Assembly: GCF_030063475.1 (NCBI RefSeq)
Contig: NZ_JASIRT010000026.1
Coordinates: 1-64,000 of the forward strand
Length of the DNA stretch: 64,000 bases
Origin: Roseomonas sp. E05
GTDB taxonomy: Bacteria > Pseudomonadota > Alphaproteobacteria > Acetobacterales > Acetobacteraceae
Direction: 5' to 3'
The notes under the pieces were generated by a model. The model was given only the letters and a program-made list of their open reading frames with translations, did not search any database and was not told where the DNA came from. Position numbers and translations under genes: made by a program. This document shows positions 1 to 64,000 of the stretch, one piece after another. Each line of letters begins with the position of its first letter. Position 1 is the first letter of the stretch.

Positions 1-99
1 CTCAAGCAGTTCCGTCGCGTCGCAACCCGCTACGACAAGCTCCTCGCCAACTTCCGCGGCTTCGTTCTGCTCGCCTCAATCGCCATCCTACTCCGCTGA
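1..99 (+). mobile_element. IS5-family transposase, C-terminal fragment
   Basis: The window opens inside an ORF that runs 32 codons to a TGA at 97-99. Its translation ends RRVATRYDKLLANFRGF and then a short hydrophobic tail, which is the typical C-terminus of IS5-family (IS427-type) DDE transposases. The 5' part lies outside the window, so intactness cannot be judged, and I could not define the terminal inverted repeat or target duplication. The next gene ends only 16 bases away on the other strand, so the element abuts the glycan genes. Confidence 0.8.
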
Positions 100-114
100 A
101 ATCGTCACCACCGC

Positions 115-873
115 CTAGCCCGCCCCGGCGCTCGGGTCGAACAGGGGCGGGTTGAAGGGCTGCACGGCCCCGGAGCCGATGCGGTCCCGCAGGGCCGCGA
201 CAAAGGTTGCCGGGTTCTTCACGTCGAGGCCTTCAAGGTCGGTGAAGGCGTATCGCCACCACTGAAGATCAAGAAGCTCGGCGATCAGGCCGTCCCTGAA
301 GCGCTGCTTGATCGCCCTGGCCGGGACACCCCCGACGATGGTGTAGGGCTCAACATCCTTGCTGACGATGGAACCTGCCGCGATGACAGCTCCATCGCCG
401 ATCCTGATCCCGCGCGCCAAGCGAACGTCCTGCCCGATCCAGACGTCATTCCCGATGACCGGGCCAGGGCCCCACATGTTGTAGCTCTCGAAGCCGTCCA
501 GCGGCTTTCCCGTGTCTTCCAGAAGAGAGCGGAAGGCGCGGATATTCGCCGCGCTTGGAAGGCGGTAGGGCGATGTGGTGGCCCATTCAACCGGGTGGCG
601 CCCGCCCATCACCGAGACATTCCACGCCAGCGAGCAGTAGCGGCCGATCCGCATCTCGCCGCCGGCAGAGTGGGTGTAGGAGAAAGACCCTATTTCCTGG
701 GGGAAACTCGGATGCAGAATCGAGACATACCGCTCGATCCTCGCGCTATCGGGGATGAGGATCCGCGCACCCAGGGGAACGGCGCGTGGCGTGTGCGCAT
801 TGTTGACATAGACACGATTGTCAGCAAGCCACGCCTCTTTCTCGGCGGTGAGAATAAAACTTGCCTGCGCCAT
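115..873 (-). CDS. CatB-related O-acetyltransferase (left-handed beta-helix)
   Basis: A 252-residue protein of the xenobiotic acyltransferase (CatB/Vat) family, which transfers acetyl groups from acetyl-CoA. The C-terminal half shows hexapeptide-repeat sequence (VIGNDVWIGQDVRLARGIRI, then DGAVIAAGSIVSKDV) followed by the family ending YTIVGGVPARAIKQRF. The N-terminal part has RIGRYCSLAWNVSVMGGRHP, containing the His region used in catalysis by this family. Neighbouring glycosyltransferases and esterases suggest it acetylates a surface sugar rather than an antibiotic; that is inference. It is convergent with the transposase fragment and divergent from the hydrolase-TPR gene. Confidence 0.85.
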   Translation of the reverse strand: MAQASFILTAEKEAWLADNRVYVNNAHTPRAVPLGARILIPDSARIERYVSILHPSFPQEIGSFSYTHSAGGEMRIGRYCSLAWNVSVMGGRHPVEWATTSPYRLPSAANIRAFRSLLEDTGKPLDGFESYNMWGPGPVIGNDVWIGQDVRLARGIRIGDGAVIAAGSIVSKDVEPYTIVGGVPARAIKQRFRDGLIAELLDLQWWRYAFTDLEGLDVKNPATFVAALRDRIGSGAVQPFNPPLFDPSAGAG

Positions 874-1174
874 CCTGCCAACCCGCCGCCATCATCCTGT
901 GAACGCACCAGGGTGACTTCTTAGATTGCTATCTGTGGTTGCACAATGCCGCGCCGCCTGTTGAGGTGACAATTCGGGGATGGCGCGCGGCCGCCCAGGT
1001 GTGTCCAAGGGAGCAGGCAGCAGGCTGTGAGAGCTTCCGGTGCCCGTGGGCGTGCGGCGCGACAGGGCCTGCCGGATCGGGCAGCGCACAGGATCCGTCG
1101 TCAGCACGCCCCTTCCCACGAGCGGCCCACTTCAACTAAGGATTGTCTCGGACGGGGTTCGCATAGCAGGCGAG
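874..1174. other. Divergent intergenic region, no gene seen
   Basis: About 300 bases separate the minus-strand acetyltransferase from the plus-strand hydrolase-TPR gene, so it should hold both promoters. I see no convincing ORF, RNA gene or strong hairpin. A GTG at 1040 could extend the downstream ORF, but the extension is Arg-rich and unlike the rest of the protein. Confidence 0.4.
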
Positions 1175-2269
1175 ATGGGAATGTCACAAGCGTCAGTGCC
1201 GGAGCCCGAGATCATTGCCGAATCTCCAATGCTCAGGGCTTACTTTCTCCAGGGGCGGGGCGACACCCTGCTGCTGACATTCACCGGCTTGGGCTTCGAC
1301 ACCACCCAGTTGCAAAGGCGGCAGTTCGCAGCCCGGTCCGTCGCCGAGAAGCTCGGCCTCCCGGCGATCGGCGTGGTCGCCAAGGAGCCGAACTGGTTCC
1401 CGCAGCACGAGATGGCCCTCCTGACTCCCGCCATCCTCCGGACGTCGCAAAACTTCCGCAGGGTGGTCGCCTATGGGTTCAGCATGGGCGGTTACGCGGC
1501 ACTCAAGTACAGCAGGGCATTTGCGGCCGATTACGTCATCGCCTTCTCCCCGCAATGGTCCATCGATCCGGCCATCGCCCCCTGGGAGACGTCCTATGTC
1601 CGGTATCTGCGGCCGTTCCACAAGGGAATGGAAATCGGTCCGGGCGATGTCTCCGGCAGCATCTACATCGTCTACGACGATCTCCATGCCGATACGAAGA
1701 ACGCGAACAAGATCGCGGAAGTGGCGCCGGTCAACAGGATCGTCGCGCGGCATCTCGGCCATGCGACCTGGGATGCGATGCTGTCCTCGGCAGCGATGGG
1801 CCGGCTCATTCAGCATGTCATCGACGGCGATGTGGCGGCCGTGCGGCACTTCATACGCCGCCGGCGCCGCTCGGTCGCCCGCTTCGAGAGCACTGTCTGG
1901 CTGGCGCGGGCGAGGCACTGCCTGGGGAAGCGGCGCTTCCAGGAGGCCGAGCGGGCCGCCCGCAGGGCCCTTGATTGCCCGAGCCCGGCCTCCGGCGGAA
2001 AATGGGTGCTCGGAAAGATCCTCGCGGGGCAGGGCAGGCTGGGCGAGGCGGAGGATATGATCCGGCAGAACATGGCGCTGGATCCGAAGGCGATCTGGCT
2101 GCACTACCACCTGGCAGGGGTGCTGGAGCAGCAGGGACGGATGCGGGAGGCATTGCAGTCCCTTGATGCCGTGCTGGCGGCAAATCCGGCGGACCGTGCC
2201 AGCCTCGTGGCGCGGGAAAGGATCATGAAGCGGCTCGCAGCCGGACTGCCGCCGCCGCATGGGGCCTGA
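1175..2269 (+). CDS. Alpha/beta-hydrolase-like protein fused to TPR repeats
   Basis: A 364-residue protein in two parts. Residues about 1-230 look like an alpha/beta hydrolase: a strand-rich start (TLLLTFTGLGFDTTQL), the nucleophile elbow GFSMGGYAALKYS and a late conserved His (ARHLGHATWDA). Residues about 250-350 are tetratricopeptide-like helices (LGEAEDMIRQNMALDPKAIW and a following repeat). No signal peptide is visible, so it is probably cytoplasmic. Such fusions are found in bacterial polysaccharide loci, but the substrate is unknown. I chose ATG 1175 because the sequence upstream of it is poor in family character; ATG 1181 is also possible. Confidence 0.65.
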   Translation: MGMSQASVPEPEIIAESPMLRAYFLQGRGDTLLLTFTGLGFDTTQLQRRQFAARSVAEKLGLPAIGVVAKEPNWFPQHEMALLTPAILRTSQNFRRVVAYGFSMGGYAALKYSRAFAADYVIAFSPQWSIDPAIAPWETSYVRYLRPFHKGMEIGPGDVSGSIYIVYDDLHADTKNANKIAEVAPVNRIVARHLGHATWDAMLSSAAMGRLIQHVIDGDVAAVRHFIRRRRRSVARFESTVWLARARHCLGKRRFQEAERAARRALDCPSPASGGKWVLGKILAGQGRLGEAEDMIRQNMALDPKAIWLHYHLAGVLEQQGRMREALQSLDAVLAANPADRASLVARERIMKRLAAGLPPPHGA

Positions 2270-2311
2270 CCTTCAGCGCCTCCCGTTCCAAGGGGGCGCA
2301 AGCATCGGTGC

Positions 2312-3682
2312 TCAGGGAATGGGCTCTTCGAACTGCACGCAGTAGAGATCGATCTGCGCAGGGATCGGGGCGCCGGCCGCATGGAAGGGAGACTTCCGCC
2401 CTGTCGGGCTGATCAGCTGCCCCCGCGTACCGGTCCAGCCATCCTTCTCGGTCGAGGCTGGCTCGCAACGCGCATAGCCGATGCGCCGGTCCGTTGCCAT
2501 TGGCGTGCCCGAAAGCATGATCGTGACCTCGCATTCGGCGGTGATGGCGACCGAGGTGATCGAGATCCTGCTGCTGTCGGCACCGAAATAGGCGAAGCCG
2601 TAGTTCTCGACAGGCTTGACCCATCCGCCGTTGCCAAGGCCCGGGTCGAAGGCCACGGGCCGCGAGAAGCGCACCGTTACCTGATTGCCGCTGCGGCTGA
2701 CCGGGCGGTCGAGGAGGGGCCAGAGCGGCTGATATTCCTCGCCCGCCCGCAGCGCGTCATCCGCATAGGCGATGGCCTGGCCGAGCATGGCCTTGCCGAT
2801 GCCGTCCTGGTGGATGATGTCATTCGCAGCGAAGGGTGCCGCATACATCGGCCCCACCATCGTCACGCCCCGCCCGTACCGTTCCCGGCAGAACCTGTAC
2901 TGTTCGAGCTGAATGTAGCTGGGCGACAGGAAGACATCAGGCCCGTTCGTCTGCACCAGCAGCATCTGCGGCGCCGCCTGGCCGGTGATGGCCTGCAGAT
3001 CCGCCCGTGCAGCATCCGCAAGGATGGCGAGGTCGGTGCCGTACCCCGACGAGAAGGTTTCGCCCTGAATGAAGACGAAGCGGGAGATTTCCAGGGCGCG
3101 CCCGTACTGCTCCGCGATCGCCTTTGCGCGGGATGCCGCGGTCAGCATGTTCGTGTAGACGACGGAGCCTGGCATCATGCTGGTGATCGGGTGGCCGGCA
3201 TAGTTGGTCGTGAAGGTCACCCGCCCCGGCGATGCGGTTCCGGTCCGCTCACGGAAGAACGCCTCAGCGGCAAAGGGCGCTGTCCAGGCGGGCTGCCCGA
3301 GGGCGCTGCTGGGGGAAATCGGGGCGAAATCGACGAGCCTCGCGCCATCCAGCAAGGTCTTGCCGTCCGCTGCGCTGCAGCCGGCGAACTGCAGGGCATG
3401 ATGCGGCCACCAGGCGCCGGTGATCACATTGGTGCCGGCGCTGCCTGACATGCCGGCATTGCTCTGGCCGTAGAACACCCAGTAGTCCAGCGGGTGGGTG
3501 CTGGCGGGCACCGTCACCGCGCTCTCCATGTCGGTACGCCGCCGCAGATCTCGCACTTCCAAGGTCTCGCTCCATGCCGCCGCACGCCTCTCCGAGACGG
3601 CGCGGAAGTTAAGCGCAGGCGAGCTGCGCCGGCTAGGCTCGGGAGCCGGGCCGAGCGCGGCGTGAAGTGCAGAGGGAGGCAT
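2312..3682 (-). CDS. SGNH/SASA-type carbohydrate esterase-like protein
   Basis: The conserved core begins DYWVFYGQSNAGMSG, where GQSN is the block I serine motif of the sialate O-acetylesterase (SASA) superfamily. FIQGET and IIHQDGIGKAMLGQAI match the later conserved blocks, the latter with the catalytic Asp/His. The C-terminal third is beta-rich and unassigned. The likely role is removing O-acetyl groups from a glycan, consistent with the acetyltransferase nearby. The start is uncertain: ATG at 3682 has an AGGCG element upstream and gives 456 residues, ATG at 3529 lies just before the core, and the frame stays open to TTG 3925. No clear signal peptide. It is convergent with the hydrolase-TPR gene. 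Confidence 0.65.
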   Translation of the reverse strand: MPPSALHAALGPAPEPSRRSSPALNFRAVSERRAAAWSETLEVRDLRRRTDMESAVTVPASTHPLDYWVFYGQSNAGMSGSAGTNVITGAWWPHHALQFAGCSAADGKTLLDGARLVDFAPISPSSALGQPAWTAPFAAEAFFRERTGTASPGRVTFTTNYAGHPITSMMPGSVVYTNMLTAASRAKAIAEQYGRALEISRFVFIQGETFSSGYGTDLAILADAARADLQAITGQAAPQMLLVQTNGPDVFLSPSYIQLEQYRFCRERYGRGVTMVGPMYAAPFAANDIIHQDGIGKAMLGQAIAYADDALRAGEEYQPLWPLLDRPVSRSGNQVTVRFSRPVAFDPGLGNGGWVKPVENYGFAYFGADSSRISITSVAITAECEVTIMLSGTPMATDRRIGYARCEPASTEKDGWTGTRGQLISPTGRKSPFHAAGAPIPAQIDLYCVQFEEPIP

Positions 3683-3952
3683 GGACGCCTGACGAACCGG
3701 CTGCGCGTCGGCTTCGTCCTGTGGGGCTGCGGGGCTTCGGGCAGGAGGTGCATCCTGGAATCGGCCGCCATGCTGCACGCGCTCCAGCGGGTCCAGGTGG
3801 CGGACGAGGATGTCGCGCGCCTTCTCGGCGGGGGTGGGATCGGGCGCGGAGCTGAAGCTCTCCGCCCGGTGCGGCCGCAGGCCCGCCGGATGCGGCCGCC
3901 CGCAGCCCGGCTCATTCCTGCGCAACGCGCCCTCGCGCGTGCTTCGGCGCGT

Positions 3953-3996
3953 GGCGTTCGGCGGTGCCGCTTCCGGCGCCAGGGCTGCCGAACGCC
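3953..3996 (-). terminator. Strong hairpin downstream of kdsA
   Basis: A 10-bp perfect inverted repeat (GGCGTTCGGC / GCCGAACGCC) encloses an inner 7-bp stem (GGTGCCG / CGGCGCC) around a CTTC tetraloop. It lies about 30 bases past the kdsA stop codon. No T-run follows, so intrinsic termination is only suggested. Confidence 0.4.
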
Positions 3997-4026
3997 CGGC
4001 GGAACATTCCTACAGCGGGATCGGCT

Positions 4027-4869
4027 TCACGCCGCCAGCTGGGCCTTGGCCAGCTTGTCGAGCGCCAGCAGGTCGCGCACCAGCGGCTCGAACTGCCGGA
4101 GCGGCACCATGTTGGGACCGTCGGAGGGCGCCTGGTCCGGGTCCTCGTGGGTCTCGATGAACAGGCCAGCGACGCCGACCGCGACTGCCGCGCGCGCCAG
4201 CACGGGAACGAACTCGCGCTGCCCGCCCGAGCTGCCGCCCAGGCCGCCCGGCTGCTGCACCGAATGGGTGGCGTCGAACACCACGGGCGCGCCGGTGCGG
4301 GCCATGATCGGCAGGCCCCGGAAGTCGGAGACCAGGGTGTTGTAGCCGAAACTGGTGCCGCGCTCGGTCAGCAGCACATGCGGATTGCCGGCGCCGGTGA
4401 GCTTGTCCGCGACGTTCGCCATGTCCCAGGGCGCCAGGAACTGGCCCTTCTTGACATTGACCACCCGGCCGGTGGCGGCGGCGGCCAGCAGCAGGTCGGT
4501 CTGGCGGCAGAGGAAGGCCGGGATCTGCAGGATGTCCACCGCCTCGGCCACCAGCGCGCACTGCTCTGGCAGATGCACGTCGGTCAGCACCGGCAGCCCG
4601 AGGCGCTCGCGGATCTCGGCGAAGATCGGCAGCGAGGCCTCCAGGCCGAGCCCGCGCGCCGCCTTGCCGCTGGTGCGGTTGGCCTTGTCGAAGCTGGTCT
4701 TGTAGACGAGGCCGACCCCGAGACGCGCCGCCATCTCCTTCAGCGCCGAGGCCATCTCCAGCGCATGCTGGCGGCTCTCCAGCTGGCAGGGGCCAGCGAT
4801 CAGCGCGAGGGGCAGAGCGTTTCCGAAGCGGACGGTGCCGGCTTCAACGATCGAGTCAGGCTTCATCAT
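4027..4869 (-). CDS. kdsA: 3-deoxy-8-phosphooctulonate synthase (KdsA)
   Basis: KdsA condenses phosphoenolpyruvate with arabinose 5-phosphate to give Kdo 8-phosphate, the precursor of the Kdo that joins lipid A to the LPS core. The family signatures are all present: [66 protein letters not shown] and [11 protein letters not shown]. The start at 4869 gives 280 residues, the usual length, and has AAGGTAG upstream; the ATG at 4905 has no ribosome-binding site. The gene lies downstream of two glycosyltransferase genes. kdsB, kdsC, kdsD and waaA are not in the window. Confidence 0.95.
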
Positions 4870-4992
4870 TGCTGTCGCGCTACCTTGAGGCGTTCGGAAC
4901 GCCATGATGCTAACGTAGAAGATGCAGGCAGTACAATCATTGAAGACAGTTGCACGCCTGCTTGCCGAAACCGTGGATGGCTGCCTGGTGCC

Positions 4993-7299
4993 TCAGGCAG
5001 CCGCTGCCCTCCGCTCCTCCATCATCCGGCGGACGACATCCCAGATATACGCCCAGCCGGCATCGTTGAGGTAGCTGTAACGGTCGATGCGGAGTTGCTT
5101 GAGCGCATCGACCTTCTGCCAGTCCAGCAGCAGGTCGGCGAGCAGGTCGGCGGAGGCGAGGGTGCCGGCTTCGCGCCGGCGCACCTCGTCCTCCTCCTCC
5201 GACATCGCCGCGTGGCCGGAGACGAAAAGCTGGATAAGGGGGACGCAGCCGCGATGCATCATCTCGCGCAGGCAGGTGAAGGCGCTGCTCTCGCCCAGCT
5301 CCGCCACCAGATAGGCTCCGCTGCGCCGCTTCTCCACCGTGCGGACATAGTCCTGCAGGGGGGTGAAGATGACGCTGCGATGAGCCTCCTGCGCCGCCAG
5401 CAACTGGGCGGGGGTGCAAGCCCGCTGGTCGTACACGACCTCGACCTGCCGGTCCGTCGTCAGGCCGCAGATCTCCAGAACGAGTTCCAGCGCATCGCTT
5501 CCGGGCGTGGGAGAAAGCAGCGTGACCATGCGCCGGTCCTGCCCCGAGACGATGCGCATCGCCTCGCTGGTATGGCCGCGCCAGAGGAAGGGAATGACGT
5601 AGCGGGCCAGCGGCAGGTTCCCCGTCGCGGCGAGCAGGGCGGACGCCTCGGTGTCCGACACCGCGACCTGGTCGAAGGTCTCGCTCAGACGCTTCGCGAA
5701 CTGGACGACCTCGGCTTCCGAGGCGCGCTGCGCCAGGACGCCAAGCGGCGCGATGGCGTGCATCGGAAGGCGCTTGCGGCGTGTGGGAAGCCCCTCGGGG
5801 ATGCAGGCGAACCAGACGCCGTAGTGTCCCGCATCCAGAAGCTTGCGGAAGCTCATGACGGGCACGCCCTGCGAGCCCATCGTGGCGCCGAGCCTGGCGC
5901 CCAGCCCCTGCGCGGTGGCTGGCGAGCAGATGGCCGGGCCCCATCGCCGCAGCAGCCGGACCGCCTTGGCGTCCATCTTCTCGGGCTGGCCCTCGATGTA
6001 GAAGGCGACCTTTGACTGGTGGGCGATGTACTCGGCGGCTTCCAGCGCGTGGTAGAGGAGTGGCGAGCGCAGGTTCACGTCCCGCGCATGGATGGCGACG
6101 ATCATCGCCGGGTCCACCTGCACCTTCTGCCCGAGGCTTTCCTCCAGCGTCTCGGAGACCTGCTGGCCAGCCCGGTGCATGGATTGCCGCGAGGCCTCCT
6201 CCAGCACCTGGATCAGCGACGGGTCGCGCACCACCGCGGCGCAGGCCCGCATCATGTCCCAGAAGGAGGGCAGCGTCTGGAACGGGTGGGTCGGGACATA
6301 GCCCTCGAAGCAATGGGCGTGTGCGATGACGCCCTTGCCGTAGCTCAGTGCCTCGCCGATCTTGATCTTCAGCCCTGTCGAGAAGGACATCGGCCCGAGG
6401 ATGACGTCCACCGAGTCATAGAACTCGTCCATCGTCTCCACCCGGCCGAGCAGGCGCACGAAGGGCAGGTGGTCGATCTGGAGGAGGTCGCAGCAGGTCC
6501 CCGCGATGACGATCTCGCAGGGCAGGAGTGTCTTGCGCAGGAACTTGTGCGCTTCCTCGAGGAAGGCGGTGAAGTTCCGCACGTTGATGTTGTTGCGCGC
6601 GCCCACCATGCCGAAGGCAATGACCTGGCCGGGCTTGCGCGTGTGGCGCGGCACGACCGGCTCGGCATGCAGAAGGGTCAGGACCTTCCGGCTGGTGATG
6701 GTCTTGAAGAAGTCCTCTTCTTCCTTCTTGATCGCCCAGACCACGTCGGCGCGGTCGAGCGCGATCTTCTCCTGCTCGGGCGTGGTGTAGAAGAACTCCG
6801 GCGCGATGCCGTTGCTCTCCAGCACTTCCCTCCGGCCGGAGAAGCGGTCATGCGTATCGAGGATCTTCACCGGCCCTTCCGGCACGAAGTCGAGCGCCTT
6901 GGAAAGCCAGGTGTAGTTGACGATGACGACGTCGAAGCTGTGCGTGCTGAAGATCCATCGCAGCATGTCGCCGATGCCGGGGTCCCACCACTCGTCGATG
7001 GTGTGGTAGTCGCCCTGCTGCGGCGGCATATGCAGCGGCTGCGTCACCGGCGCGATGTAGTAGTTGTCCCACTGCGCCATCATGGCGCGCTGTGCCTCGA
7101 GGGAGACGCTCTCACGCCAGTCCGATTCGCCGGGATAGTGCAGGTAGGTAATTGAGGCGCCGAGATTCTTCAGGCGCTGGCAGACCTGGAAGATGCGCCG
7201 GCGGTTGCCGAAATCGATCGGATAGGTGGGCGTCGGCGCCACCACCAGAACGCTTTTCCCCGCCCATGTGCTCTTGGCTGCCAGGCTGAGCTTACTCAT
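4993..7299 (-). CDS. Large glycosyltransferase with C-terminal second module
   Basis: A 768-residue protein. Residues 1-390 resemble a GT-B glycosyltransferase (family 4-like): VLVVAPTPTYPIDFGNRRRI is the N-terminal nucleotide-binding strand and loop, and LKIKIGEALSYGKGVIAHAH matches the donor-sugar motif near the E-x-x-x-x-x-x-E region. Residues about 400-768 contain no family I recognise, although the C-terminal SAFTCLREMMHRGCVPLIQL vaguely resembles a second GT-B donor site. It overlaps the upstream GT2 gene by 8 bases, so the two are very probably co-translated. Role: assembly of a surface polysaccharide or protein-linked glycan; acceptor and sugar unknown. Confidence 0.7.
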   Translation of the reverse strand: MSKLSLAAKSTWAGKSVLVVAPTPTYPIDFGNRRRIFQVCQRLKNLGASITYLHYPGESDWRESVSLEAQRAMMAQWDNYYIAPVTQPLHMPPQQGDYHTIDEWWDPGIGDMLRWIFSTHSFDVVIVNYTWLSKALDFVPEGPVKILDTHDRFSGRREVLESNGIAPEFFYTTPEQEKIALDRADVVWAIKKEEEDFFKTITSRKVLTLLHAEPVVPRHTRKPGQVIAFGMVGARNNINVRNFTAFLEEAHKFLRKTLLPCEIVIAGTCCDLLQIDHLPFVRLLGRVETMDEFYDSVDVILGPMSFSTGLKIKIGEALSYGKGVIAHAHCFEGYVPTHPFQTLPSFWDMMRACAAVVRDPSLIQVLEEASRQSMHRAGQQVSETLEESLGQKVQVDPAMIVAIHARDVNLRSPLLYHALEAAEYIAHQSKVAFYIEGQPEKMDAKAVRLLRRWGPAICSPATAQGLGARLGATMGSQGVPVMSFRKLLDAGHYGVWFACIPEGLPTRRKRLPMHAIAPLGVLAQRASEAEVVQFAKRLSETFDQVAVSDTEASALLAATGNLPLARYVIPFLWRGHTSEAMRIVSGQDRRMVTLLSPTPGSDALELVLEICGLTTDRQVEVVYDQRACTPAQLLAAQEAHRSVIFTPLQDYVRTVEKRRSGAYLVAELGESSAFTCLREMMHRGCVPLIQLFVSGHAAMSEEEDEVRRREAGTLASADLLADLLLDWQKVDALKQLRIDRYSYLNDAGWAYIWDVVRRMMEERRAAAA

Positions 7300-8233
7300 C
7301 GTCCACCTCGTGCATGCCGCTCAGCATCACGGAGGTGAAGTTGTAGATGGTGGCGAGCTGCCAGCGGAACTTGCCGGGGTCGTTCTGCTGCAGGGCCAGG
7401 GCGCGGACGGTGCGCTCCGAAGGCGGGCAGTGCAGGAAGAAGTCCTTGATGTCGTTCCACGCCCGCTCGACATCGACCGCCTCGCTGGAGACCGCCCCGC
7501 GGACCCGGTCGGAGACCGCCTGCCAGGCGACACGCCGCCGGAACCAGGACTGCCGCAGGCGGCCGGCCTCCACCAGGTGATCCACCGCGGCGACCGGGTC
7601 GTAGACCACCCGCCCGCCATGCGCCTTGATCTGGTCGGTGAGCGCGACTTCCTCGTTGGACATCAGGCTGCTGCCGGAGCCGACGCGGCCAAGCGAGACG
7701 TCGAACCCGCCGAAGCGGCGGAGCACCTCGGTTCGGTAGGTGATGTTGGCGCCTGCCACCCATTCCTGGTCCGTCAGGAAGCGCGCCTCGTCCCCGTGGT
7801 CCACCACCGAGACATAGCCGAGCATCTCGTCCGCGAGCCAGGCGGGGCGCGGTTCGCTCCAGATGGGGCGCACCCTACCGCCGACGACATGGCAGGTCTC
7901 GCCGAACTCGTCGAAGGTGCGGCAGAGGCTCTCTGCCCAGACCGGGTCCGCAATGGCGTCGTCGTCGAGATAGGCGACCAGGGGAGCGTTGGCGAGGCGC
8001 ATGGCCACATTGCGGGCATTCGAAAGGCCCGGAATGGCCTCATGCACCCATCGCAGATTGCCGATGTGCTCATACGGCTGCTGTTCCCGCCACGAAGCGT
8101 CACGGTCCGGCGAATTGTCAACCACCAGAACCTCGAACTGATCCTGGGGAAGGGTCTGCCGCGTGAGGGATTCGATCGCGAGTCGAAGCAGGTCGTACCG
8201 CTTATAGGTGCATAATGCAACAGTCAGCTTCAT
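7292..8233 (-). CDS. Family 2 glycosyltransferase
   Basis: A 313-residue GT-A enzyme. It begins MKLTVALCTYKRYDLLRLAI, followed by FEVLVVDNSPDRDAS (nucleotide-binding Asp), GLSNARNVAM and the DXD-type metal site in LVAYLDDDAIADP. DQEWVAGANITYR and SNEEVALTDQI fit the later acceptor region. It starts an overlapping pair with the large glycosyltransferase. No membrane segment is evident, so the enzyme should act on the cytoplasmic face of the membrane. Confidence 0.9.
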   Translation of the reverse strand: MKLTVALCTYKRYDLLRLAIESLTRQTLPQDQFEVLVVDNSPDRDASWREQQPYEHIGNLRWVHEAIPGLSNARNVAMRLANAPLVAYLDDDAIADPVWAESLCRTFDEFGETCHVVGGRVRPIWSEPRPAWLADEMLGYVSVVDHGDEARFLTDQEWVAGANITYRTEVLRRFGGFDVSLGRVGSGSSLMSNEEVALTDQIKAHGGRVVYDPVAAVDHLVEAGRLRQSWFRRRVAWQAVSDRVRGAVSSEAVDVERAWNDIKDFFLHCPPSERTVRALALQQNDPGKFRWQLATIYNFTSVMLSGMHEVDDE

Positions 8234-8267
8234 CTGGCCGCCCTTTCCGAAATCACCTGGACCTGGA

Positions 8268-8906
8268 TCACTTGCCCGCAGGCGAAATCTTCAATCCGGC
8301 GAAGGCCACACCCAGGAGGCGCTGATCCTCCTGTCCCCGATCCGCAGGCCGGAAGATGTGCGGGATGTTGAACATGATCTCGGTCGCGCCCGTCTCATCA
8401 TTCACCGGAAAGGCCTCGGAGCGGATCACCTTGTCGCCGAAGCGGACGGGCACCTCGACGCCATCGACCTTGAGAGTGATATCGGAGCGGTTCCGCTCAT
8501 CGCCGAAGGAGTACATCACGGCGTCCAGTTGCATCGGCACGGAGCGATCCACCCAGACGCGGAAGCGGACGGTGGAGCCGGGGCCGGTCCAGCGGTAGGG
8601 ACCGTCATTGCCGTATTCCAGGGCATAGAAGCCATCCAGCGCATCCAGGGCGTCGCGCATGTCAACTTCGGCGAACTGGGGCAGGTCGCTGGCCGCGGGG
8701 GAGGCACCACCACGTGTCACCGAACCCTGGCGACGCAGCGCGGCGGCATAGACCTTCTGCTTCTGCTTCAGCTTGGCCAGTTCGAAGTTGAGCATGGCGA
8801 TCTGCTCGCAGAGCTTGCCGCGGGCTTCTTCTTCGGGCTTGTGCGCCAGCTCTTCCTGGACACCCTTCAGGATGTCGCTGTAGGACAGATTGATCAGGTT
8901 CGCCAT
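8268..8906 (-). CDS. Glycan-locus protein of unknown function
   Basis: A 212-residue protein I cannot name. The first 75 residues are charged and helical, with a probable coiled coil (QIAMLNFELAKLKQKQKVYA). After a Gly/Ala/Ser-rich hinge, the rest looks like a beta-sandwich (GFYALEYGNDGPYRWTGPGS, then alternating strands). A Trp-Thr-Gly-Pro module of this kind recurs in proteins of Acetobacteraceae glycan clusters and may bind sugar; that is from memory of family patterns. ATG 8906 is preferred because GCAGGATG precedes it; the ATG at 8930 is not supported. It lies just upstream of the GT2 gene on the same strand. Confidence 0.6.
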   Translation of the reverse strand: MANLINLSYSDILKGVQEELAHKPEEEARGKLCEQIAMLNFELAKLKQKQKVYAAALRRQGSVTRGGASPAASDLPQFAEVDMRDALDALDGFYALEYGNDGPYRWTGPGSTVRFRVWVDRSVPMQLDAVMYSFGDERNRSDITLKVDGVEVPVRFGDKVIRSEAFPVNDETGATEIMFNIPHIFRPADRGQEDQRLLGVAFAGLKISPAGK

Positions 8907-8930
8907 TCTAACATCCTGCTTCCACTGCAT

Positions 8931-9247
8931 TATCCATCTTCAGACACTCCACGCCCCGGACCTCGCATCGCGGCCGGAGGGGGGCCGGCGCAAACCAGAT
9001 GCCAACGCGGCGGGCAGGACGACCGATGGACAGGCCGGAGCGGTCGGGCCTTGCTGCGCTGCAAGGTAGGCGCCGCGAGGCCCATCACTCAAGAGTGTGT
9101 GAGAAAAAGAAGCCTGCGGGGTGAAGGTCCGCCTCTGCCCCACGGGCAGCCCACCGCTCTCCAGGCGCCACGGGCGGCCGCAAGCGGCTTCCCCGGACCG
9201 CGAAACGCGTCGGGCAGGGCAGGAGCACCGGCACGCGCCCCTCCCGC
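8931..9247. other. Intergenic stretch, no gene seen
   Basis: About 315 bases between two same-strand genes. The reading frames that cross it have Arg/Pro-rich shadow composition. It should hold the promoter for the 8906 gene and any 3' signal of the SGNH gene, but I see no strong T-tailed hairpin. Confidence 0.35.
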
Positions 9248-10372
9248 TCAGCTCGGCAGGGGCGTCAGGGCGGACAGGCGTTCCAGGGTCCTCTGTTGCC
9301 CGGTCATTTCCAGGAGGCTCAAGGGCAGGCCGGGGCGGCTCTGGACTTCGCTCGTCACTTCGAGCTTGGCCTGTGTGCCGATCAGGAAGCCCTCGATCTC
9401 CACCTCGCCATAGCGGCCAGGCAGGAAAGGCTTCTGGTGCAGGGTGGCTTCCGTCGGCTGCGCATCCGGTCCGAGCGCGGTGATCTCGATGCCGTTGTGG
9501 CCGCCCGGCAGCTGCCGCTTGAAGTCCACGCAGATGGCCGTGAACCAATCGGGCTTGTTCTCGTCCCAGTAGACGATGAGTGGCTTGACGACCTCCTCCC
9601 GCCCGTTCCGGAACGCCACATTGGCGCCGAGCGCGCCGGTGTTCATGACGAGGGCGAGCAGGCATTCGTCCTCGCGGACCGGCAGGCGAATCGTCTCGCC
9701 CTGGCGGAGGCGGCCGTAATGCGAACTGTAGATCGAGGAGCGGCGTTCGATGAGGGCCTGGGGGGCGAAGACGGCCGCCGCAGGAATGCTGCGCATCTTT
9801 CGCACGGCGGTGCGGTGGTTCTTCGGCTCCGCTGCGGTGGCCAGGATGTTCTGCAGGCCTTTTGCCAAGACTTCGCCAATCAGAGGGGTGACACGTGCGG
9901 ACATATGCGCAGAGTCGCGCATCAGCGCGTCGCGCGTGGTGAGGCCTTGCTTCAGCGCCTCGCGGAAGAGATCCGCGACATTGAGGAAATGGACGCCCTC
10001 CTGGCGGCAGACATCGAGATGGGCACGCTCCACCTCGGAGACGTTCTGCAGCGTCCCGTAGCTCGGGATGATGGTCAGGATGGGCGTGCAGCCCATGGAG
10101 CGCGTGATCGCGACGATGGAGCGGATGTTCTCGCGGATGTCGTCAGCGGTCTTCAGGCCGCGCCCAAGGACGCCAGTGTCGTTGATCTCGTAGTCCAGGA
10201 TCGCGAAGTCGAACTTCCGGTCCTTCAGGGTTTCCAGGATATAGAGTCCAACAGAGTTGGACGAGGCTCCGATCGAGCGATTCTCGATCCTGTAACCGGC
10301 GAATTTTTCAAAGTATTTAATGAACGAGTCTGAAATGATGCAGTTCGATGTCCCGAGGACCAAAACATCCAT
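9248..10372 (-). CDS. SGNH/GDSL-type hydrolase of the glycan locus
   Basis: A 374-residue protein with SGNH-fold blocks: VLVLGTSNCIISDSF at the N-terminus (block I serine), FAILDYEINDTGVLGRG (block III-like Asn-Asp) and DALMRDSAHMSARV (block V, D-x-x-H). Residues about 220-350 form a beta-rich domain that may bind carbohydrate. There is no signal peptide. A deacetylase or acetyl-transfer role on a glycan intermediate is plausible given the nearby CatB-type acetyltransferase and SASA-like esterase. The start at 10372 fits, with the conserved first strand beginning at residue 2 and GGAG-type sequence upstream. Confidence 0.75.
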   Translation of the reverse strand: MDVLVLGTSNCIISDSFIKYFEKFAGYRIENRSIGASSNSVGLYILETLKDRKFDFAILDYEINDTGVLGRGLKTADDIRENIRSIVAITRSMGCTPILTIIPSYGTLQNVSEVERAHLDVCRQEGVHFLNVADLFREALKQGLTTRDALMRDSAHMSARVTPLIGEVLAKGLQNILATAAEPKNHRTAVRKMRSIPAAAVFAPQALIERRSSIYSSHYGRLRQGETIRLPVREDECLLALVMNTGALGANVAFRNGREEVVKPLIVYWDENKPDWFTAICVDFKRQLPGGHNGIEITALGPDAQPTEATLHQKPFLPGRYGEVEIEGFLIGTQAKLEVTSEVQSRPGLPLSLLEMTGQQRTLERLSALTPLPS

Positions 10373-10813
10373 GGAGTAACTCTCCTACCGAAAAAATCCG
10401 AGGGTAGAAAATAGGCCGATTGTGCCGATGGAAGCTTTCCTCGCGAGGACACCTGCCGGGAGGCTTGCCGGAAGCAATGTACCAAGCAGGGCATGGGCCA
10501 GTAAATGCAGAGTTGCACCCCACTTCGCTTCGTAGCTTTTGAGGCGAAGGTCGGGAATGGCTGCCTTTCCGGCGTCCCGGGTGGAGCGCGGGAGATCCCG
10601 CCGGCCTGCCCGCCGGCCTGCCCGCGCCGCGAGCGGGAGCTTCGCGGGAAAGGCTTGTCGCGGAGCCGAGGCGGCACGGACGCCTTGCGAGATCCGCGCT
10701 CGAAACCCCTCGCTGAGGAGGCGCCAACCCGGTCTCGCGCACAACTTTCAGGTGTTTTTCGACGGATGCGCCGCTATGCTCTGCTGCGCCGCAATGCCTG
10801 GGAGATCTACAGC
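10373..10813. other. Divergent intergenic region between SGNH and GHKL genes
   Basis: About 440 bases without a supported gene. It should contain divergent promoters. A 12-bp unit (CCGGCCTGCCCG) is repeated twice in tandem at 10601-10624. The GHKL frame is open through part of it from ATG 10505, but that stretch has shadow-like composition. Confidence 0.35.
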
Positions 10814-12535
10814 TTGAGCTCCACCGTCACCCGCCTGCGCGTCCAGGACGAGGATTTTCTCGTCACAGCGATGATCGAACGCTGCCCGAAGACGATGATG
10901 ATCCGGGAATTGTTCAAGAACGCGCTGGAAGCGGCGTCGACGGCCCCTGCGGGGCAGCGGCGGGTCGAGTTCTCCGCCCTGCCGGTGGATGGGGTGCCGA
11001 AGCTGGCGCTCTGGAACTCCGGCCAGGGGCTGACCGGCCCGGAACTCTACCGGATGTGCGACATCGCCGCCTCCATCCGCAAGGAGAACGCGCTCGACCG
11101 CAATTTCGGCATGGGCGCCAAGGTGGCCTCGCTGCCCTCCAACCAGAATGGCATGCGCTACCGCTCGGCGCATGAGGGCGTGGTGCAGGAGGTGGTGATC
11201 GGCAAGTCCGGCGGCGTCTATGGCCGACTGCTGCGCCCTGGCCCGGGCGGGATCCCCACCGAGGTCGTCGAGGTGACGGAGGCCGCGAGGGCGGAAGGCC
11301 GCGATCCGGCCTCCGACTGGACCGAACTGGTGCTGTTCGGCAACCAGCCGGAGCAGAACACCGTCGCCGATCCGTATGGCGGCAACCCGCGCAGCCCCCG
11401 GCACTGGCTGGTGGATGCGGTGCGCAGCCGTTTCTTCCGCTTCCCTGAGGATGTCGAGATTGTCTTCCGCAAGGGTGTCGCGAACCTGAAGGAGGACCGG
11501 GCGCTGGTCAGCCTCGCCAGCCGGCTGGAGGCCCTGCCGCAGCACGAGGCGGTGCGCACGCCGGAAGGCATCACCATCCACTATGCCTACAACCCGGCCC
11601 TGCTGCAGCCGGGCGCGGGGGGCGCCGACGCCTGGGACACCGGCGAGAGCATGGGTGCGCTGATCTACCAGGACGAGATCTACAGCATCCTGCGCGGCCC
11701 GGCCTGGCTGAAGGAGGCGCCGAGCTTCGGCATTCCCTTCCTGGCGCGGGCCATCACCGTGCTGGTGGAGCTGCCGGGCGACTATCCCGTGCTGCCGGAG
11801 GCCTACCGCGAGTTCCTCCGCTACCGCAGCGAGCGGCAGGAGCAGGTGCGGGTGCACGACTACGCCGCCCTCGCGGTGCGCCACCAGCCGCTCTGGCTGA
11901 CGCGCCTGCTGGCCGAGGCGGTGCCGCGCGCCGACTATGTCGACGACATCCTCGCCGAGATGCGGGAGATGCTGGAGAGGCTCGGCGTCGCGCTGCGCCG
12001 CCCCAACCAGGCGCCGAACTTCCGGCCGAAGGCGCTGGCCCGCAATGCGCCGGTGCCTCCCGGCGAGAAGCAGCCCGGCGAGCCGCCGCCCTTCCATGCC
12101 GAGAAGCCGCCGGCCATCATCCTGCTGCGTGACCCGCTGGACATCGCCGATCGTGGCCTGACGCACCGGGCCGCGGCCTACTACCCCGAGACGCACCAGC
12201 TCCATGTGAACCTGCAATACGCGGCAGTTCCCGAGGTCGCGCAGACCCTGGCGGCCACGGCACCGCCGGAGTTGGACATCGAGGGGGTGCAGGCGGCGGC
12301 CCAGCTCACCGCCGAGCGGGCGATGGTCAGCCGCGTGGCCCGCGCGCTGACCCATTCCCTCTCCAAGCGCGGCCGTCCGCGCGAATGGAATGACGGCCAT
12401 CTGCGCCATGCCTTCTCGTCGGAGGCCCTGACCCTGGCGGCGGACGACCTTCAGACCGGCTGGCATGACACCGAGCTCAGCTTTGCGGAGGCCCTCAAAG
12501 GGGTGCCCCAGGCGGCTGTGCCGGCGGTGGACTGA
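10814..12535 (+). CDS. GHKL-type ATP-binding protein
   Basis: A protein of about 573 residues with an N-terminal GHKL (Hsp90/MutL/histidine kinase) ATPase fold: N-box RELFKNALEAA (E32, N36), a G1-box region LWNSGQGLTG (68-72) and G2 NFGMGAKVAS (99-103). The middle (about 210-420) is a mixed alpha/beta region, perhaps a transducer domain. The C-terminal 150 residues follow a Pro-rich linker. There is no kinase, receiver or membrane segment, so this is not a normal sensor kinase. The G1 aspartate is replaced by Asn. TTG 10814 is chosen because GGAG lies 9 bases upstream; ATG 10766 is the alternative. Function unknown. Confidence 0.7.
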   Translation: MSSTVTRLRVQDEDFLVTAMIERCPKTMMIRELFKNALEAASTAPAGQRRVEFSALPVDGVPKLALWNSGQGLTGPELYRMCDIAASIRKENALDRNFGMGAKVASLPSNQNGMRYRSAHEGVVQEVVIGKSGGVYGRLLRPGPGGIPTEVVEVTEAARAEGRDPASDWTELVLFGNQPEQNTVADPYGGNPRSPRHWLVDAVRSRFFRFPEDVEIVFRKGVANLKEDRALVSLASRLEALPQHEAVRTPEGITIHYAYNPALLQPGAGGADAWDTGESMGALIYQDEIYSILRGPAWLKEAPSFGIPFLARAITVLVELPGDYPVLPEAYREFLRYRSERQEQVRVHDYAALAVRHQPLWLTRLLAEAVPRADYVDDILAEMREMLERLGVALRRPNQAPNFRPKALARNAPVPPGEKQPGEPPPFHAEKPPAIILLRDPLDIADRGLTHRAAAYYPETHQLHVNLQYAAVPEVAQTLAATAPPELDIEGVQAAAQLTAERAMVSRVARALTHSLSKRGRPREWNDGHLRHAFSSEALTLAADDLQTGWHDTELSFAEALKGVPQAAVPAVD

Positions 12536-12548
12536 CGCTCGCCCCCCG

Positions 12549-12593
12549 CGCCCCCTGCGGGGCGGAATGCCGGGCCGGGCCTTGCGCCCGGCC
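12549..12593 (+). terminator. Tandem GC hairpins after the GHKL gene
   Basis: Two adjacent hairpins lie 13 bases past the stop: CGCCCC/GGGGCG with a 4-base loop, and an 8-bp stem (12573-12580 with 12586-12593) around CTTGC. No T-run follows. The position suits 3'-end formation. Confidence 0.4.
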
Positions 12594-12724
12594 GGGACTG
12601 CGCCGGCGGCTTCCTGCCTCGCGGACGGCGGGAAGGGGGCTGTCTCGCATTCGCCGGGCACGCCCCATGGCCGGAGCTGGCGGCCTGCCGGGCATGCTCT
12701 GAACAAGAGGCTATCCCATCGGCC

Positions 12725-14044
12725 ATGGACACACGCCCCCTGCAGGCAGCCATTCGCTTCGGACTGGGGCCGCGGCCGGATCAGCCGCTTCCCGCCGACC
12801 CTCTGGCCTGGCTCGACGCGCAGATCGAGGCGGAGGACACGCCGCCGCCGCCGCCCCAAGACTTCGAGATTCCCCCCGGCACCGTCGAGGGCTATCGCAT
12901 CTGGCGCGAGAAGATCGACGCCCAGCGCGCCATGAGGGACACGCGCGATACGGTCTGGTTTCTGGTCCGCGACGAGGCCGCTGCCATGTTCGGCTGGTGC
13001 ATCGACACGCCGGCGCCCTACCGGGAGCGCCTCGTGGACTTCTGGACCAACCACTTCACGGTCAGCCGCCGCGGAGGCGACGCGGTGTCCTGCGTCCTGG
13101 GCGCCTATATCCGCGAGGCCATCCGCCCGCATGTGACCGGCCGCTTCGCCGACATGCTGGTGGCGGTGATCAAGCATCCGGCGATGCTGGGTTATCTCGA
13201 TCAGGCCAGCTCGGTCGGGCCTGGCAGCCCCTATGGCCGCAAGCGCGGTCGTGGCCTGAACGAGAACCTGGCGCGCGAGCTGTTGGAGCTGCACACGCTT
13301 TCCCCGGCCGCCGGCTACACCCAGGAAGATGTGGTGCAATGTGCGCGACTGCTGACCGGCTGGGGCACAGAGCTCCGCAATGAGCCGGTCGGCACTGTCT
13401 TCCGCGCCTCCAGCCATGAGCCCGGCCCGAAGACCGTACTGGGCCGGCGCTTCGAGGAAGGGCCCGAGGCCACCGAGGCCCTGCTCCGCTTCCTGGCCGA
13501 TCACCCGGCCACTCAGCGGCACCTGGCGGCCAAGCTGGTGCGTCACTTCGTGGCCGATGATCCGCCACCTCAGGCAGTGTCCCGCATCGCCGGCCTGCTG
13601 CGCGATACTGGGGGCGACCTGCGCGCGGTGGCGGCGGCATTGCCGCGCCTCCCGGCCGCCTGGGACCCGCCCTTCAGCAAGCTGCGCAGCCCGGCCGACC
13701 TGATCACCGCCGTGTTCCGTGCCGGCGGTGCCGCGGGTGCCAGCACCGGGCAGGCCGCCCTCAGTGCCTGCGCCTTGCTGAACCAGCCCTTCTGGTCCGC
13801 GCCGCAGCCGAACGGCTGGCCCGACCAGGCCGCCGACTGGCTCGGCCCGGAGGCCGCGATGCAGCGGCTCGACTGGCTCTATGACGCGGCCGGCCGCTTC
13901 GGCCGGCTGGACCCCATGCAGGTGCTGGAAACCAGCCTGGGGCCGCTGGCGCCGCGCGACACCTTGCAGGCCGTGCGCGGCGCGGGCTCCACGCGCGAGG
14001 CGCTCGCCCTGCTTTTCGCCAGCCCGGAGTTCCAGCGCCGATGA
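12725..14044 (+). CDS. DUF1800 domain-containing protein
   Basis: A 439-residue member of the DUF1800 family, whose biochemical role is unknown. Conserved features include the start AIRFGLGP, RERLVDFWTNHFTVS, MLGYLDQASSVGPG, the hallmark GLNENLARELLELHTL and YTQEDVVQCARLLTGW. No signal peptide is visible at this start, although its partner carries a Tat signal. The stop overlaps the ATG of the DUF1501 gene (ATGA at 14041-14044), so the pair is translationally coupled, as is usual for these two families. Confidence 0.9.
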   Translation: MDTRPLQAAIRFGLGPRPDQPLPADPLAWLDAQIEAEDTPPPPPQDFEIPPGTVEGYRIWREKIDAQRAMRDTRDTVWFLVRDEAAAMFGWCIDTPAPYRERLVDFWTNHFTVSRRGGDAVSCVLGAYIREAIRPHVTGRFADMLVAVIKHPAMLGYLDQASSVGPGSPYGRKRGRGLNENLARELLELHTLSPAAGYTQEDVVQCARLLTGWGTELRNEPVGTVFRASSHEPGPKTVLGRRFEEGPEATEALLRFLADHPATQRHLAAKLVRHFVADDPPPQAVSRIAGLLRDTGGDLRAVAAALPRLPAAWDPPFSKLRSPADLITAVFRAGGAAGASTGQAALSACALLNQPFWSAPQPNGWPDQAADWLGPEAAMQRLDWLYDAAGRFGRLDPMQVLETSLGPLAPRDTLQAVRGAGSTREALALLFASPEFQRR

Positions 14045-15246
14045 GCCATCTCCCAAAGATCGGCCGGCGCGGCCTGCTGCTCGGCCTTACCGCGATGGCC
14101 GCCACCGCGCGGGCGCGGCTCGCCTTCGCCGAGACGACCCCCGCCACCGCCACCGCCGGGGAAAGCCGGCTGGTCGTGATCATCCTGCGCGGTGCCATGG
14201 ACGGGATGGCCGCTCTGGCTCCCTATGGCGATCCTGCCTACCGCGAGCTGCGGGGAGGCATCGCCCTGCCCGAGCCGGGGCAGGAGCAGGGATTGCTGGA
14301 CTGTGGCGGCTTCTTCGGGCTGAACCCGCAGCTGGCCACCCTGCACCGCTTCTTCCGCGAGGGAACGCTGCTGCCGGTGCATGCCGTCGCCGGCCCCTAC
14401 CGGAACCGCAGCCATTTCGAGGCGCAGGACCTGCTGGAGAGCGGTGCTTCGGAGCGCCTCAGCTCCGGCTGGCTGAATCGGGCGCTCGTCGGCCTGCCGG
14501 AGGCGCCGCCCGGCAAGCCGGAGACCGGCCTCGCGCTGGGGCTCGACCTGCCGCTGCTGATGCGTGGCCCGCAGCGTGTGGGCATGTGGGCGCCGCCACG
14601 CCCGGTTCGTCCCCCGCCCGATCTCTACGCCCGGATGGCCGAGCTGCTGCACGCCGACCCGGCGCTGGGCCCCGCCGTGGCCGACGGCATGCGGGCGCGC
14701 GGCTACGCCACTGCGGTACTGGGCCAGAAGCGTGATCTGCGCGGCGGCTTCGTGGCGCTGGCAGGGATAGCCGGCAAGCTGCTCGCAACGCCTGAGGGCC
14801 CCCGCGTGGCGGCAATGGAACTCGGCGGCTGGGACACCCATGCCGACCAGTCCCGCCGCCTTGGTCCGGTGCTCGGGCAGCTCGATGCCGGCATGAGTGC
14901 CCTGCAGGCCCAGCTCCGCGGTGCCTGGAGCAAGACCGCCGTGCTGGTGATGACCGAGTTCGGCCGCACCGTGCGGGTGAATGGCGCGGGCGGGACGGAT
15001 CACGGTACCGGTGGGGTTGCCTTCCTGCTCGGGGGTGCCGTCGCGGGGGGGCGGGTGCTGGCCGACTGGCCCGGCCTGGCCGAGGGTCAGCTCTTCGAGA
15101 AGCGCGACCTGCAGCCAACGCGCGACCTGCGCGCCGTCGCCAAGGCATTGCTGCGCGACCATCTGCGGCTGCCTGCCGGCGCCGTCGCGGCCGCCTTCCC
15201 GGGCAGCGGCGCAGTCGCGCCCGAGGCGGGGCTGTTCCGCGCCTGA
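14041..15246 (+). CDS. DUF1501 protein with Tat signal
   Basis: A 401-residue DUF1501 protein. The N-terminus has a twin-arginine signal (GRRGLLLGLTAMAATARA, cleavage after about residue 30), so it should be exported folded. Family signatures follow: LVVIILRGAMDGMAA, YRNRSHFEAQDLLESG, ELGGWDTHADQ, VLVMTEFGRTVRVNG and GGTDHGTGGVAFLLGG. The conserved Asp/His sites place it in the alkaline-phosphatase/sulfatase-like superfamily, but no substrate is established. It is the second gene of the DUF1800-DUF1501 pair and probably depends on its partner for function. Confidence 0.92.
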   Translation: MSHLPKIGRRGLLLGLTAMAATARARLAFAETTPATATAGESRLVVIILRGAMDGMAALAPYGDPAYRELRGGIALPEPGQEQGLLDCGGFFGLNPQLATLHRFFREGTLLPVHAVAGPYRNRSHFEAQDLLESGASERLSSGWLNRALVGLPEAPPGKPETGLALGLDLPLLMRGPQRVGMWAPPRPVRPPPDLYARMAELLHADPALGPAVADGMRARGYATAVLGQKRDLRGGFVALAGIAGKLLATPEGPRVAAMELGGWDTHADQSRRLGPVLGQLDAGMSALQAQLRGAWSKTAVLVMTEFGRTVRVNGAGGTDHGTGGVAFLLGGAVAGGRVLADWPGLAEGQLFEKRDLQPTRDLRAVAKALLRDHLRLPAGAVAAAFPGSGAVAPEAGLFRA

Positions 15247-15420
15247 CGTGCCGGGCTTCCGCGAGGCGCTGCCTCCAGGGTCCCCGCCAGGGAGCCGAGG
15301 TTCTGGGCTTCCCTTGCGTGCAACGAGGCGCGGGGCTGCCGCGGATAAAAATCCGGGGCGCCAGCCTGGGCCAGCCCCCCGGCGACTCAGGGCGGAACCG
15401 GGCATCCCGCCCGCGAGGTC

Positions 15421-16074
15421 TCAGGCGGTCGGGTCGATCCAGCCGACATGCCCGTCCGGGCGGCGATAGACGACGTTGAGCTGGCCGCTCGCCTGGTTGC
15501 GGAACATCATCACCGGCGCCTGGCTGAGATCCAGCCGCATCACCGCCTCGCTCACCGTCAGCCGGGCGATCTCGGTCGGCGTCTCGGCGACGATGGCGCC
15601 GTGATGCTCCCCGTCATGCCCGTCGGGCATGACCTCCTCCGCCCCCAGGGCCTCGTCGGTCAGCCCGTCCAGCAGGATCTCGCGGTCGATCGGCTCGTCC
15701 GGCTCCTCGACCGGCCGCGCCAGCACCACCTCGCGCGCCGTCTCGGCGGTGCTCGGCAGCCGCGTCTCGGCCTGGTTGCGGGAATGCTCGTTCATCCGCC
15801 GGCGGTAGCGGCGCAGCCGCTTGGCGATGTGGGAGGCGGCCTCGTCGAAGGCGCGCTGCGCCTCCGGGCCTTCACCCTCGCCCCGCAGGCTGAGTCCGCG
15901 CCCCGCATGAATGTCGATCGTGCAGGCAAAGAAAGCGCGGTTCCGGAAGAACGTGACATACGCTTCCAGGGCGTGGTCGAAGTACTTCTTGGTGACGGCG
16001 TTCAGCCCCTCGGCCACATGGACCTTGAGGGCCTCGCCGGTTTCGACCTGCTTCCCTGAGACGACGATGTGCAT
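15421..16074 (-). CDS. hpf: Ribosome hibernation promoting factor, long form
   Basis: A 217-residue long-form HPF. Residues 1-105 form the ribosome-binding domain (MHIVVSGKQVETGEALKVHV, then the basic helix IAKRLRRYRRRMNEH). After an acidic linker, residues about 155-215 form the dimerisation domain (LTVSEAVMRLDLSQAPVMMF, RRPDGHVGWIDP). The family joins 70S ribosomes into inactive 100S dimers in stationary phase. GGAGGGG lies just upstream of the ATG. It follows rpoN on the same strand, the common proteobacterial order. Confidence 0.95.
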   Translation of the reverse strand: MHIVVSGKQVETGEALKVHVAEGLNAVTKKYFDHALEAYVTFFRNRAFFACTIDIHAGRGLSLRGEGEGPEAQRAFDEAASHIAKRLRRYRRRMNEHSRNQAETRLPSTAETAREVVLARPVEEPDEPIDREILLDGLTDEALGAEEVMPDGHDGEHHGAIVAETPTEIARLTVSEAVMRLDLSQAPVMMFRNQASGQLNVVYRRPDGHVGWIDPTA

Positions 16075-16106
16075 GGCGGGCTAACCCCTCCTTTGTGCTG
16101 GGAGGG

Positions 16107-16125
16107 GCCGTCCCGGGGGGACGGC
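16107..16125 (-). terminator. Hairpin between rpoN and hpf
   Basis: A 7-bp perfect stem (GCCGTCC / GGACGGC) with a 5-base loop lies in the 79-base rpoN-hpf gap. It has no T-run and could attenuate transcription or protect an mRNA end. Confidence 0.3.
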
Positions 16126-16153
16126 GGGGCGGGCGGGTCGTGCCCGCTCCGGG

Positions 16154-17629
16154 TCAGGCCGGGACGGCCTTCTCCCGTTTGCGCTGCACGGATGATGGAA
16201 TGCGCAGCGCTTCCCTGTATTTGGCCACCGTCCGCCGGGCGATGTCCACCCCTTCGTGCCTCAAGGCTGCAACAATCGCGTCGTCGCTCAGGATGTTCTC
16301 GGGGGTCTCGGCGGCCACCATGCTGCGGATCCGGTGGCGGATGGCCTCGGCGCTGAACGTCTCGCCGGAGGTACCCCCAATGGCGGTGGTGAAGAAGTAC
16401 TTCAATTCGAAGTTACCGCGGGGCGTGGCGATCGACTTGTTGGCGGTGACGCGGCTGACCGTCGATTCGTGCATCTCCACCGCCTCGGCCACGTCGCGCA
16501 GAATCAGCGGTCGCAGATGGGTGACGCCGTGGCGGAAGAAGCCTTCCTGCCGCCGCACGATCTCCCCGGCCACCCGCAGGATGGTGTTGGCCCGCTGCTC
16601 CAGGCTCTTCACCAGCCAGTTGGCCGCCTGGTACTTCTCGGAAAGGAAGGCGCGCTCCTCCCGCGTGGCGCGGCGCTGGACACGGGCATGGAAGCCGCGG
16701 TTCACCAGCACGCGCGGCAGGGTGTCCGGGTTCAGCTCCAGGAGCCACTCGCCCTCCGGCGCCCCGGCGGGGGCGCGGCGCATCAGCACGTCCGGCACCA
16801 GCCAGGGGGCGGGGCCGCTGTCCTGGCCGGCGCCCGGCTTGGGGTCGAGCCGCCGCAGCTCGGCGGCCATGTCCGCGAGATCCTCCGCATCCACCCCGCA
16901 GATCCGCATCAGCCCGCGCAGGTCGCGCCGCGCCAGCAGATCGAGATGGTCCAGCAGCGCCGCCATGGCCGGGTCCAGCCGGTTGCGCTCGGCAAGCTGC
17001 ACGGCCAGGCATTCGCGCAGCGAGCGGCAGAACATGCCGGCCGGTTCGAAGCGCTGCATGCGGAGGCGAATGGCCAGGACCCGGGCCTCGGCGCAGCCCA
17101 GCGCGGCAGCGATCGCCGCATCCTCCACCAGCAGCCGCCCGGAAGGATCGAGCAAGGCGATGAGCTGCGCCGCGATCAGCCGGTCGGAAGGGTCGGGAAA
17201 GGTGAGGCGGACCTGCTCGGCCAGCTCCTCGCGCAGGCTGCGCGGCCGCCCGGCCACCGTCTCCTCGATGCCGCGCAGCTCGTCGAAATCGGCCCGGCCG
17301 CCGCGTCCGGCGGTGTCGCCGTCATAGACGTTCGACCAGTCGCCGATGTCGAGCGGCGCATCGGCCTCGGCCGGCAGGCTGGCGGCATTGGCGCCCTCGA
17401 AGCTGTCGGGCATGGCGGCGGGCGGCGGCTCGCTGGTGGCCTGCGGCTCGGCCTCCATCCCCTCCGGCCGCTCGTCGCGTTCCAGCAGCGGATTGCGCTC
17501 CAGCTCCTCCTCGACGAAGGCGCTGACCTCCAGGTTGGAGGACTGCAGGAGCTTGATGGCCTGTCGCAGCTGCGGCGTCATCACCAGGGACTGGGTGAAA
17601 CGCAGGTCGAGCCGGGGGCCGATGGCCAT
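16154..17629 (-). CDS. rpoN: RNA polymerase sigma-54 factor
   Basis: A 491-residue sigma-54. Region I is at the N-terminus (LRFTQSLVMTPQLRQAIKLL, ending LERNPLLE). An acidic, variable region II follows, then the core-binding domain (about 110-290) and the DNA-binding C-terminus with the RpoN box ARRTVAKYRE near residue 465, which reads the -24 promoter element. It lies 45 bases downstream of lptB and before hpf, the conserved alphaproteobacterial arrangement. A sigma-54-like promoter occurs in this window before the formate dehydrogenase genes. No enhancer-binding activator was found in the window. Confidence 0.97.
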   Translation of the reverse strand: MAIGPRLDLRFTQSLVMTPQLRQAIKLLQSSNLEVSAFVEEELERNPLLERDERPEGMEAEPQATSEPPPAAMPDSFEGANAASLPAEADAPLDIGDWSNVYDGDTAGRGGRADFDELRGIEETVAGRPRSLREELAEQVRLTFPDPSDRLIAAQLIALLDPSGRLLVEDAAIAAALGCAEARVLAIRLRMQRFEPAGMFCRSLRECLAVQLAERNRLDPAMAALLDHLDLLARRDLRGLMRICGVDAEDLADMAAELRRLDPKPGAGQDSGPAPWLVPDVLMRRAPAGAPEGEWLLELNPDTLPRVLVNRGFHARVQRRATREERAFLSEKYQAANWLVKSLEQRANTILRVAGEIVRRQEGFFRHGVTHLRPLILRDVAEAVEMHESTVSRVTANKSIATPRGNFELKYFFTTAIGGTSGETFSAEAIRHRIRSMVAAETPENILSDDAIVAALRHEGVDIARRTVAKYREALRIPSSVQRKREKAVPA

Positions 17630-17674
17630 GGCTAGCCTGCTCCCGCCAACTGCTGCCGCCCTGGCGCGCGCATG

Positions 17675-18427
17675 CTACAGGCTGAAGCTCTCACCGAGAT
17701 AGACCCGCCGCACGCCCTCATGCGCCACGATGTCGGCCGGCGTGCCCTCCATCAGGACCTGGCCGTCATGCAGGATATAGGCGCGGTCGATGATCTCCAG
17801 CGTCTCGCGGACATTGTGGTCGGTGATCAGCACGCCGATGCCGCGGTTCTTCAGGTGCCGCACCAGCTCGCGGATCTCGCCCACCGCAATGGGGTCGATG
17901 CCGGCCAGCGGCTCGTCGAGCAGGATATAGGCGGGGTGGGTGGCGAGCGCCCGGGCGATCTCGCAGCGTCGCCGCTCGCCGCCGGAGAGCGCGAGGGAGG
18001 GGGAGCGGCGCAGATGCGTCAGGCCGAACTCGGCCAGCAGCCCGTCCAGCATCTGCTCCCGCCGGCTGCGGTCCGGCTCGACCACCTCCAGCGCGGCGCG
18101 GATGTTGTCCTCCAGGCTGAGGCCACGGAAGATCGAAGCCTCCTGTGGCAGGTAGCCCAGGCCCATGCGGGCGCGGCGGTACATCGGCAGGGTGGTGACA
18201 TCCTGCCCGTCCATGAAGACCCGCCCCTGGTCCGGGCGGACCAGGCCGGTCATCATGTAGAAGGTGGTGGTCTTGCCGGCACCGTTCGGCCCGAACAGCC
18301 CGACCGCCTCGCCGCGCTGCACCCGGAGCGAGACGTTGCGCACCACGGGGCGCTTCTTGTAGCGCTTGCCGAGCCCCTGCGCGATCAGCCCGCCCTCGCC
18401 GGCGATAACCTTCAGCGGCGCACTCAC
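17675..18427 (-). CDS. lptB: LPS export ABC transporter ATP-binding protein
   Basis: A 250-residue ATPase of the LptB2FG complex, which powers extraction of LPS from the inner membrane. Walker A is GPNGAGKTTTFYM, the signature is LSGGERRRCEIARAL, and Walker B is YILLDEPLAGIDP. The LptB-typical TGLVRPDQGRVFMDGQDVT and GYLPQEASIFRGLS are present. It starts with GTG and overlaps the lptA stop (GTGA), so translation is coupled. Confidence 0.96.
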   Translation of the reverse strand: MSAPLKVIAGEGGLIAQGLGKRYKKRPVVRNVSLRVQRGEAVGLFGPNGAGKTTTFYMMTGLVRPDQGRVFMDGQDVTTLPMYRRARMGLGYLPQEASIFRGLSLEDNIRAALEVVEPDRSRREQMLDGLLAEFGLTHLRRSPSLALSGGERRRCEIARALATHPAYILLDEPLAGIDPIAVGEIRELVRHLKNRGIGVLITDHNVRETLEIIDRAYILHDGQVLMEGTPADIVAHEGVRRVYLGESFSL

Positions 18428-19347
18428 CGCGGGCGACCCTGCCCGGACTTCTGTTCGGGCTTCTGTTCGGACTGGGGCTGCAGCGCCTGCTGCCCCTGCT
18501 GCGGGATGATCAGGCCCTGCACCCGCTGGCCCGGCGTCGAGACCAGCCGGGCCACGCCGCTGCGCATGTTCACGATGGCCTCCTGGCCGTTCAACTGGTT
18601 GTCGCCCCGGGTGATGCGGACGCCACCGAGCAGCCGGGCCATGCCGGTCAGTTCCGAATAGACGCCACGGTCGCCGCGGACCACTTCGGTGGGCGTGCGG
18701 ATCTCGACATTGCCGAAAGCTTCCACCCGCTCGAGCTGGCTGCCCTCCTTGCTGTCGGCGCGGGCGGCCTGCGGTGCCGCGTCGCGGTCCTGGAAGTAGC
18801 CGACCAGCGTGTCGGCGAAGATCTGGCGCTGGTCCTCGGTCACCACATGGGCGGCGCCGCGCGCCACGGCCATGTGCTTCTGCGGCCAGTATTCCAGGCT
18901 GTCGCGTGCCGTCAGCACATCCTGCGGCGTGGTCAGCTTCAGCGCCCGGCCGGTCATCACCAGCACCGCCTGGTCCATGTCATAGATGGCGCGGTCGCCC
19001 TCGGCATGCTCGGTGGCGCTGTCGATCTTCACGTTGCCCTCGGCCTCCAGCCGCCAGATCTCGCCGCCGGACATGGGCGCCTCGGCGGGGGCGGGGGTGG
19101 CGGCGGGCTGGCCGGCGCGCGGACGGTAGCGGGCGATCAGCCGGTCGGCGGTCAGGGTCACGCCCTCGCGCACGGCGCGGGCATTGCCGCGGGCGATCAC
19201 CACCTGCTCCTGCTGGCGCCACTCGATGCCGTTGCTGGCGGTCACCTCGATCGGGCCGCCCTCGGTCAGGTCCAGGGCCTGGGCGGCGGCTGTGGCCGGC
19301 AGGGCGAGCACGGCCAGCAGCACCAGGGTGGCGTGGCGGGCGCTCAC
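18424..19347 (-). CDS. lptA: LPS transport periplasmic protein LptA
   Basis: A 307-residue protein with a signal peptide (LVLLAVLALPATAAAQA) and an OstA/LptA beta-jellyroll core rich in short alternating strands (EQVVIARGNARAVREGVTLT, AEGDRAIYDMDQAVLVMTG). It is longer than E. coli LptA (185 residues), with a Gln/Pro-rich tail (QPQSEQKPEQKSGQG). LptA proteins form the periplasmic bridge that carries LPS to LptDE. It starts with GTG and overlaps both lptC and lptB, forming a tight operon. Confidence 0.9.
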   Translation of the reverse strand: MSARHATLVLLAVLALPATAAAQALDLTEGGPIEVTASNGIEWRQQEQVVIARGNARAVREGVTLTADRLIARYRPRAGQPAATPAPAEAPMSGGEIWRLEAEGNVKIDSATEHAEGDRAIYDMDQAVLVMTGRALKLTTPQDVLTARDSLEYWPQKHMAVARGAAHVVTEDQRQIFADTLVGYFQDRDAAPQAARADSKEGSQLERVEAFGNVEIRTPTEVVRGDRGVYSELTGMARLLGGVRITRGDNQLNGQEAIVNMRSGVARLVSTPGQRVQGLIIPQQGQQALQPQSEQKPEQKSGQGRPR

Positions 19348-20048
19348 CGGCCGCCCTCCAGCACGGCCTTGGCATGGCCGGTGAACACCACCACCTGGCC
19401 GCGATTCTCCAGCTTGAAACCCTCGCTGACGATGGTGCCGAAAGGACCCTGCGCCGCCACCGGCCGGTCACCCGTGGCGCCGCCGGCGACAAGGTCGATC
19501 TTCGCCGCCTCGGTGCGCAGCGTGCTGCCGTTGTCGTGCCAGAGGGTCACGTCGCCGCTGAGGTCGAGCATGCTCTGGTCGCGCGCATACTGTCCCTGGT
19601 CGGCCTCCAGCAGCACCCAGGCGCCGTTGCTCATCACCATGTCGGCGCGCGGATGGTCGAGGTCCACGAGGTTGCGCTGCTCCTGCTGCACGGCTGAGTT
19701 GGCGGTGATGGTGAAGGGACGGTTCTGCTCGTCCACGCCCTGGTAGCGGGCGCTGGAGATCCGCATCGCCTCGGTGCTGGCCTGGGTGATGCGGCGGAAG
19801 GCAAGGCGGCCACGGTCCTCGGCGCGGTCGAATTCCGGCCAGAGCGCGATCAAAGCCAGCAGGGCGAGCGCTCCCACCGGCAGCAGCCACTTGGCCACTT
19901 GCACCAGCAGGCGCCGCCGGGCCAGCGCGCCGGCGCTGACCGTCATCCGCGCACGCGAGGGCAGCAGAACGCGGCTGCGGCCAGGGGCGGAGGAACGGTC
20001 GGCACGCGGGGCGGCCGGGATGTCGCGCGGCGGCAGGGGCAAGGTCAT
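19344..20048 (-). CDS. lptC: LPS export protein LptC
   Basis: A 234-residue protein with a cytoplasmic Arg/Pro-rich start, a single membrane anchor (WLLPVGALALLALIALW, near residues 55-71) and a periplasmic LptC domain (ARYQGVDEQNRPFTITANSA, NRGQVVVFTGHAKAVLEG). LptC passes LPS from LptB2FG to LptA. It is the first gene of the lptC-lptA-lptB-rpoN-hpf series; lptF, lptG and lptD are elsewhere. Confidence 0.88.
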   Translation of the reverse strand: MTLPLPPRDIPAAPRADRSSAPGRSRVLLPSRARMTVSAGALARRRLLVQVAKWLLPVGALALLALIALWPEFDRAEDRGRLAFRRITQASTEAMRISSARYQGVDEQNRPFTITANSAVQQEQRNLVDLDHPRADMVMSNGAWVLLEADQGQYARDQSMLDLSGDVTLWHDNGSTLRTEAAKIDLVAGGATGDRPVAAQGPFGTIVSEGFKLENRGQVVVFTGHAKAVLEGGR

Positions 20049-20255
20049 GCGGTGGCTTTGTTGGCCCGCGCCATTCCCCCGCGGCCTCCCCCAGGCAGGG
20101 GCGGAAGCGGCGGAGAGGAAGCGGAGCAGGGCTGGAACAGGAATGGCCTCACCCGGCTTGTATGGGGCTGGCGCCCGGCGGGGTCAACGCGGGAGCGCGC
20201 GCTTGCCTACCAAAAATCGTGCCAAAGTTTTGCCGAATTCTCTCTGCGCGGGACG

Positions 20256-20909
20256 TCAATGCGCGAAAATATCGGGATCGTCATAGCCCAGCAGGTCGAG
20301 CGCGCCACGGGTGGGAAGAAAGCGGAAGCAGGCCTCGGCCAGCTCAAGCCGCCCTTCGCGCCGCAGCATGGCTTCCAGCCTGGCCCAGAGGGCGTGCAGG
20401 TGCAGCACGTCGGACGCGGCATAGGCGAGTTGCTCCGGCGTCAGCTCGGCCGCGCCCCAGTCGGAGGACTGCTGCTGCTTGGAGATGTCCACCCCGAGCA
20501 CCTCGCGGCAGAGCTCCTTCAGCCCATGCCGGTCGGTGAAGGTGCGGACCAGCTTGGAGGCCACCTTGGTGCAGCGCACGGGAGCGCATTCCACACCCAG
20601 CGCCGCGCGCAGGATGGCGACATCGAAGCGCGCGAAGTGGAACAGCTTGACCACGTCGGGGTCGGTCAGCAGGGCTTTGAGGTTGGGGCAGTCGGCGCCA
20701 CGCCCGCCGAGATGGGGCGGGATGATCTGCACGCAATGGGCATTGCCGTCGCCGGCGGAGAGCTGCACCAGGCAAAGCCGGTCGCGCCGCGGGTCGAGGC
20801 CCATGGTCTCGGTATCGATGGCGACAACCGGGCCGAGGTCCAGCCCTGCGGGCAAGTCATGCTTGTGGAGCTTGATCATCACGTTCGGCGCGAACAGGGT
20901 GCTTCCCAT
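20256..20909 (-). CDS. rnd: Ribonuclease D-type 3'-5' exonuclease
   Basis: A protein of about 217 residues with a DEDD exonuclease domain: Exo I VVAIDTETMGLDP, Exo II VKLFHFARFDVAIL and Exo III YAASDVLHLHALW (DEDDy type). It lacks the C-terminal HRDC domains of E. coli RNase D, as is common in short alphaproteobacterial versions. It should trim tRNA or other structured RNA 3' ends, and it lies just downstream of a tRNA gene on the same strand. ATG 20909 has AGGGG upstream; GTG 20936 is an alternative. Confidence 0.88.
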   Translation of the reverse strand: MGSTLFAPNVMIKLHKHDLPAGLDLGPVVAIDTETMGLDPRRDRLCLVQLSAGDGNAHCVQIIPPHLGGRGADCPNLKALLTDPDVVKLFHFARFDVAILRAALGVECAPVRCTKVASKLVRTFTDRHGLKELCREVLGVDISKQQQSSDWGAAELTPEQLAYAASDVLHLHALWARLEAMLRREGRLELAEACFRFLPTRGALDLLGYDDPDIFAH

Positions 20910-20977
20910 CTTCGCCAACCCCTGCCTTCTCGTCACCGCTTCCGCTGGCCGGTGTCACCGGCGAGGGAGAGGGGAAA

Positions 20978-21061
<84 letters not shown>

Positions 21062-21263
21062 AAGGGGGCGAACCGCCGAACGGCGTGGGCGGCTTTTATG
21101 GGGTCCGCAAAGCCCCGTCAACAGGGGTTTTGCAGAATTTGCAGCGCTCGCGCCGGCCGTTCTTCATCACCGCTGCCAATAACGGCGATGCTCCTGGCCG
21201 CATCGCGCCGGCCCGTCCGGTGCCCCGCCTGGGAGGCCGGGCAAGCAGCAGGAGGGCTTTGCC

Positions 21264-21773
21264 ATGACCGAGATCCGCCCTTTCGAGAGTCTCGGCGGTG
21301 CCGCGTTCGGCTGGCTGAAGGCCAGGCATCACTTCGCTTTCGGCCATTACCGCGACCGGCCTGGAGAGGCTGGGGCCGCCTGCGCGTCTGGAACGACGAC
21401 GAGATCGCCCCCGGCACCGGCTTCGGCCCGAACCCGCGCCGGGAGATGGAGATCATCGCCTTCGTACGGCAGGACGCCATCACGCATCGGGATGATCTGG
21501 GCAACGAGGGCCGCACCGAGGCGGGCGACGTGCAGGTGATGTCGGCAGGCACCGGCATCACCCCTGCCGAGGCCAATCTGGAGCCCGCCACCACGGCGCT
21601 GTTCCAGATCTGCATCCACCCGGACCGCCCCGGCGCCACCCCCGCCTGGGGCACCCGGCGCTTCCTGCGGGCAGGTGGTGAGGACTTCACCGTACTGGCC
21701 CGCGGATGAGGGCAGCGGCGCCCTGCCGCTTAATGCCGATGCCGCGGTGCTGGTGAAGACGGCAGCGGAGTAA
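21264..21773 (+). pseudogene. Pirin-family gene, frameshifted and truncated
   Basis: A strong AGGAGGG precedes ATG 21264 and the pirin start GWLKARHHFAFGHYRD, but the frame is lost near 21370. The family core continues in another frame: LRVWNDDEIAPGTGF, REMEIIAFVRQDAITH, DVQVMSAGTGITPAEANLEP and WGTRRF. That frame stops at 21709. A short third-frame piece (DEGSGALPLNADAAVLV) runs to TAA 21773. About the last 100 residues of a normal pirin are missing. Two frame disruptions plus loss of the C-terminal cupin indicate a dead gene, unless the bases are sequencing errors. Confidence 0.8.
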
Positions 21774-21780
21774 GGAAAAG

Positions 21781-21907
21781 GTCTGGGGGAAGGAATTCCC
21801 CCAGACCCCCATCTTCTTTCTTCGAGTTTCCTGCGCGGACGGAAGCGCCACGCCAACTGACAGAAGAAAGAAGGGGGTTCGGAGGAATTCATTCCCCCGA
21901 TCTTCTT
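21781..21907. repeat. Two-armed intergenic repeat, copy 1
   Basis: The left arm is an 11-bp perfect hairpin (GTCTGGGGGAA / TTCCCCCAGAC, loop GGAA) followed by CCCCATCTTCTTTCTT. After a variable middle of about 40 bases, the right arm AGAAAGAAGGGGG precedes a second GAATTC-centred hairpin. The inner A/G and T/C tracts of the arms can pair with each other. Similar copies lie near 30552, 32552 (half) and 46300. This copy follows the pirin pseudogene. Confidence 0.8.
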
Positions 21908-21976
21908 CCCGGCGGGGCAACCCGGGGCGAGGCCGCCGGTTCCGCCCGCAATGACCTGACTTGGGAGTTCCGCCGC

Positions 21977-22999
21977 ATGCGCCTCAGCTTCAACCTGGCC
22001 GGACTGGTCCTGGCCGGCCTGCTCGCCGCCCCCGCCCTGGCGCAGCAGCCGGCGGCGGATACGCTGGCGGCCGTGAAGGGCCGCGGCACCCTGGCCTGCG
22101 GCGTCTCCACCGGTGTCGCCGGCCTTTCGCAGGCGGATTCGCGTGGCGAGTGGCGCGGCATCGATGCGGATTTCTGCCGCGCCGTCGCCGCCGCCGTGTT
22201 CGGCGATGCCAGCAAGCTGCGCTTCGTGCCCACCACGCCGCAGAACCGCTTCACCGCCCTGCAGTCGGGCGAGATCGACCTGCTCTCGCGCGGCACCACC
22301 TACAGCTTCACCCGCGACACCGGCATCGGCCTCAGCTTCACCGACGTGCTGGTGCATGACGGCCAGGGCTTCCTGGTAAAACGCGATCTCGGGGTGAAGT
22401 CGGGCAAGGAACTGGATGGGGCCAGCGTCTGCCTTCAGCCAGGCACCACCACCGAGCTGAACCTCACGGACTGGGCGCGCACCAACGCGGTGAGCTTCCA
22501 GCCCGTGCTGATCGAGAGCTTCCAGGAGGCCACCAGCGCCTTCCTCGCCGGCCGCTGCGACGTCTACACCACCGACCGCACCGGCCTCGCCGCCATCCGC
22601 GCGACGCAGGGGGGCAATGCCGACCAGTTCGTCATCCTGCCCGAGACGATCAGCAGCGAGCCGCTTGGCCCCTTCGTCCGCAAGGACGACGCCCGCTGGG
22701 CGGACATCGTGAAATGGGTGCGAAACGCGCTGATTGCCGCGGAGGAGTATGGCGTCACCGCCGCCAATGCGGAAAGCCGCCGGCAGGATGCCAACCCCGA
22801 GGTACAGCGCCTGCTCGGCACCACGGGCGACTTCGGCCAGCGCCTCGGGCTCGACAACGCCTGGGCGCTGCGCGCCATCACCGCCGCCGGCAATTACGGC
22901 GAAATGTGGGAACGCAACATGATCCCGGTCGGCGTCGATCGCGGCCGCAACGCGCTGGTGCGCGATGGCGGCCTGATGTGGTCGCCGCCCTTCCGCTGA
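21977..22999 (+). CDS. Amino-acid ABC transporter substrate-binding protein (AapJ-like)
   Basis: A 340-residue periplasmic binding protein (SBP_bac_3). The signal peptide LAGLVLAGLLAAPALAQQ is followed by GRGTLACGVSTGVAGLSQAD, WRGIDADFCRAVAAAVFGD and NRFTALQSGEIDLLSRGTTY, the pattern of the general L-amino-acid binding protein AapJ/BztA. No aapQ, aapM or aapP genes follow, so it is an orphan here and must share a permease or act otherwise. The ATG follows a TTGGGAG element. Confidence 0.88.
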   Translation: MRLSFNLAGLVLAGLLAAPALAQQPAADTLAAVKGRGTLACGVSTGVAGLSQADSRGEWRGIDADFCRAVAAAVFGDASKLRFVPTTPQNRFTALQSGEIDLLSRGTTYSFTRDTGIGLSFTDVLVHDGQGFLVKRDLGVKSGKELDGASVCLQPGTTTELNLTDWARTNAVSFQPVLIESFQEATSAFLAGRCDVYTTDRTGLAAIRATQGGNADQFVILPETISSEPLGPFVRKDDARWADIVKWVRNALIAAEEYGVTAANAESRRQDANPEVQRLLGTTGDFGQRLGLDNAWALRAITAAGNYGEMWERNMIPVGVDRGRNALVRDGGLMWSPPFR

Positions 23000-23121
23000 G
23001 CGCAGCGCGGCGGTTCACGGCGCCTCGCGCGCGCGGTATGGAGGGCTGCGGGGGAGGGACCCCCGCAGCCCTTTGCCTTTCTCGCCCGGCCGGCGGGGAG
23101 GCGCCGCGACAGGAGCCCACC

Positions 23122-23766
23122 ATGTCCGAGGCGATGCCGATCCGGCCCGAAACCGACCTGCTGCTGGCGGTCGATGTCCAGCCCGACTTCATGCCCGGCG
23201 GCGCCCTGCCGGTGCCGGAGGGGGATGCGGTGGTGCCGGTGATCAACCGCCTGCTCGGCCGCTTCGCCCATGCCGTGGCGACGCAGGACTGGCACCCGGC
23301 GGACCACGCCTCCTTCGCCAGCCAGCATCCCGGCCAGCAGCCCTTCGGGAGCGTCACCCTGGCCTATGGCGAGCAGATCCTTTGGCCGGACCACTGTGTC
23401 CAGGGCACGCGGGGTGCCGAGCTGCACCCCGACCTGGACGCGCGGCAATTCGAACTGGTGCTGCGCAAGGGTTTCCGGGCAGCCATCGACAGCTACTCCG
23501 CCTTCCGCGAGAACGACCGCCGGACGTCCACCGGCCTGCATGGCTACCTGCGCGCGCGCGGTTTCCGGCGGCTCTTCATCGCCGGCCTCGCGCGCGGCTA
23601 CTGCACCGACTACACCGCCGAGGACGCCGCCGAGCTGGGCTACGAGGTGGTGCTGGTCGAGGATGCCTGCCGCGGCATCACGCCGGAGGCCACGGAGGCC
23701 GGCACGCGCCGCCTGCTTGAGCGTGGGGTGCGGTTCCTGCCGAGCGAGGCTTTGCTGGCCGGGTGA
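23122..23766 (+). CDS. pncA: Nicotinamidase
   Basis: A 214-residue isochorismatase-fold amidase that hydrolyses nicotinamide to nicotinate for NAD salvage. The catalytic triad is Asp18 (AVDVQPDFM), Lys116 (LRKGF) and Cys161 (ARGYCTDYT). Metal ligands are Asp56, His58 and His62 in QDWHPADH. The substitution of ARG for the usual ATD before Tyr-Cys is mild. AGGAG precedes ATG 23122; in-frame sequence further upstream overlaps the previous gene and is not used. Confidence 0.9.
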   Translation: MSEAMPIRPETDLLLAVDVQPDFMPGGALPVPEGDAVVPVINRLLGRFAHAVATQDWHPADHASFASQHPGQQPFGSVTLAYGEQILWPDHCVQGTRGAELHPDLDARQFELVLRKGFRAAIDSYSAFRENDRRTSTGLHGYLRARGFRRLFIAGLARGYCTDYTAEDAAELGYEVVLVEDACRGITPEATEAGTRRLLERGVRFLPSEALLAG

Positions 23767-23814
23767 GCGGGCGGCGCTTTCGCGGCCGCCCCGCCTGCGC
23801 CCCGGTGAAGCGCT

Positions 23815-24927
23815 TCAGCTCGCCAGCCGAATCGGTCCCTGCATGCCCGGCCAGTCGGAATAGCCGGTGCTGTCACCGCCGTACCAGTACTGCTTAGGCG
23901 CCTCGGCCAGGGGTGCGCCCGTCCGCAGCCGCTCGACGAGGTCGGGATTGGCGATGAAGGGCCGGCCGAAGCTGATCAGGTCGGCATTGCCCTCCTGCAG
24001 CGTCTTCTCCGCCAGTTCGGCCGTGTAGTTGTTGTTGGCGATATAGGCGCCGGAGAAGCGCCGGCGCAGCGCCGGGTAGTCGATGCCGTTGGCGTCGCGG
24101 CTCATCTGCGTGACGCCCTCGATGTCGTGCACGTACATCAGCCCGAAGCCGGAGAGGGCGTCGAGATAGGTGCCGTAGGTCGCCATCGGGTCGCTGTCGA
24201 GCGGCGTTTCGCCGGGCTGCGTCGTGCCGGGCGAGATGCGGATGCCGACGCGTTCGCCGCCGCCCCAGACCTCCGTCACCGCGCGCACCACCTCCAGCGG
24301 GAAGCGCAGCCGGTTCTCCAGCGAGCCGCCATAGCGGTCGGTGCGCCGATTGGTGCTGTCGCGGATGAACTGCTCCAGCAGGTAGTTGTTGGCCGAGTGG
24401 ATCTCGACACCGTCGAAGCCCGCCTCCTTCGCGCAGCGCGCGGCGTGGCGGTAGTCCTCGACGATGGCCGGGATCTCGTCCGTCTCCAGCGCGCGCGGGG
24501 TGACATGGTCCTGCAGGCCCGCCTGGGTGAAGGCCTGACCGGCCGGCTTGATGGCCGAGGGCGCCACCGGCAGGGCGCCGCCATGCAGGTCGGGGTGGGA
24601 GATGCGGCCGGTGTGCCAGAGCTGCAGCACCATCCTGCCGCCCTGCGCGTGCACCGCGCGCGTGACGCGCTGCCAGGCCTCGACCTGCGCCGGCGTCCAT
24701 ATGCCCGGCGTCATCGCGTAGCCGCGCGCCTGGGCGGAGATGTTGGTGGCCTCGGAGATGACGAGCCCGGCGCCCGCGCGCTGCGCGTAGTAGTCGGCGG
24801 CGTAGTCGGGCACGACGCCGTCCTCGCTGGAGCGGCTGCGGGTGAGCGGCGCCATCACGATGCGGTTGCGCAGCGGGAGGGCGCCCAGCGTGAAGGGCTG
24901 GAACAGGAGCTTCGGCGTGTCGGGCAT
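23815..24927 (-). CDS. Old Yellow Enzyme-family ene-reductase
   Basis: A 370-residue FMN-dependent alkene reductase (NemA/OYE group) with an alpha/beta barrel. Signatures: LRNRIVMAPLTRSRS, GLVISEATNIS, LQLWHTGRISHP, the His/Asn substrate pair in VEIHSANNYLLEQF, NRRTDRYGGSLENR and LISFGRPFIANPDLVERL. It reduces electrophilic C=C bonds with NAD(P)H, and a detoxification role is usual. It lies downstream of a short-chain dehydrogenase on the same strand and may be co-transcribed with it. Confidence 0.93.
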   Translation of the reverse strand: MPDTPKLLFQPFTLGALPLRNRIVMAPLTRSRSSEDGVVPDYAADYYAQRAGAGLVISEATNISAQARGYAMTPGIWTPAQVEAWQRVTRAVHAQGGRMVLQLWHTGRISHPDLHGGALPVAPSAIKPAGQAFTQAGLQDHVTPRALETDEIPAIVEDYRHAARCAKEAGFDGVEIHSANNYLLEQFIRDSTNRRTDRYGGSLENRLRFPLEVVRAVTEVWGGGERVGIRISPGTTQPGETPLDSDPMATYGTYLDALSGFGLMYVHDIEGVTQMSRDANGIDYPALRRRFSGAYIANNNYTAELAEKTLQEGNADLISFGRPFIANPDLVERLRTGAPLAEAPKQYWYGGDSTGYSDWPGMQGPIRLAS

Positions 24928-25026
24928 GATATTTTCCAGGAAAAGTCAGGAAGGCGCCAGGGCCCTCCGCTCGCCCGGATAAAGGGCGGAAGGGCGCGCG
25001 GGGTTGCAGCCCGCCGCCCGGCGCCC

Positions 25027-25878
25027 TCAGCCGCGCCTGACGAAATCGGCGAAGGCGTCGGCGTAATCGGGATGCCAGCGCGAAAGGGGCGGGCGGTTCT
25101 CGACGATGTCGCCCGCCGCCCAGAGGATGCGCCGCTCGTCGAGCGCGCGCGGCACATCGTTGTCGGGGCAGAGGATGTAGAAGTCGCCAGCCTCCAGCCG
25201 CTCCAGCATGAAGTCGGCGGTCTGCTCCGGCGTCCAGGCACCGGCCGGCTTCTCGGTGCGGCCATTGGCGGTGAGGCCGGTGAAGACGAAGCCGGGGATC
25301 AGCAGATGCGCGCTCAGCCGGCAGCCCGGCGTGTTGCGCAGCTCGTGCTGCAGTGCCTCGGTGAAGGCCTTCACCCCCGCCTTGGAGAGGTTGTAGGCGG
25401 GGTCTCCGGGCGGGGTGGTGATGCCCTGCTTGGAGCCGGTGTTGATCACCAGCCCCGGTCGCCCGCGCGCGATCATGCCGGGCACGAAGGCCTGGGCGCC
25501 ATGGATGATGCCCCAGAGATTGACGCCCAGGATGCGCTCCCATTGGCCAGGCGGGCCGAAGATGGTGCTGCCCGGCTGCACGCCGGCATTGTTCATCAAC
25601 ACGTCGGTGCCGCCGAAGCGCTCGCGCACTGCGGCCTCGAGTTGCGCGACCTCGCCGGCGCGGCTGACATCGACCCGCATCGTCATGACGTCCGAGGCTC
25701 CGCCGCGCGCTGCCGCGGCGAGCGTCTCCGCCGCCCGGGCAAGGCTTTCCTCCGCGATATCGGCGATGCAGACCCGCAGGCCGCGCTGCGCGAAGCGCGT
25801 CGCCGCGGCAAGGCCAATGCCGGCGGCGCCGCCAGTAACGACGGCCACGGAGCCAGGGATCAGGGCAGGGTGGGGCAT
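25027..25878 (-). CDS. SDR-family NAD(P)-dependent oxidoreductase
   Basis: A 283-residue classical short-chain dehydrogenase. The cofactor loop is VVTGGAAGIGLAAATRF, the structural motif is MNNAGVQ, and the catalytic Tyr-x-x-x-Lys is in AYNLSKAGVKAF with the Ser in VINTGSKQGI. The substrate is unknown. The start at 25878 is supported by GGAGAAG 8 bases upstream; the ATG at 25941 is not. It precedes the ene-reductase gene by 100 bases. Confidence 0.9.
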   Translation of the reverse strand: MPHPALIPGSVAVVTGGAAGIGLAAATRFAQRGLRVCIADIAEESLARAAETLAAAARGGASDVMTMRVDVSRAGEVAQLEAAVRERFGGTDVLMNNAGVQPGSTIFGPPGQWERILGVNLWGIIHGAQAFVPGMIARGRPGLVINTGSKQGITTPPGDPAYNLSKAGVKAFTEALQHELRNTPGCRLSAHLLIPGFVFTGLTANGRTEKPAGAWTPEQTADFMLERLEAGDFYILCPDNDVPRALDERRILWAAGDIVENRPPLSRWHPDYADAFADFVRRG

Positions 25879-25985
25879 GGCGACTTCTCCAGCAGAGGGC
25901 GGCGGCCCTGCAAGAATGCCCCCTCGCGTCCAGCGTTGCACCGGCGGGGCCGAGACGGCGCCCCGCCGGTGGCCGCCCCGGCGCC

Positions 25986-26093
25986 CTAGAGCATTTTCCG
26001 TTCGCTCTGGCTCACGGAAAATGCTCTAGCCGCTTGTTTTGACGAGCATCTTCACCCGTCCCGATGATGCCATCGGAACGGGATCTGCTCTAG
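25986..26093. repeat. CTAGAGCA-bounded composite repeat
   Basis: A 16-bp perfect hairpin (25986-26001 with 26014-26029, CTAGAGCATTTTCCGT) is followed by a second hairpin at 26055-26082 (12-bp stem with one mismatch). The whole 108-bp block is bounded by CTAGAGCA and its complement TGCTCTAG. Similar AGAGCATTTTCC elements are dispersed in many alphaproteobacterial genomes (from general knowledge). The right end overlaps the antiporter stop codon at 26090-26092. Confidence 0.8.
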
Positions 26094-28645
26094 GAGGGCG
26101 TCCCGGCCTTCTCCAGCTCGTGGAGGAGGGTCACCGGCTCGGGCTTGGGCATCGGCTTCTGCTCGGGCGGGGGCGTGCGCTCCTCGGCGATGCGCTCCAT
26201 CCGCCGCGCCAGCGCCGGCGCCTCGGTCAGCAGGCGGCGGAAATCCGCCGCATCCAGTTCCAGCAGGTGGCAGAAGCTGGTGGCCCGTGCCCGGCTGAGG
26301 CGGCGGGAGGGGGTCATCAGCTCCGCCTCGCCGAAGAAATCGCCATGCGTCAGCAGCACCTCGCCAGTGGCGGCCTGCAGCGAGACGTCGCCGCGGCTGA
26401 TGAAGAACACCGAGCGGGCGCGCTGGCGGCGGCGGTAGATCCACTCGCCCGGCACGGCGAAGCGGATGGTGACGCTCATCGCCAGGTCGTGCAGCAGCGC
26501 GTCCTGCAGCCCGGAGAAGATGGGGAACTCCTCGATCCGCTTGTCCAGCCCGGACTGGATGTTGAACTGCAGCGGCCGCGCCACCTGCCGGCGCAGCGCC
26601 TCCAGCCCGCGCATCAGCTCCTCGTAGAGTTCCTCGCCGACCAGCGACTCCTGCTTCAGCAGAGCATATTCCTCCAGCTCCAGCCGGAGGCCGATCTGGC
26701 GCAGCATCCGCGTCTCCAGTGCCTCGGCATAGCCGGGATACTGCAGCCGCAATGTCTCCATCGCGTCCGACAGCAGGTCCTCGCGGCGCCCGACGATGTC
26801 GGAAACCACTTCCGTGACGCGGGTGCCGAGCACCGGCTCCATGCGGCGGCGCATGAAGCGCTGCATGGAGAGGGCGACGAGATGCGCCAGCAGCAGCATC
26901 TCGAAGCGCTCGGCCATGCAGTGCATCAGCGGCTTGTCGATGCGGAACTTGCGGTGCAGCCACTGGGCGAGATGGAAGCGCAGCCCTGGCTGCAGCCGCC
27001 GCCGCGCCGCCCGGATGTAGCCGAGCCGCCCCTCGCTGCGGGCACCGTCGATCATGCTCTCGGCCGTCCAGAGCAGGTTCTCCATCACCCGCCGCGAGAG
27101 GCCCTGGTCCTGGAACATCTCCAGCAGCAGGGAGCGCTCCTGCGAGGCGAAGGTGATCAGGCCGAGGGTGACGCGCTCGCGGTCGCTGATCGCGGTGTCG
27201 AAGGTGTTGGCGGCGGTCTCCACCTTCACCCGGCGCTCATACATGTCCACCACATGGGCGGCGGCGGGGGCGGAGAAGCCGAACTCGGCGGCGGTGCGGC
27301 GCAGCTTGTCCCGCACCTCGCCGAGGCCGATGGCCACGATCTGGGTGCGCAGCGCCTGGTCGGCGGGGGAGAGGTGGTCGAGCTTCAGGGCGCGGACCAG
27401 GAAGCGCAGCGTGGTGCCGTTCACCAGCAGGGTGGAGAGCACGTAGCCGGTGGCGACGATGGCGACGAACTGCTGCACCTGCTGCGGCACCGCGTGGTTC
27501 TCGGTGACGGCCAGCGCCAGCGCCAGGGTGATGGCGCCGCGCATGCCACCCCAGAGCATCGTCACCTTGAAGGGGATCGGCACCCGCTGCGACAGCCGCG
27601 CCACCCGCAGCAGCGGCATCACGCCGAACAGCACCGCGGCGCGCGCCGCCATGGCCGCCGCGATCACCACGCCGATCAGGATGAGGTCCTGCTGCTCCAT
27701 GCCGAGCAGCAGCCGCGGCACCAGCATCGAGGCCATCACGAAGACCATCGAGCTGGCCCAGAAGGAGAGCTGATCCCAGATGTCCTGCAGGAACTGCCAG
27801 GAGCGGGGGCGGAAGGTGGAGGGGCCGACGGCGCTGACCGTCAGCCCGGCCGCCGCCGCGGCCACCACGCCGGAGAAGCCCAGCACCTCGTCACAGAGGA
27901 TGTAGCTGAGATAGGGCAGGGCGAGGGTCAGCGTGACCTCGGCGGTGCGGTTGCCGCCGAGCCAGGGCAGCACCAGCACCATCAGCCGCGCCAGGACGAA
28001 GCCCACCGCCAGCCCGCCGACGAAGGCGGTGACGAAGGTCAGCACGATGGTCGGCAGCGAGGCGGTGTGCTGCCCGGTGAGCTGGCCGAGGAAGATGGTG
28101 AAGATCGAAATGGCGGCGGCGTCGTTCAACAGGCTCTCGCCCTCGACGAGCCGGGTCAGGCGGCTGTTGGCGCCGATCTCGCGGAAGATGCTGACCACCG
28201 CCGAGGGATCGGTGGTGGCCACGATGGCCCCCAGCATCAGGCAGGCGGTGAGCGAGACCCCGGCCAGGGGGGCGAGCGCGAAGCCGATCGCCGCCGTGGT
28301 CACCACGACAGCCACCACGGCCATCACCAGCACGGGCGCCCAGTCCCGCGCCAGGCGGCGCACGTCGATCGAGAGCGAGCCGTGGAACACCAGCAGCGGC
28401 AGGAAGATGAACAGGAAGGCCTCGGCGTTCACCGGGAAGCGCAACAGGGTGCTGGCGGCCTCGTCGAGCGGGGTGGGCCGTGGTGTGCTCAGCAGCAGCG
28501 TGGCGCCGCCGCCGAGCAGCACGCCCACCACCGCGAGCAGCACCGTGCTGGAAAGCATCAACCGTCGCGCGAGAGGTTGAATGGTGCTGACGACGATCAG
28601 CAGGAGGGCAATGACGAGGAGGGTGTTGGGCAGGGTCGTCAGCAT
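26090..28645 (-). CDS. CPA1-type cation/proton antiporter with C-terminal cyclic-nucleotide-binding domain
   Basis: An 851-residue membrane protein. Residues 1-420 hold about 12 transmembrane segments of a Na+/H+ exchanger, with the ion-site sequence TTDPSAVVSIF and VEGESLLNDAAAIS (CPA1 Asn-Asp motif). A long cytoplasmic helical region follows. Residues about 715-820 form a cNMP-binding fold (VPGEWIYRRRQRARSVFFIS and HGDFFGEAELMTPSRRLSRA, resembling the phosphate-binding cassette). This suggests gating by a cyclic nucleotide or another ligand. It is divergent from guaD. Its TAG stop lies within the CTAGAGCA repeat. Confidence 0.9.
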   Translation of the reverse strand: MLTTLPNTLLVIALLLIVVSTIQPLARRLMLSSTVLLAVVGVLLGGGATLLLSTPRPTPLDEAASTLLRFPVNAEAFLFIFLPLLVFHGSLSIDVRRLARDWAPVLVMAVVAVVVTTAAIGFALAPLAGVSLTACLMLGAIVATTDPSAVVSIFREIGANSRLTRLVEGESLLNDAAAISIFTIFLGQLTGQHTASLPTIVLTFVTAFVGGLAVGFVLARLMVLVLPWLGGNRTAEVTLTLALPYLSYILCDEVLGFSGVVAAAAAGLTVSAVGPSTFRPRSWQFLQDIWDQLSFWASSMVFVMASMLVPRLLLGMEQQDLILIGVVIAAAMAARAAVLFGVMPLLRVARLSQRVPIPFKVTMLWGGMRGAITLALALAVTENHAVPQQVQQFVAIVATGYVLSTLLVNGTTLRFLVRALKLDHLSPADQALRTQIVAIGLGEVRDKLRRTAAEFGFSAPAAAHVVDMYERRVKVETAANTFDTAISDRERVTLGLITFASQERSLLLEMFQDQGLSRRVMENLLWTAESMIDGARSEGRLGYIRAARRRLQPGLRFHLAQWLHRKFRIDKPLMHCMAERFEMLLLAHLVALSMQRFMRRRMEPVLGTRVTEVVSDIVGRREDLLSDAMETLRLQYPGYAEALETRMLRQIGLRLELEEYALLKQESLVGEELYEELMRGLEALRRQVARPLQFNIQSGLDKRIEEFPIFSGLQDALLHDLAMSVTIRFAVPGEWIYRRRQRARSVFFISRGDVSLQAATGEVLLTHGDFFGEAELMTPSRRLSRARATSFCHLLELDAADFRRLLTEAPALARRMERIAEERTPPPEQKPMPKPEPVTLLHELEKAGTPS

Positions 28646-28782
28646 CGGTCCACTCGTCTCGCGCCGTGCCGAAGCTGGCGGCGGCTGGGCAATGAGGCCG
28701 TTCTGGCCCGGCTCTGCGGCGGATATAGGGCGGAGGGCTCCGATCGCATTGTGACATATCGCGTCGGCGCCGCCGCCGGGGC

Positions 28783-30117
28783 ATGATCGCCGGGATGGAA
28801 CAGAACAGGCACGTCTCCCCCCGGCATGCGCTGCGCGGCGCGGCGATCAGCTTCCGGGCGGACCCTTTCCTCACCGCGCCTGAAGCGGCCCTGGAGCACT
28901 GGCCGGATGCGCTGGTGGTAATCGAGGCGGGGCGCATCGCCGCAATCGGCCCCTGGTCCGCCGAGGCGGCGGCCGGCCTGCCGGTGACGCACTACCCCGA
29001 CGCGCTGCTCTGCCCCGGCTTCATCGACACCCATGTGCATTACCCGCAGACGCCGATGATCGGCGCCTATGGCGAGCACCTGCTGGAATGGCTGGAGCGC
29101 TACACCTTCCCTGCCGAACTGGCCTTCGCCGACCCGGAGCACGCCGCCCGGGTGGCGCGGGTCTTCCTGCGCGAGCTGCTGGCGGCGGGCACCACCACGG
29201 CGGCGGTCTACTGCACCAGCCATGCCGCCTCGGTGGAGGCCTTCTTCACCGAATCGGCCCGGCTGAACACCCGCATGATCGCCGGCAAGGTGCTGATGGA
29301 CCGCCACGCGCCTGAGGGCCTGCTCGACCCGCCGGGCGGCGGCATCGCCGAATCCCGCGCCCTGATCGAGCGCTGGCACGGGAAGGGGCGGCAGCTCTAC
29401 GCCATCACGCCGCGCTTCGCCCCCACTTCCAGCCCGGCGCAGCTGGAGGCCGCCGGGCAGCTCTGGCGCGAGCATCCCGGCACCTATCTGCAGACCCACC
29501 TCTCGGAGAGCCCGGCCGAGATCGCCTGGGTGCGCGCGCTCTTCCCTGCGGCCGAGAATTACCTGGACGTCTATCGCCGCGCCGGGCTGACCGGGCCGCG
29601 CGCCGTGTTCGGCCACGGCATCCACCTCTCGGAGGGGGAATTCTGCCAGTGCCACCGCACCGGCTCGGCGCTGGCGCATTGCCCGACCTCCAACCTGTTT
29701 CTCGGCAGTGGCCTGTTCCGCGCCTTCGAGGCCAAGCGGGCGGACCGTCCCGTCCGCCTCGGGCTGGGAAGCGATCTCGGCGCCGGCACCAGCTTCTCGC
29801 CCCTGCGGACCATGGGCGAGGCCTACAAGGTGGCGCAACTCAACGACACGCGCCTCTCCGCCCTGCACGCCTTCTACCTGGCAACGCTGGGCGGCGCCGA
29901 GGCGCTCTACCTCGACGACCGCATCGGCCGCATCGCGCCGGGCTACGAGGCCGACCTCGTGGTGCTGGACCTCAAGGCCACCCCGCTGCTCGACTTCCGC
30001 CTGGGCTTTTGCCGCGACCTCGCCGAGCGGCTCTTCGTGCTGATGACGCTGGGCGACGAGCGTGTCATTCGCGCCACATATGTGGCCGGCGTGCCGGTCG
30101 CCGGGCGTGGGGGCTGA
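28783..30117 (+). CDS. guaD: Guanine deaminase
   Basis: A 444-residue amidohydrolase-superfamily enzyme that converts guanine to xanthine and ammonia. The metal site begins PGFIDTHVHYPQ, followed by the His in LQTHLSESPAEI, FGHGIHLSEGEF and the Asp in RLGLGSDLGAGTS. The SHAAS and NDTRLSALHAFYLATLGGAE sequences fit GuaD. Length matches the family. ATG 28795 is another possible start. It is divergent from the antiporter gene; no xanthine dehydrogenase genes are near. Confidence 0.93.
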   Translation: MIAGMEQNRHVSPRHALRGAAISFRADPFLTAPEAALEHWPDALVVIEAGRIAAIGPWSAEAAAGLPVTHYPDALLCPGFIDTHVHYPQTPMIGAYGEHLLEWLERYTFPAELAFADPEHAARVARVFLRELLAAGTTTAAVYCTSHAASVEAFFTESARLNTRMIAGKVLMDRHAPEGLLDPPGGGIAESRALIERWHGKGRQLYAITPRFAPTSSPAQLEAAGQLWREHPGTYLQTHLSESPAEIAWVRALFPAAENYLDVYRRAGLTGPRAVFGHGIHLSEGEFCQCHRTGSALAHCPTSNLFLGSGLFRAFEAKRADRPVRLGLGSDLGAGTSFSPLRTMGEAYKVAQLNDTRLSALHAFYLATLGGAEALYLDDRIGRIAPGYEADLVVLDLKATPLLDFRLGFCRDLAERLFVLMTLGDERVIRATYVAGVPVAGRGG

Positions 30118-30281
30118 TTTCCGCCGTTACACGCCGAAACCTGCCTGAGGAATGCACGTTGCTCCGAAGCCGGCCGGAAGGGCGGCCTTGGCTGCGGCGG
30201 CGGGCGCTCGCCCGTCCCGCGTCCCTCTAACCGGAACCAGGCAGCCGCCATCCTGCGGTCGCTCCTGGCGGAGACTCTCGC

Positions 30282-30539
30282 ATGTCGATCATCTGGACCA
30301 TCATTATCGGCCTCGTCGCCGGTCTCATCGCCAAGATGCTGATGCCGGGCCGTGACCCGGGGGGCTTCATCATCACCATCCTGCTCGGCATCGTGGGCGC
30401 GATCGTGGCGACCTATCTGGGCCAGGCCATTGGCTGGTACCGCGCCGATGAAGGAGCAGGATTCATCGGGGCAATCGTCGGAGCCGTCATCCTGCTGGCG
30501 ATCTACCGCCTGGTCCGCGGACGCTCGGCGCACAGCTGA
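30282..30539 (+). CDS. GlsB/YeaQ/YmgE-family membrane protein
   Basis: An 85-residue integral membrane protein with three hydrophobic segments: IIWTIIIGLVAGLIAKML, the segment after GRDPGGF (FIITILLGIVGAIVATYL) and FIGAIVGAVILLAIYRLV. Gly-rich helices and the LMPGRDPGG loop are typical of this stress-linked family, whose molecular role is not settled. A GGCGGAG element precedes the ATG. A copy of the two-armed repeat follows the stop. Confidence 0.92.
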   Translation: MSIIWTIIIGLVAGLIAKMLMPGRDPGGFIITILLGIVGAIVATYLGQAIGWYRADEGAGFIGAIVGAVILLAIYRLVRGRSAHS

Positions 30540-30551
30540 CGCCGGCAGCAA

Positions 30552-30678
30552 GGCTGGGGGAAGGAATTCCCCCAGGCCCCCTTCTGTTTTCCGCATGTTT
30601 CCCGCAGGGGTGGCAAGCGCAGCTCTTAACCGACAAAAAGAAGATGGGGGTTCGGGGGAATTCCTTTCCCCGATCTTC
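30552..30678. repeat. Two-armed intergenic repeat, copy 2
   Basis: The left hairpin is CTGGGGGAA / TTCCCCCAG with loop GGAA (30554-30575). The right arm AAGAAGATGGGGG leads to a second GAATTC-centred stem ending near 30672. The middle differs from copy 1. It fills the gap between the convergent glsB-like and MDR genes and may terminate both. Confidence 0.8.
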
Positions 30679-30691
30679 TCTTCTCCACTTC

Positions 30692-31690
30692 TTAGAGCGC
30701 CACCACCAGCTTGCCGAAGTTGCGCCCCTCCAGCAGTCCGATGAAGGCCTCCGGCGCCTTCTCCAGCCCCTGCACCACGTCTTCCTTCCACTTCAGCCTG
30801 CCCTCGCGGATCCAGGCGGCGCCGCGCTGGCGCCAGACCGGCCAGGCGCGCGGGTGGTCGGAGATGATGAAGCCTTCCAGCCGCAGCCGCTTGCGGTTGA
30901 TGCTGGAGAGGTTCGGGCCGGGCGGCAGCGGGCGGACGTTGTAGGTGGCCACCGTGCCGCAGAAGGCCATGCGGCCGAACTCGCGCATGCGCGGGAAGAC
31001 CGCCGCCTGCACCGCGCCGCCGACATTCTCGAAATAGACGTCGATGCCTTCGGGGCAGGCCGCGTCCAGCGCCGCCTCCAGGTCGTCGCGATGGTCCAGG
31101 CAGGCGTCGAAGCCCAACGTCTCCGTGACGTAGCGGCACTTCTCGGGGCCGCCGGCGATGCCGATGACGCGCGCCCCCATCTGCTTCGCCACCTGCCCGG
31201 CGACGCTCCCCACCGCCCCCGAGGCGGCGGAGACGACGAAGGTCTCCCCTGGCCGCGGCTGGCCGATCTCGGTGACGCCGACCCAGGCGGTGACGCCCGG
31301 CATGCCCAGCACGCCCAGCCAGGCGGTGGGCGGCACGCCCCCCTCCTTCGGCAGCTTCAGCAGCGATCCGCCAGAAGCCACCGAGTAGCGCTGCCAGCCG
31401 CGCGCGCCGCCGACCCAGTCGCCGGGCGCGAAGGCGGGGTGCTGGCTCTCCACCACCTCGCCGACGCACTCGCCTTCCATCACCCCGCCCAGCGGGACCG
31501 GCTTCGCATAGGAGGCCGCATCATCCATCCGCCCGCGCATATAAGGGTCGAGCGAGAGATAGCGGTGGCGCACCAGCACCTCGCCCTTCACCGGGCTGGG
31601 GCGGGGACCCTCCGAGAGTTCGAAGTGCTCCGGGCCCGGCCGGCCCTTTGGCCGCGCCCGCAGAAGGACGCGCAGATTGTTTTCAGCCAT
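30692..31690 (-). CDS. MDR-family NADP-dependent oxidoreductase
   Basis: A 332-residue zinc-independent medium-chain dehydrogenase/reductase of the CurA/prostaglandin-reductase type. It begins with VLLRARPKGRPGPEHFEL and RYLSLDPYMRGRM; the nucleotide site is VVSAASGAVGSVAGQVAK, followed by VIGIAGGPEKC, and IDVYFENVGGAV is typical of the group. It probably reduces alpha,beta-unsaturated ketones or aldehydes with NADPH. ATG 31690 has GGGAGGAG upstream, which rules out the longer ORF. It is divergent from the DUF305 gene. Confidence 0.92.
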   Translation of the reverse strand: MAENNLRVLLRARPKGRPGPEHFELSEGPRPSPVKGEVLVRHRYLSLDPYMRGRMDDAASYAKPVPLGGVMEGECVGEVVESQHPAFAPGDWVGGARGWQRYSVASGGSLLKLPKEGGVPPTAWLGVLGMPGVTAWVGVTEIGQPRPGETFVVSAASGAVGSVAGQVAKQMGARVIGIAGGPEKCRYVTETLGFDACLDHRDDLEAALDAACPEGIDVYFENVGGAVQAAVFPRMREFGRMAFCGTVATYNVRPLPPGPNLSSINRKRLRLEGFIISDHPRAWPVWRQRGAAWIREGRLKWKEDVVQGLEKAPEAFIGLLEGRNFGKLVVAL

Positions 31691-31761
31691 GTGATGGAAC
31701 TCCTCCCGCAATCGATCGATTGGCCTGCCGGTAAGGCGGCGACAGGAGAGACAGCAGCGGA

Positions 31762-32517
31762 ATGAAGCGGATGGCAAGCATGGGCTTCGCGGCGGTGCTG
31801 GCGGTGGCCCTGAATGCCGCCCCGACGCGGGCGGAGCATGGCGATGTGGGCCGCTACTACGATGCCGGCCGGGAAGATGACACGGCGCCGATCACCACCA
31901 CCTGGTGGGACGTGCTGCCGCGCGAGGAGGCGGATGCCGCCATTGCCGCTGACCGGCACTATATCGAGGGCATGCGCCCGCATCATGCCGGGGCCCTGAC
32001 GCTGGCGAAGGGCTATCTGGCCGACCCCGAGGCGCGGAACCCGGTGCTGCGCCGCCTGGCCGGCTCCATCCTGCGGAACCAGGCCTTCGAGATCCTGCTG
32101 CTGGATACGGTCGGCGAGCAGGTGCGGCAGCCGCCGGTGCCGCTGTTCGGGGGCCTTGTGCTGCGCCCGGTGGCGGTGGAGGGGCTGGGCCAGAGCCGGC
32201 GCATTCTGCACACCCCGGGTCCCGGCCCGCTGGCCCTGCTGAACGGCGGCGCGCCGACCACCGAGACCGATCTGCGCTTCGCCAAGGAGATGCGCGTCCA
32301 CCATGCCGCCGCAGTGCGCATGGCACGGAACTACAATGCCGGGGCGGAGGCGCGGAACAACTTTCTCCGGCTGATGAATGTGAACATCGTCACCGACCAG
32401 ACGCAGGAGATCGCCATCATGGACCGCGTGCTGGCGGCGCATCCCAGGCGGGCCGCGGCGATCACGGTGGATCCGGCCAGCATTCCCGGCATGGAGCACA
32501 TGATGGGCGGAAAGTGA
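31762..32517 (+). CDS. Secreted DUF305 (ferritin-like) protein
   Basis: A 251-residue protein with a signal peptide (MGFAAVLAVALNAAPTRA). Two DUF305-type halves carry the family His-His signature: EGMRPHHAGALTLAKGYL and MRVHHAAAVRMARNYN. DUF305 proteins are four-helix, ferritin-like and often near metal genes, but no metal-resistance partner is present here. Its function is unproven. The 3' end is followed by a half copy of the GAATTC repeat with a T-run. Confidence 0.88.
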   Translation: MKRMASMGFAAVLAVALNAAPTRAEHGDVGRYYDAGREDDTAPITTTWWDVLPREEADAAIAADRHYIEGMRPHHAGALTLAKGYLADPEARNPVLRRLAGSILRNQAFEILLLDTVGEQVRQPPVPLFGGLVLRPVAVEGLGQSRRILHTPGPGPLALLNGGAPTTETDLRFAKEMRVHHAAAVRMARNYNAGAEARNNFLRLMNVNIVTDQTQEIAIMDRVLAAHPRRAAAITVDPASIPGMEHMMGGK

Positions 32518-32551
32518 GCGCCTGGACCTTCCCGGCCGGCGACAGACTCGC

Positions 32552-32597
32552 AAAAGAAAGATGGGGGTCCGGGGGAATTCCTTCCCCCGGCCTTTTT
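32552..32597 (+). terminator. Half copy of the two-armed repeat, T-tailed hairpin
   Basis: Only the right arm is present (AAAAGAAAGATGGGGG). It leads to a 9-bp perfect stem CCGGGGGAA / TTCCCCCGG with loop TTCC at 32569-32590. CCTTTTT follows at once, so this copy has the form of an intrinsic terminator for the DUF305 gene. It lies between convergent genes. Confidence 0.7.
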
Positions 32598-32599
32598 CT

Positions 32600-34621
32600 T
32601 CACTCCCGCTCGCGCAGGTAGTCCTCGCTGGTCTTCGGCCGGGGCCGGGCCGGGCCGGCATAGGGGTCGAGCTGCCCGCTGGTGGCGACGCCGACGCGGC
32701 AGTCCTCGCAGAGGTCGAGCAGTCCCAGGCGGGCCGGGTCCTGGAACATCCAGTGCCCCTTGGCGCGCAGCCGGGCCTTCACCCGGTCGATCGAGGCGCG
32801 GGTGCCGAAGGCCTTGGCGCAGCCCGGGCAGATCGCCGGTTCCTCCTGCTTCACCACCTGGCGGATCGCGGCCTCGGGCGCCAGGTTGAGGCGCGGCGAC
32901 AGGGTGATGACCTTCTCCGGGCAGGTGCTGGCGCAGAGGCCGCACTGCACGCAGGCATCCTCCAGGAAGGAGAGCTCCGGCCGCTCGGGATTGGCGGCGA
33001 AGGCGCCGGTCGGGCAGACCATGGTGCAGGCCAGGCAGAGGGTGCAGCCCTCCACCGCCACACGGGCCTCGCCGAAGGGCGCGGCGGCGGGCAGCGGAAT
33101 GGCGATGGCCGGGCTTTCGGCGGCCTCGCGCAGCGCGCCGAGCGCCGCCTTCAGGATTTCGCGCGGCGCGCCCATCGGCAGGAACTCGGCGCCGGCGGCG
33201 GGGGCGGGGCGGGGCGCCGCCTCCAGCGCCTCGCGCAGGGTGAAGGGGTCGTCCGTCTCGATGGCGCCCGGCGCATGCGGCAGGCCGAGCCCGGCGAGCA
33301 GGGCCGCGGCGTAGTCCAGGTTGCGCAGCACGCCCTCGGCGCCATGCGGGCGATGCGCCGGCAGCAGCACCCGCAGGTCGCTGGCGCCCCAGGCGAAGGG
33401 CGCCACCAGCAAGGCGAGGTCGGCGGCGGTCGGCTCGTTCACCCGCACCGGCAGCACATGCGCCGGCAGGCCGGGGCCGTGGCGGGAGAGCGCGTCGAGC
33501 ATGGCCTCGCCGCCGCCGCCATGCAGCAGCAGGGTGGGGGCTTGCCCGCCGGCCGCGCGATAGGCCAGCAGCAGGGTGCGGATGCGGCGCAGCAGGGCGT
33601 CGGTGGGCGGAAGGGCGTATTGCGCGGCACCCGTCGGGCAGACGGCGGCGCAGGCACCGCAGCCGGCGCAGATTTCCGCGCTGATCGCCACGCTTTCCCA
33701 ATGGCCCTCGGCGCCGGGGGTGATGGCGCCGGTCGGGCAGAGGTCGAGGCAGCGGGTGCAGCCGGTGCGCTTGTTGCGGGCATGGGCGCAAAGCCCGGCC
33801 TCGAAGCGGATGAAGCGCGGCTTTTCGAAGCCGCCGACCAGCTCCGCCGCCTGGGCGGCGAGGCGGGCGATCGCCGCCGCATCCTCCGGCGCCGCGCGCA
33901 GATAGCCTTGCCGCACCTCATGGGCGGGGAAGAGCGGCGACCCGCCGGTGAGGTCGAGGATCAGGTCGCACTGGCTGGTGGCACCGTCACGCGCCGAGCC
34001 CCAGCGATAGGCGGCGCGGGAGGAGGGCGAGGCGGCGGCGAAGCCGTCGATGGTAACGGCGAAGCTGCCGAGCCAGCCGGTGGCGTTGCGCGCCCGGCCG
34101 CGCAGCACGGGGTACTCGGCCTGCGGGCGCGGGGCGACCTCCGCCTCGCCGGTGAGCAGCACGGTGAGGTCGAGTTTCTCCTTCAGCTGCTCGGCGAGGT
34201 CGAGCGCCGCCGCGTCCCGGCCGAGGATCAGGGCGATGCCCTGGCTTTCCAGCGGCACCAGCGGAGTAGGCGGCATCGGCACGGCGGTGGCGGCCAGCAG
34301 GGCGGCCATCTTCGGGCCCGCCTGCGCGCCCTCCTCGGACCAGCCGGCCTGCTCGCGGATATTGACGAAGTCCAGGGCGCCGGCATGGCCGGCGGCCTCC
34401 GCTTCCTGGCGGAACAGCGGCGCCTCCTGCGTGCAGCCGACAGTGATGTCGCCTTGGCCCAGCGCCGCCAGGAAGCGGTCGAGCTGGCTGCGGCAAAGCT
34501 GCTCGGCGCTGCGCAGGCGGCCGCCGCAGCCGCGTGCCAGCGCCTTGCCGTCCAGCACCATGCTGTCCTCGCAACTGCAGGCGAAGACGGTACGCGCGGG
34601 CTGGTTCGCGGAATCGGTCAT
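32600..34621 (-). CDS. Multi-cluster 4Fe-4S protein of the formate dehydrogenase locus
   Basis: A 673-residue soluble protein. The N-terminus (FACSCEDSM, then DITVGCTQEAPLFRQEAEAA and FVNIREQAGWS) resembles the N-terminal domain of heterodisulfide reductase HdrA. A first ferredoxin pair lies near 278-330 (CTRCLDLCPTGAI, CAGCGACAAVCPTGA) and a second near 535-590 (CTLCLACTMVCPTGAF, CVQCGLCASTCPEKVI). CPGCAKAFG and LCEDCRVGV near the end add Cys pairs. It probably moves electrons to or from formate dehydrogenase or serves in its maturation. ATG 34621 has CAGGAG upstream. It is divergent from the lipoate-ligase-like gene. Confidence 0.82.
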   Translation of the reverse strand: MTDSANQPARTVFACSCEDSMVLDGKALARGCGGRLRSAEQLCRSQLDRFLAALGQGDITVGCTQEAPLFRQEAEAAGHAGALDFVNIREQAGWSEEGAQAGPKMAALLAATAVPMPPTPLVPLESQGIALILGRDAAALDLAEQLKEKLDLTVLLTGEAEVAPRPQAEYPVLRGRARNATGWLGSFAVTIDGFAAASPSSRAAYRWGSARDGATSQCDLILDLTGGSPLFPAHEVRQGYLRAAPEDAAAIARLAAQAAELVGGFEKPRFIRFEAGLCAHARNKRTGCTRCLDLCPTGAITPGAEGHWESVAISAEICAGCGACAAVCPTGAAQYALPPTDALLRRIRTLLLAYRAAGGQAPTLLLHGGGGEAMLDALSRHGPGLPAHVLPVRVNEPTAADLALLVAPFAWGASDLRVLLPAHRPHGAEGVLRNLDYAAALLAGLGLPHAPGAIETDDPFTLREALEAAPRPAPAAGAEFLPMGAPREILKAALGALREAAESPAIAIPLPAAAPFGEARVAVEGCTLCLACTMVCPTGAFAANPERPELSFLEDACVQCGLCASTCPEKVITLSPRLNLAPEAAIRQVVKQEEPAICPGCAKAFGTRASIDRVKARLRAKGHWMFQDPARLGLLDLCEDCRVGVATSGQLDPYAGPARPRPKTSEDYLRERE

Positions 34622-34704
34622 GCATTCTCCTGCCCGCTGTGCTGGCGCGGGCCGAAGCGCATATATCGTCACGCCAGCTCCATTTCCAAAGGAATGCCGC
34701 CCGG

Positions 34705-35409
34705 ATGCGCGGAGGATTGCCCCCCTTGCCCAGCCTGTTCGACCCGGTGCCGCTCGGGGCGGGCGAGGATGCGCGCGCGCGCGCCATGGCGCTGGCGTCG
34801 GAGCGGGGCGGCGGTACGCTCACCTGGCTCGCCGCGCCCGAACGCGTGGAGGCCGCGCTGGTGCTGGAACCCGAGGAACCGCTGGCCGCCGCCCGCGCCG
34901 CCGTGCTGGCCGCCGCCAACGCCTTCGCCGATGCGCTGGTGGTGCTCGGCCCGCCCGAGATCCCGGTGACGCTGCGCTGGCCCGCAGGCATCGTGCTGAA
35001 CAGCGCCGTGGTGGGCGATGCCACGCTCGGCGAGCCGCCTGGCTTCGCTGAGGAAGCGGTGCCGGACTGGCTGGTGGTCGGCTTCCGCGCGCGCTGGCGC
35101 CATCCGCCCGGCTATCAGCCCGGCCTCGACCCCGGGCGTACCGCGCTGGCCGAAGAAGGTTTTCTGGAGGTGCCGCCGGAGGAACTGGTCGCCGGCTGGG
35201 CACGGCACCTGATGGTGAGCTTCGCCGAGTGGCAGGCGCGCGGCTTTCCCGCAATGGCCGAGCGGGTGCTGGCGCGGCTGGAGGTGGAGGACTGGATGCG
35301 GGGTGCCCGGCGCGGCCTCGACCCGGCCAGCGGCGACCTGATCCTGCGCCGGGACGGTGGGGAGACCCGGCATTCCCTCGCGCAGGCGCTGGCGGAGGCG
35401 GGCGCATGA
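34705..35409 (+). CDS. Biotin/lipoate ligase-like protein (DUF4444)
   Basis: A 234-residue protein of the group annotated as biotin/lipoate A/B protein ligase-like with a DUF4444 tail. Visible features are a lipoyl-ligase-like core (ADALVVLGPPEIPVTLRWPA, then GIVLNSAVVGDATLGEPPGF) and a C-terminal segment (RVLARLEVEDWMRGARRGLD). The canonical ligase Arg/Lys motifs are not clear, so catalysis is doubtful. Homologues are typically next to formate dehydrogenase genes. The last codons overlap the next gene (ATGA at 35406-35409). TTG 34717, directly after GGAGGA, is another start. Confidence 0.7.
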   Translation: MRGGLPPLPSLFDPVPLGAGEDARARAMALASERGGGTLTWLAAPERVEAALVLEPEEPLAAARAAVLAAANAFADALVVLGPPEIPVTLRWPAGIVLNSAVVGDATLGEPPGFAEEAVPDWLVVGFRARWRHPPGYQPGLDPGRTALAEEGFLEVPPEELVAGWARHLMVSFAEWQARGFPAMAERVLARLEVEDWMRGARRGLDPASGDLILRRDGGETRHSLAQALAEAGA

Positions 35410-35897
35410 TCCACCGCCTGCCGCGCACCCTGCGCCTCGATCCTTCCGACACCGTGATCTTCGTGCGCGCCGCAGAGCCGGGTGAGTGGGCCGTGCCCGG
35501 CGGCTTTGCCTTCTGGGACGAGGACCCGGCGGCGCTCACCGGCCAGCGGCGGCAGGAGTTCCGCGCCGGCTTCCTCGGCCTTGGCAGCTTCGGCTTCGCC
35601 ACGCTGGTGGAGGTGACGGAGGCGAGCGCCGAGGAGCGCGCGGCGGCGGTGGCGGCGCTGGCGGCGCATATCCGCGCCCGCTACGGCGCACCCGACGAAG
35701 CCGCCGCCCGCGCCGCCGCGGAGGAGGAGATCGGCTTCGCGGAATCGCTTTGCGACCATCCGCCGGGCACGGTGCTGGCGCTGGCCCGCAGCGTCGAGGC
35801 AGGGGCGGTGCGCGAGCGCTTCCGCACCCTGCACCGGCGGGAGAGCGCGCCGGTCTTCGGCTGGGTGGTGGAGGACGAGGAGGAGCCGGACGGCTGA
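35406..35897 (+). CDS. DUF6505 family protein
   Basis: A 163-residue acidic soluble protein: HRLPRTLRLDPSDTVIFVRA, WAVPGGFAFWDEDP, RQEFRAGFLGLGSFGFATLV and an acidic end VFGWVVEDEEEPDG. I recognise it as the DUF6505 group that accompanies alphaproteobacterial formate dehydrogenases; no function is known. It is translationally coupled to the lipoate-ligase-like gene and probably expressed with it. Confidence 0.75.
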   Translation: MIHRLPRTLRLDPSDTVIFVRAAEPGEWAVPGGFAFWDEDPAALTGQRRQEFRAGFLGLGSFGFATLVEVTEASAEERAAAVAALAAHIRARYGAPDEAAARAAAEEEIGFAESLCDHPPGTVLALARSVEAGAVRERFRTLHRRESAPVFGWVVEDEEEPDG

Positions 35898-35913
35898 CCG
35901 GCTCCTCCCGCGG

Positions 35914-36190
35914 TCAGGCGAAGGTCAGCGCCGAGCTGTAGAAGTTCTCGGTGGCGACCGAAAGGGTGACGTCAATGGCGGCGGCACCGGAGGCCAGGTC
36001 GGCCAGCAGGATCCGCTCGCCGATGAGTTCCAGCGTGGAAGTGCTGGGTGCCGAGGCTTTCCTGCAGGGTCAGGTAGTGGGTATAGGGCGGCATCCCGGG
36101 CAGTCCGTTCGGCTCCTGACCGATCTGCAGGATCAGCCGTTCATGCCCGGCCCGGATGGGCGTCAACTTCACGGCAAGACTCTGGCTCAG
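35914..36190 (-). pseudogene. Possible frameshifted remnant on the minus strand
   Basis: On the reverse strand a protein-like piece reads AVKLTPIRAGHERLILQIGQ and GMPPYTHYLTLQESLG, with ordinary rather than Arg-rich composition. After a frame change near 36040-36060 it continues TLELIGERILLADLASGAAA and then VTLSVATENFYSSALTFA to a TGA at 35914-35916. No clear ribosome-binding site or family match is seen. It may be a decayed or misread small gene. The evidence is composition only. Confidence 0.35.
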
Positions 36191-36303
36191 GAGGCGGAGG
36201 GTGCGGTGGCCGGCCGGCGTCGCGCCGCCGGCCTTGCATCCGCGCCAGGCAACCCCCAAACATCGAGCCGATGAAAGATCCGGCCCGGCCGGACAGGGGC
36301 AGG

Positions 36304-37362
36304 ATGGAGCGGCAAGATCACGCGCAGCCTGCGGCGACACAGCAGGACTTCTGGGTGGCCTCCGGCCACCAGCTCTGCGAACGAAATGCCGAGGGTCGCC
36401 TGCTGGCCACGCCCGACCTCTGGCGCGCCTTCCTCGCGCGCCCCGAGCTGGTGCCGCCCGAGGAGGCCTGCGACGCCGAGCGCGCGCTGCACCGCCGCCT
36501 GCTGGATGAGCCTCTGCAGCCGGTGGCGCCGGAGGCGTTGGCGGCGCTCGCGGACCCGGATGCGGGGGAGAACTGGCAGGTTTTCCTGGCCTTCCGCGAC
36601 CGCGTGACGGCGCAGCCGACGCTGGAGGCCGCCTGGCTTGCGCTCTATCGCGGCGGCGTCGGCGGGGTGCCGCCGCTGTTCCTGCAGATGTTGACCCAGC
36701 TCGTCGCCCGTGCCGCGCTGGAGGGGGTGGAGGACGCCTTCACCCTGCGCGCCGCGGAATGCCTGTTCCGCCCGCAGCGCGCCGCCATCCACCAGGGCGC
36801 GCTGCTGCTGGCGGATGAGGAGGTGGTCGCCGCCCGCGCCGAGGCGGCCGATCTGGGTCCGCTGGGCCGGCTGCTCTCCGAGGCCGGCGCGCCGGCGCGC
36901 GAGGTGGAGCTGGACGTGCTGGGCGCGGCGGATCCCGCGCCCTATGCGGAGCGCTCGGACGCGCATGACTTCGCGCTGGACATCGCCGAGGGGCGCCCCG
37001 GCCAGCACGGCCTTGCCCGTGCGCTGGAGCATTTCATCGGCCATGTGCTGGGCGAGGCGGTGACGATCCGGCCGGTGCCGGTGATCGAGGATGCCGCCTG
37101 GAGCTGGCATGTCGGGCTGGACAGCGAGGCGACGGCGATCGCCAACGAGCTCTGGCACGGCACCGCGGTGGAGCAGGCGCGGCTGGCGCGCATTCTCTGG
37201 CTTGGCGTGCTGGAGTTCGCGGACATGACGCGGGTGCTGCCGCGCGTGGCGGGGCGCCCGGTCTATCTGGCCCTGGCGATGGACGCCGCCCAGCGGGTGC
37301 GGATGAAGCCGCAGAACCTTGCGACGGGCCTGCCGCTGATCGCCGCCGAGGCGGCCCTGTGA
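36304..37362 (+). CDS. DUF6352 family protein
   Basis: A protein of about 352 residues, soluble and mostly helical. Signatures include QDFWVASGHQLCERNAEGRL, PPEEACDAERALHRRLLDEP, the central LRAAECLFRPQRAAIHQGAL and the end MDAAQRVRMKPQNLATGLPL. I recognise it as DUF6352, a formate dehydrogenase neighbour of unknown function. ATG 36304 has AGGGG just upstream; ATG 36271 is the alternative. It precedes DUF3305 by 82 bases containing a strong GC hairpin. Confidence 0.75.
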   Translation: MERQDHAQPAATQQDFWVASGHQLCERNAEGRLLATPDLWRAFLARPELVPPEEACDAERALHRRLLDEPLQPVAPEALAALADPDAGENWQVFLAFRDRVTAQPTLEAAWLALYRGGVGGVPPLFLQMLTQLVARAALEGVEDAFTLRAAECLFRPQRAAIHQGALLLADEEVVAARAEAADLGPLGRLLSEAGAPAREVELDVLGAADPAPYAERSDAHDFALDIAEGRPGQHGLARALEHFIGHVLGEAVTIRPVPVIEDAAWSWHVGLDSEATAIANELWHGTAVEQARLARILWLGVLEFADMTRVLPRVAGRPVYLALAMDAAQRVRMKPQNLATGLPLIAAEAAL

Positions 37363-37415
37363 GGGCCCCGGGGAATCCCGGAATCCGGGGAAGCGGTTGC
37401 CTCCCCGGCGGGGGT

Positions 37416-37434
37416 GCGGGGGCGGCGCCCCCGC
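37416..37434 (+). promoter_or_regulatory. GC hairpin just before the DUF3305 start
   Basis: An 8-bp perfect stem (GCGGGGGC / GCCCCCGC, loop GGC) ends 10 bases before the DUF3305 ATG. The bases between hold the only ribosome-binding-site candidate (CGGCGGG). It could terminate the upstream transcript or limit ribosome access. Confidence 0.4.
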
Positions 37435-37444
37435 GGCGGGCGCC

Positions 37445-37960
37445 ATGAAGCCGGCCGACACGCCGCAGACGGAGCGCATTCCGGTTGCCGTCATCGCCGA
37501 GCGCCGGCCTTCGTCGAGCCCCTGGGCGGAGTGGTCCTGGCGGGTGGTCGAGGTGCTGGCCGAGGCGCCCGAGGCGCCGCCCTGGACGCTGCTGCGGCAG
37601 GAGGCTGGCCGCGCGCTCTACCTGGCCGGCCATGCCGAGATCGCGCTGCACCCGACGGATACCGACAACCATCGCCAGAACCTGGCCGCCGCCGAGCCGC
37701 GCCTCTGGGTTGTGCTGCGTGCCGCGCCGGGGGAGCCGGGCATGGCGCTGCATCTGGTGACGCTGGACCCGGGGGAGGCGCATCTCTATGCCGATGTCGG
37801 CAACGACGTGCTGGAGAGCCTGCCGATGCCGGACTTCCTGCGCGCCCCGCTGGAGAGCTTCGTGGCCCGGCACCACCGGGAGCGCGGCTTCTACAAGCGG
37901 CGCCGCGACCGCGCCGACCCGGAGGCGATGGCGCGCCGCCGGCCGGAGGAGGAGCGATGA
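37445..37960 (+). CDS. DUF3305 domain-containing protein
   Basis: A 171-residue soluble protein: ERIPVAVIAERRPSSSPWAE, then WSWRVVEVL, LYLAGHAEIALHPTDTDNHR and MPDFLRAPLESFVARHHRER, the DUF3305 pattern. The basic C-terminus (FYKRRRDRADPEAMARRR) may bind a partner. DUF3305 and DUF3306 are regularly adjacent beside formate dehydrogenase genes, but their role is unknown. It overlaps DUF3306 by 4 bases (ATGA at 37957-37960). Confidence 0.88.
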   Translation: MKPADTPQTERIPVAVIAERRPSSSPWAEWSWRVVEVLAEAPEAPPWTLLRQEAGRALYLAGHAEIALHPTDTDNHRQNLAAAEPRLWVVLRAAPGEPGMALHLVTLDPGEAHLYADVGNDVLESLPMPDFLRAPLESFVARHHRERGFYKRRRDRADPEAMARRRPEEER

Positions 37961-38553
37961 GCGGCGAGGGATTCCTGTCGCGCTGGTCGCGCCGCAAGCG
38001 CGGGCTGGAGGCGGAGGGGCCGGAAGCGGCTGCGCCGGCTCCGGAGGCCCAGGCGGTGCCCCCCGAGCCGGAATTCGATCCGGCCAGCCTGCCGTCGCTG
38101 GAGAGCCTCGGGCTGGAGAGCGACTTCTCCGCCTTCCTGCGCCCGCAGGTGCCGGCTTTCCTGCGGCAGGCGGCGCTGCGGCGGATGTGGTCGCTCGACC
38201 CCGCCATCCGCGACTTCACCGGGCCGGCGGACTATGCCTGGGACTTCAACGCCCCGGACGGGGTGCCCGGATTTGCGGCGGAGTTGAGCGAGGAACTCGG
38301 GCGGAAGCTGGCGCAGGCACTTGGCGGTCTGCCCGCCCCCGAGGAGGAAGCGGTCGGCGAGCCGGGTGAGGCGCCCGAAGCCGCCCCGCTGCTGGCCGAG
38401 CAGGCGGAGCCGGAAGGGCCGGCGGCGCCGCTTCTGCCGGATTCGCCGCTACGGCTCAGCGCGGCCGAACCGGCGCCCTTGCCGGAGGCTGAAGCCGAAG
38501 CGCCACCCGCGCCGCCCACGCACCGGCGGCATGGCGGCGCGATGCCGGTCTGA
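37957..38553 (+). CDS. DUF3306 domain-containing protein
   Basis: A 198-residue protein with the DUF3306 core: MSGEGFLSRWSRRKRG at the start, then SLPSLESLGLESDFSAFLRP, VPAFLRQAALRRMWSLDPAI and DYAWDFNAPDG. The last 80 residues are Glu/Ala/Pro-rich and probably disordered. No membrane or export signal. Coupled to DUF3305; probably a formate dehydrogenase assembly or electron-transfer accessory, by association only. Confidence 0.87.
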   Translation: MSGEGFLSRWSRRKRGLEAEGPEAAAPAPEAQAVPPEPEFDPASLPSLESLGLESDFSAFLRPQVPAFLRQAALRRMWSLDPAIRDFTGPADYAWDFNAPDGVPGFAAELSEELGRKLAQALGGLPAPEEEAVGEPGEAPEAAPLLAEQAEPEGPAAPLLPDSPLRLSAAEPAPLPEAEAEAPPAPPTHRRHGGAMPV

Positions 38554-38585
38554 AATTGAGAATACTTCGCAATTCCTTGCGTCGG

Positions 38586-38601
38586 TGGGGCTCGACTTGC
38601 C
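38586..38601 (+). promoter_or_regulatory. Candidate sigma-54 (-24/-12) promoter
   Basis: TGGGGCTCGACTTGCC has GG and GC at the correct 10-base separation and matches 8 of the 11 defined bases of TGGCAC-G-N4-TTGC. It lies about 95 bases before the torD-like gene, in a 143-base gap with an AT-rich stretch (38555-38580). rpoN is in this window, but no sigma-54 activator gene is seen here. Confidence 0.4.
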
Positions 38602-38696
38602 GGGAAGGGGGCAAGTACGGCATCATAAAGTATTGGTCATCCTTGCCTGCGAGAGTGACCGGATCCCGAGAACGCCAGAGACAGGCATAACCGCGC

Positions 38697-39323
38697 ATGA
38701 GCTCCCCGGTCCCGCCGGCCGCATCCGACGACCCGCAGGCCCTCGACCTGCTGGAGCTCGAATGCGCCCGGCTGTTCGCGCTGTTGGGACGGCTGCTGGT
38801 GGCACCGCCGGATGGCGCGCTGCTGGCCAGCCTGCGCACGCTGCGCGGCGAGGCCGGCACTGTGCTTGGCGCCGCCTATGAGCGCCTCGCCGAGGCGGCG
38901 CGGCAGACCTCGCCCGAGCAGGTGGAGCGGGAGTTTCACGCGCTGTTCATCGGCATCGGGCGTGGCGAACTGCTGCCCTTCGCCTCCTACTATCTTACCG
39001 GCTTCCTCAACGAGCGGCCGCTGGCCGAGCTGCGGGAGAGCCTGGGCCGCCTCGGCGTTGAGCGCGCGCCGGGGGTGAGCGAGCCGGAGGATCATCTCGG
39101 CTTCCTCTGCGAGACCATGGCCGGACTGGTCGCCGGGGTCTTTCCGGCAACGCCCGAGGCGGCTGCCGAGTTCTTTGCCCGGCACCTGCAGCCCTGGGCG
39201 ATGCGCTGCTTCGCCGACCTGGAAGCGGCGGAATCCGCCCGGTTCTACCGGGCCGTCGGCGCGTTGGGCCGCGCCGCGCTGGAGATCGAGATCGCCGCCG
39301 CGGACCTGCCGCGGCGGGCATGA
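38697..39323 (+). CDS. TorD/DmsD-family molecular chaperone
   Basis: A 208-residue all-helical protein of the TorD family. Such chaperones bind the Tat signal or apo-form of a molybdoenzyme until its cofactor is inserted. Typical sequence: LLELECARLFALLGRLLVAP, EREFHALFIGIGRGELLPFA, then SYYLTGFLNERPLAELRESL and PEDHLGFLCETMAGLVAG. The client is presumably the formate dehydrogenase catalytic subunit encoded two genes later. It starts the core fdh transcription unit. Confidence 0.9.
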   Translation: MSSPVPPAASDDPQALDLLELECARLFALLGRLLVAPPDGALLASLRTLRGEAGTVLGAAYERLAEAARQTSPEQVEREFHALFIGIGRGELLPFASYYLTGFLNERPLAELRESLGRLGVERAPGVSEPEDHLGFLCETMAGLVAGVFPATPEAAAEFFARHLQPWAMRCFADLEAAESARFYRAVGALGRAALEIEIAAADLPRRA

Positions 39324-39343
39324 CGGAACAGAGGGACGCAGCG

Positions 39344-39556
39344 ATGAGCGACCGTAAGGATGCGAAGGTGGCGGAGCGGCGCGGCTTCCTGAAGACACTG
39401 GGCCTGGCCGGTGGCGCCGCGGTGGCAGCCAAGCCGGCGCTGGCCATCCAGGAGCGCGCGCCCGAGCAGCGCAAGGAATCCGAGGTGGAGAAGGTCGCCG
39501 CGCGCTATCGCGAGACCGAGCACGTCAAGGCCTACTACCGCACCAACCGCTACTGA
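39344..39556 (+). CDS. Small Tat-signal protein of the formate dehydrogenase operon
   Basis: A 70-residue protein with a twin-arginine signal (AERRGFLKTLGLAGGAAVAA) and a short mature part of about 35 residues (EVEKVAARYRETEHVKAYYR). Such peptides regularly sit between torD-like and fdhA genes and are annotated as formate dehydrogenase region Tat proteins; a small subunit or targeting role is possible. ATG 39344 has GAGGGA 8 bases upstream. ATG 39320 would overlap the chaperone stop and lacks a site. Confidence 0.85.
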   Translation: MSDRKDAKVAERRGFLKTLGLAGGAAVAAKPALAIQERAPEQRKESEVEKVAARYRETEHVKAYYRTNRY

Positions 39557-39580
39557 GCACGCGACAGGGAAGGGACGCCC

Positions 39581-42475
39581 ATGCTGATCAAGCGCAGCGA
39601 GGGGAAAGCCGCCCGGCAGCGGCTCGCCTCCGCCTACCAGGGGCTTTCCGGCGGGGGGCTGGACCGGCGCGGCTTCCTGCGCCAGGCCGGGCTCGGCAGC
39701 GCGGGGCTGGCGGCTCTCGGCGGGCTCGGCCTGACCACGGCGCGCAAGGCCGAGGCCGGCCCGACCGATTTCGGAAAGCCGATCCAGCGCATCAAGAATG
39801 TCTGCACCCATTGTTCGGTCGGCTGCACCGTCATCGCCGAGGTGCAGAACGGCGTCTGGGTCGGGCAGGAGCCGGCCTGGGAAAGCCCGATCAACCGCGG
39901 CACGCATTGCGCCAAGGGCGCCTCGGTGCGCGAGCTGGTGCATGGCGACCGCCGCCTGAAATACCCGCTGAAGCTGGTGGACGGCGAATGGAAGCGCCTC
40001 TCCTGGGAGCAGGCGATCGACGAGATCGGCGACAAGCTGATGGAGGTGCGCCAGAAGTCCGGGCCCGATGCGGTGTTCTGGCTGGGCAGCGCCAAGTTCA
40101 GCAATGAGGGCGCCTACCTGATGCGCAAGTTCGCGGCCTTCTGGGGCACGAACACGGTGGACCACCAGGCGCGCATCTGCCACTCCACCACCGTCGCCGG
40201 CGTCGCCAATACCTGGGGGTATGGGGCGATGACCAACAGCTACAACGACATCCGCAACGCGCGGACCATGATCATCATGGGCGGCAACCCGACGGAGGCG
40301 CACCCGATCTCGGTGCAGCACATCCTCTCGGGCAAGGAGCTGAACCGCGCCAACCTGATCGTCATCGACCCGCGCTTCACCCGCACCGCCGCCCATGCCA
40401 CCGAATACGTGCGGCTGCGCCCGGGCACCGACATCCCGGTGATCTACGGGATGCTCTGGCACATCTTCGAGAATGGCTGGGAGGACAGGGAGTTCATCGC
40501 CCAGCGCGTCTATGGCATGGAGGACATCCGCAAGGAGGTCGCCAAGTGGAACCCGCAGGAGGTGGAGCGGGTCTCCGGCGTGCCGGGCGAGCAGCTGAAG
40601 AAGGTGGCGCAGATCTTCGCCACCCAGAAGCCCTCCACGCTGATCTGGTGCATGGGCGCGACGCAGAAGACGGTCGGCACCGCCAATGTGCGCGCCTACT
40701 CGATCCTGCTGCTGGCCACGGGCAATGTCGGCAAGCCCGGCACCGGCGCCAACATCTTCCGCGGCCACTGCAACGTGCAGGGCGCGACCGATTTCGGCCT
40801 CGATGTCACCACGCTGCCCTCCTATTACGGGCTGGACGAGACCGCCTGGCGCCACTGGTGCCGCGTCTGGGACGTGCCCTACGAGGACATGCAGGCGCGC
40901 TTCGCCAGCAAGGACATGATGCAGACGCCGGGCATCCCGACCACGCGCTGGTTCGATGCCGTGCTGCTGCCGAAGGAGCAGGTGGCGCAGCAGGACAACA
41001 TCAAGGCCATGGTGGTGGTCGGGCATGGCGGCAACACCGTCACCCGCATGCCCGAGGCGGTGAAGGGAATGGAGGCGCTCGACCTGCTGGTCGTGGCCGA
41101 TCCGCACCCCACCACCTTCGCCTCGCTGTCCAACCGCAAGAATGGCACCTACCTGCTGCCGATCTGCACGCAGTTCGAGGTGGATGGCAGCCGCACCGTC
41201 TCCAACCGCTCGATGCAGTGGGGCGCCAAGGTCGTCGAGCCGATCTTCGAGAGCAAGAGCGACTTCGAGCTGCTCTACCTGCTGGCGCGCAAGCTCGGCT
41301 TCGCCGAGCCGATGTTCAAGACGCTGGAGGTGAAGGGCACCCAGCCCACCGCCGAGGGCATCCTGCGCGAGATCAACCGCGGCTCCCTGGCCACCGGCTA
41401 TTCCGGCCAGTCGCCGGAGCGGCTGAAGCTGCACATGGAGCGTCAGGCCGATTTCGACCTCGTCACCCTGCGCGGCCGCGAGGGCACGCCGGTGGCCGGC
41501 GAGTTCTACGGCCTGCCCTGGCCCTGCTGGGGCACGCCGGAGATGAAGCACCCCGGCACGCACATCCTCTACAACACCAACCTGCACGTGAAGCAGGGCG
41601 GCGGCACCTTCCGCGCCCGCTGGGGCGTGGAGCGCAACGGGCAGACGTTGCTGGCCGAGGGCTCCTATTCCCAGGGCTCCGAGCTGACCGACGGCTACCC
41701 GGAATTCACCGTCGCGGTGCTGAAGCGGCTCGGCTGGTATGACGAGCTGACCGAGGCGGAGAAGGCGACCATCGCGCGCATCGGCGGGGAGAACGTGGAC
41801 AAGGTCTCCTGGTCCATCGACCTCTCCTGCGGCATCATCCGCGTGGCGATGGAGCATGGCTGCCTGCCCTACGGCAACGGCAAGGCGCGTGCCAATGCCT
41901 GGAACCTGCCGGACGCCATCCCGCAGCACCGCGAGCCGATCTACACCCCGCGCACCGACCTGATCGCCGAGTACCCGACGCTCGATGACCGCCGCACCTT
42001 CCGGCTGCCGCATCTCGGCAAATCCGTGCAGGCGCGCTCCTATACCGTGGCGCGCGACTTCCCGATCATCCTGACCTCCGGCCGCCTGGTCGAGTACGAG
42101 GGTGGCGGCGAGGAGACGCGCTCCAACCCCTGGCTGGCCGAGCTGCAGCAGGACATGTTCGTCGAGGTCAACACGCAGGACGCCGCCGACCGCGGCATCC
42201 GTGACGCGCAGTGGGTCTGGGTCTCCGGGCCGGAGAACAATGCCCGCGTGCGGGTGAAGGCGCTGGTGACCGACCGCGTCGGCCGCGGCGTCGCCTTCAT
42301 GCCCTTCCACTTCAGCGGCTGGTACATGGGCGAGGACCGGCGGAAGTACTACCCGCCGGGCACCGACCCGATCGTGCTCGGCGAGAGCGCCAACACCGTG
42401 ACGACCTATGGCTACGACCCGGTGACGGCGATGCAGGAAACCAAGGTCACGCTCTGCCAGATCCAGGCGGCCTGA
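39581..42475 (+). CDS. fdhA: Formate dehydrogenase catalytic (alpha) subunit
   Basis: A 964-residue molybdenum or tungsten bis-MGD oxidoreductase that oxidises formate to CO2. The N-terminus has a Tat signal (LDRRGFLRQAGLGSAGLAAL), so the enzyme faces the periplasm. The 4Fe-4S site is Cys75, Cys78, Cys82 (VCTHCSVGC) and Cys110 (GTHCAKG). The metal ligand is Cys200 in ARICHSTTVAG, where E. coli FdnG has selenocysteine; His201 follows. The C-terminal cofactor domain contains ILTSGRLVEYEGGGEETRSN. It is followed at once by the FeS and cytochrome subunits, so this is a respiratory FDH-N/O-like enzyme. Confidence 0.96.
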   Translation: MLIKRSEGKAARQRLASAYQGLSGGGLDRRGFLRQAGLGSAGLAALGGLGLTTARKAEAGPTDFGKPIQRIKNVCTHCSVGCTVIAEVQNGVWVGQEPAWESPINRGTHCAKGASVRELVHGDRRLKYPLKLVDGEWKRLSWEQAIDEIGDKLMEVRQKSGPDAVFWLGSAKFSNEGAYLMRKFAAFWGTNTVDHQARICHSTTVAGVANTWGYGAMTNSYNDIRNARTMIIMGGNPTEAHPISVQHILSGKELNRANLIVIDPRFTRTAAHATEYVRLRPGTDIPVIYGMLWHIFENGWEDREFIAQRVYGMEDIRKEVAKWNPQEVERVSGVPGEQLKKVAQIFATQKPSTLIWCMGATQKTVGTANVRAYSILLLATGNVGKPGTGANIFRGHCNVQGATDFGLDVTTLPSYYGLDETAWRHWCRVWDVPYEDMQARFASKDMMQTPGIPTTRWFDAVLLPKEQVAQQDNIKAMVVVGHGGNTVTRMPEAVKGMEALDLLVVADPHPTTFASLSNRKNGTYLLPICTQFEVDGSRTVSNRSMQWGAKVVEPIFESKSDFELLYLLARKLGFAEPMFKTLEVKGTQPTAEGILREINRGSLATGYSGQSPERLKLHMERQADFDLVTLRGREGTPVAGEFYGLPWPCWGTPEMKHPGTHILYNTNLHVKQGGGTFRARWGVERNGQTLLAEGSYSQGSELTDGYPEFTVAVLKRLGWYDELTEAEKATIARIGGENVDKVSWSIDLSCGIIRVAMEHGCLPYGNGKARANAWNLPDAIPQHREPIYTPRTDLIAEYPTLDDRRTFRLPHLGKSVQARSYTVARDFPIILTSGRLVEYEGGGEETRSNPWLAELQQDMFVEVNTQDAADRGIRDAQWVWVSGPENNARVRVKALVTDRVGRGVAFMPFHFSGWYMGEDRRKYYPPGTDPIVLGESANTVTTYGYDPVTAMQETKVTLCQIQAA

Positions 42476-42491
42476 GGGGAGGGACACGTAC

Positions 42492-43088
42492 ATGGCCCGG
42501 ATGAAGTTCCTCTGTGACAGCGACCGTTGCATCGAGTGCAATGCCTGCGTCACCGCCTGCAAGAACGAGCACGAGGTGCCCTGGGGCATCAATCGCCGTC
42601 GCGTCGTCACGCTGAACGACGGCAAGCCCGGCGAGCGCTCGATCTCGATGGCCTGCATGCACTGCACCGACGCGCCCTGCGCCGCGGTCTGCCCGACCTC
42701 CTGCTTCTACACGACGGCGGACGCCATCGTGCTGCACGACAAGGACCTGTGCATCGGCTGCGGCTACTGCTTCTACGCCTGCCCCTTCGGCGCGCCGCAA
42801 TATCCGCGCGTCGGCAATTTCGGCGGGCGCGGCAAGATGGACAAGTGCACCTACTGCGCCGGCGGCCCGCAGGCCGACAACACGATGGCGGAATACGCGC
42901 AGTACGGCGCCAACCGGATCGCCGAGGGCAAGCTGCCGCTCTGCGCCGAGATGTGCTCGACCAAGGCGCTGCTCGCCGGCGATGGCGAGATCATCGCCTC
43001 CATCTACAAGGAGCGGGTGCAGCGGCGCGGCTACGGCTCCGGTGCCTGGGGCTGGCGCACCGCCTATCGCGAGACGGTGGAGGTCTGA
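42492..43088 (+). CDS. fdhB: Formate dehydrogenase iron-sulfur (beta) subunit
   Basis: A 198-residue ferredoxin-like subunit with four 4Fe-4S motifs: CIECNACVTACKNEH, CMHCTDAPCAAVCPT, CIGCGYCFYACPFGAPQYP and the Cys sets in KCTYCAGGP and CAEMCSTKAL. It carries electrons from the alpha subunit to the cytochrome. Unlike E. coli FdnH it has no C-terminal membrane helix, so it matches the shorter Fdh3B-like form. GAGGGGAGGGA lies upstream. Its last base overlaps the next ATG. Confidence 0.95.
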   Translation: MARMKFLCDSDRCIECNACVTACKNEHEVPWGINRRRVVTLNDGKPGERSISMACMHCTDAPCAAVCPTSCFYTTADAIVLHDKDLCIGCGYCFYACPFGAPQYPRVGNFGGRGKMDKCTYCAGGPQADNTMAEYAQYGANRIAEGKLPLCAEMCSTKALLAGDGEIIASIYKERVQRRGYGSGAWGWRTAYRETVEV

Positions 43089-44434
43089 TGTCGGCCCTTC
43101 GCAACAGCCTCATGGCGCTGGCGGCGGCGGCGCCGCTGTTCGGCGCCCCCGGCCTTGCCGCCGCCCAGGCGCCCGCGACCGGCGGGCAGGCGCAGCCGCC
43201 CTCGGCGCAGGCCCCCTCGGCCGAGCCGCAGGCGGGCGCCGCCGAGCGCGCCACCACCGATCCGCAGGTCAAGCAGGCGCTGCCGCCGGCCTCCGTCACG
43301 CAGCAGGAGCAGAAGCGTGACGACAATGCCGGCCCGCCGCCCGGCGCGCCGGAGGTTCAGGGCCGCGTGCCCGAAGGCACCGCTGCCGGCACCAACGAGC
43401 AGAAGCAGGCGCCGACCACCACGGCGCCGGCCCAGCCCACCGGCACGCCCGCGCCGGCGATCACCGAGCGGCCGCCGCAGCCCGTGCAGCCCGTCCCGGC
43501 GCCGCTGCCGATGGGAGACCGGGGCACGCTGCCCGCCGCTGAACTGGAACTGCAGAATGCGCTGAAGGGCGGCCGCATCACCGGCCGCGTCTCCATTCCG
43601 GACGAGAAGGCGGCCACCCTGGTGCAGCCCGAGGGGCGGGACTGGCGCGCCTTCCGCAACGGCACGCTGATCTGGACGGGAGCCATCGCCGTGCTGGGCA
43701 TGCTGGCCCTGCTGGCGCTGTTCTACCTGATCCGTGGCCGCATCCGGATTCGCAGCGGCTGGTCCGGCCGCACGATGGTGCGCTTCAACTTCTTCGAGCG
43801 CATGAATCACTGGATGACCGCCGGCAGCTTCATTGTGCTGGCGCTCTCCGGCCTCAACCTGACCTTCGGGCGCACGCTGATCCGGCCGCTGATCGGTCCC
43901 GAGGCGTTCACCGCCCTCGCGGACTGGGGCAAGATCGCGCACAACTTCCTGGCCTTCCCCTTCACTGCCGGCGTGCTGGTGATGCTGCTGATGTGGGCGG
44001 GGGACAACCTGCCTAACAGGCTGGACTGGGTCTGGCTGAAGAACGGCGGCGGCTTCATCGGCAACGCGCACCCGCAGGCCGGGCGGTTCAATGCCGGGCA
44101 GAAGGGCATCTACTGGATCACCGTGCTCGGCGGGGGGGTGGTGGCGATCTCCGGCTTCCTGCTGATGTTCCCCTTCTTCCTGCTCGACATCGCCGGGCAG
44201 CAATGGGGGCATATGGTGCATGGCATCCTTTCCATGCTGCTGATCGCCGTCATGCTGGCGCATATCTATATCGGCACCTTGGGCATGGAAGGCGGCTTCA
44301 GCGCCATGGGGAGCGGCCGCGTGGACTACAACTGGGCGCGCGAGCACCACGGGATGTGGGTGGATGACGAGCTGAAGCGCGCGCATGAGGCGGTACAGCC
44401 CCAGGCCACTGCCCGCCCGGCCGGGGCGGACTGA
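43088..44434 (+). CDS. fdhC: Formate dehydrogenase cytochrome b (gamma) subunit with long N-terminal linker
   Basis: A 448-residue membrane subunit that passes electrons from the FeS subunit to quinone. A signal peptide (about 1-26) is followed by a Pro/Ala/Gln-rich segment (27-145) and then the cytochrome b556 region from about residue 194. Heme-ligand His residues are in FFERMNHWMTAGSF, KIAHNFLAFPF and GHMVHGILSMLLIAVMLAHI, with four to five membrane helices. The linker is far longer than in E. coli FdnI (217 residues in all). The start overlaps the fdhB stop (TGATG). Confidence 0.93.
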   Translation: MSALRNSLMALAAAAPLFGAPGLAAAQAPATGGQAQPPSAQAPSAEPQAGAAERATTDPQVKQALPPASVTQQEQKRDDNAGPPPGAPEVQGRVPEGTAAGTNEQKQAPTTTAPAQPTGTPAPAITERPPQPVQPVPAPLPMGDRGTLPAAELELQNALKGGRITGRVSIPDEKAATLVQPEGRDWRAFRNGTLIWTGAIAVLGMLALLALFYLIRGRIRIRSGWSGRTMVRFNFFERMNHWMTAGSFIVLALSGLNLTFGRTLIRPLIGPEAFTALADWGKIAHNFLAFPFTAGVLVMLLMWAGDNLPNRLDWVWLKNGGGFIGNAHPQAGRFNAGQKGIYWITVLGGGVVAISGFLLMFPFFLLDIAGQQWGHMVHGILSMLLIAVMLAHIYIGTLGMEGGFSAMGSGRVDYNWAREHHGMWVDDELKRAHEAVQPQATARPAGAD

Positions 44435-44447
44435 GCGCGGAGGCCGG

Positions 44448-44468
44448 GGGAGGCGGCGGCCGCCTCCC
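44448..44468 (+). terminator. Hairpin after the formate dehydrogenase genes
   Basis: A 9-bp perfect stem GGGAGGCGG / CCGCCTCCC with loop CGG starts 13 bases after the gamma-subunit stop. No T-run follows. It may end most of the fdh transcript before mobB. Confidence 0.45.
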
Positions 44469-44557
44469 AGGGCGGCCCCCCCTGCGGGCGGAACGACAAC
44501 CGGCGCGCACGAGGATTGTCCTTGCCGGCGAGGCGTGTGCCGCCCTAAGCCCTCCGC

Positions 44558-45058
44558 ATGCGCCTGATCGGATTGGCCGGCTGGAGTGGCGCCGGCAAGA
44601 CCACTCTCCTCGCCAAGCTGATTCCCTGCCTCACGGGGCGCGGCATCCGTGTCTCCACCATCAAGCACGCCCATCACCGCTTCGATGTGGATCAGCCGGG
44701 CAAGGACAGCCACGTCCACCGCGAGGCGGGGGCGGAGCAGGTGCTGGTCGCCTCCTCCCTGCGCTGGGCCCTGATCACCGAGCTGCGCAGCGCGCCCGAG
44801 CCTCCGCTGGAGGAGCTGCTGACCCATCTCTCGCCGGTGGACCTGGTGCTGGTGGAAGGCTTCAAGCGCGACACCCATCCAAAGATCGAGGTGTTCCGCG
44901 CGGCCAACGACAAGCCCTGGCTGCACCCGGAGGACCCCGCCATCCGCGCCATCGCCAGCGATGTGCCGCCCCCGCGCGACCTGCCGCAGGCGGCGCTCGA
45001 CGATATCGAGGCCGTGGCTGACCTCGCGCTGCGCTATGCCGTGCCATGGCACAGCTGA
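44558..45058 (+). CDS. mobB: Molybdopterin-guanine dinucleotide biosynthesis adapter MobB
   Basis: A 166-residue P-loop GTP-binding protein: GLAGWSGAGKTTLLAKLIP at the N-terminus, then VSTIKHAHHRFDVDQPGKDS and DLVLVEGFKRDTHPKIEVFR, the MobB signatures. MobB aids MobA in making the guanine dinucleotide form of the molybdenum cofactor, which formate dehydrogenase requires. Its 3' end overlaps moeA by 13 bases. Confidence 0.95.
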   Translation: MRLIGLAGWSGAGKTTLLAKLIPCLTGRGIRVSTIKHAHHRFDVDQPGKDSHVHREAGAEQVLVASSLRWALITELRSAPEPPLEELLTHLSPVDLVLVEGFKRDTHPKIEVFRAANDKPWLHPEDPAIRAIASDVPPPRDLPQAALDDIEAVADLALRYAVPWHS

Positions 45059-46296
45059 GCGACGACTGCTTCGCCTTCGGCGGCGCGCTGCTCTCGGTCG
45101 AGGCGGCGGCGGCGCTGATCGCCGAGCGCGTGCCGCCGCTGGCCGGGTGGGAGCTGGTGCCACTCGCCGCAGCGCGGGGCCGCGTGCTGGCCGAGGACCT
45201 GCGCGCGCCGCACCCGCTGCCGCCTTTTTTCAACAGCGCGGTGGACGGCTATGCCTTCCGCCATGCCGACCTTCCGGCCGAAGGGGAGATACGGCTCAGG
45301 CTGGCCGGCCGGCTGGCGGCGGGGCAGGCCGCGGGGGCGCCGCTCGTCGCGGGCACCGCCTGCCGCATCCTGACCGGCGCGCCCATGCCGCCCGGCGCAG
45401 ACACAGTGATGATGCAGGAGGATGTCCGGCTGGAAGGCGGTGTGCTGCACCTGCCCAGCGGGCTGAAGCGCGGCGCCAACTGCCGCCCCGCGGGCGAGGA
45501 TGTGCCGCAGGGTGCCCTGGCCCTGGCCGCCGGCACGCGGCTGAACCCCGCGCATGTCGGGCTGGCGGCGGCGCTCGGGCAGCCGGCGCTGGCGGTGCAC
45601 CGCCGCCCGCGCATCGGGGTGTTCAGCACCGGCGATGAACTGGCAACGCCCGGCGGCAGGCTCGGCCCGGCGCAGACCTTCGACAGCAACCGCTTCTCGC
45701 TGCTCGCCCTGCTGGCAGGGCTGCCGGTGGAGCCGGTGGATCTCGGCATCCTGCCCGACCGTGCCGAGGCCACCGCGGCGGCACTGCACCAGGCGGCCGC
45801 CACGCATGACATGCTGCTCACCTCCGGCGGCGTCAGTGCCGGCGAGGAGGACCATGTGCGGGGCGCCATCGAGGGGCAGGGGCGGCTGGTGTTCTGGCGG
45901 CTGGCGCTGAAGCCCGGGCGGCCGGCGGCAATGGGCATCGTCCGGGGCACGCCGGTGCTGGGGCTGCCGGGCAATCCGGTGGCTGCCATTGTCACCTTCC
46001 TGCATCTGGCGCGGCCGCTGGCGCTGCGGCTCTGCGGCGCCATGCCGGAGCCGCTGCCGCGCTTCGTGGCGGAAGCGGCCTTCAGCCATCGCAAAAAACC
46101 CGGGCGGCGGGAATATGTGCGCGTGACGCTGGCGCCCGGGCCCGGCCTGCCCGTGGCGCGGAAGGACCCGCGGGAAGGGGCGGGGCTGCTCTCCTCGCTG
46201 ACGGGCAGCAATGCCTTTGCCGAGTTGCCGGAGGCCTGCACCGTTGTCGTGCCCGGCGAAAGGGTGACCGTGCTGCCTTTCGCCGCCATTTTCTGA
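45046..46296 (+). CDS. moeA: Molybdopterin molybdenumtransferase MoeA
   Basis: A 416-residue MoeA that inserts molybdenum into molybdopterin using adenylated cofactor from MogA. Features: FFNSAVDGYAFRHADL, ILTGAPMPPGADTVMMQED, IGVFSTGDELATPGGRLGPA, the GG(V)SAGEEDHV site, RLALKPGRPAAMGIV and LGLPGNPVAAIVTFL. It overlaps mobB, so the two cofactor genes form a unit directly downstream of formate dehydrogenase. Confidence 0.96.
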   Translation: MAQLSDDCFAFGGALLSVEAAAALIAERVPPLAGWELVPLAAARGRVLAEDLRAPHPLPPFFNSAVDGYAFRHADLPAEGEIRLRLAGRLAAGQAAGAPLVAGTACRILTGAPMPPGADTVMMQEDVRLEGGVLHLPSGLKRGANCRPAGEDVPQGALALAAGTRLNPAHVGLAAALGQPALAVHRRPRIGVFSTGDELATPGGRLGPAQTFDSNRFSLLALLAGLPVEPVDLGILPDRAEATAAALHQAAATHDMLLTSGGVSAGEEDHVRGAIEGQGRLVFWRLALKPGRPAAMGIVRGTPVLGLPGNPVAAIVTFLHLARPLALRLCGAMPEPLPRFVAEAAFSHRKKPGRREYVRVTLAPGPGLPVARKDPREGAGLLSSLTGSNAFAELPEACTVVVPGERVTVLPFAAIF

Positions 46297-46299
46297 AAA

Positions 46300-46420
46300 G
46301 GTCGGGGAATGAATTCCCCCGAACCCCCATCTTTTTTCTGCGGCTTCCTGTGCTGCCGCGCAGCGCGGCGCCGGACTGGCAGAAAGAGGATGGGGGTCTG
46401 GGGGAAGTCCTTCCCCCAGG
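46300..46420. repeat. Two-armed intergenic repeat, copy 4
   Basis: It begins 4 bases after the moeA stop. The left arm GGTCGGGGAATGAATTCCCC and CATCTTTTTTCT is followed by a middle with CGCGCAGCGCG. The right arm AGAAAGAGGATGGGGG leads to a 9-bp stem CTGGGGGAA / TTCCCCCAG. Both flanking genes are on the plus strand, and the right hairpin ends 33 bases before the next ATG. Confidence 0.8.
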
Positions 46421-46451
46421 CTGTTTGCTTCATCCGCAGGAGGAATGCCCG

Positions 46452-46781
46452 ATGTTCATCGCCATGAACCGCTTCCAGGTGGCCCTGGGCGCGGAAGCCG
46501 ATTTCGAGGCCGTCTGGACCAGCCGCGAATCGCATCTCCACAAGGTGCCGGGCTTCGTCGAGTTCCACCTGCTGCGCGGCCCGGTGCGGGAGGACCATGT
46601 CCTCTACGCCTCGCACACGATTTGGCGCGACAAGGCGGATTTCGAGGCCTGGACACGCTCCGACGCCTTCCGCCAGGCGCATCGCGGCGCGGGGCAGAGC
46701 AAGCCGCTCTACCTTGGCCCCCCGCAGTTCGAGGGCTTCGAGGTCATCCAGACGGTGGGGCACCCGGAGGCGGGCGGCTGA
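46452..46781 (+). CDS. Antibiotic biosynthesis monooxygenase-domain (HmoA-like) protein
   Basis: A 109-residue ferredoxin-like dimeric alpha-beta barrel: MFIAMNRFQVALGAEADFEA, then GFVEFHLLRGPVREDHVLYA and WRDKADFEAWTRSDAFRQAH. The pattern matches the heme-degrading monooxygenase HmoA/IsdG-like branch, although the family also includes other small monooxygenases. GGAGGAATGCCCG precedes the ATG. No heme uptake gene is adjacent, so the substrate is uncertain. Confidence 0.85.
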   Translation: MFIAMNRFQVALGAEADFEAVWTSRESHLHKVPGFVEFHLLRGPVREDHVLYASHTIWRDKADFEAWTRSDAFRQAHRGAGQSKPLYLGPPQFEGFEVIQTVGHPEAGG

Positions 46782-46863
46782 AGCCGCTCGGCCCTCCAGC
46801 AGGCGCTCGGCCGCGTCGGTGACGAAGCCGGCCAGCAGGACCGCCGCCGCTTTGCTCCGCGAA

Positions 46864-46892
46864 GCCCTGGGCCAGGGCGGGCATCCCAGGGC
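46864..46892. terminator. Inverted repeat between convergent genes
   Basis: GCCCTGGG (46864-46871) pairs with CCCAGGGC (46885-46892). A smaller GCCCTG/CAGGGC hairpin is nested in the same sequence. It lies in the 152-base gap between the convergent monooxygenase and Lrp-type genes and may serve both. Confidence 0.4.
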
Positions 46893-46933
46893 GAAATGTT
46901 GAGAGCGAAAGGGGCAGCCCGCCCGGGGCGCAC

Positions 46934-47422
46934 TCAGCCCTGCGGCAGGGCCGCCAGGGGAAGCCGGCCGGATTCCTTCAGCCGCTCCAACACGATGGAG
47001 GAACGGACGCGGGCCACGCTGTCATGTGCCAGCAGCGTCTCGTTCACCAGCCGGGAGAGGCCCTTCAGGTCGGGCACGACGGCCTTCAGCAGGTAATCCG
47101 TATCCCCGGTCGTGGCATAGGCTTCCTGGATGGCTTCGGCGCGTGCCAGCAGGTCGCGGAAGCGACGGGAATTGTCGCCGCTGTGGGCGGTGAGCGTGAC
47201 CTGGATGAAGGCGAGCACGCGCAGGCCGAGCGCCTCCGCCGCCAGCTCGGCATGATAGCCGCAGATCAGCCCGGCCGCCTCCAGCGCCGAGCGCCGCCGT
47301 GAGCATTGCGAGGCGGAAAGGCCGATGCGCTCGCCGAGCTGCTGATTGGTCAGGCGGCCGTCCTCCTGCAGGGCCGCCAGCAGGCGGAGGTCGAGCGCGT
47401 CCAGCGTGGTTGGGTTGTGCAT
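46934..47422 (-). CDS. Lrp/AsnC-family transcriptional regulator
   Basis: A 162-residue regulator. The N-terminal HTH is LDLRLLAALQEDGRLTNQQL with IGLSASQCSRRRSALEAAG; the C-terminal RAM ligand domain has VLAFIQVTLTAHS and AYATTGDTDYLLKAVVPDL. Lrp-type proteins respond to amino acids. Being divergent from hppD across 117 bases, it probably controls tyrosine breakdown in response to an aromatic amino acid or keto acid; that is inference. ATG 47422 is preferred over the upstream start because the conserved region begins there. Confidence 0.92.
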   Translation of the reverse strand: MHNPTTLDALDLRLLAALQEDGRLTNQQLGERIGLSASQCSRRRSALEAAGLICGYHAELAAEALGLRVLAFIQVTLTAHSGDNSRRFRDLLARAEAIQEAYATTGDTDYLLKAVVPDLKGLSRLVNETLLAHDSVARVRSSIVLERLKESGRLPLAALPQG

Positions 47423-47539
47423 GATGGAGCGGTTTCGCGCATGTTCCGTGCGCCATCCTAGCTGTTGCTGCCCGCTTTGCACACCTGTTGCGCCCCGCCC
47501 CTCCTATCCTTGGGGGACCAAGCAGGAGGAGCGAATCCC

Positions 47540-48679
47540 ATGGGCCCGTTTCCGCATGACGCGCCGCGGCCGGTCATCGACGGCCATAACCCGATGGGGA
47601 CCGACGGCTTCGCCTTCGTCGAATTCGCTCATCCCGAGCCGGAGCGGCTGCACGCGCTGTTCCGGCAGATGGGCTTCGCCGCCGTGGCGAAGCACCGCGA
47701 CCGCGCCATCACCCTCTATCGCCAGGGCGATATCAACTACCTGCTGAACGAGGCACCCGGCAGCCACGCCATGCGCTTCGCCGAGGCGCATGGCCCGAGC
47801 GTGCCCTCCATGGGCTTCCGCGTGGTGGATGCACGGCACGCCTACCGCCGTGCGCTCGAACTGGGCGCCGAGCCGGCCGATCCGGCGGATGGCGAGCTCA
47901 CCCTCGGCGTGCCGGCCATCAAGGGCATCGGCGGCAGTCTGATCTATTTCGTGGACCAGTACGGCGAGACCGGCTCCGTCTATGACGCCGACTTCGCGTG
48001 GCTGGGCGAGCGCGAGCCTTCGCCGACGGGCGCCGGCCTGTTCTACATCGACCATCTGACGCACAACGTCCATCGCGGCCGGATGGACGTCTGGTACGAG
48101 TTCTACGCCAAGCTCTTCAACTTCCGGCAGATCCGCTACTTCGACATCAAGGGCGAGTATACCGGCCTCTTCTCCCGCGCGCTGACCAGCCCGGATGGCC
48201 GCATCCGCATCCCGCTGAACGAGAGCGCCGACGACGAAAGCCAGATCGAGGAATACCTGCGCGAATACAAGGGCGAGGGCATCCAGCACATCGCCTGCGG
48301 CTGCAACGACATCTACGGCACCATCGAGGGGCTGCGTGCCGCCGGCCTGGCCTTCATGCCCGCGCCGCCCGATACCTATTACGAGCGCGTCGACGCGCGC
48401 CTGCCCGGCCATGGCGAGGACATCGCGCGGCTGAAGCAGAATGGCATCCTGGTGGATGGCGAGGGCGTGGTGGAGCACAGGAAGGCGCGGCTGCTGCTGC
48501 AGATCTTCTCCGCCAACGTCATCGGCCCGGTTTTCTTCGAGTTCATCGAGCGCAAGGGCGATGACGGCTTCGGCGAGGGCAACTTCCGCGCACTCTTCGA
48601 GAGCATCGAGGAGGACCAGATCCGCCGCGGCGTGCTCGGCGCGGCGGCGAAGCGCGCCGAGCCGGCGCCGGTGAAGTAG
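47540..48679 (+). CDS. hppD: 4-hydroxyphenylpyruvate dioxygenase
   Basis: A 379-residue non-heme iron enzyme that converts 4-hydroxyphenylpyruvate to homogentisate in tyrosine catabolism. The iron ligands are in YIDHLTHNVHRG (His), EGIQHIACGCNDI (His) and VFFEFIERKG (Glu). The N-terminal half has NPMGTDGFAFVEFAHPEPER, the degenerate vicinal-oxygen-chelate domain. AGGAGGAG lies 7 bases before ATG 47540. hmgA and fahA lie 0.6 kb downstream, beyond a MarR gene on the other strand. Confidence 0.96.
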   Translation: MGPFPHDAPRPVIDGHNPMGTDGFAFVEFAHPEPERLHALFRQMGFAAVAKHRDRAITLYRQGDINYLLNEAPGSHAMRFAEAHGPSVPSMGFRVVDARHAYRRALELGAEPADPADGELTLGVPAIKGIGGSLIYFVDQYGETGSVYDADFAWLGEREPSPTGAGLFYIDHLTHNVHRGRMDVWYEFYAKLFNFRQIRYFDIKGEYTGLFSRALTSPDGRIRIPLNESADDESQIEEYLREYKGEGIQHIACGCNDIYGTIEGLRAAGLAFMPAPPDTYYERVDARLPGHGEDIARLKQNGILVDGEGVVEHRKARLLLQIFSANVIGPVFFEFIERKGDDGFGEGNFRALFESIEEDQIRRGVLGAAAKRAEPAPVK

Positions 48680-48700
48680 GGAAGGGCAGGCGCGGCGGCG

Positions 48701-49192
48701 TCATGTCCCCGCGCCCGCCAGATCCCGCGTGCGTGTGGCGATCTTGTCGAGGATGGCGAGGAGCTGCTGCTGTTCCGCCTCGGTCAGCGCGCTGGCCAGC
48801 GAAGCCTGCAGCGCTCGCGCCAGCGGCACGATCCCGGCATAGACCGCGCGGCCCTTGCGGCCGAGCCGCAGGATCTGCGCCCGCTGGTCACGCGGGTGCG
48901 GCTGGCGCTGCAGCAGGCCCTTGTCGGCCAGGCGGATGACGGCGCGGCTGACCCGCACGCGGTCCATGCCGGTGCGCTCGATCACCTCCTGCGTCGAGGC
49001 CGTGCCGTGCTGCCCGACCACGGCGACCACCCGCCATTCCGGAATGCTGAGGCCGAAGCGTTCCTGGTAGTGCGTGGCGAAAAGCCCGCTCACCGCCTCG
49101 GTGACGATGGAGAGGCGGTAGGGCAGGAAGTCCTGCAGGATCAGCGGCGCGTCCTGCTCCGCTGCGGCGGCATCACGCTTCTGTTCGGCCAT
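48701..49192 (-). CDS. MarR-family transcriptional regulator
   Basis: A 163-residue winged-helix regulator: LSIPEWRVVAVVGQHGTAST, then QEVIERTGMDRVRVSRAVIR (recognition helix) and the wing LLQRQPHPRDQRAQILRL with the usual Asp-Arg. It is divergent from hmgA-fahA, with a perfect palindrome in the 104-base gap, so it is the likely regulator of homogentisate breakdown. MarR-type regulators with this placement are known in alphaproteobacterial hmg loci; the ligand here is unknown. Confidence 0.9.
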   Translation of the reverse strand: MAEQKRDAAAAEQDAPLILQDFLPYRLSIVTEAVSGLFATHYQERFGLSIPEWRVVAVVGQHGTASTQEVIERTGMDRVRVSRAVIRLADKGLLQRQPHPRDQRAQILRLGRKGRAVYAGIVPLARALQASLASALTEAEQQQLLAILDKIATRTRDLAGAGT

Positions 49193-49207
49193 GCTTCCGG
49201 GTTTTCA

Positions 49208-49219
49208 TCTCATATGAGA
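49208..49219. promoter_or_regulatory. Palindromic candidate MarR operator (TCTCATATGAGA)
   Basis: A perfect 12-bp palindrome lies 15 bases upstream of the MarR start and 77 bases upstream of hmgA. Its AT-rich centre, with GATATAGAGAGG just after it, differs from the surrounding GC-rich DNA. Position and symmetry suit autoregulation plus control of hmgA. Confidence 0.55.
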
Positions 49220-49296
49220 GGATATAGAGAGGATGCCCGCTCCGGTCGATGGCTGCAGGCTGCGGCCCGGCTGCGGCACAGAAGGGAGGAGGGTGC

Positions 49297-50655
49297 ATGA
49301 ACCAGTCCGTCAGGCCCGGCACGGCCGCCGCGCAGGCCACGGCGCCGGGCAACTCCGCCTATCTCTCCGGCTTCGGCAACGGTTTCGAGACGGAGGCACT
49401 GCCGGGCGCGCTGCCCATCGGCCGCAACTCGCCGCAGAAATGCGCCTATGGCCTCTATGCCGAGCAGCTCAGCGGCTCGCCCTTCACCGCGCCGCGCGCG
49501 AGCAACGAGCGGAGCTGGCTCTACCGCATCCGTCCCACCGTGGCGCATTGGGGGAAGTTCGAGAAGGTCGTGGCCGGGCTCTGGCGCACCGCGCCCTGCG
49601 CCGAGGTGGACATGCCGCTGGCGCCGCTGCGCTGGGACCCGCTGCCGATGCCCGAAGGGCAGGCGCTCTCTTTCATCGAGGGCATCCGCACCGTCACCAC
49701 CGCGGGCGACGCCGCCGCGCAATCCGGCATGGGCTCGCACATCTATCTCGCCACCCGCTCCATGCGGGACGAATACTTCTACAATGCCGATGCCGAGATG
49801 CTCTTCGTGCCGCAGCAGGGCAGTCTCCGCCTTTGGACCGAGTTCGGCATCATCGACATCGCGCCGGGCGAGATCGCCGTCATTCCGCGCGGCGTGAAGC
49901 TGCGCGTGGAGCTGCAGGGCGAGGCGCCGGCGCGCGGCTATCTCTGCGAGAACTACGGCGGTGCCTTCACCCTGCCGGAGCGCGGCCCGATCGGGGCCAA
50001 CTGCCTGGCCAATCCGCGCGACTTCCTGACGCCCGTCGCCGCCTATGAGGATCGCGAGGCGCCCTCCAGCCTGACCGTGAAATGGGGCGGCAATCTCTGG
50101 CGCGCGCAGCTCGCGCATTCGCCGCTGGACGTGGTGGCCTGGCACGGCAACTACGCGCCCTACAAATACGACCTGCGCCGCTATTCCCCGGTGGGGCCGA
50201 TCCTCTTCGACCACGCCGATCCCTCGATCTTCACCGTGCTGACCTCGCCTTCCGAGACGCCGGGCACCGCGAATATCGACTTCGTCATCTTTCCCGAGCG
50301 CTGGCTGGTGGCGGAGGACACCTTCCGTCCGCCCTGGTACCACATGAACATCATGAGCGAGTTCATGGGCCTGATCTACGGCGTCTATGATGCCAAGACG
50401 GGCGGCGGCTTCGTCCCTGGCGGCTTCAGCCTGCACAACTGCATGCTGCCGCACGGGCCGGACATGGCCTCCTTCGAGGGTGCCAGCAAGGCCGAGCTGA
50501 AGCCACAGAAGCTGGAGGGCACGCTGGCCTTCATGCTGGAGACCCGCTTCCCGCAGCGCGTCACCCGCTTCGCCGCCGAGGCCCCGCAGCTTCAGCGGGA
50601 CTATCCCGGTTATGGCCAAGCCCTGCGCAAGCATTTCGACCCGTCGCGCCCATGA
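49297..50655 (+). CDS. hmgA: Homogentisate 1,2-dioxygenase
   Basis: A 452-residue iron dioxygenase that opens homogentisate to maleylacetoacetate. Signatures: [57 protein letters not shown] (His and Glu iron ligands) and [15 protein letters not shown] (His ligand). GGAGGAGGGTGC precedes ATG 49297. The stop overlaps the fahA ATG (ATGA). No maleylacetoacetate isomerase gene follows, so that step is encoded elsewhere or is glutathione-dependent in trans. Confidence 0.97.
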
Positions 50656-51971
50656 GCGAGGCCATCGCCCTGGACGCCACCCATGACCCCGCGCGTCGCT
50701 CCTGGGTTCCCGGGGCGGACGGCCATGCCGACTTCCCCGTCCAGAACCTGCCCTTCGGCATCTTCACCCCGCCCGGCGGCGACGGCCCGCGCGGCGGCGT
50801 GGCGATCGGCGACAGCATCCTCGACCTGCGCGCCGCGCTGGCGGCGGGGCTCTTCACCGGCGCAGCCGGTGAAGCCGCCGAGGCCGCGGCGGCGGAGACG
50901 CTGAACGGCTTCATGGGGCTTGGCGCCGCACCGCGCCGGGCGCTGCGCCAGCGGCTTTCGGCCCTTCTCACAGCCGGCAGCGCGGAGCAGCGCAGGGCGG
51001 CCGCCTGCCTGCACCCCGCCGACCGTTGCATCCTGCATCTGCCGGCCCGCATCGGCGACTACACCGACTTCTATGTCGGCATCCATCACGCCACCAATGT
51101 CGGCAAGGTGTTCCGCCCCGACAATCCGCTGCTGCCGAACTACAAATACGTCCCCATCGGGTATCACGGCCGCGCCTCCTCGGTGCGCGTCTCGGGCGCG
51201 GACGTGCGGCGTCCCAAGGGGCAGCTCAAAGCGCCTGAAGCGGAGGCGCCGCGCTTCGCGCCTTGCGAGCGGCTGGACTATGAGCTGGAGCTCGGCATCT
51301 GGGTCGGCCCCGGCAATGCGCTGGGCGAACCCATCCCGGTGGGCGAGGCGGCGGCGCATGTCGCCGGCTATTGCCTGCTGAACGACTGGTCCGCGCGTGA
51401 CATTCAGGCCTGGGAATACCAGCCGCTTGGCCCCTTCCTGGCGAAGAATTTCGGCAGCACCATCTCCCCCTGGGTGGTGACGCCGGAGGCGCTGGCACCC
51501 TTCCGCATTCCGCAGCCGCCCCGCCCGCAGGGCGACCCGGCGCCGCTGCCCCATCTGCTCGACGCTGCCGACCAGCGGCACGGCGCCTTCGACCTCGCGC
51601 TGGAAGTTCTGCTGCTGACGCCGGCGATGCGGGAGAAGGGCATCCCGCCGCATCGCCTCGCCCTTTCCAACGCGCGGCACATGTACTGGACGGTGGCGCA
51701 GATGCTGGCCCATCACACCAGCAATGGCTGCGACCTGCATCCGGGCGACCTGCTGGGCTCCGGCACGCTCTCGGCCCCCGAGCCAAGCGGCCTCGGCAGC
51801 CTGCTGGAACTGACCCGCGGCGGCCGTGAGCCGGTTATTCTGCCCTCCGGCGAGAGCCGCCGCTTCATCGAGGACGGTGACGAGGTCATCCTGCGCGCCC
51901 GCGCCGCAGGTGAGGGTGTGGCTGGCATCGGCTTCGGGGAGTGCCGCGCCCGCATCCTGCCCGCTGCCTGA
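50652..51971 (+). CDS. fahA: Fumarylacetoacetase
   Basis: A 439-residue enzyme that splits fumarylacetoacetate into fumarate and acetoacetate, the last step of tyrosine breakdown. The N-terminal domain has [14 protein letters not shown]. The catalytic domain shows [20 protein letters not shown] (Ca2+ and catalytic His), [15 protein letters not shown] (Glu pair) and [20 protein letters not shown]. It is coupled to hmgA. A strong hairpin follows the stop. Confidence 0.97.
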
Positions 51972-51990
51972 GTTCATCGTCCAGGAAAGG

Positions 51991-52020
51991 GCCTGCCCGC
52001 ACCCCGAGGCGGGCAGGCCA
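51991..52020 (+). terminator. Strong hairpin after fahA
   Basis: An 11-bp perfect stem GGCCTGCCCGC / GCGGGCAGGCC with an 8-base loop begins 20 bases after the fahA stop and ends 22 bases before the next ATG. There is no T-run. It probably separates the hmgA-fahA transcript from the Bug-type gene. Confidence 0.5.
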
Positions 52021-52042
52021 GCCACCAGAAAGAACAACGTCC

Positions 52043-53029
52043 ATGACACGCAGCGTCACCCTGTCCCGCCGCCGGATCGCCTTGGGCAGCCTGGCCGCCG
52101 GCCTGCTCCCCTTCGCTGCCCGCGCCGCCTATCCCGAGGCGCCGATCAAGTGGATCGTCGCCTATGCGGCGGGCGGCGGCACCGACACGCTGGCGCGGCT
52201 GCTCGCCGTGCCGATGGCGGAGGCGCTGGGCAGGCCGGTGGTGATCGACAACCGCCCGGGCGCGGCCACCAATATCGGCGCCGAGGCAGCAGCCCGCGCC
52301 GCGCCGGACGGCTATACGGTGATGAGCGCCGACAACGGCACCATGGTCTTCAACCCCGCGCTGTTCAGACATCTGCCCTATGATCCGGAGCAGGATTTCC
52401 GCCCGCTCGGGGGAATCGCCCGCTTCCATCTGGTTCTGGCGGTGAAGAAAGGCTCTTCCTTCGCCGATGTCCGCGCCTTCATGGCCGCCGCGAAGGAAAA
52501 GCCCGGCAGCATCGATTACGGCTCGCCCGGCATCGGCTCGCCGCACCATCTGGCCATGGAGCGGCTGGCGCGCAGCACCGGCACTCGCTTCAATCATGTC
52601 CCCTATCGCGGCGCTGCGCCGGCGCTGAACGACCTGCTGGCCGGGGTGGTGGAGGCCGCCGTCCTCGATACGGCGGCCGGGGGCGAGGCGCTGCGCAGTG
52701 GCATGGCGCGGCCCCTCGCCGTCTTCTCCGGCAGCCGCCAGCCGGGCTTTCCCGACCTGCCGACGCTCGCCGAGGCGCTCAGCCTGCAGTCCTTCGAGGC
52801 CTATGCCTGGCAGAGCCTTGTCACGGCCAAGGCAACGCCGGATGCGGTGGCCGCGCGCCTGACAAACGAGCTGCGGAACGCCCTCGGGCAGGAGAGCGTG
52901 CAGCGCAAGTTCCGCGAGATCGGGGTGGAACCGCTGCCGGCCTCGCCGGGGCAGGTGCAGGCCATGCTGGCGGCCGATCGCGCCGTCTGGGTGCCGCTGA
53001 TCCGCGACCTCGGTATCAAGCTGGACTGA
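52043..53029 (+). CDS. Bug-family tripartite tricarboxylate transporter substrate-binding protein
   Basis: A 328-residue periplasmic protein (TctC/Bug). The signal LSRRRIALGSLAAGLLPFAA contains an Arg run that could be a Tat signal. The mature part starts YPEAPIKWIVAYAAGGGTDT, then RPVVIDNRPGAATNIGAEAA and FNHVPYRGAAPALNDLLAG. No TctA or TctB permease is near, as is usual for the expanded Bug set. A link to tyrosine degradation is possible from position only. Confidence 0.92.
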   Translation: MTRSVTLSRRRIALGSLAAGLLPFAARAAYPEAPIKWIVAYAAGGGTDTLARLLAVPMAEALGRPVVIDNRPGAATNIGAEAAARAAPDGYTVMSADNGTMVFNPALFRHLPYDPEQDFRPLGGIARFHLVLAVKKGSSFADVRAFMAAAKEKPGSIDYGSPGIGSPHHLAMERLARSTGTRFNHVPYRGAAPALNDLLAGVVEAAVLDTAAGGEALRSGMARPLAVFSGSRQPGFPDLPTLAEALSLQSFEAYAWQSLVTAKATPDAVAARLTNELRNALGQESVQRKFREIGVEPLPASPGQVQAMLAADRAVWVPLIRDLGIKLD

Positions 53030-53090
53030 AGAAGCAGGAAGGCCGGCGGCAAGGCCGTCCCGGCGAACCGCTTTCCTGTTCCGGTCCGTC

Positions 53091-53111
53091 CTGGGAGGCC
53101 TTGCCTCCCAG
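53091..53111. terminator. Bidirectional hairpin between convergent genes
   Basis: A 9-bp perfect stem CTGGGAGGC / GCCTCCCAG with loop CTT lies 61 bases after the Bug gene and 24 bases before the end of the carbonic anhydrase gene. The symmetric placement suits termination of both. Confidence 0.5.
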
Positions 53112-53135
53112 AACTCCGCGATCCATTTGGCTGGA

Positions 53136-53666
53136 TCAGCCGATGCGGCGCAGGCCGCCAGCGAAGCGGCGCCAGTTCCTGACATAGTTCGCGGCGGAGG
53201 CACGCAGCTTCTCGGCGGTGGCCGGTTCCAGTGTGCGCGCCACCTTGGCCGGCGCGCCGATGATCAGCGAGAAGTCCGGGAACTCCTTGCCCTCCGTCAC
53301 CAGCGCATTGGCGCCGACGATGCAATGCCGGCCGATCCGGGCATTGTTCAGCACCGTGGCGCCCATGCCGATCAGCGAGCCGTCGCCCACTGTGCAGCCA
53401 TGCAGGATGGCGTGATGGCCGACCGTGACGTCGGCGCCGATGGTCAATGGCGCGCCCGGGTCGGCGTGCAGCATGGCGCCTTCCTGTACATTGGTGCGGG
53501 CGCCGATGCGGATCGGCGTGTTGTCGCCGCGCGCCACGGCACCGAACCAGAAGCCGACATCCTCGGCCAGGGTGACGTCGCCGATGACATGCGCATCCGG
53601 CGCCACCCAGTAGCGGCCCTCCTCCGGCAGGGTGGGCAGGATGTCGTCCAGGGCGTAGATCGGCAT
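53136..53666 (-). CDS. Gamma-class carbonic anhydrase-family protein
   Basis: A 176-residue left-handed beta-helix protein: YWVAPDAHVIGDVTLAEDVG, WFGAVARGDNTPIRIGARTN, GADVTVGHHAILHGCTVGDG and LIGMGATVLNNARIG. The metal-binding His residues are in GHHAILHGC and further along the helix. Members include true gamma carbonic anhydrases and the inactive-looking PaaY/YrdA relatives, so catalytic status is open. Length and ending (RNWRRFAGGLRRIG) fit the family. Confidence 0.92.
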   Translation of the reverse strand: MPIYALDDILPTLPEEGRYWVAPDAHVIGDVTLAEDVGFWFGAVARGDNTPIRIGARTNVQEGAMLHADPGAPLTIGADVTVGHHAILHGCTVGDGSLIGMGATVLNNARIGRHCIVGANALVTEGKEFPDFSLIIGAPAKVARTLEPATAEKLRASAANYVRNWRRFAGGLRRIG

Positions 53667-54176
53667 GCGGGACCTTCCTCGTCTTGGGGAGGGACGCCCC
53701 GTTCGGCGCCAACCTCCGGTTCAGCCGGCAGGATACTACCCTTTCGCGCGATCTCTGCCCAACTCGCGCGGCGGAGGCGAAAGGAGAGGGGGAAGCATGC
53801 GGGCGCCGGTACCTGCGCCGGATCCTGGCCGCATGATCGCGCCCGCAACTCCACCGGCAGGTTCGGTGGGGAGCACCCGATCTTCGGCGCCGGAGAACCG
53901 TACCGCGGAGAATGCACGTGCTTCAACAATTCGAATCCCTTCAGGAAAAAGCAGGGTGATCTTGGCTGTTGCTGCGCCCTGCTCGCCTTCGTCGCGTCCT
54001 TGTCCGATGACCTCTGCTCCACTGATGGCATGCGTCTGTCATGCCGCCCGGCCAGTGCGGCCGTTTGGTCCCTTGCCCGTGCTGAGCGGTGCGGCCATGA
54101 TCCACGCTCTCCGTGCCGACCATCGAGACCGGCGGATGCATGATCCGCAGAAATGGTTTTGAAAGGGGATCTGCCT
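53667..54176. other. Large divergent intergenic region, no gene supported
   Basis: About 510 bases between the carbonic anhydrase and asparaginase-like genes. A 9-bp inverted repeat (TGCGGGCGC at 53798-53806, GCGCCCGCA at 53839-53847) is present. The open frames have shadow-like composition. It marks the left edge of the amide-uptake island and should hold its first promoter. Confidence 0.4.
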
Positions 54177-55181
54177 ATGCAGAGCCGCGCCTTGCCGCGC
54201 ATTCACATGCTCATCGGTCCCGCGACGCTGACCAGCCAGGGTAGGGACCGCATGGATCTGACGCACTACTCGGAGAAGCTCAGCGGAAAGCCGAGGCTCA
54301 CGGGCCAGGAGATGCTGGCGGCGCTGCCGGAAGTCAGAGAACTGGCTGAGGTGGTGGTGGACAATCAGAATCCGCATGAGATGAACCGGCTTGAGGATCT
54401 CCGCAGGCTAGGCCTGTATGTTGACGCCCTTATGCGGCGCCCGGACGTGGACGGCGTGACCTGGGTCCAGGGCACGAACAGCCTTGAGGAGACCGCCTTC
54501 TTCCTCAACCTCGTGGTGCGGTCGGACAAGCCATTGACCGCCGTCGGGGCGCAGCGCCCCTTCACCGCGATCAGCACCGATGCGCATCTCAACCTGATCA
54601 ACGCCATTCGTGTCGCCGCCAGCCCGCAGGCGCGCGGGAAGGGCGTCCTGGCCGTCACCAACAGCGAAATCAACGCGGCGCGCGACGTGACGAAGTCCTT
54701 CACTTACCAGGTGCAGACTTTCAGGAGCCGCGACCTTGGCGTGCTCGGCTATGTGGACGCCGACCGCATCGTCTTTTACCGTGCGCCGCTCCGGCGCCAT
54801 ACGCTGCACAGCGAGTTCGACCTGACGCAGGTCGAGCAGATGCCCCCGGTGGAAATTCTCTATGTCCACGCAGGAGCCAACGCAGGCATGGCTCGCGCGG
54901 CAGTGCAGCTGGGCGCCAAGGGCCTTGTGGTGGCAGGCTCGGGCGCCGGCTCGCCAGGGCCATTCCGGGACGAACTGGTAGCACTCTCCGCCGAGGGGAT
55001 CAGGATCGTGCGCAGCGCACGTGTCGGCGAGGGGCGCGTGCTGGGGACGGGGAACGGCCACGAGGAGGGATTCATCGCCGCCGACAACCTCATCCCGCAG
55101 AAGGCGGCCCTGCTGCTGTCCCTCGCGCTGACGCGAAGCAGCGATCCGCAGGAGATCCAGAGGATCTTCGACGAGTACTGA
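54177..55181 (+). CDS. Asparaginase-like amidohydrolase, altered active site
   Basis: A 334-residue asparaginase/glutaminase-family protein without a signal peptide. The N-terminal nucleophile loop reads LIGPATLTSQG with Thr17 in the place of the catalytic threonine of GGTIA. The second site reads WVQGTNSLEETAFFL, with Asn101 where the family has the catalytic Asp of GTDT. RPFTAISTDAHLNLINAI, NSEINAARDVTKSFTYQVQT (catalytic Lys173) and LGTGNGHEEGF are otherwise normal. The substrate is probably not plain asparagine. AAAGGGG precedes ATG 54177. It ends 79 bases from a convergent binding-protein gene. Confidence 0.82.
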   Translation: MQSRALPRIHMLIGPATLTSQGRDRMDLTHYSEKLSGKPRLTGQEMLAALPEVRELAEVVVDNQNPHEMNRLEDLRRLGLYVDALMRRPDVDGVTWVQGTNSLEETAFFLNLVVRSDKPLTAVGAQRPFTAISTDAHLNLINAIRVAASPQARGKGVLAVTNSEINAARDVTKSFTYQVQTFRSRDLGVLGYVDADRIVFYRAPLRRHTLHSEFDLTQVEQMPPVEILYVHAGANAGMARAAVQLGAKGLVVAGSGAGSPGPFRDELVALSAEGIRIVRSARVGEGRVLGTGNGHEEGFIAADNLIPQKAALLLSLALTRSSDPQEIQRIFDEY

Positions 55182-55260
55182 ATGCGCCGCAAGGGTGGCG
55201 ACCCGGGTCCGCCTTCCCTGCGGGGGGGTGCCGGCGGTCATCCGCCGGCACCGGCTCGCC

Positions 55261-56865
55261 TCAGGCGATGGTGATCTGTGTGAAGTCCTGATACCAGCTC
55301 TGCGCCGGTCGGAAGTCCTTCACCTTCTTCGACATCGCCCGGGGATTCTGATCGTGGACGATGAACAGCCAGGGCGCCTCGTCGACCACGATGGCATGCG
55401 CCTGCGCCAGCAAGGCCGTCTGCTCGTCGGCGTCGAAGACCGACTGTGCCTTCCGCAGCAGTGCGTCGAGCTTGTCGTTCTTGAAATGGCCCCAGTTGTA
55501 GTTGACCGGCGAGGCGCTTTCCGAGGCGTAGTAGCGGAACATGCTGGAGGGATCGGTGTAGCTGAGGCTGATGTTGATCGCATCCACCCCATGCGACGGC
55601 GCCGTGCCCGGCGGATTCCGGACGGCGACCAGCATGGTGCCCCATTCGACGACGTCGAAGTCAATTTCCATGCCGACCGCAGCGAAGTTCTGCTGCATGA
55701 GCTCGTTCATCGGGATCGGCATCATCTGCCCGGAGCCCGAGGTGGAGATCATGATCTTCGCCTTCAGCGGCTTGCCCGGCCCGTAGCCCGCCTCCTTGAG
55801 CAGCGCCTTGGCCTTCTCGGGATCGTAGCGGTAGTGGTTTTCCGGCGTGCCGAAGACCGGATGCCCCGGCGGATAGAGACCGACCGCCGGCTTGCCGGTT
55901 TCGTTCAGCATGGTGCACATGCCTTCACGGTCGATGGCGTAGTTCGCTGCCTGCCGCACGCGAACATCGGCGAAGGGAGAGCCGGGCATGCAGTTGAAGG
56001 CGTAGGGGTAGGTGTGCGGGTAGGGCCAGAGGCTGATCTGGAAGCCGGCCTGGCGCAGGGAGGGAATGGCGTCGGGCGGCGGCACTTCGATCCAGTCCAC
56101 CTGGCCCGAGCGGAGGGCTGCGAGGCGCGTGGTCGCCTCCGGCATCGGGTAGACCGTCATCTTCTCGAGCTTGGGAACGCGTGCCTTGTCCCAGTAATCC
56201 TCGTTGCGCACCATCTCGACATACTGGCCGGGCACGATGCGGCTGATCTTGAAGGGGCCCGTGCCGGAGGGCTGCTTGGCGAATCCCTGCCAGCTCCGCC
56301 CCGCCTTCTCCCACTGCGCCGGGCTGACGATGAGGATGCGCGGGATCAGGTAGGGGAAGAAGCCGAAGGGGTATTTGGTGGCGATGGCGATCGTGCCCTC
56401 ATCCACCTTCTCCCAGGTATCCAGCATGGAGACCGTCGCCTTGACGATCGGCGAGGCCGGGGCATCGTATTGCGGGCTCTTCTCGTCGTAGATGCGCGCC
56501 AGGTTCCACAGGATTGCGTCGGCGTTGAGGTCGCTTCCGTCGTGGAACTTCACGCCTTGCCGCACCGTGAACAGCCAGCGCAGCGGGTTGGCCGGGTCCA
56601 CCTTCCAGTCGGTGCAGAGGCCTGGCGCCAGGCCCGCGGTTTCCTCGGTGCGCGTGAAATCCCAGTTCACCAGGCTGTCGTAGGCGGGATAGCCCAGGAA
56701 GCGAAAGCCCTCGCCGCCATTGTTGGGGATGCCGGTCACGGTGGGCAGGTCGGCCGCCGTCATGGCCACGCGCAAGGTCTGCGCCGAGGCCGCGGCGGCA
56801 GGACGGGGCACGCCGGCTGCGGCGGCTGCCGCGCTGGCGATGAGGAAGGTTCGCCGGTCGAGCAT
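55261..56865 (-). CDS. Peptide/nickel-type ABC transporter substrate-binding protein
   Basis: A 534-residue SBP_bac_5 protein that captures a ligand in the periplasm for the permeases encoded at 57.8-59.7 kb. The Tat-like signal LDRRTFLIASAAAAAAGVPR is followed by TLRVAMTAADLPTV, RWLFTVRQGVKFHDGSDLNA and GTGPFKISRIVPGQYVEMVR, then NYAIDREGMCTMLNETGKPA. It should accept a peptide-like or other bulky polar compound. ATG 56865 has GAGGTGATC upstream. It lies downstream of the isochorismatase-like gene on the same strand. Confidence 0.92.
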   Translation of the reverse strand: MLDRRTFLIASAAAAAAGVPRPAAAASAQTLRVAMTAADLPTVTGIPNNGGEGFRFLGYPAYDSLVNWDFTRTEETAGLAPGLCTDWKVDPANPLRWLFTVRQGVKFHDGSDLNADAILWNLARIYDEKSPQYDAPASPIVKATVSMLDTWEKVDEGTIAIATKYPFGFFPYLIPRILIVSPAQWEKAGRSWQGFAKQPSGTGPFKISRIVPGQYVEMVRNEDYWDKARVPKLEKMTVYPMPEATTRLAALRSGQVDWIEVPPPDAIPSLRQAGFQISLWPYPHTYPYAFNCMPGSPFADVRVRQAANYAIDREGMCTMLNETGKPAVGLYPPGHPVFGTPENHYRYDPEKAKALLKEAGYGPGKPLKAKIMISTSGSGQMMPIPMNELMQQNFAAVGMEIDFDVVEWGTMLVAVRNPPGTAPSHGVDAINISLSYTDPSSMFRYYASESASPVNYNWGHFKNDKLDALLRKAQSVFDADEQTALLAQAHAIVVDEAPWLFIVHDQNPRAMSKKVKDFRPAQSWYQDFTQITIA

Positions 56866-56942
56866 GATCACCTCGTATGATGGTGGAGTGGTGCCGCTGC
56901 GCGTGCCAGGCATGGGCGCCGCGCCGCGGCGTGCGATGGCTG

Positions 56943-57650
56943 CTATTCCGCTGCCTGTGCAATGGCGCCCCGGCCTTCGATCAGCGCCACCACCTCGTCG
57001 GTGCTGCTGACGTCGGCGAAGATATTGGCCATCGCCGTCAGCGTCGCATTGTGCTCGGCGTCGGTGTGGGTGGCGTTGCCATCAGACACGAAGAAGACCC
57101 TGTAGTTCAGCATCATCGCGTCACGTGCCGTGGACTCGCAGCACACGTTCGTGGCGGTGCCGGTGACGATCAGCGTATCGATGCCGCGTGCCTGCAGGAT
57201 CGCATGGAGGTCTGAGGAGCCTTCCACGAAGGCGCCGAACCGGCGCTTGCGGACCAGGAGATCCTCGGCCTCGACTTCCAGCCCTGGCCAGATCGCGTGC
57301 TGTGGATCGCCGGGCGTGAAGGCCTCGATCATTCTTGCGCGCCGCTCGGGAGAGCAGAAATGCTCGAAGAAGGTGGACCATCCGGCCACGGCGGTCTGGT
57401 CGAAGGTGTTCTGGATATAGACCACCAGCCCGCCGTTGGCGCGCAGCGCGCGGCTGATCCGGTTGACGTTGGGCACGATCTCGCGCGCTGCGGCGATCTC
57501 GGAAACCGCGCCGGGCGCCATGAACCCGTTCTGCAGATCGACGACAACATGCGCTGTCCGCTTCGCCTCAAGTGTGCCGAAGGGATGCAGGCTGAGGCGC
57601 CGCTGCAGGATCCGCTCGCGCACTGCGGCCCCGATCTCAACCTTATGCAT
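56943..57650 (-). CDS. Isochorismatase-family cysteine hydrolase
   Basis: A 235-residue amide hydrolase. The triad is Asp38 (AHVVVDLQNGFM), Lys135 (LLVRKRRFGAF) and Cys170 (VTGTATNVCCESTARDAM). This branch includes biuret hydrolase, ureidoacrylate amidohydrolase RutB and N-carbamoylsarcosine amidase; I cannot choose among them. GGAGG lies 7 bases before ATG 57650, which excludes the longer ORF through the AT-rich region. It is divergent from the permease operon and probably shares its regulation. Confidence 0.88.
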   Translation of the reverse strand: MHKVEIGAAVRERILQRRLSLHPFGTLEAKRTAHVVVDLQNGFMAPGAVSEIAAAREIVPNVNRISRALRANGGLVVYIQNTFDQTAVAGWSTFFEHFCSPERRARMIEAFTPGDPQHAIWPGLEVEAEDLLVRKRRFGAFVEGSSDLHAILQARGIDTLIVTGTATNVCCESTARDAMMLNYRVFFVSDGNATHTDAEHNATLTAMANIFADVSSTDEVVALIEGRGAIAQAAE

Positions 57651-57654
57651 TAAA

Positions 57655-57770
57655 AGCCTCCAAATTGTGCAAAATACACATAACAGCTTCAAATTTTTGC
57701 ATAATAAACAGGAGTCTTCGTATATGCACACTAGTTAGGCTCTAAAGCCCCTGGACGCGCAATAGGAATT
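57655..57770. promoter_or_regulatory. AT-rich divergent promoter region
   Basis: This stretch, mainly 57655-57745, is far richer in A+T than the surrounding DNA. It contains related motifs TTGTGCAAAATACAC and TATATGCACAC, and on the reverse strand the near-repeats TGCAAAAATTTG and TGCACAATTTG. It separates the isochorismatase gene (minus) from the permease operon (plus). It probably carries both promoters and a regulator site. Confidence 0.5.
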
Positions 57771-57820
57771 GTGCCGGAATGATTCCGGTTTGGCTTCAAA
57801 CCTCAGCCGCAGGAGTGCGC

Positions 57821-58759
57821 ATGCTCGTTTTCACGGGTCGCCGATTGCTGCAAGCCGTTCCCATTCTGCTGGGCGTCAGCCTGGTGATTTTCGGGCTGGT
57901 TCACATCGCACCCGGCAATCCCATCGACATGCTGATGCCGCCCGAGGCCTCGCCGGAGGTCATCGCACAGATGAAGGCGGCCTATGGGTTCGACCGGCCG
58001 CTTCACATGCAGTACCTGCTCTGGCTCGGCCGTGCGCTGACCGGCGATTTCGGTGTCTCGGTGTTCAACTCGGCGCCTGTGCTGGGGCAGTTGCTCACGG
58101 CACTCGGCAATACGCTGGTGCTGGCGCTCCTCGCCGCCCTGCTGGGCTTCTCGCTCGGCATCGCACTGGGTCTGGTCGCCGCGCTCAACCATGGCCGCTG
58201 GCCCGACAAGGTGCTGAGCGCCGTCGCCACCACCGGCGTCAGCCTGCCGCACTATTGGTTCGCCATCGTGCTCGTGCTGACCTTCGCGGTGTTCCGCGAC
58301 TGGCTTCCGGCGCAGGGCATGGGTGATGACAGCCTGCCGTTGTGGCAGCGCCTCGACCATGTCGTGCTGCCCGTCGTCACGCTCTCGCTGATCCCGATGG
58401 GCGTCATCGGCCGCCTGGTGCGCGCCACGGTGCTGGAGATCCTCGGGCAGGAGTTCGTCGGCGCGCTGACGGCCAAGGGGCTCACCCGCGGGCCGGTGCT
58501 GCGGCACATCATCAAGAATGCGGCGCCACCGGTGCTGGCGCTGATGGGGCTGCAGTTCGGCTATCTGCTCGGCGGCTCGATCCTGATCGAGACGGTGTTC
58601 AACTGGCCCGGCACCGGCAACCTGCTGAACCTCGCCATCTTCCGCCGGGACATTCCCGTGCTGCAGGCGACCATCCTCGTGCTGGCCAGTTTCTTCGTCC
58701 TGTTGAACCTGCTCGTGGACATCGCCCAGGCGGCGATCGACCCACGCATCCGGCGATAG
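57821..58759 (+). CDS. ABC transporter permease, DppB type
   Basis: A 312-residue inner-membrane permease with six helices. It starts MLVFTGRRLLQAVPILLGVS, then the family LVHIAPGNPIDMLMPPEASP, and the EAA-like loop EFVGALTAKGLTRGPVLRHI. The C-terminus (LLVDIAQAAIDPRIRR) is typical. AGGAG lies 6 bases before ATG 57821. It is the first gene of a permease-permease-ATPase-ATPase-AtzG-amidase operon. Confidence 0.95.
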   Translation: MLVFTGRRLLQAVPILLGVSLVIFGLVHIAPGNPIDMLMPPEASPEVIAQMKAAYGFDRPLHMQYLLWLGRALTGDFGVSVFNSAPVLGQLLTALGNTLVLALLAALLGFSLGIALGLVAALNHGRWPDKVLSAVATTGVSLPHYWFAIVLVLTFAVFRDWLPAQGMGDDSLPLWQRLDHVVLPVVTLSLIPMGVIGRLVRATVLEILGQEFVGALTAKGLTRGPVLRHIIKNAAPPVLALMGLQFGYLLGGSILIETVFNWPGTGNLLNLAIFRRDIPVLQATILVLASFFVLLNLLVDIAQAAIDPRIRR

Positions 58760-58774
58760 GGAGTTCCCCCCGCC

Positions 58775-59692
58775 ATGTCCGATATCGCCAACCCCGATGC
58801 GCTGGCTGCCCTGGTGTCCGGCCAGGCTGCCATGCCCGCGCAGCCTGCGACCGGCTACTGGAGCGCCGTGTGGCGCCGCCTGCGGCGCGATCCGGTGACC
58901 ATCCTGGTGACGCTGGTCATGCTTGCCATCGTTCTCATGGCCGTCTTCGCGCCCTGGCTGACCAGCTACGATCCTTATGCCGGCAGCGTGCTGCGGCGGC
59001 TGAAGCCGATCGGCACGCCTGGTCACTGGCTCGGCACCGATGAGACTGGCCGCGACCTCTGGACGCGCCTCGCCTATGGCGCCCGCCTGTCGCTATTGGC
59101 TGGTATCGCACCGGTGCTGGCCGCGCTGATGGTGGGCGGCTTGCTCGGCGTCGTCGCCGGCTTCATGGGTGGGCTGGTCGGCACGCTGATCATGCGCACG
59201 ATGGACGTGTTCTACGCCTTTCCCTCCATCCTGCTTGCCATTGCCATCTGCGGCCTGCTCGGCAACGGTCTGACCAACTCCATGATCGCGCTCTCGGTGG
59301 TGTTCATCCCGCCGATGGTGCGCATCGCCGAGACAGTGACAACGCAGACCCGTCATCTCGATTTCGTCGAGGCCGCACGGGCGAGCGGCACCACGACGCT
59401 GCAGATCATCCGCCACCATGTGCTCAGCAACGTGCTTGGCCCGATCCTGGTCTATGCCACCAGCCTGATCAGTCTCTCCATCATCCTCTCCGCCGGGCTC
59501 AGCTTTCTCGGCCTCGGTGTCACGCCTCCCGAGCCGGAATGGGGACTGATGCTGAACTCGCTGCGCCAGGCGATCTACGTGCAGCCCTATGTGGCGGCGC
59601 TTCCGGGGCTGATGATCTTTATCACTTCGATGTGCTTCAACCTGATGAGCGACGGCTTCCGCAGCGCCATGGATGTGAGGCTGAGCAAGTGA
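58775..59692 (+). CDS. ABC transporter permease, DppC type
   Basis: A 305-residue partner permease. The family N-terminal segment WRRLRRDPVTILVTLVMLAI is followed by APWLTSYDPYAGSVLRRLKP, HWLGTDETGRDLWTRLAYGA and the EAA loop DFVEAARASGTTTLQIIRHH. The C-terminal SLSIILSAGLSFLGLGVTPP fits DppC. Its stop overlaps the GTG start of the next ATPase gene. Confidence 0.95.
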   Translation: MSDIANPDALAALVSGQAAMPAQPATGYWSAVWRRLRRDPVTILVTLVMLAIVLMAVFAPWLTSYDPYAGSVLRRLKPIGTPGHWLGTDETGRDLWTRLAYGARLSLLAGIAPVLAALMVGGLLGVVAGFMGGLVGTLIMRTMDVFYAFPSILLAIAICGLLGNGLTNSMIALSVVFIPPMVRIAETVTTQTRHLDFVEAARASGTTTLQIIRHHVLSNVLGPILVYATSLISLSIILSAGLSFLGLGVTPPEPEWGLMLNSLRQAIYVQPYVAALPGLMIFITSMCFNLMSDGFRSAMDVRLSK

Positions 59693-60765
59693 GCGCCGCC
59701 CTGCAACAGCACGCCGCGCTCGACCCGCGCGACCGCGGCGGCCCGGCGCAGCCGCTCCTCGCCGTCTCCGGCCTGCGCAAGCATTTCCCCATCCGCGGCG
59801 GCCTGCTCAACCGGCAGGTGGCCACCGTGCAGGCAGTGGACGATGTCAGCTTCTCCGTCGCCAAGGGCGAGACGCTGGGCGTGGTCGGCGAGAGCGGCTG
59901 CGGCAAATCCACCACCGCGCGGCTGCTGATGCAGCTCATGCGTCCCGATGCCGGCAGCATCGTCTTCGATGGCGATGAGGTCGGCGCGCAGGACGGCATC
60001 GGCGTGCAGGATCTGCGCCGGCAGATGCAGATGGTGTTCCAGGACAGCTATTCCTCGCTGAACCCGCGCCTCGCCATGGTGGACTCCATCGCCTATGCGC
60101 CGCGCATGCACGGGCTGCCGGCCCGTCAGGCGACGCAGCGTGCCGAGGAGTTGCTGATGCAGGTCGGGCTCAATCCCGCCCTCTTCGCGCGCCGCTACCC
60201 GCACGAGCTCTCCGGCGGGCAGCGCCAGCGCGTCAACATCGCCCGCGCCCTGGCGCTGGAGCCGCGGCTGGTCATCCTGGACGAGGCGGTCTCGGCGCTG
60301 GACAAGTCGGTCGAGGCGCAGGTGTTGAACCTGCTGGCCGAACTGAAGGCGCGGCTCAACCTCACCTACCTGTTCATCAGCCACGACCTCAACGTGGTCG
60401 AGTATATCTCCGACCGTGTGCTGGTGATGTATCTCGGGCGGGTCGTCGAGGCCGGGCCGGTGGAGCAGATCTACGGCCGCCCGCGCCACCCCTATACACG
60501 CGCGCTGCTGGCCTCCAAGCCGACACTGGACCCGGACCGCCGCACCACGGTGCTCCCGCTGGCCGGCGATCCCCCCAACCCGATCAACCCACCCTCCGGC
60601 TGCCGCTTCCGCACCCGCTGTCCCTATGCCCAGCCGCGCTGCGCCGAGGTGGTGCCGCCGCTGGGGCCGCCGATGGACGCGCTTTCGGGCGCGGGCGGCG
60701 GGCATATCGTCGCCTGCATCGTGCCGGAAGCGCAGGCCGGGACGGAGATCCGCCATGTCGCCTGA
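59689..60765 (+). CDS. ABC transporter ATP-binding protein, OppF/DppF type
   Basis: A 358-residue ATPase. Walker A is GESGCGKSTTARLLM, the Q-loop is QMVFQDSYSSLNPRL, the signature is LSGGQRQRVNIARAL and Walker B is LVILDEAVSALDKSV. The C-terminal oligopeptide-transporter extension has CRFRTRCPYAQPRCAE, a Cys cluster that may bind an FeS centre. It starts with GTG at 59689, overlapping the dppC-like stop by 4 bases; the open frame upstream lies inside that gene and is not used. Confidence 0.95.
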   Translation: MSAALQQHAALDPRDRGGPAQPLLAVSGLRKHFPIRGGLLNRQVATVQAVDDVSFSVAKGETLGVVGESGCGKSTTARLLMQLMRPDAGSIVFDGDEVGAQDGIGVQDLRRQMQMVFQDSYSSLNPRLAMVDSIAYAPRMHGLPARQATQRAEELLMQVGLNPALFARRYPHELSGGQRQRVNIARALALEPRLVILDEAVSALDKSVEAQVLNLLAELKARLNLTYLFISHDLNVVEYISDRVLVMYLGRVVEAGPVEQIYGRPRHPYTRALLASKPTLDPDRRTTVLPLAGDPPNPINPPSGCRFRTRCPYAQPRCAEVVPPLGPPMDALSGAGGGHIVACIVPEAQAGTEIRHVA

Positions 60766-61768
60766 CGCCACGCCGGCGACGCCGGCCATCGAGGCCACCG
60801 GCCTGACCGTCCGCTTCCGCCGCCGCGGCGAGCCGGAGATCTGCGCCGTCAACGGCGTCGGCTTCGCGCTGGCCCGTGGGCAGGTGATGACCATCCTGGG
60901 CGAGTCCGGCTCGGGCAAGAGCGTCAGCCTGAAGGCGGTGATGGGGCTGCTGCCGCCCTTCGCGAAGGTGGAGGGGCAGGTGCGGATCGGCGGGCGGGAC
61001 GTCCTGTCGCTGCCACCGGCCGAGCTGGCAAAGCTGCGCGGCGGCCAGGTCTCGATGATCTTCCAGGAGCCGATGGCGGCGATGGACCCGGTCTACACGA
61101 TCGGCGATCAGATCGCCGAGACCATCGTGCAGCACGAGGGCACCGACCGCGCCACCGCCATGGCGCGTGCCAAGCGGCTGCTCGACCGCGTGGCCATTCC
61201 CTCGGCGGCGCGCCGGCTGAAGAACTATCCGCACGAAATGTCGGGGGGGATGCGCCAGCGCGCCATGATCGCGCTCGCCCTGGCCTGCAGCCCCTCCGTG
61301 CTGCTGGCCGACGAGCCGACCACCGCGCTCGACGTCACCGTGCAGATCCAGATCCTGATGCTGCTGCGCGAGCTGCAGTCGGAGCTGGGCATGGCCGTCG
61401 TCTTCGTCACGCACGATGTCGGCGTGGCGGCGGAGATCTCGGACCGCATCGCCGTGATGTATGCCGGCCGCTTCGTCGAGGCGGGCACGGTGCGCGAGGT
61501 GATGCGCACGCCGCAGCATCCCTATACCCGCGGGCTGCTGGCCTCCACCGTGCATGGCGGGATGCGCCGGCAGGAACTGCGCACCATCCCCGGCAACCCC
61601 CCGAGCCTTGCCGCCCTGCCTGCCGGCTGCCACTTCCGGCCGCGCTGCCCGGAGGCGGTGTCGCGCTGCATGGAGGAGCCGCCCGTGGTGTCGCCACGCC
61701 CCGGCGCCATGGTGCGCTGCGTCCACGCCGAGCGCGCCGCGCGGGCGGCGGACGCCGTGCCCGCCTGA
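60755..61768 (+). CDS. ABC transporter ATP-binding protein, DppD type
   Basis: A 337-residue second ATPase of the importer. Walker A is [15 protein letters not shown], the Q-loop is [15 protein letters not shown], the signature is [15 protein letters not shown], and [20 protein letters not shown] follows. The C-terminal extension has [16 protein letters not shown]. It overlaps the previous ATPase gene by 11 bases. The two ATPases, two permeases and the divergent binding protein make a complete importer. Confidence 0.95.
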
Positions 61769-61807
61769 CCGCCTTTCCCGCAGCACCCTGCAAGGGAGTT
61801 CCCCGCC

Positions 61808-61996
61808 ATGAAGCCCCGCATCAGCGAAGCGGATTTTGCCGTGCTCGTGGAGCAGTCGGGCCTGCCGCTCAGCCTGGAGCAGCGGCGCGACCTCTTCGCG
61901 GTTTATGGCCATCTGGAGCAGCAGGTCGCGCTCGTGCATGCGCCGCTGCCGCGCGAGGCCGAGCCGGCCCTCGTCTTCCGCTGCGGAGCGAAGTGA
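61808..61996 (+). CDS. DUF4089 (AtzG-like) small subunit
   Basis: A 62-residue protein: EADFAVLVEQSGLPLSLEQR, then VYGHLEQQVALVHAPLP and EPALVFRCG. DUF4089 includes AtzG, the GatC-like partner that stabilises the amidase AtzE in cyanuric-acid breakdown. The amidase gene starts 1 base after this stop, which supports a two-subunit enzyme here. GGGAG lies before the ATG. Confidence 0.85.
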   Translation: MKPRISEADFAVLVEQSGLPLSLEQRRDLFAVYGHLEQQVALVHAPLPREAEPALVFRCGAK

Positions 61997-61997
61997 G

Positions 61998-63407
61998 ATG
62001 AGCGCCATCCCGACCATCGCCGAGGCAGCGGCGCTGATCGCCGCCCGGAAGCTCTCGCCGGTGGAACTGACCAAGGCCTGCCTGGAGCGCGTCCGCGCGC
62101 TCGACGGCCGGCTCCAGACCTTCCTGCTGCTGACCGAGGAGCGCGCCCTGGCCGATGCGTGCGCCGCCGAGGCGCGGCTGATGCAGGGCGAGTCGAAGGG
62201 CCCGCTCGACGGCATCCCGATCGGCCACAAGGACATCTACAACACCGCCGGCATCCGCACGACGGGCCATTCCCGCCTGCTGGAGCACAATGTGCCCGCG
62301 GAGGACGCCACCTCGGTGCGCAAGCTGGCCGAGGCGGGCACCGTGCTGATGGGCAAACTGGCGACGCATGAGTTCGCCATGGGCGGGCCGTCCTTCGACC
62401 TGCCCTGGCCGCCGCCGCGCAATCCCTGGAACCTGGAGCACTTCACCGGCGGCTCCTCCTCCGGTACCGGCGCCGCCGTGCCGGCGGGGCTGGTGCTGGG
62501 CGGCACCGGGTCGGACACCGGCGGCTCGATCCGTGGGCCCTCCACCCTCTGTGGCCTCTCCGGCATCAAGCCGACCTACGGGCTGGTCAGCCGCGCCGGC
62601 GTGCTGCCGCTCTCCTTCACGCTCGACCATGCCGGGCCGATGGCCTGGACCGCCGAGGACGTCGCGCTGCTGCTGCAGGCCATGGCCGGCCATGACCCGA
62701 CCGATCCGGCCAGTGCAGACCGCCCCGTGGCCGACTTCTCGGCGGAGATTGGTCAGGACGTGAAGGGGCTGCGTATCGGCGTGATCCGCCACTTCCACGA
62801 GACCGACAATCCGGCCAGCGCGCCGACCTGCCAGGCGATCGACGCCGCGCTTGGCGTGCTGCGGGACATGGGTGCCGAACTGCGCGAGGTGACGCTCTCG
62901 CCGCTGCAGGACTATGCCGCCTGCGGCTGGGTGATCCTGCTGGCGGAAGCCTTCTCGGTGCACGAGCCCTGGCTGAAGTCGGACTACAACCGCTATGGCG
63001 CGCTGCTGCGCGAGCGACTGGCGCTGGGCGGGCTGCTGCGCGGCACGGACTACGTCCAGGCTATCCGCAAGCGTCGCATCCTCTGCGCCGAGATGGCCGC
63101 TGCCATGGAGGATCTCGACATCCTCGTCACGGCCGTGCAGCCGGCCGAGGCGGCGCGCATCACCGAGGTGCCGCGCTGGGCGCTGTTCGAGAAACCGAGC
63201 TACACCATTCCCTTCAACGTCACCGGTCTGCCCGCCATTTCCGTCTGCACCGGCTTTGGCCCCGGCGGGCTGCCGCTGGGGATGCAGATGGTCGGCAAGC
63301 CCTTCGCCGAGCCGACGCTGTTCCGTGCCGCGCATGCCTATGAGAAGGCGACGCCCTGGCGCGACCGGCGTCCCAGCCCGCAGCCCGCCCTGCTGGCGGC
63401 GCAGTAG
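61998..63407 (+). CDS. Amidase-signature enzyme (AtzE/GatA-like)
   Basis: A 469-residue amidase. The Ser-cisSer-Lys triad is visible: Lys78 in GIPIGHKDIYNTAG, a serine in FTGGSSSGTGAAVPAG (153-155) and nucleophile Ser177 in GSDTGGSIRGPS. LCGLSGIKPTYGLVSRAGVL is also conserved. It hydrolyses an amide bond; with its AtzG-like partner and importer, a carboxybiuret- or ureide-like substrate is possible but unproven. It is the last gene of the operon. Confidence 0.92.
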   Translation: MSAIPTIAEAAALIAARKLSPVELTKACLERVRALDGRLQTFLLLTEERALADACAAEARLMQGESKGPLDGIPIGHKDIYNTAGIRTTGHSRLLEHNVPAEDATSVRKLAEAGTVLMGKLATHEFAMGGPSFDLPWPPPRNPWNLEHFTGGSSSGTGAAVPAGLVLGGTGSDTGGSIRGPSTLCGLSGIKPTYGLVSRAGVLPLSFTLDHAGPMAWTAEDVALLLQAMAGHDPTDPASADRPVADFSAEIGQDVKGLRIGVIRHFHETDNPASAPTCQAIDAALGVLRDMGAELREVTLSPLQDYAACGWVILLAEAFSVHEPWLKSDYNRYGALLRERLALGGLLRGTDYVQAIRKRRILCAEMAAAMEDLDILVTAVQPAEAARITEVPRWALFEKPSYTIPFNVTGLPAISVCTGFGPGGLPLGMQMVGKPFAEPTLFRAAHAYEKATPWRDRRPSPQPALLAAQ

Positions 63408-63446
63408 GGGAGCGCGGGGCGATGCCCGGCGCCGCACCGCCGCCCC

Positions 63447-63461
63447 GGCCGGGTTCCGGCC
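63447..63461. terminator. Short GC hairpin between convergent genes
   Basis: GGCCGG / CCGGCC with loop GTT lies 40 bases after the amidase stop and 18 bases before the end of the DMT gene. It is a weak candidate because the stem is short and no T-run is present. Confidence 0.3.
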
Positions 63462-63478
63462 TGGCCGCGGGCGGGGCT

Positions 63479-64000
63479 TCAGCGCTCGCCGCGCAGCACC
63501 AGCATGGTGGCCGCGACCACCACGGCCGAGCCGAGCAGCACGGCCGGGCCGGGCACGTCGGCGAACCACAGGTAGCCGATCAGGATCGACCAGAGCAGGT
63601 TGGTGTACTGCACCGGCGCCAGTGCCGCCGCACCGGCATAGGCCAGCGGCCGCATGATGACGTACTGACACACGCCCGAGGCCAGGCCCATGCCGATCAG
63701 CCCCGCCAGCTCCGCGCCGCTCGGCGGCACCCAGGAGACGAACAGCGTCGGCAGCAGCAGCAGCGAGGAGAGCCCCATGTACCACACGACGATGCCGAGC
63801 GTGTGGTCGGTCAGCGAGAGAGCCCGCTGCTGAAGCATGTTGAGCGCGCCGATGAAGGCGGCAGCGAGGGAGTAGAGGGCGCCGACCGCCAGCAATCCGT
63901 CCGCGCCCGGCTGCGCCACGATCAGCACGCCAGCGAAGCCGAGACTGACCGCGGCCCAGGAGCGCAGCGTCACGCGCTCGCCCAGCAGCGGCGCAGCCAG
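63479..64000 (-). CDS. DMT-family (EamA) transporter, N-terminus outside window
   Basis: The frame stays open to the window edge, so the start is missing. The visible part reads PLLGERVTLRSWAAVSLGFA, then GVLIVAQPG, the end of the first EamA repeat, and five hydrophobic segments of the second repeat (QYVIMRPLAYAGAAALAPVQ, YTNLLWSILIGYLWFADVPG). Ten-helix EamA proteins export or import small metabolites; the substrate is unknown. It is convergent with the amide operon. Confidence 0.9.
   Translation of the reverse strand: MAAPLLGERVTLRSWAAVSLGFAGVLIVAQPGADGLLAVGALYSLAAAFIGALNMLQQRALSLTDHTLGIVVWYMGLSSLLLLPTLFVSWVPPSGAELAGLIGMGLASGVCQYVIMRPLAYAGAAALAPVQYTNLLWSILIGYLWFADVPGPAVLLGSAVVVAATMLVLRGER

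Follow-up and report, generated by a model that had tools for sequence, protein, structure and literature searches.

A dispersed intergenic repeat of Roseomonas sp. E05 is built from hairpin arms in which a purine tract (R1) precedes the hairpin across a 3-nt spacer and mirrors its 5' strand (R2), and tract and hairpin change together. On the strand R1-N3-R2-loop-Y, the bases of R1, taken from the spacer outward, recur in R2 when it is read inward. This relation is absent from the earlier note on this DNA, in which two-armed, GAATTC-centred repeats with complementary tracts had been described. Copy number, position, covariation within the local hairpin and mirror coupling are established by computation. 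As for an overall explanation, the chances seem slightly better than even that the paired mirror-tract hairpin arms fold as class I triplexes and stop transcription between converging genes.

The window, i.e. the whole analysed stretch of 64,000 nt, contains three full copies and one half copy at the places given in the earlier note, as found by re-reading the sequence and aligning the full copies, and a profile search of the window returned these four and no other at E <= 1e-3 (whole element) or 1e-2 (arm). Full copy 1 (21776..21907, plus strand), recognized in sequence, alignment and profile search, consists of two arms and a short middle. Its left arm (21782..21815, plus strand) is formed by the hairpin TCT-GGGGGAA-GGAA-TTCCCCC-AGA, followed by the tract CCCCC-A-TCTT, and its mirror strand R1 lies on the minus strand. 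The right arm (21868..21900, plus strand) is formed by the mirror tract AAGAAGGGGG, the spacer TTC and the hairpin GGAGGAA-TTCA-TTCCCCC, which thus includes one A (GGAGGAA). Full copy 2 (30550..30678, plus strand) is bordered by a stop codon at 30537-30539 on one side and by a convergent dehydrogenase gene (30692-31777, minus strand) on the other; its left tract is CCCCCTTCTG. The half copy (32553..32599, plus strand) is flanked by convergent genes and contains the mirror tract AAGATGGGGG (32558-32567), the spacer TCC and the hairpin GGGGGAA-TTCC-TTCCCCC (32571-32588), followed by GGCCTTTTTCT. Full copy 3 (46297..46422, plus strand), whose first stem has only 4 G versus 5 C, abuts the stop codon of a moeA-like gene (45046-46296). 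The GAATTC motif is present, but rather than forming a centre it lies off-centre, spanning the loop and the 3' stem strand of GGGGGAA-KGAA-TTCCCCC, and the layout with complementary tracts applies overall but not to copy 1, where the right tract AAGAAGGGGG is not the complement of the left tract CCCCCATCTT.

For copy 1, the nearest called gene end is at 21709, 66 nt upstream of the element. A TAA in another frame is found at 21771-21773, just 5' of this copy, and a pirin-like frame at 21098-21709 (region 20256-21773) covers only part of the Pfam profile; the adjoining gene may be frameshifted or decayed. In an Rfam scan, no family reached the threshold at the copy positions, and one tRNA was detected elsewhere in the window. 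For one protein of the window, the best named match is Pseudoroseomonas coralli with 94% identity, in a comparison from which very near records may be left out. Comparison of orthologous sites revealed no half copy in P. coralli and no full copy 3 in L077.

The family is far from restricted to the window. In the source genome (5.73 Mb, 109 contigs), a 31-base arm pattern (GGGGGAAKGAATTCCCCC-N4-CCCCHTCTT, up to 3 mismatches) gave 149+143 = 292 matches, where the earlier note had set about ten copies as the least to be expected of a family, and the reversed pattern as control gave 0+0. A DNA search with copy 1 yielded 268 first-look candidates; the 40 that were scored had E <= 1.2e-24 without exception. 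A sample of 1.25 Mb that was read whole (contigs C1, C4 and C5, 120 kb of C2, and the window) contained 139 copies in a profile search, 81 of them at least 110 bp long. Scaling from the 93 copies and 103 pattern arms of C1 and C4 to the 292 arms gives an estimated genome total of about 260 copies. The earlier note's view of a dispersed, REP-like repeat located between genes is thus supported, the family being palindromic, a few hundred copies strong and found for the most part 3' of stop codons. The density per 100 kb is 10.0 on C1, 14.8 on C4, 14.6 on C5, 6.2 in the window and 1.7 in the C2 part. Since the 120 kb read of C2 (C2:1-120000) have only 2 copies, where the three other contigs have 10-15 per 100 kb, this contig may represent another replicon. 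The same pattern occurs in 16 of 17 genomes of the genus; an Acetobacteraceae sample that includes the source genome has it in 26 of 299 genomes, from 11 of 102 genera. The largest load was seen in a congener (G239), with 671 matches of a four-G-stem pattern, in which some sites count twice, and 178 matches of a five-G pattern, two sets that possibly overlap; the source genome has 0 matches of the four-G pattern. In a plasmid collection, four records contain part of the element, all from Pseudoroseomonas or Roseomonas, and the two copies that were checked there (L108, L109) start 1 and 10 nt past an annotated gene end. Carriage by phages was considered and rejected, as phage records searched with the element gave no match. 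No named family was found for the element in Rfam, in line with the earlier note, in which no described family of this structure was known, and an open-access literature search, judged by titles and the beginnings of abstracts, found no paper on this repeat family or on intrastrand-triplex covariation.

The position of the copies relative to genes is highly biased. Genes were called with a caller trained on 81 annotated plasmid genes (43/43 of L108, 38/53 of L109), which recovers 81/81 of its training set; two callers trained without annotation were dropped, as they placed Pfam-supported genes on wrong strands. In the 1.25 Mb sample, gene overlap does not exceed 30% for 137 of the 139 copies, and the distance to the stop codon has a median of 5 nt with quartiles of 1 and 13 (200 distances from 139 copies, those between convergent genes being counted with two). 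Compared with all 786 gaps of at least 20 nt, element-bearing ones included, copies are enriched in convergent context (67/139 versus 155/786; Fisher p 1e-11) and depleted in divergent context (6/139 versus 180/786; Fisher p 2e-8), with 66/139 versus 451/786 in tandem context. Full copies between convergent genes mostly lie within about 10 nt of both stops. The element occupies 64 of the 155 convergent gaps of at least 20 nt and is absent from 91. Lone arms 3' of tandem genes are hairpin-first in 20 cases and tract-first in 10, where 8 of these entries, read by eye, are the two arms of 4 long copies.

Could such a distribution simply reflect insertion tolerance? A mobile repeat of REP/BIME or MITE type, with a structure that serves transposition (e.g. 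by recognition of single-stranded DNA hairpins), is a possible though not a probable full account. Hundreds of similar copies, strong differences in copy number between species, and arms that either stand alone or form inverted pairs like those of REP dimers (PMC3733652) agree with it. In comparison with a relative (G162, median gene identity 91%), 17 of 170 syntenic gaps carry a copy, 9 in both genomes, 7 in the source genome only and 1 in G162 only. Orthologous gaps, read by eye with regard to the clean empty sites and target site duplications that mark MITEs, differ throughout or show relics. At three of the source-only sites (251424, 209693, 198337), an apparent relic hairpin can be seen by eye in G162, and thus decay explains part of the presence/absence difference; the G162 gap at one source-only site, 1.7 kb in length, was left out of the alignment. 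Tolerance alone also leaves unexplained that both convergent stops are abutted so closely. Moreover, the RAYT-type transposase that the earlier note had suggested looking for did not turn up: PF01797 is absent from the source genome and has one short, weak match in 17 genomes of the genus (the control detected it in 5 of 14 genomes), so that no Y1 transposase of the source genome, and one partial match at best among the congeners, could account for the spread. An alignment of 32 copies, inspected by eye, contains no GTAG or CGTC tag. The element resembles REP, BIME and REPIN sequences in being made of short palindromes that occur singly or as inverted pairs with spacers, mostly in convergent or tandem gaps, but differs from their GTAG and CGTC superfamilies by the lack of such a tag and of a RAYT (PMC3733652). 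In that paper, CGTC repeats are stated to be missing in Acetobacteraceae, and the words triplex and mirror are absent from its text (PMC3733652).

Six measured copies of G239 have middles of 139-303 nt, and an all-against-all comparison of middles above 75 nt listed no match between any two of them. A block of one middle recurs elsewhere in that genome, and in L144 this block is an inverted-repeat element within a two-armed copy. These observations indicate that the arms stay while the middle drifts. The nested sequence is a MITE-like repeat with ends near GAGACTGTTTCAAAAG and CTTTTGAAACAGTCTC that was seen in L144, inside the middle, and in L145, both of G239. Structured RNA in the long G239 middles was rejected, as three of them gave z-scores of 0.10, -1.47 and -1.33 and at least one holds another nested repeat. 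A large parent element with a gene between its arms was likewise rejected: the one 2-kb candidate that was read, L128, contains a frame that by eye looks aminotransferase-like, and we take it to be two separate copies flanking a gene. Among alphaproteobacterial intergenic repeats, the rhizobial RIME/Abc and the Brucella Bru-RS palindromic mosaics, which have about 100-130 bp and two palindromes, are similar to the element in size and layout. Lichenicola cladoniae is a member of the Acetobacteraceae as well. Many predicted REPs have been reported for it (PMC12306157).

Within each arm, the hairpin is kept. The pairs -1/+1 and -2/+2 outside the stem core are of Watson-Crick type in 90% and 89% of 146 arms, where 39% and 47% are expected and 500 shuffles reached maxima of 51% and 56%; the third position outside the core is unpaired (26% versus 20%). 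As the outer pairs can be C-G, T-A or G-C, the changes are compensatory. In other genera, both sides of the stem have changed (GGGGGAG..CTCCCCC), and P. coralli has a very different yet perfect hairpin at the 21781 site. The compensatory changes preserve each local hairpin, and the covariation that had been asked for in the earlier note is therefore found within the hairpins but not between the two arms of one copy, which speaks against the proposed cloverleaf. At variable stem positions, the arms are identical in 21% versus 40% expected and 31% versus 46% expected (n=48), the spacer is identical in 2 of 46 pairs versus 6.4 expected, and run length, loop base and outer pairs are all identical in 0 of 46 versus 3.6 expected; since 144 and 116 of 5000 shuffles were equally low, the low spacer and joint identities are modest evidence. 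Run length is identical in 31 of 46 pairs, with a shuffle mean of 32.6. An arm with 6 or more stem G is present in 12 of 75 pairs, and in 0 of these 12 the other arm has the same run; few would be shared by chance, but arms that pair with each other should agree. A cloverleaf or a single long hairpin over both arms was rejected, as minimum-energy folds of 12 copies show arm-arm pairing that covariation contradicts.

What does follow the stem is the tract of the same arm. Stem run and tract run have equal length in 155 of 166 arms, with a mean of 134.7 and a maximum of 144 in 5000 shuffles (13 of 179 arms with unequal stem sides excluded), and a six-C tract accompanies 10 of 11 six-G stems versus 6 of 154 five-G stems. 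In other genomes, the runs are equal in 49 of 51 arms (shuffle maximum 39; 3 of 54 excluded) and in 14 of 14 arms with four-G stems. Genus-wide, 56 of 66 six-G stems have a six-G tract, and among the matches of the four-G-stem pattern in G239, the tract run is 4 in 36 of 46 entries read. A looser scan found equal runs in 144 of 161 family arms of the source genome and in 52 of 54 elsewhere; against the rule, it found a four-G tract at only 2 of 6 four-G stems of the source genome. Also to be counted against the rule is the 21781 site of P. coralli, where the tract CCTCCC no longer mirrors its hairpin. The six-G arms form no tight cluster: their mean distance is 0.377 among each other and 0.409 to five-G arms, and 9 of 10, with one tie, have a five-G arm as nearest neighbour, although five-G arms are 13 times commoner. 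Among hairpins outside the family in the source genome, the runs are equal in 43 of 66, where the margins predict about 27. Equality of run length alone could be explained by a C run that pairs with either G run.

Base identities beyond the run also obey the mirror. Where stem position 7 is G-C, the tract has C in 54 of 54 arms (17 of 299 genomes, 6 genera); where it is A-T, the tract has T in 123, A in 1 and C in 0 of the 124 arms listed out of 437 matches (12 genomes). The change at position 7 may be one ancient event common to two subfamilies. At position 6, which faces A, 159 arms have A in 89, T in 67 and G in 3 cases, a count in which C is unscorable because it would lengthen the run there; with the run fixed at five, the 124 arms listed out of 437 have A or T 123 times, G once and C never. 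In the 54 arms with G-C at stem position 7, position 6 is T in 50, A in 2 and G in 2. In a subfamily of the source genome with the stem GGGGGAGAA, the tract extension is AGAA in 14, TGAA in 4, CGAA in 2 and unrelated in 1 case, the C of CGAA falling outside the triplex code. A link of another kind exists between the tract base W and the loop base: in the H1 orientation, W=A mostly goes with loop G and W=T mostly with loop T, and in six-G arms an A in the R-strand tract goes with loop A in 25 of 25. We know of no structure that explains this link.

Could stems and tracts have been equalised without selection? Template switching and slippage between the runs could in principle do so without any triplex, and the stem C run and the tract C run are direct repeats at a distance of 8 nt. 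In L026 and L139, which belong to two genera, the base of the first hairpin carries small palindromes (AAACCTATAGGTTT; TCGAACGTATACGTTCGA) that may be template-switch products. Mirror complementarity, however, is parallel and does not arise from Watson-Crick pairing, and to our knowledge the known copying errors yield direct or inverted copies, never mirror copies. As the A/G order past the runs is mirrored in several variants, such homogenisation is quite improbable as the source of the pattern.

Mirror tracts were also sought beside stems that do not belong to the element. Among 481 distinct oriented stems, mirror runs of at least 8 occur in 9 (mean 0.78 and maximum 4 in 100 shuffles, to which the same freedom was granted) and of at least 10 in 5 (shuffle mean 0.05, maximum 1). 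Before deduplication, runs of at least 8 numbered 20 of 436 versus 1.3, and a direct-repeat control gave 3 of 436. It has to be counted against this excess that all nine stems look like variants of one GGCGG-tagged family. This second hairpin family of the source genome shows mirror pairs such as GGCGGAAGGGG / GGGGAAGGCGG and GGCGGGGAGAG / GAGAGGGGCGG. A strict whole-block test of one hairpin core gave 19 of 69 versus a shuffle mean of 7.6 and maximum of 16, and is weaker because leading bases are counted within the block. A congener without arm match (G016) shows no excess (1 of 165 versus a shuffle mean of 0.2), and in G162, G292 and G271 where family arms were retained, runs of at least 8 were found in 2 of 111, 2 of 76 and 1 of 98, none of which exceeds the shuffle maxima.

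In purine-motif triplexes, the third strand runs antiparallel to the purine strand of the duplex, with G over G:C and A or T over A:T (PMC4666352). The mirror code observed here (G*G:C, A or T over A:T) fits this motif and not the pyrimidine motif. Each arm would then be a self-contained unit, composed of a hairpin (R2, loop, Y) that follows the purine tract R1 across the 3-nt spacer, and R1 may bend back onto this hairpin and occupy its major groove as a third strand with reverse-Hoogsteen pairing (G*G:C, A*A:T, T*A:T), so that R1-N3-R2-loop-Y would adopt a class I purine-motif intrastrand triplex. The two arms face inward and tend to differ, each presumably folding alone, which would make up the two-armed element. 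A scan of the 1.25 Mb sample for class I candidates with at least 7 triads returned 139, of which 137 lie in the element, which has the three-domain, short-loop, single-strand layout of intrastrand-triplex (PIT/TM) sequences, and there were 0 class II (Y-R-R) candidates. Against this, a class I scan with R1 as direct copy gave 38 matches, all in the element, because G runs read alike both ways. A pyrimidine-motif (class III) triplex of the other strand was rejected, as it needs T at position 6, where A outnumbers T.

The closest counterpart is the BoxC/PIT/TM-ECO motif of E. coli and relatives, which likewise is intergenic and has a G-rich purine strand repeated across a 3-nt spacer beside a hairpin (PMC4666352). 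TM-ECO also forms inverted pairs, and 5 of 5 in E. coli join two types (PMC4666352), just as the arms here tend to differ. According to the same source, however, TM-ECO is of class II (Y-R-R) and thus of opposite polarity to the class I (R-R-Y) element; it has 23 copies in MG1655, versus about 260 estimated here; its distance to genes is not fixed and upstream positions outnumber downstream ones, whereas the element directly follows stops; and its sequence is nearly fixed, whereas variants here change in all three strands (PMC4666352).

With regard to function, the element seems to be kept directly 3' of stop codons, above all between converging genes, and its outward-facing hairpins, with their short T tracts, most likely make transcription arriving from either side stop or pause, a block that a triplex would reinforce in the DNA itself. 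The element could thus serve as a two-sided stop or insulator at gene ends. The family would spread and decay as a non-autonomous repeat. The outward T content at positions 5-9 beyond the stem is 79, 83, 60, 60 and 53% (210 arms). Among mismatches at -1/-2, those giving U.G on the outward transcript outnumber the reverse step 20 to 5 (p 0.004), with 37 further mismatches that are neither C.A nor T.G; over nine stem positions together, U.G-favouring mismatches number 49 versus 25, a count confounded by run-length misalignment. According to PMC4666352, RNA does not adopt purine-motif triplexes, which counts against the triplex reading. Lone arms in both orientations, the 91 of 155 convergent gaps that lack the element, and the precedent of the E. 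coli PIT elements, which in follow-up work summarized in PMC4666352 had no promoter or terminator activity, argue against a two-sided stop role.

The same data can also be read with the element as a multiplied family of ordinary bidirectional intrinsic terminators, whose hairpins and outward T tracts would act as RNA, the mirror tract being a by-product of register sharing between G runs or of subfamily history. The placement 3' of stops and between convergent genes, the outward T tracts and the wobble asymmetry agree with this, and so do orthologous sites read by eye: at the 30552 site, L077 has a plain terminator-like hairpin followed by TTTTT and L072 a half copy, and at the 21781 site the hairpin of P. 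coralli is kept by compensatory change without a mirror tract. Like intrinsic terminators, the element combines compensatory hairpin changes with a T tract and a position 3' of stops, but the outward T tract is short, the inward hairpin is first followed by CCCCC, and lone arms occur in both orientations. Unlike them, it has a mirror tract, two inverted units and high similarity between copies. An ordinary terminator would predict neither that the A/G order of the tract mirrors the stem nor that tract length tracks the own stem and not the other arm, and we therefore consider this account unlikely.

If the class I triplex reading is correct, the covariation of three strands would be natural evidence for selection that preserves, in living cells, an intrastrand DNA triplex of the purine motif, present across the genus as paired class I triplex hairpins that insulate converging gene ends, a conclusion that we put forward tentatively and at somewhat less than even chances. 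Whether intrastrand DNA triplexes act in bacteria is posed as an open question in the paper on the E. coli motif (PMC4666352), and the near-invariance of that motif means that little can be learned from its sequence about how the third strand is selected. The joint changes of three strands in hundreds of copies from several genera offer a testable code together with ready natural mutants, and the placement 3' of stop codons suggests which function to assay. A large repeat family of this kind could otherwise pass for plain terminators or REPs.

Two other intergenic repeats were noticed in the source genome (G000). The second repeat is a GATGGCGGGGTCCGGGGTGACACTGTCACCCCGG-like hairpin (e.g. G000:C1:153067, C1:424115, C4:51305, C5:133471, C5:210433), next to which a second hairpin, bearing a GGCGG-purine tract, often follows; this second hairpin obeys the mirror rule in many copies, whereas the first does not beyond its G run. 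The third repeat is GAGCAGATCCCGTTCCGATGGCATCATCGGAACGGGTGAAGATGCTC-like and lies at G000:C1:16144, C1:44827, C4:101162, C4:208010 and C4:256463.
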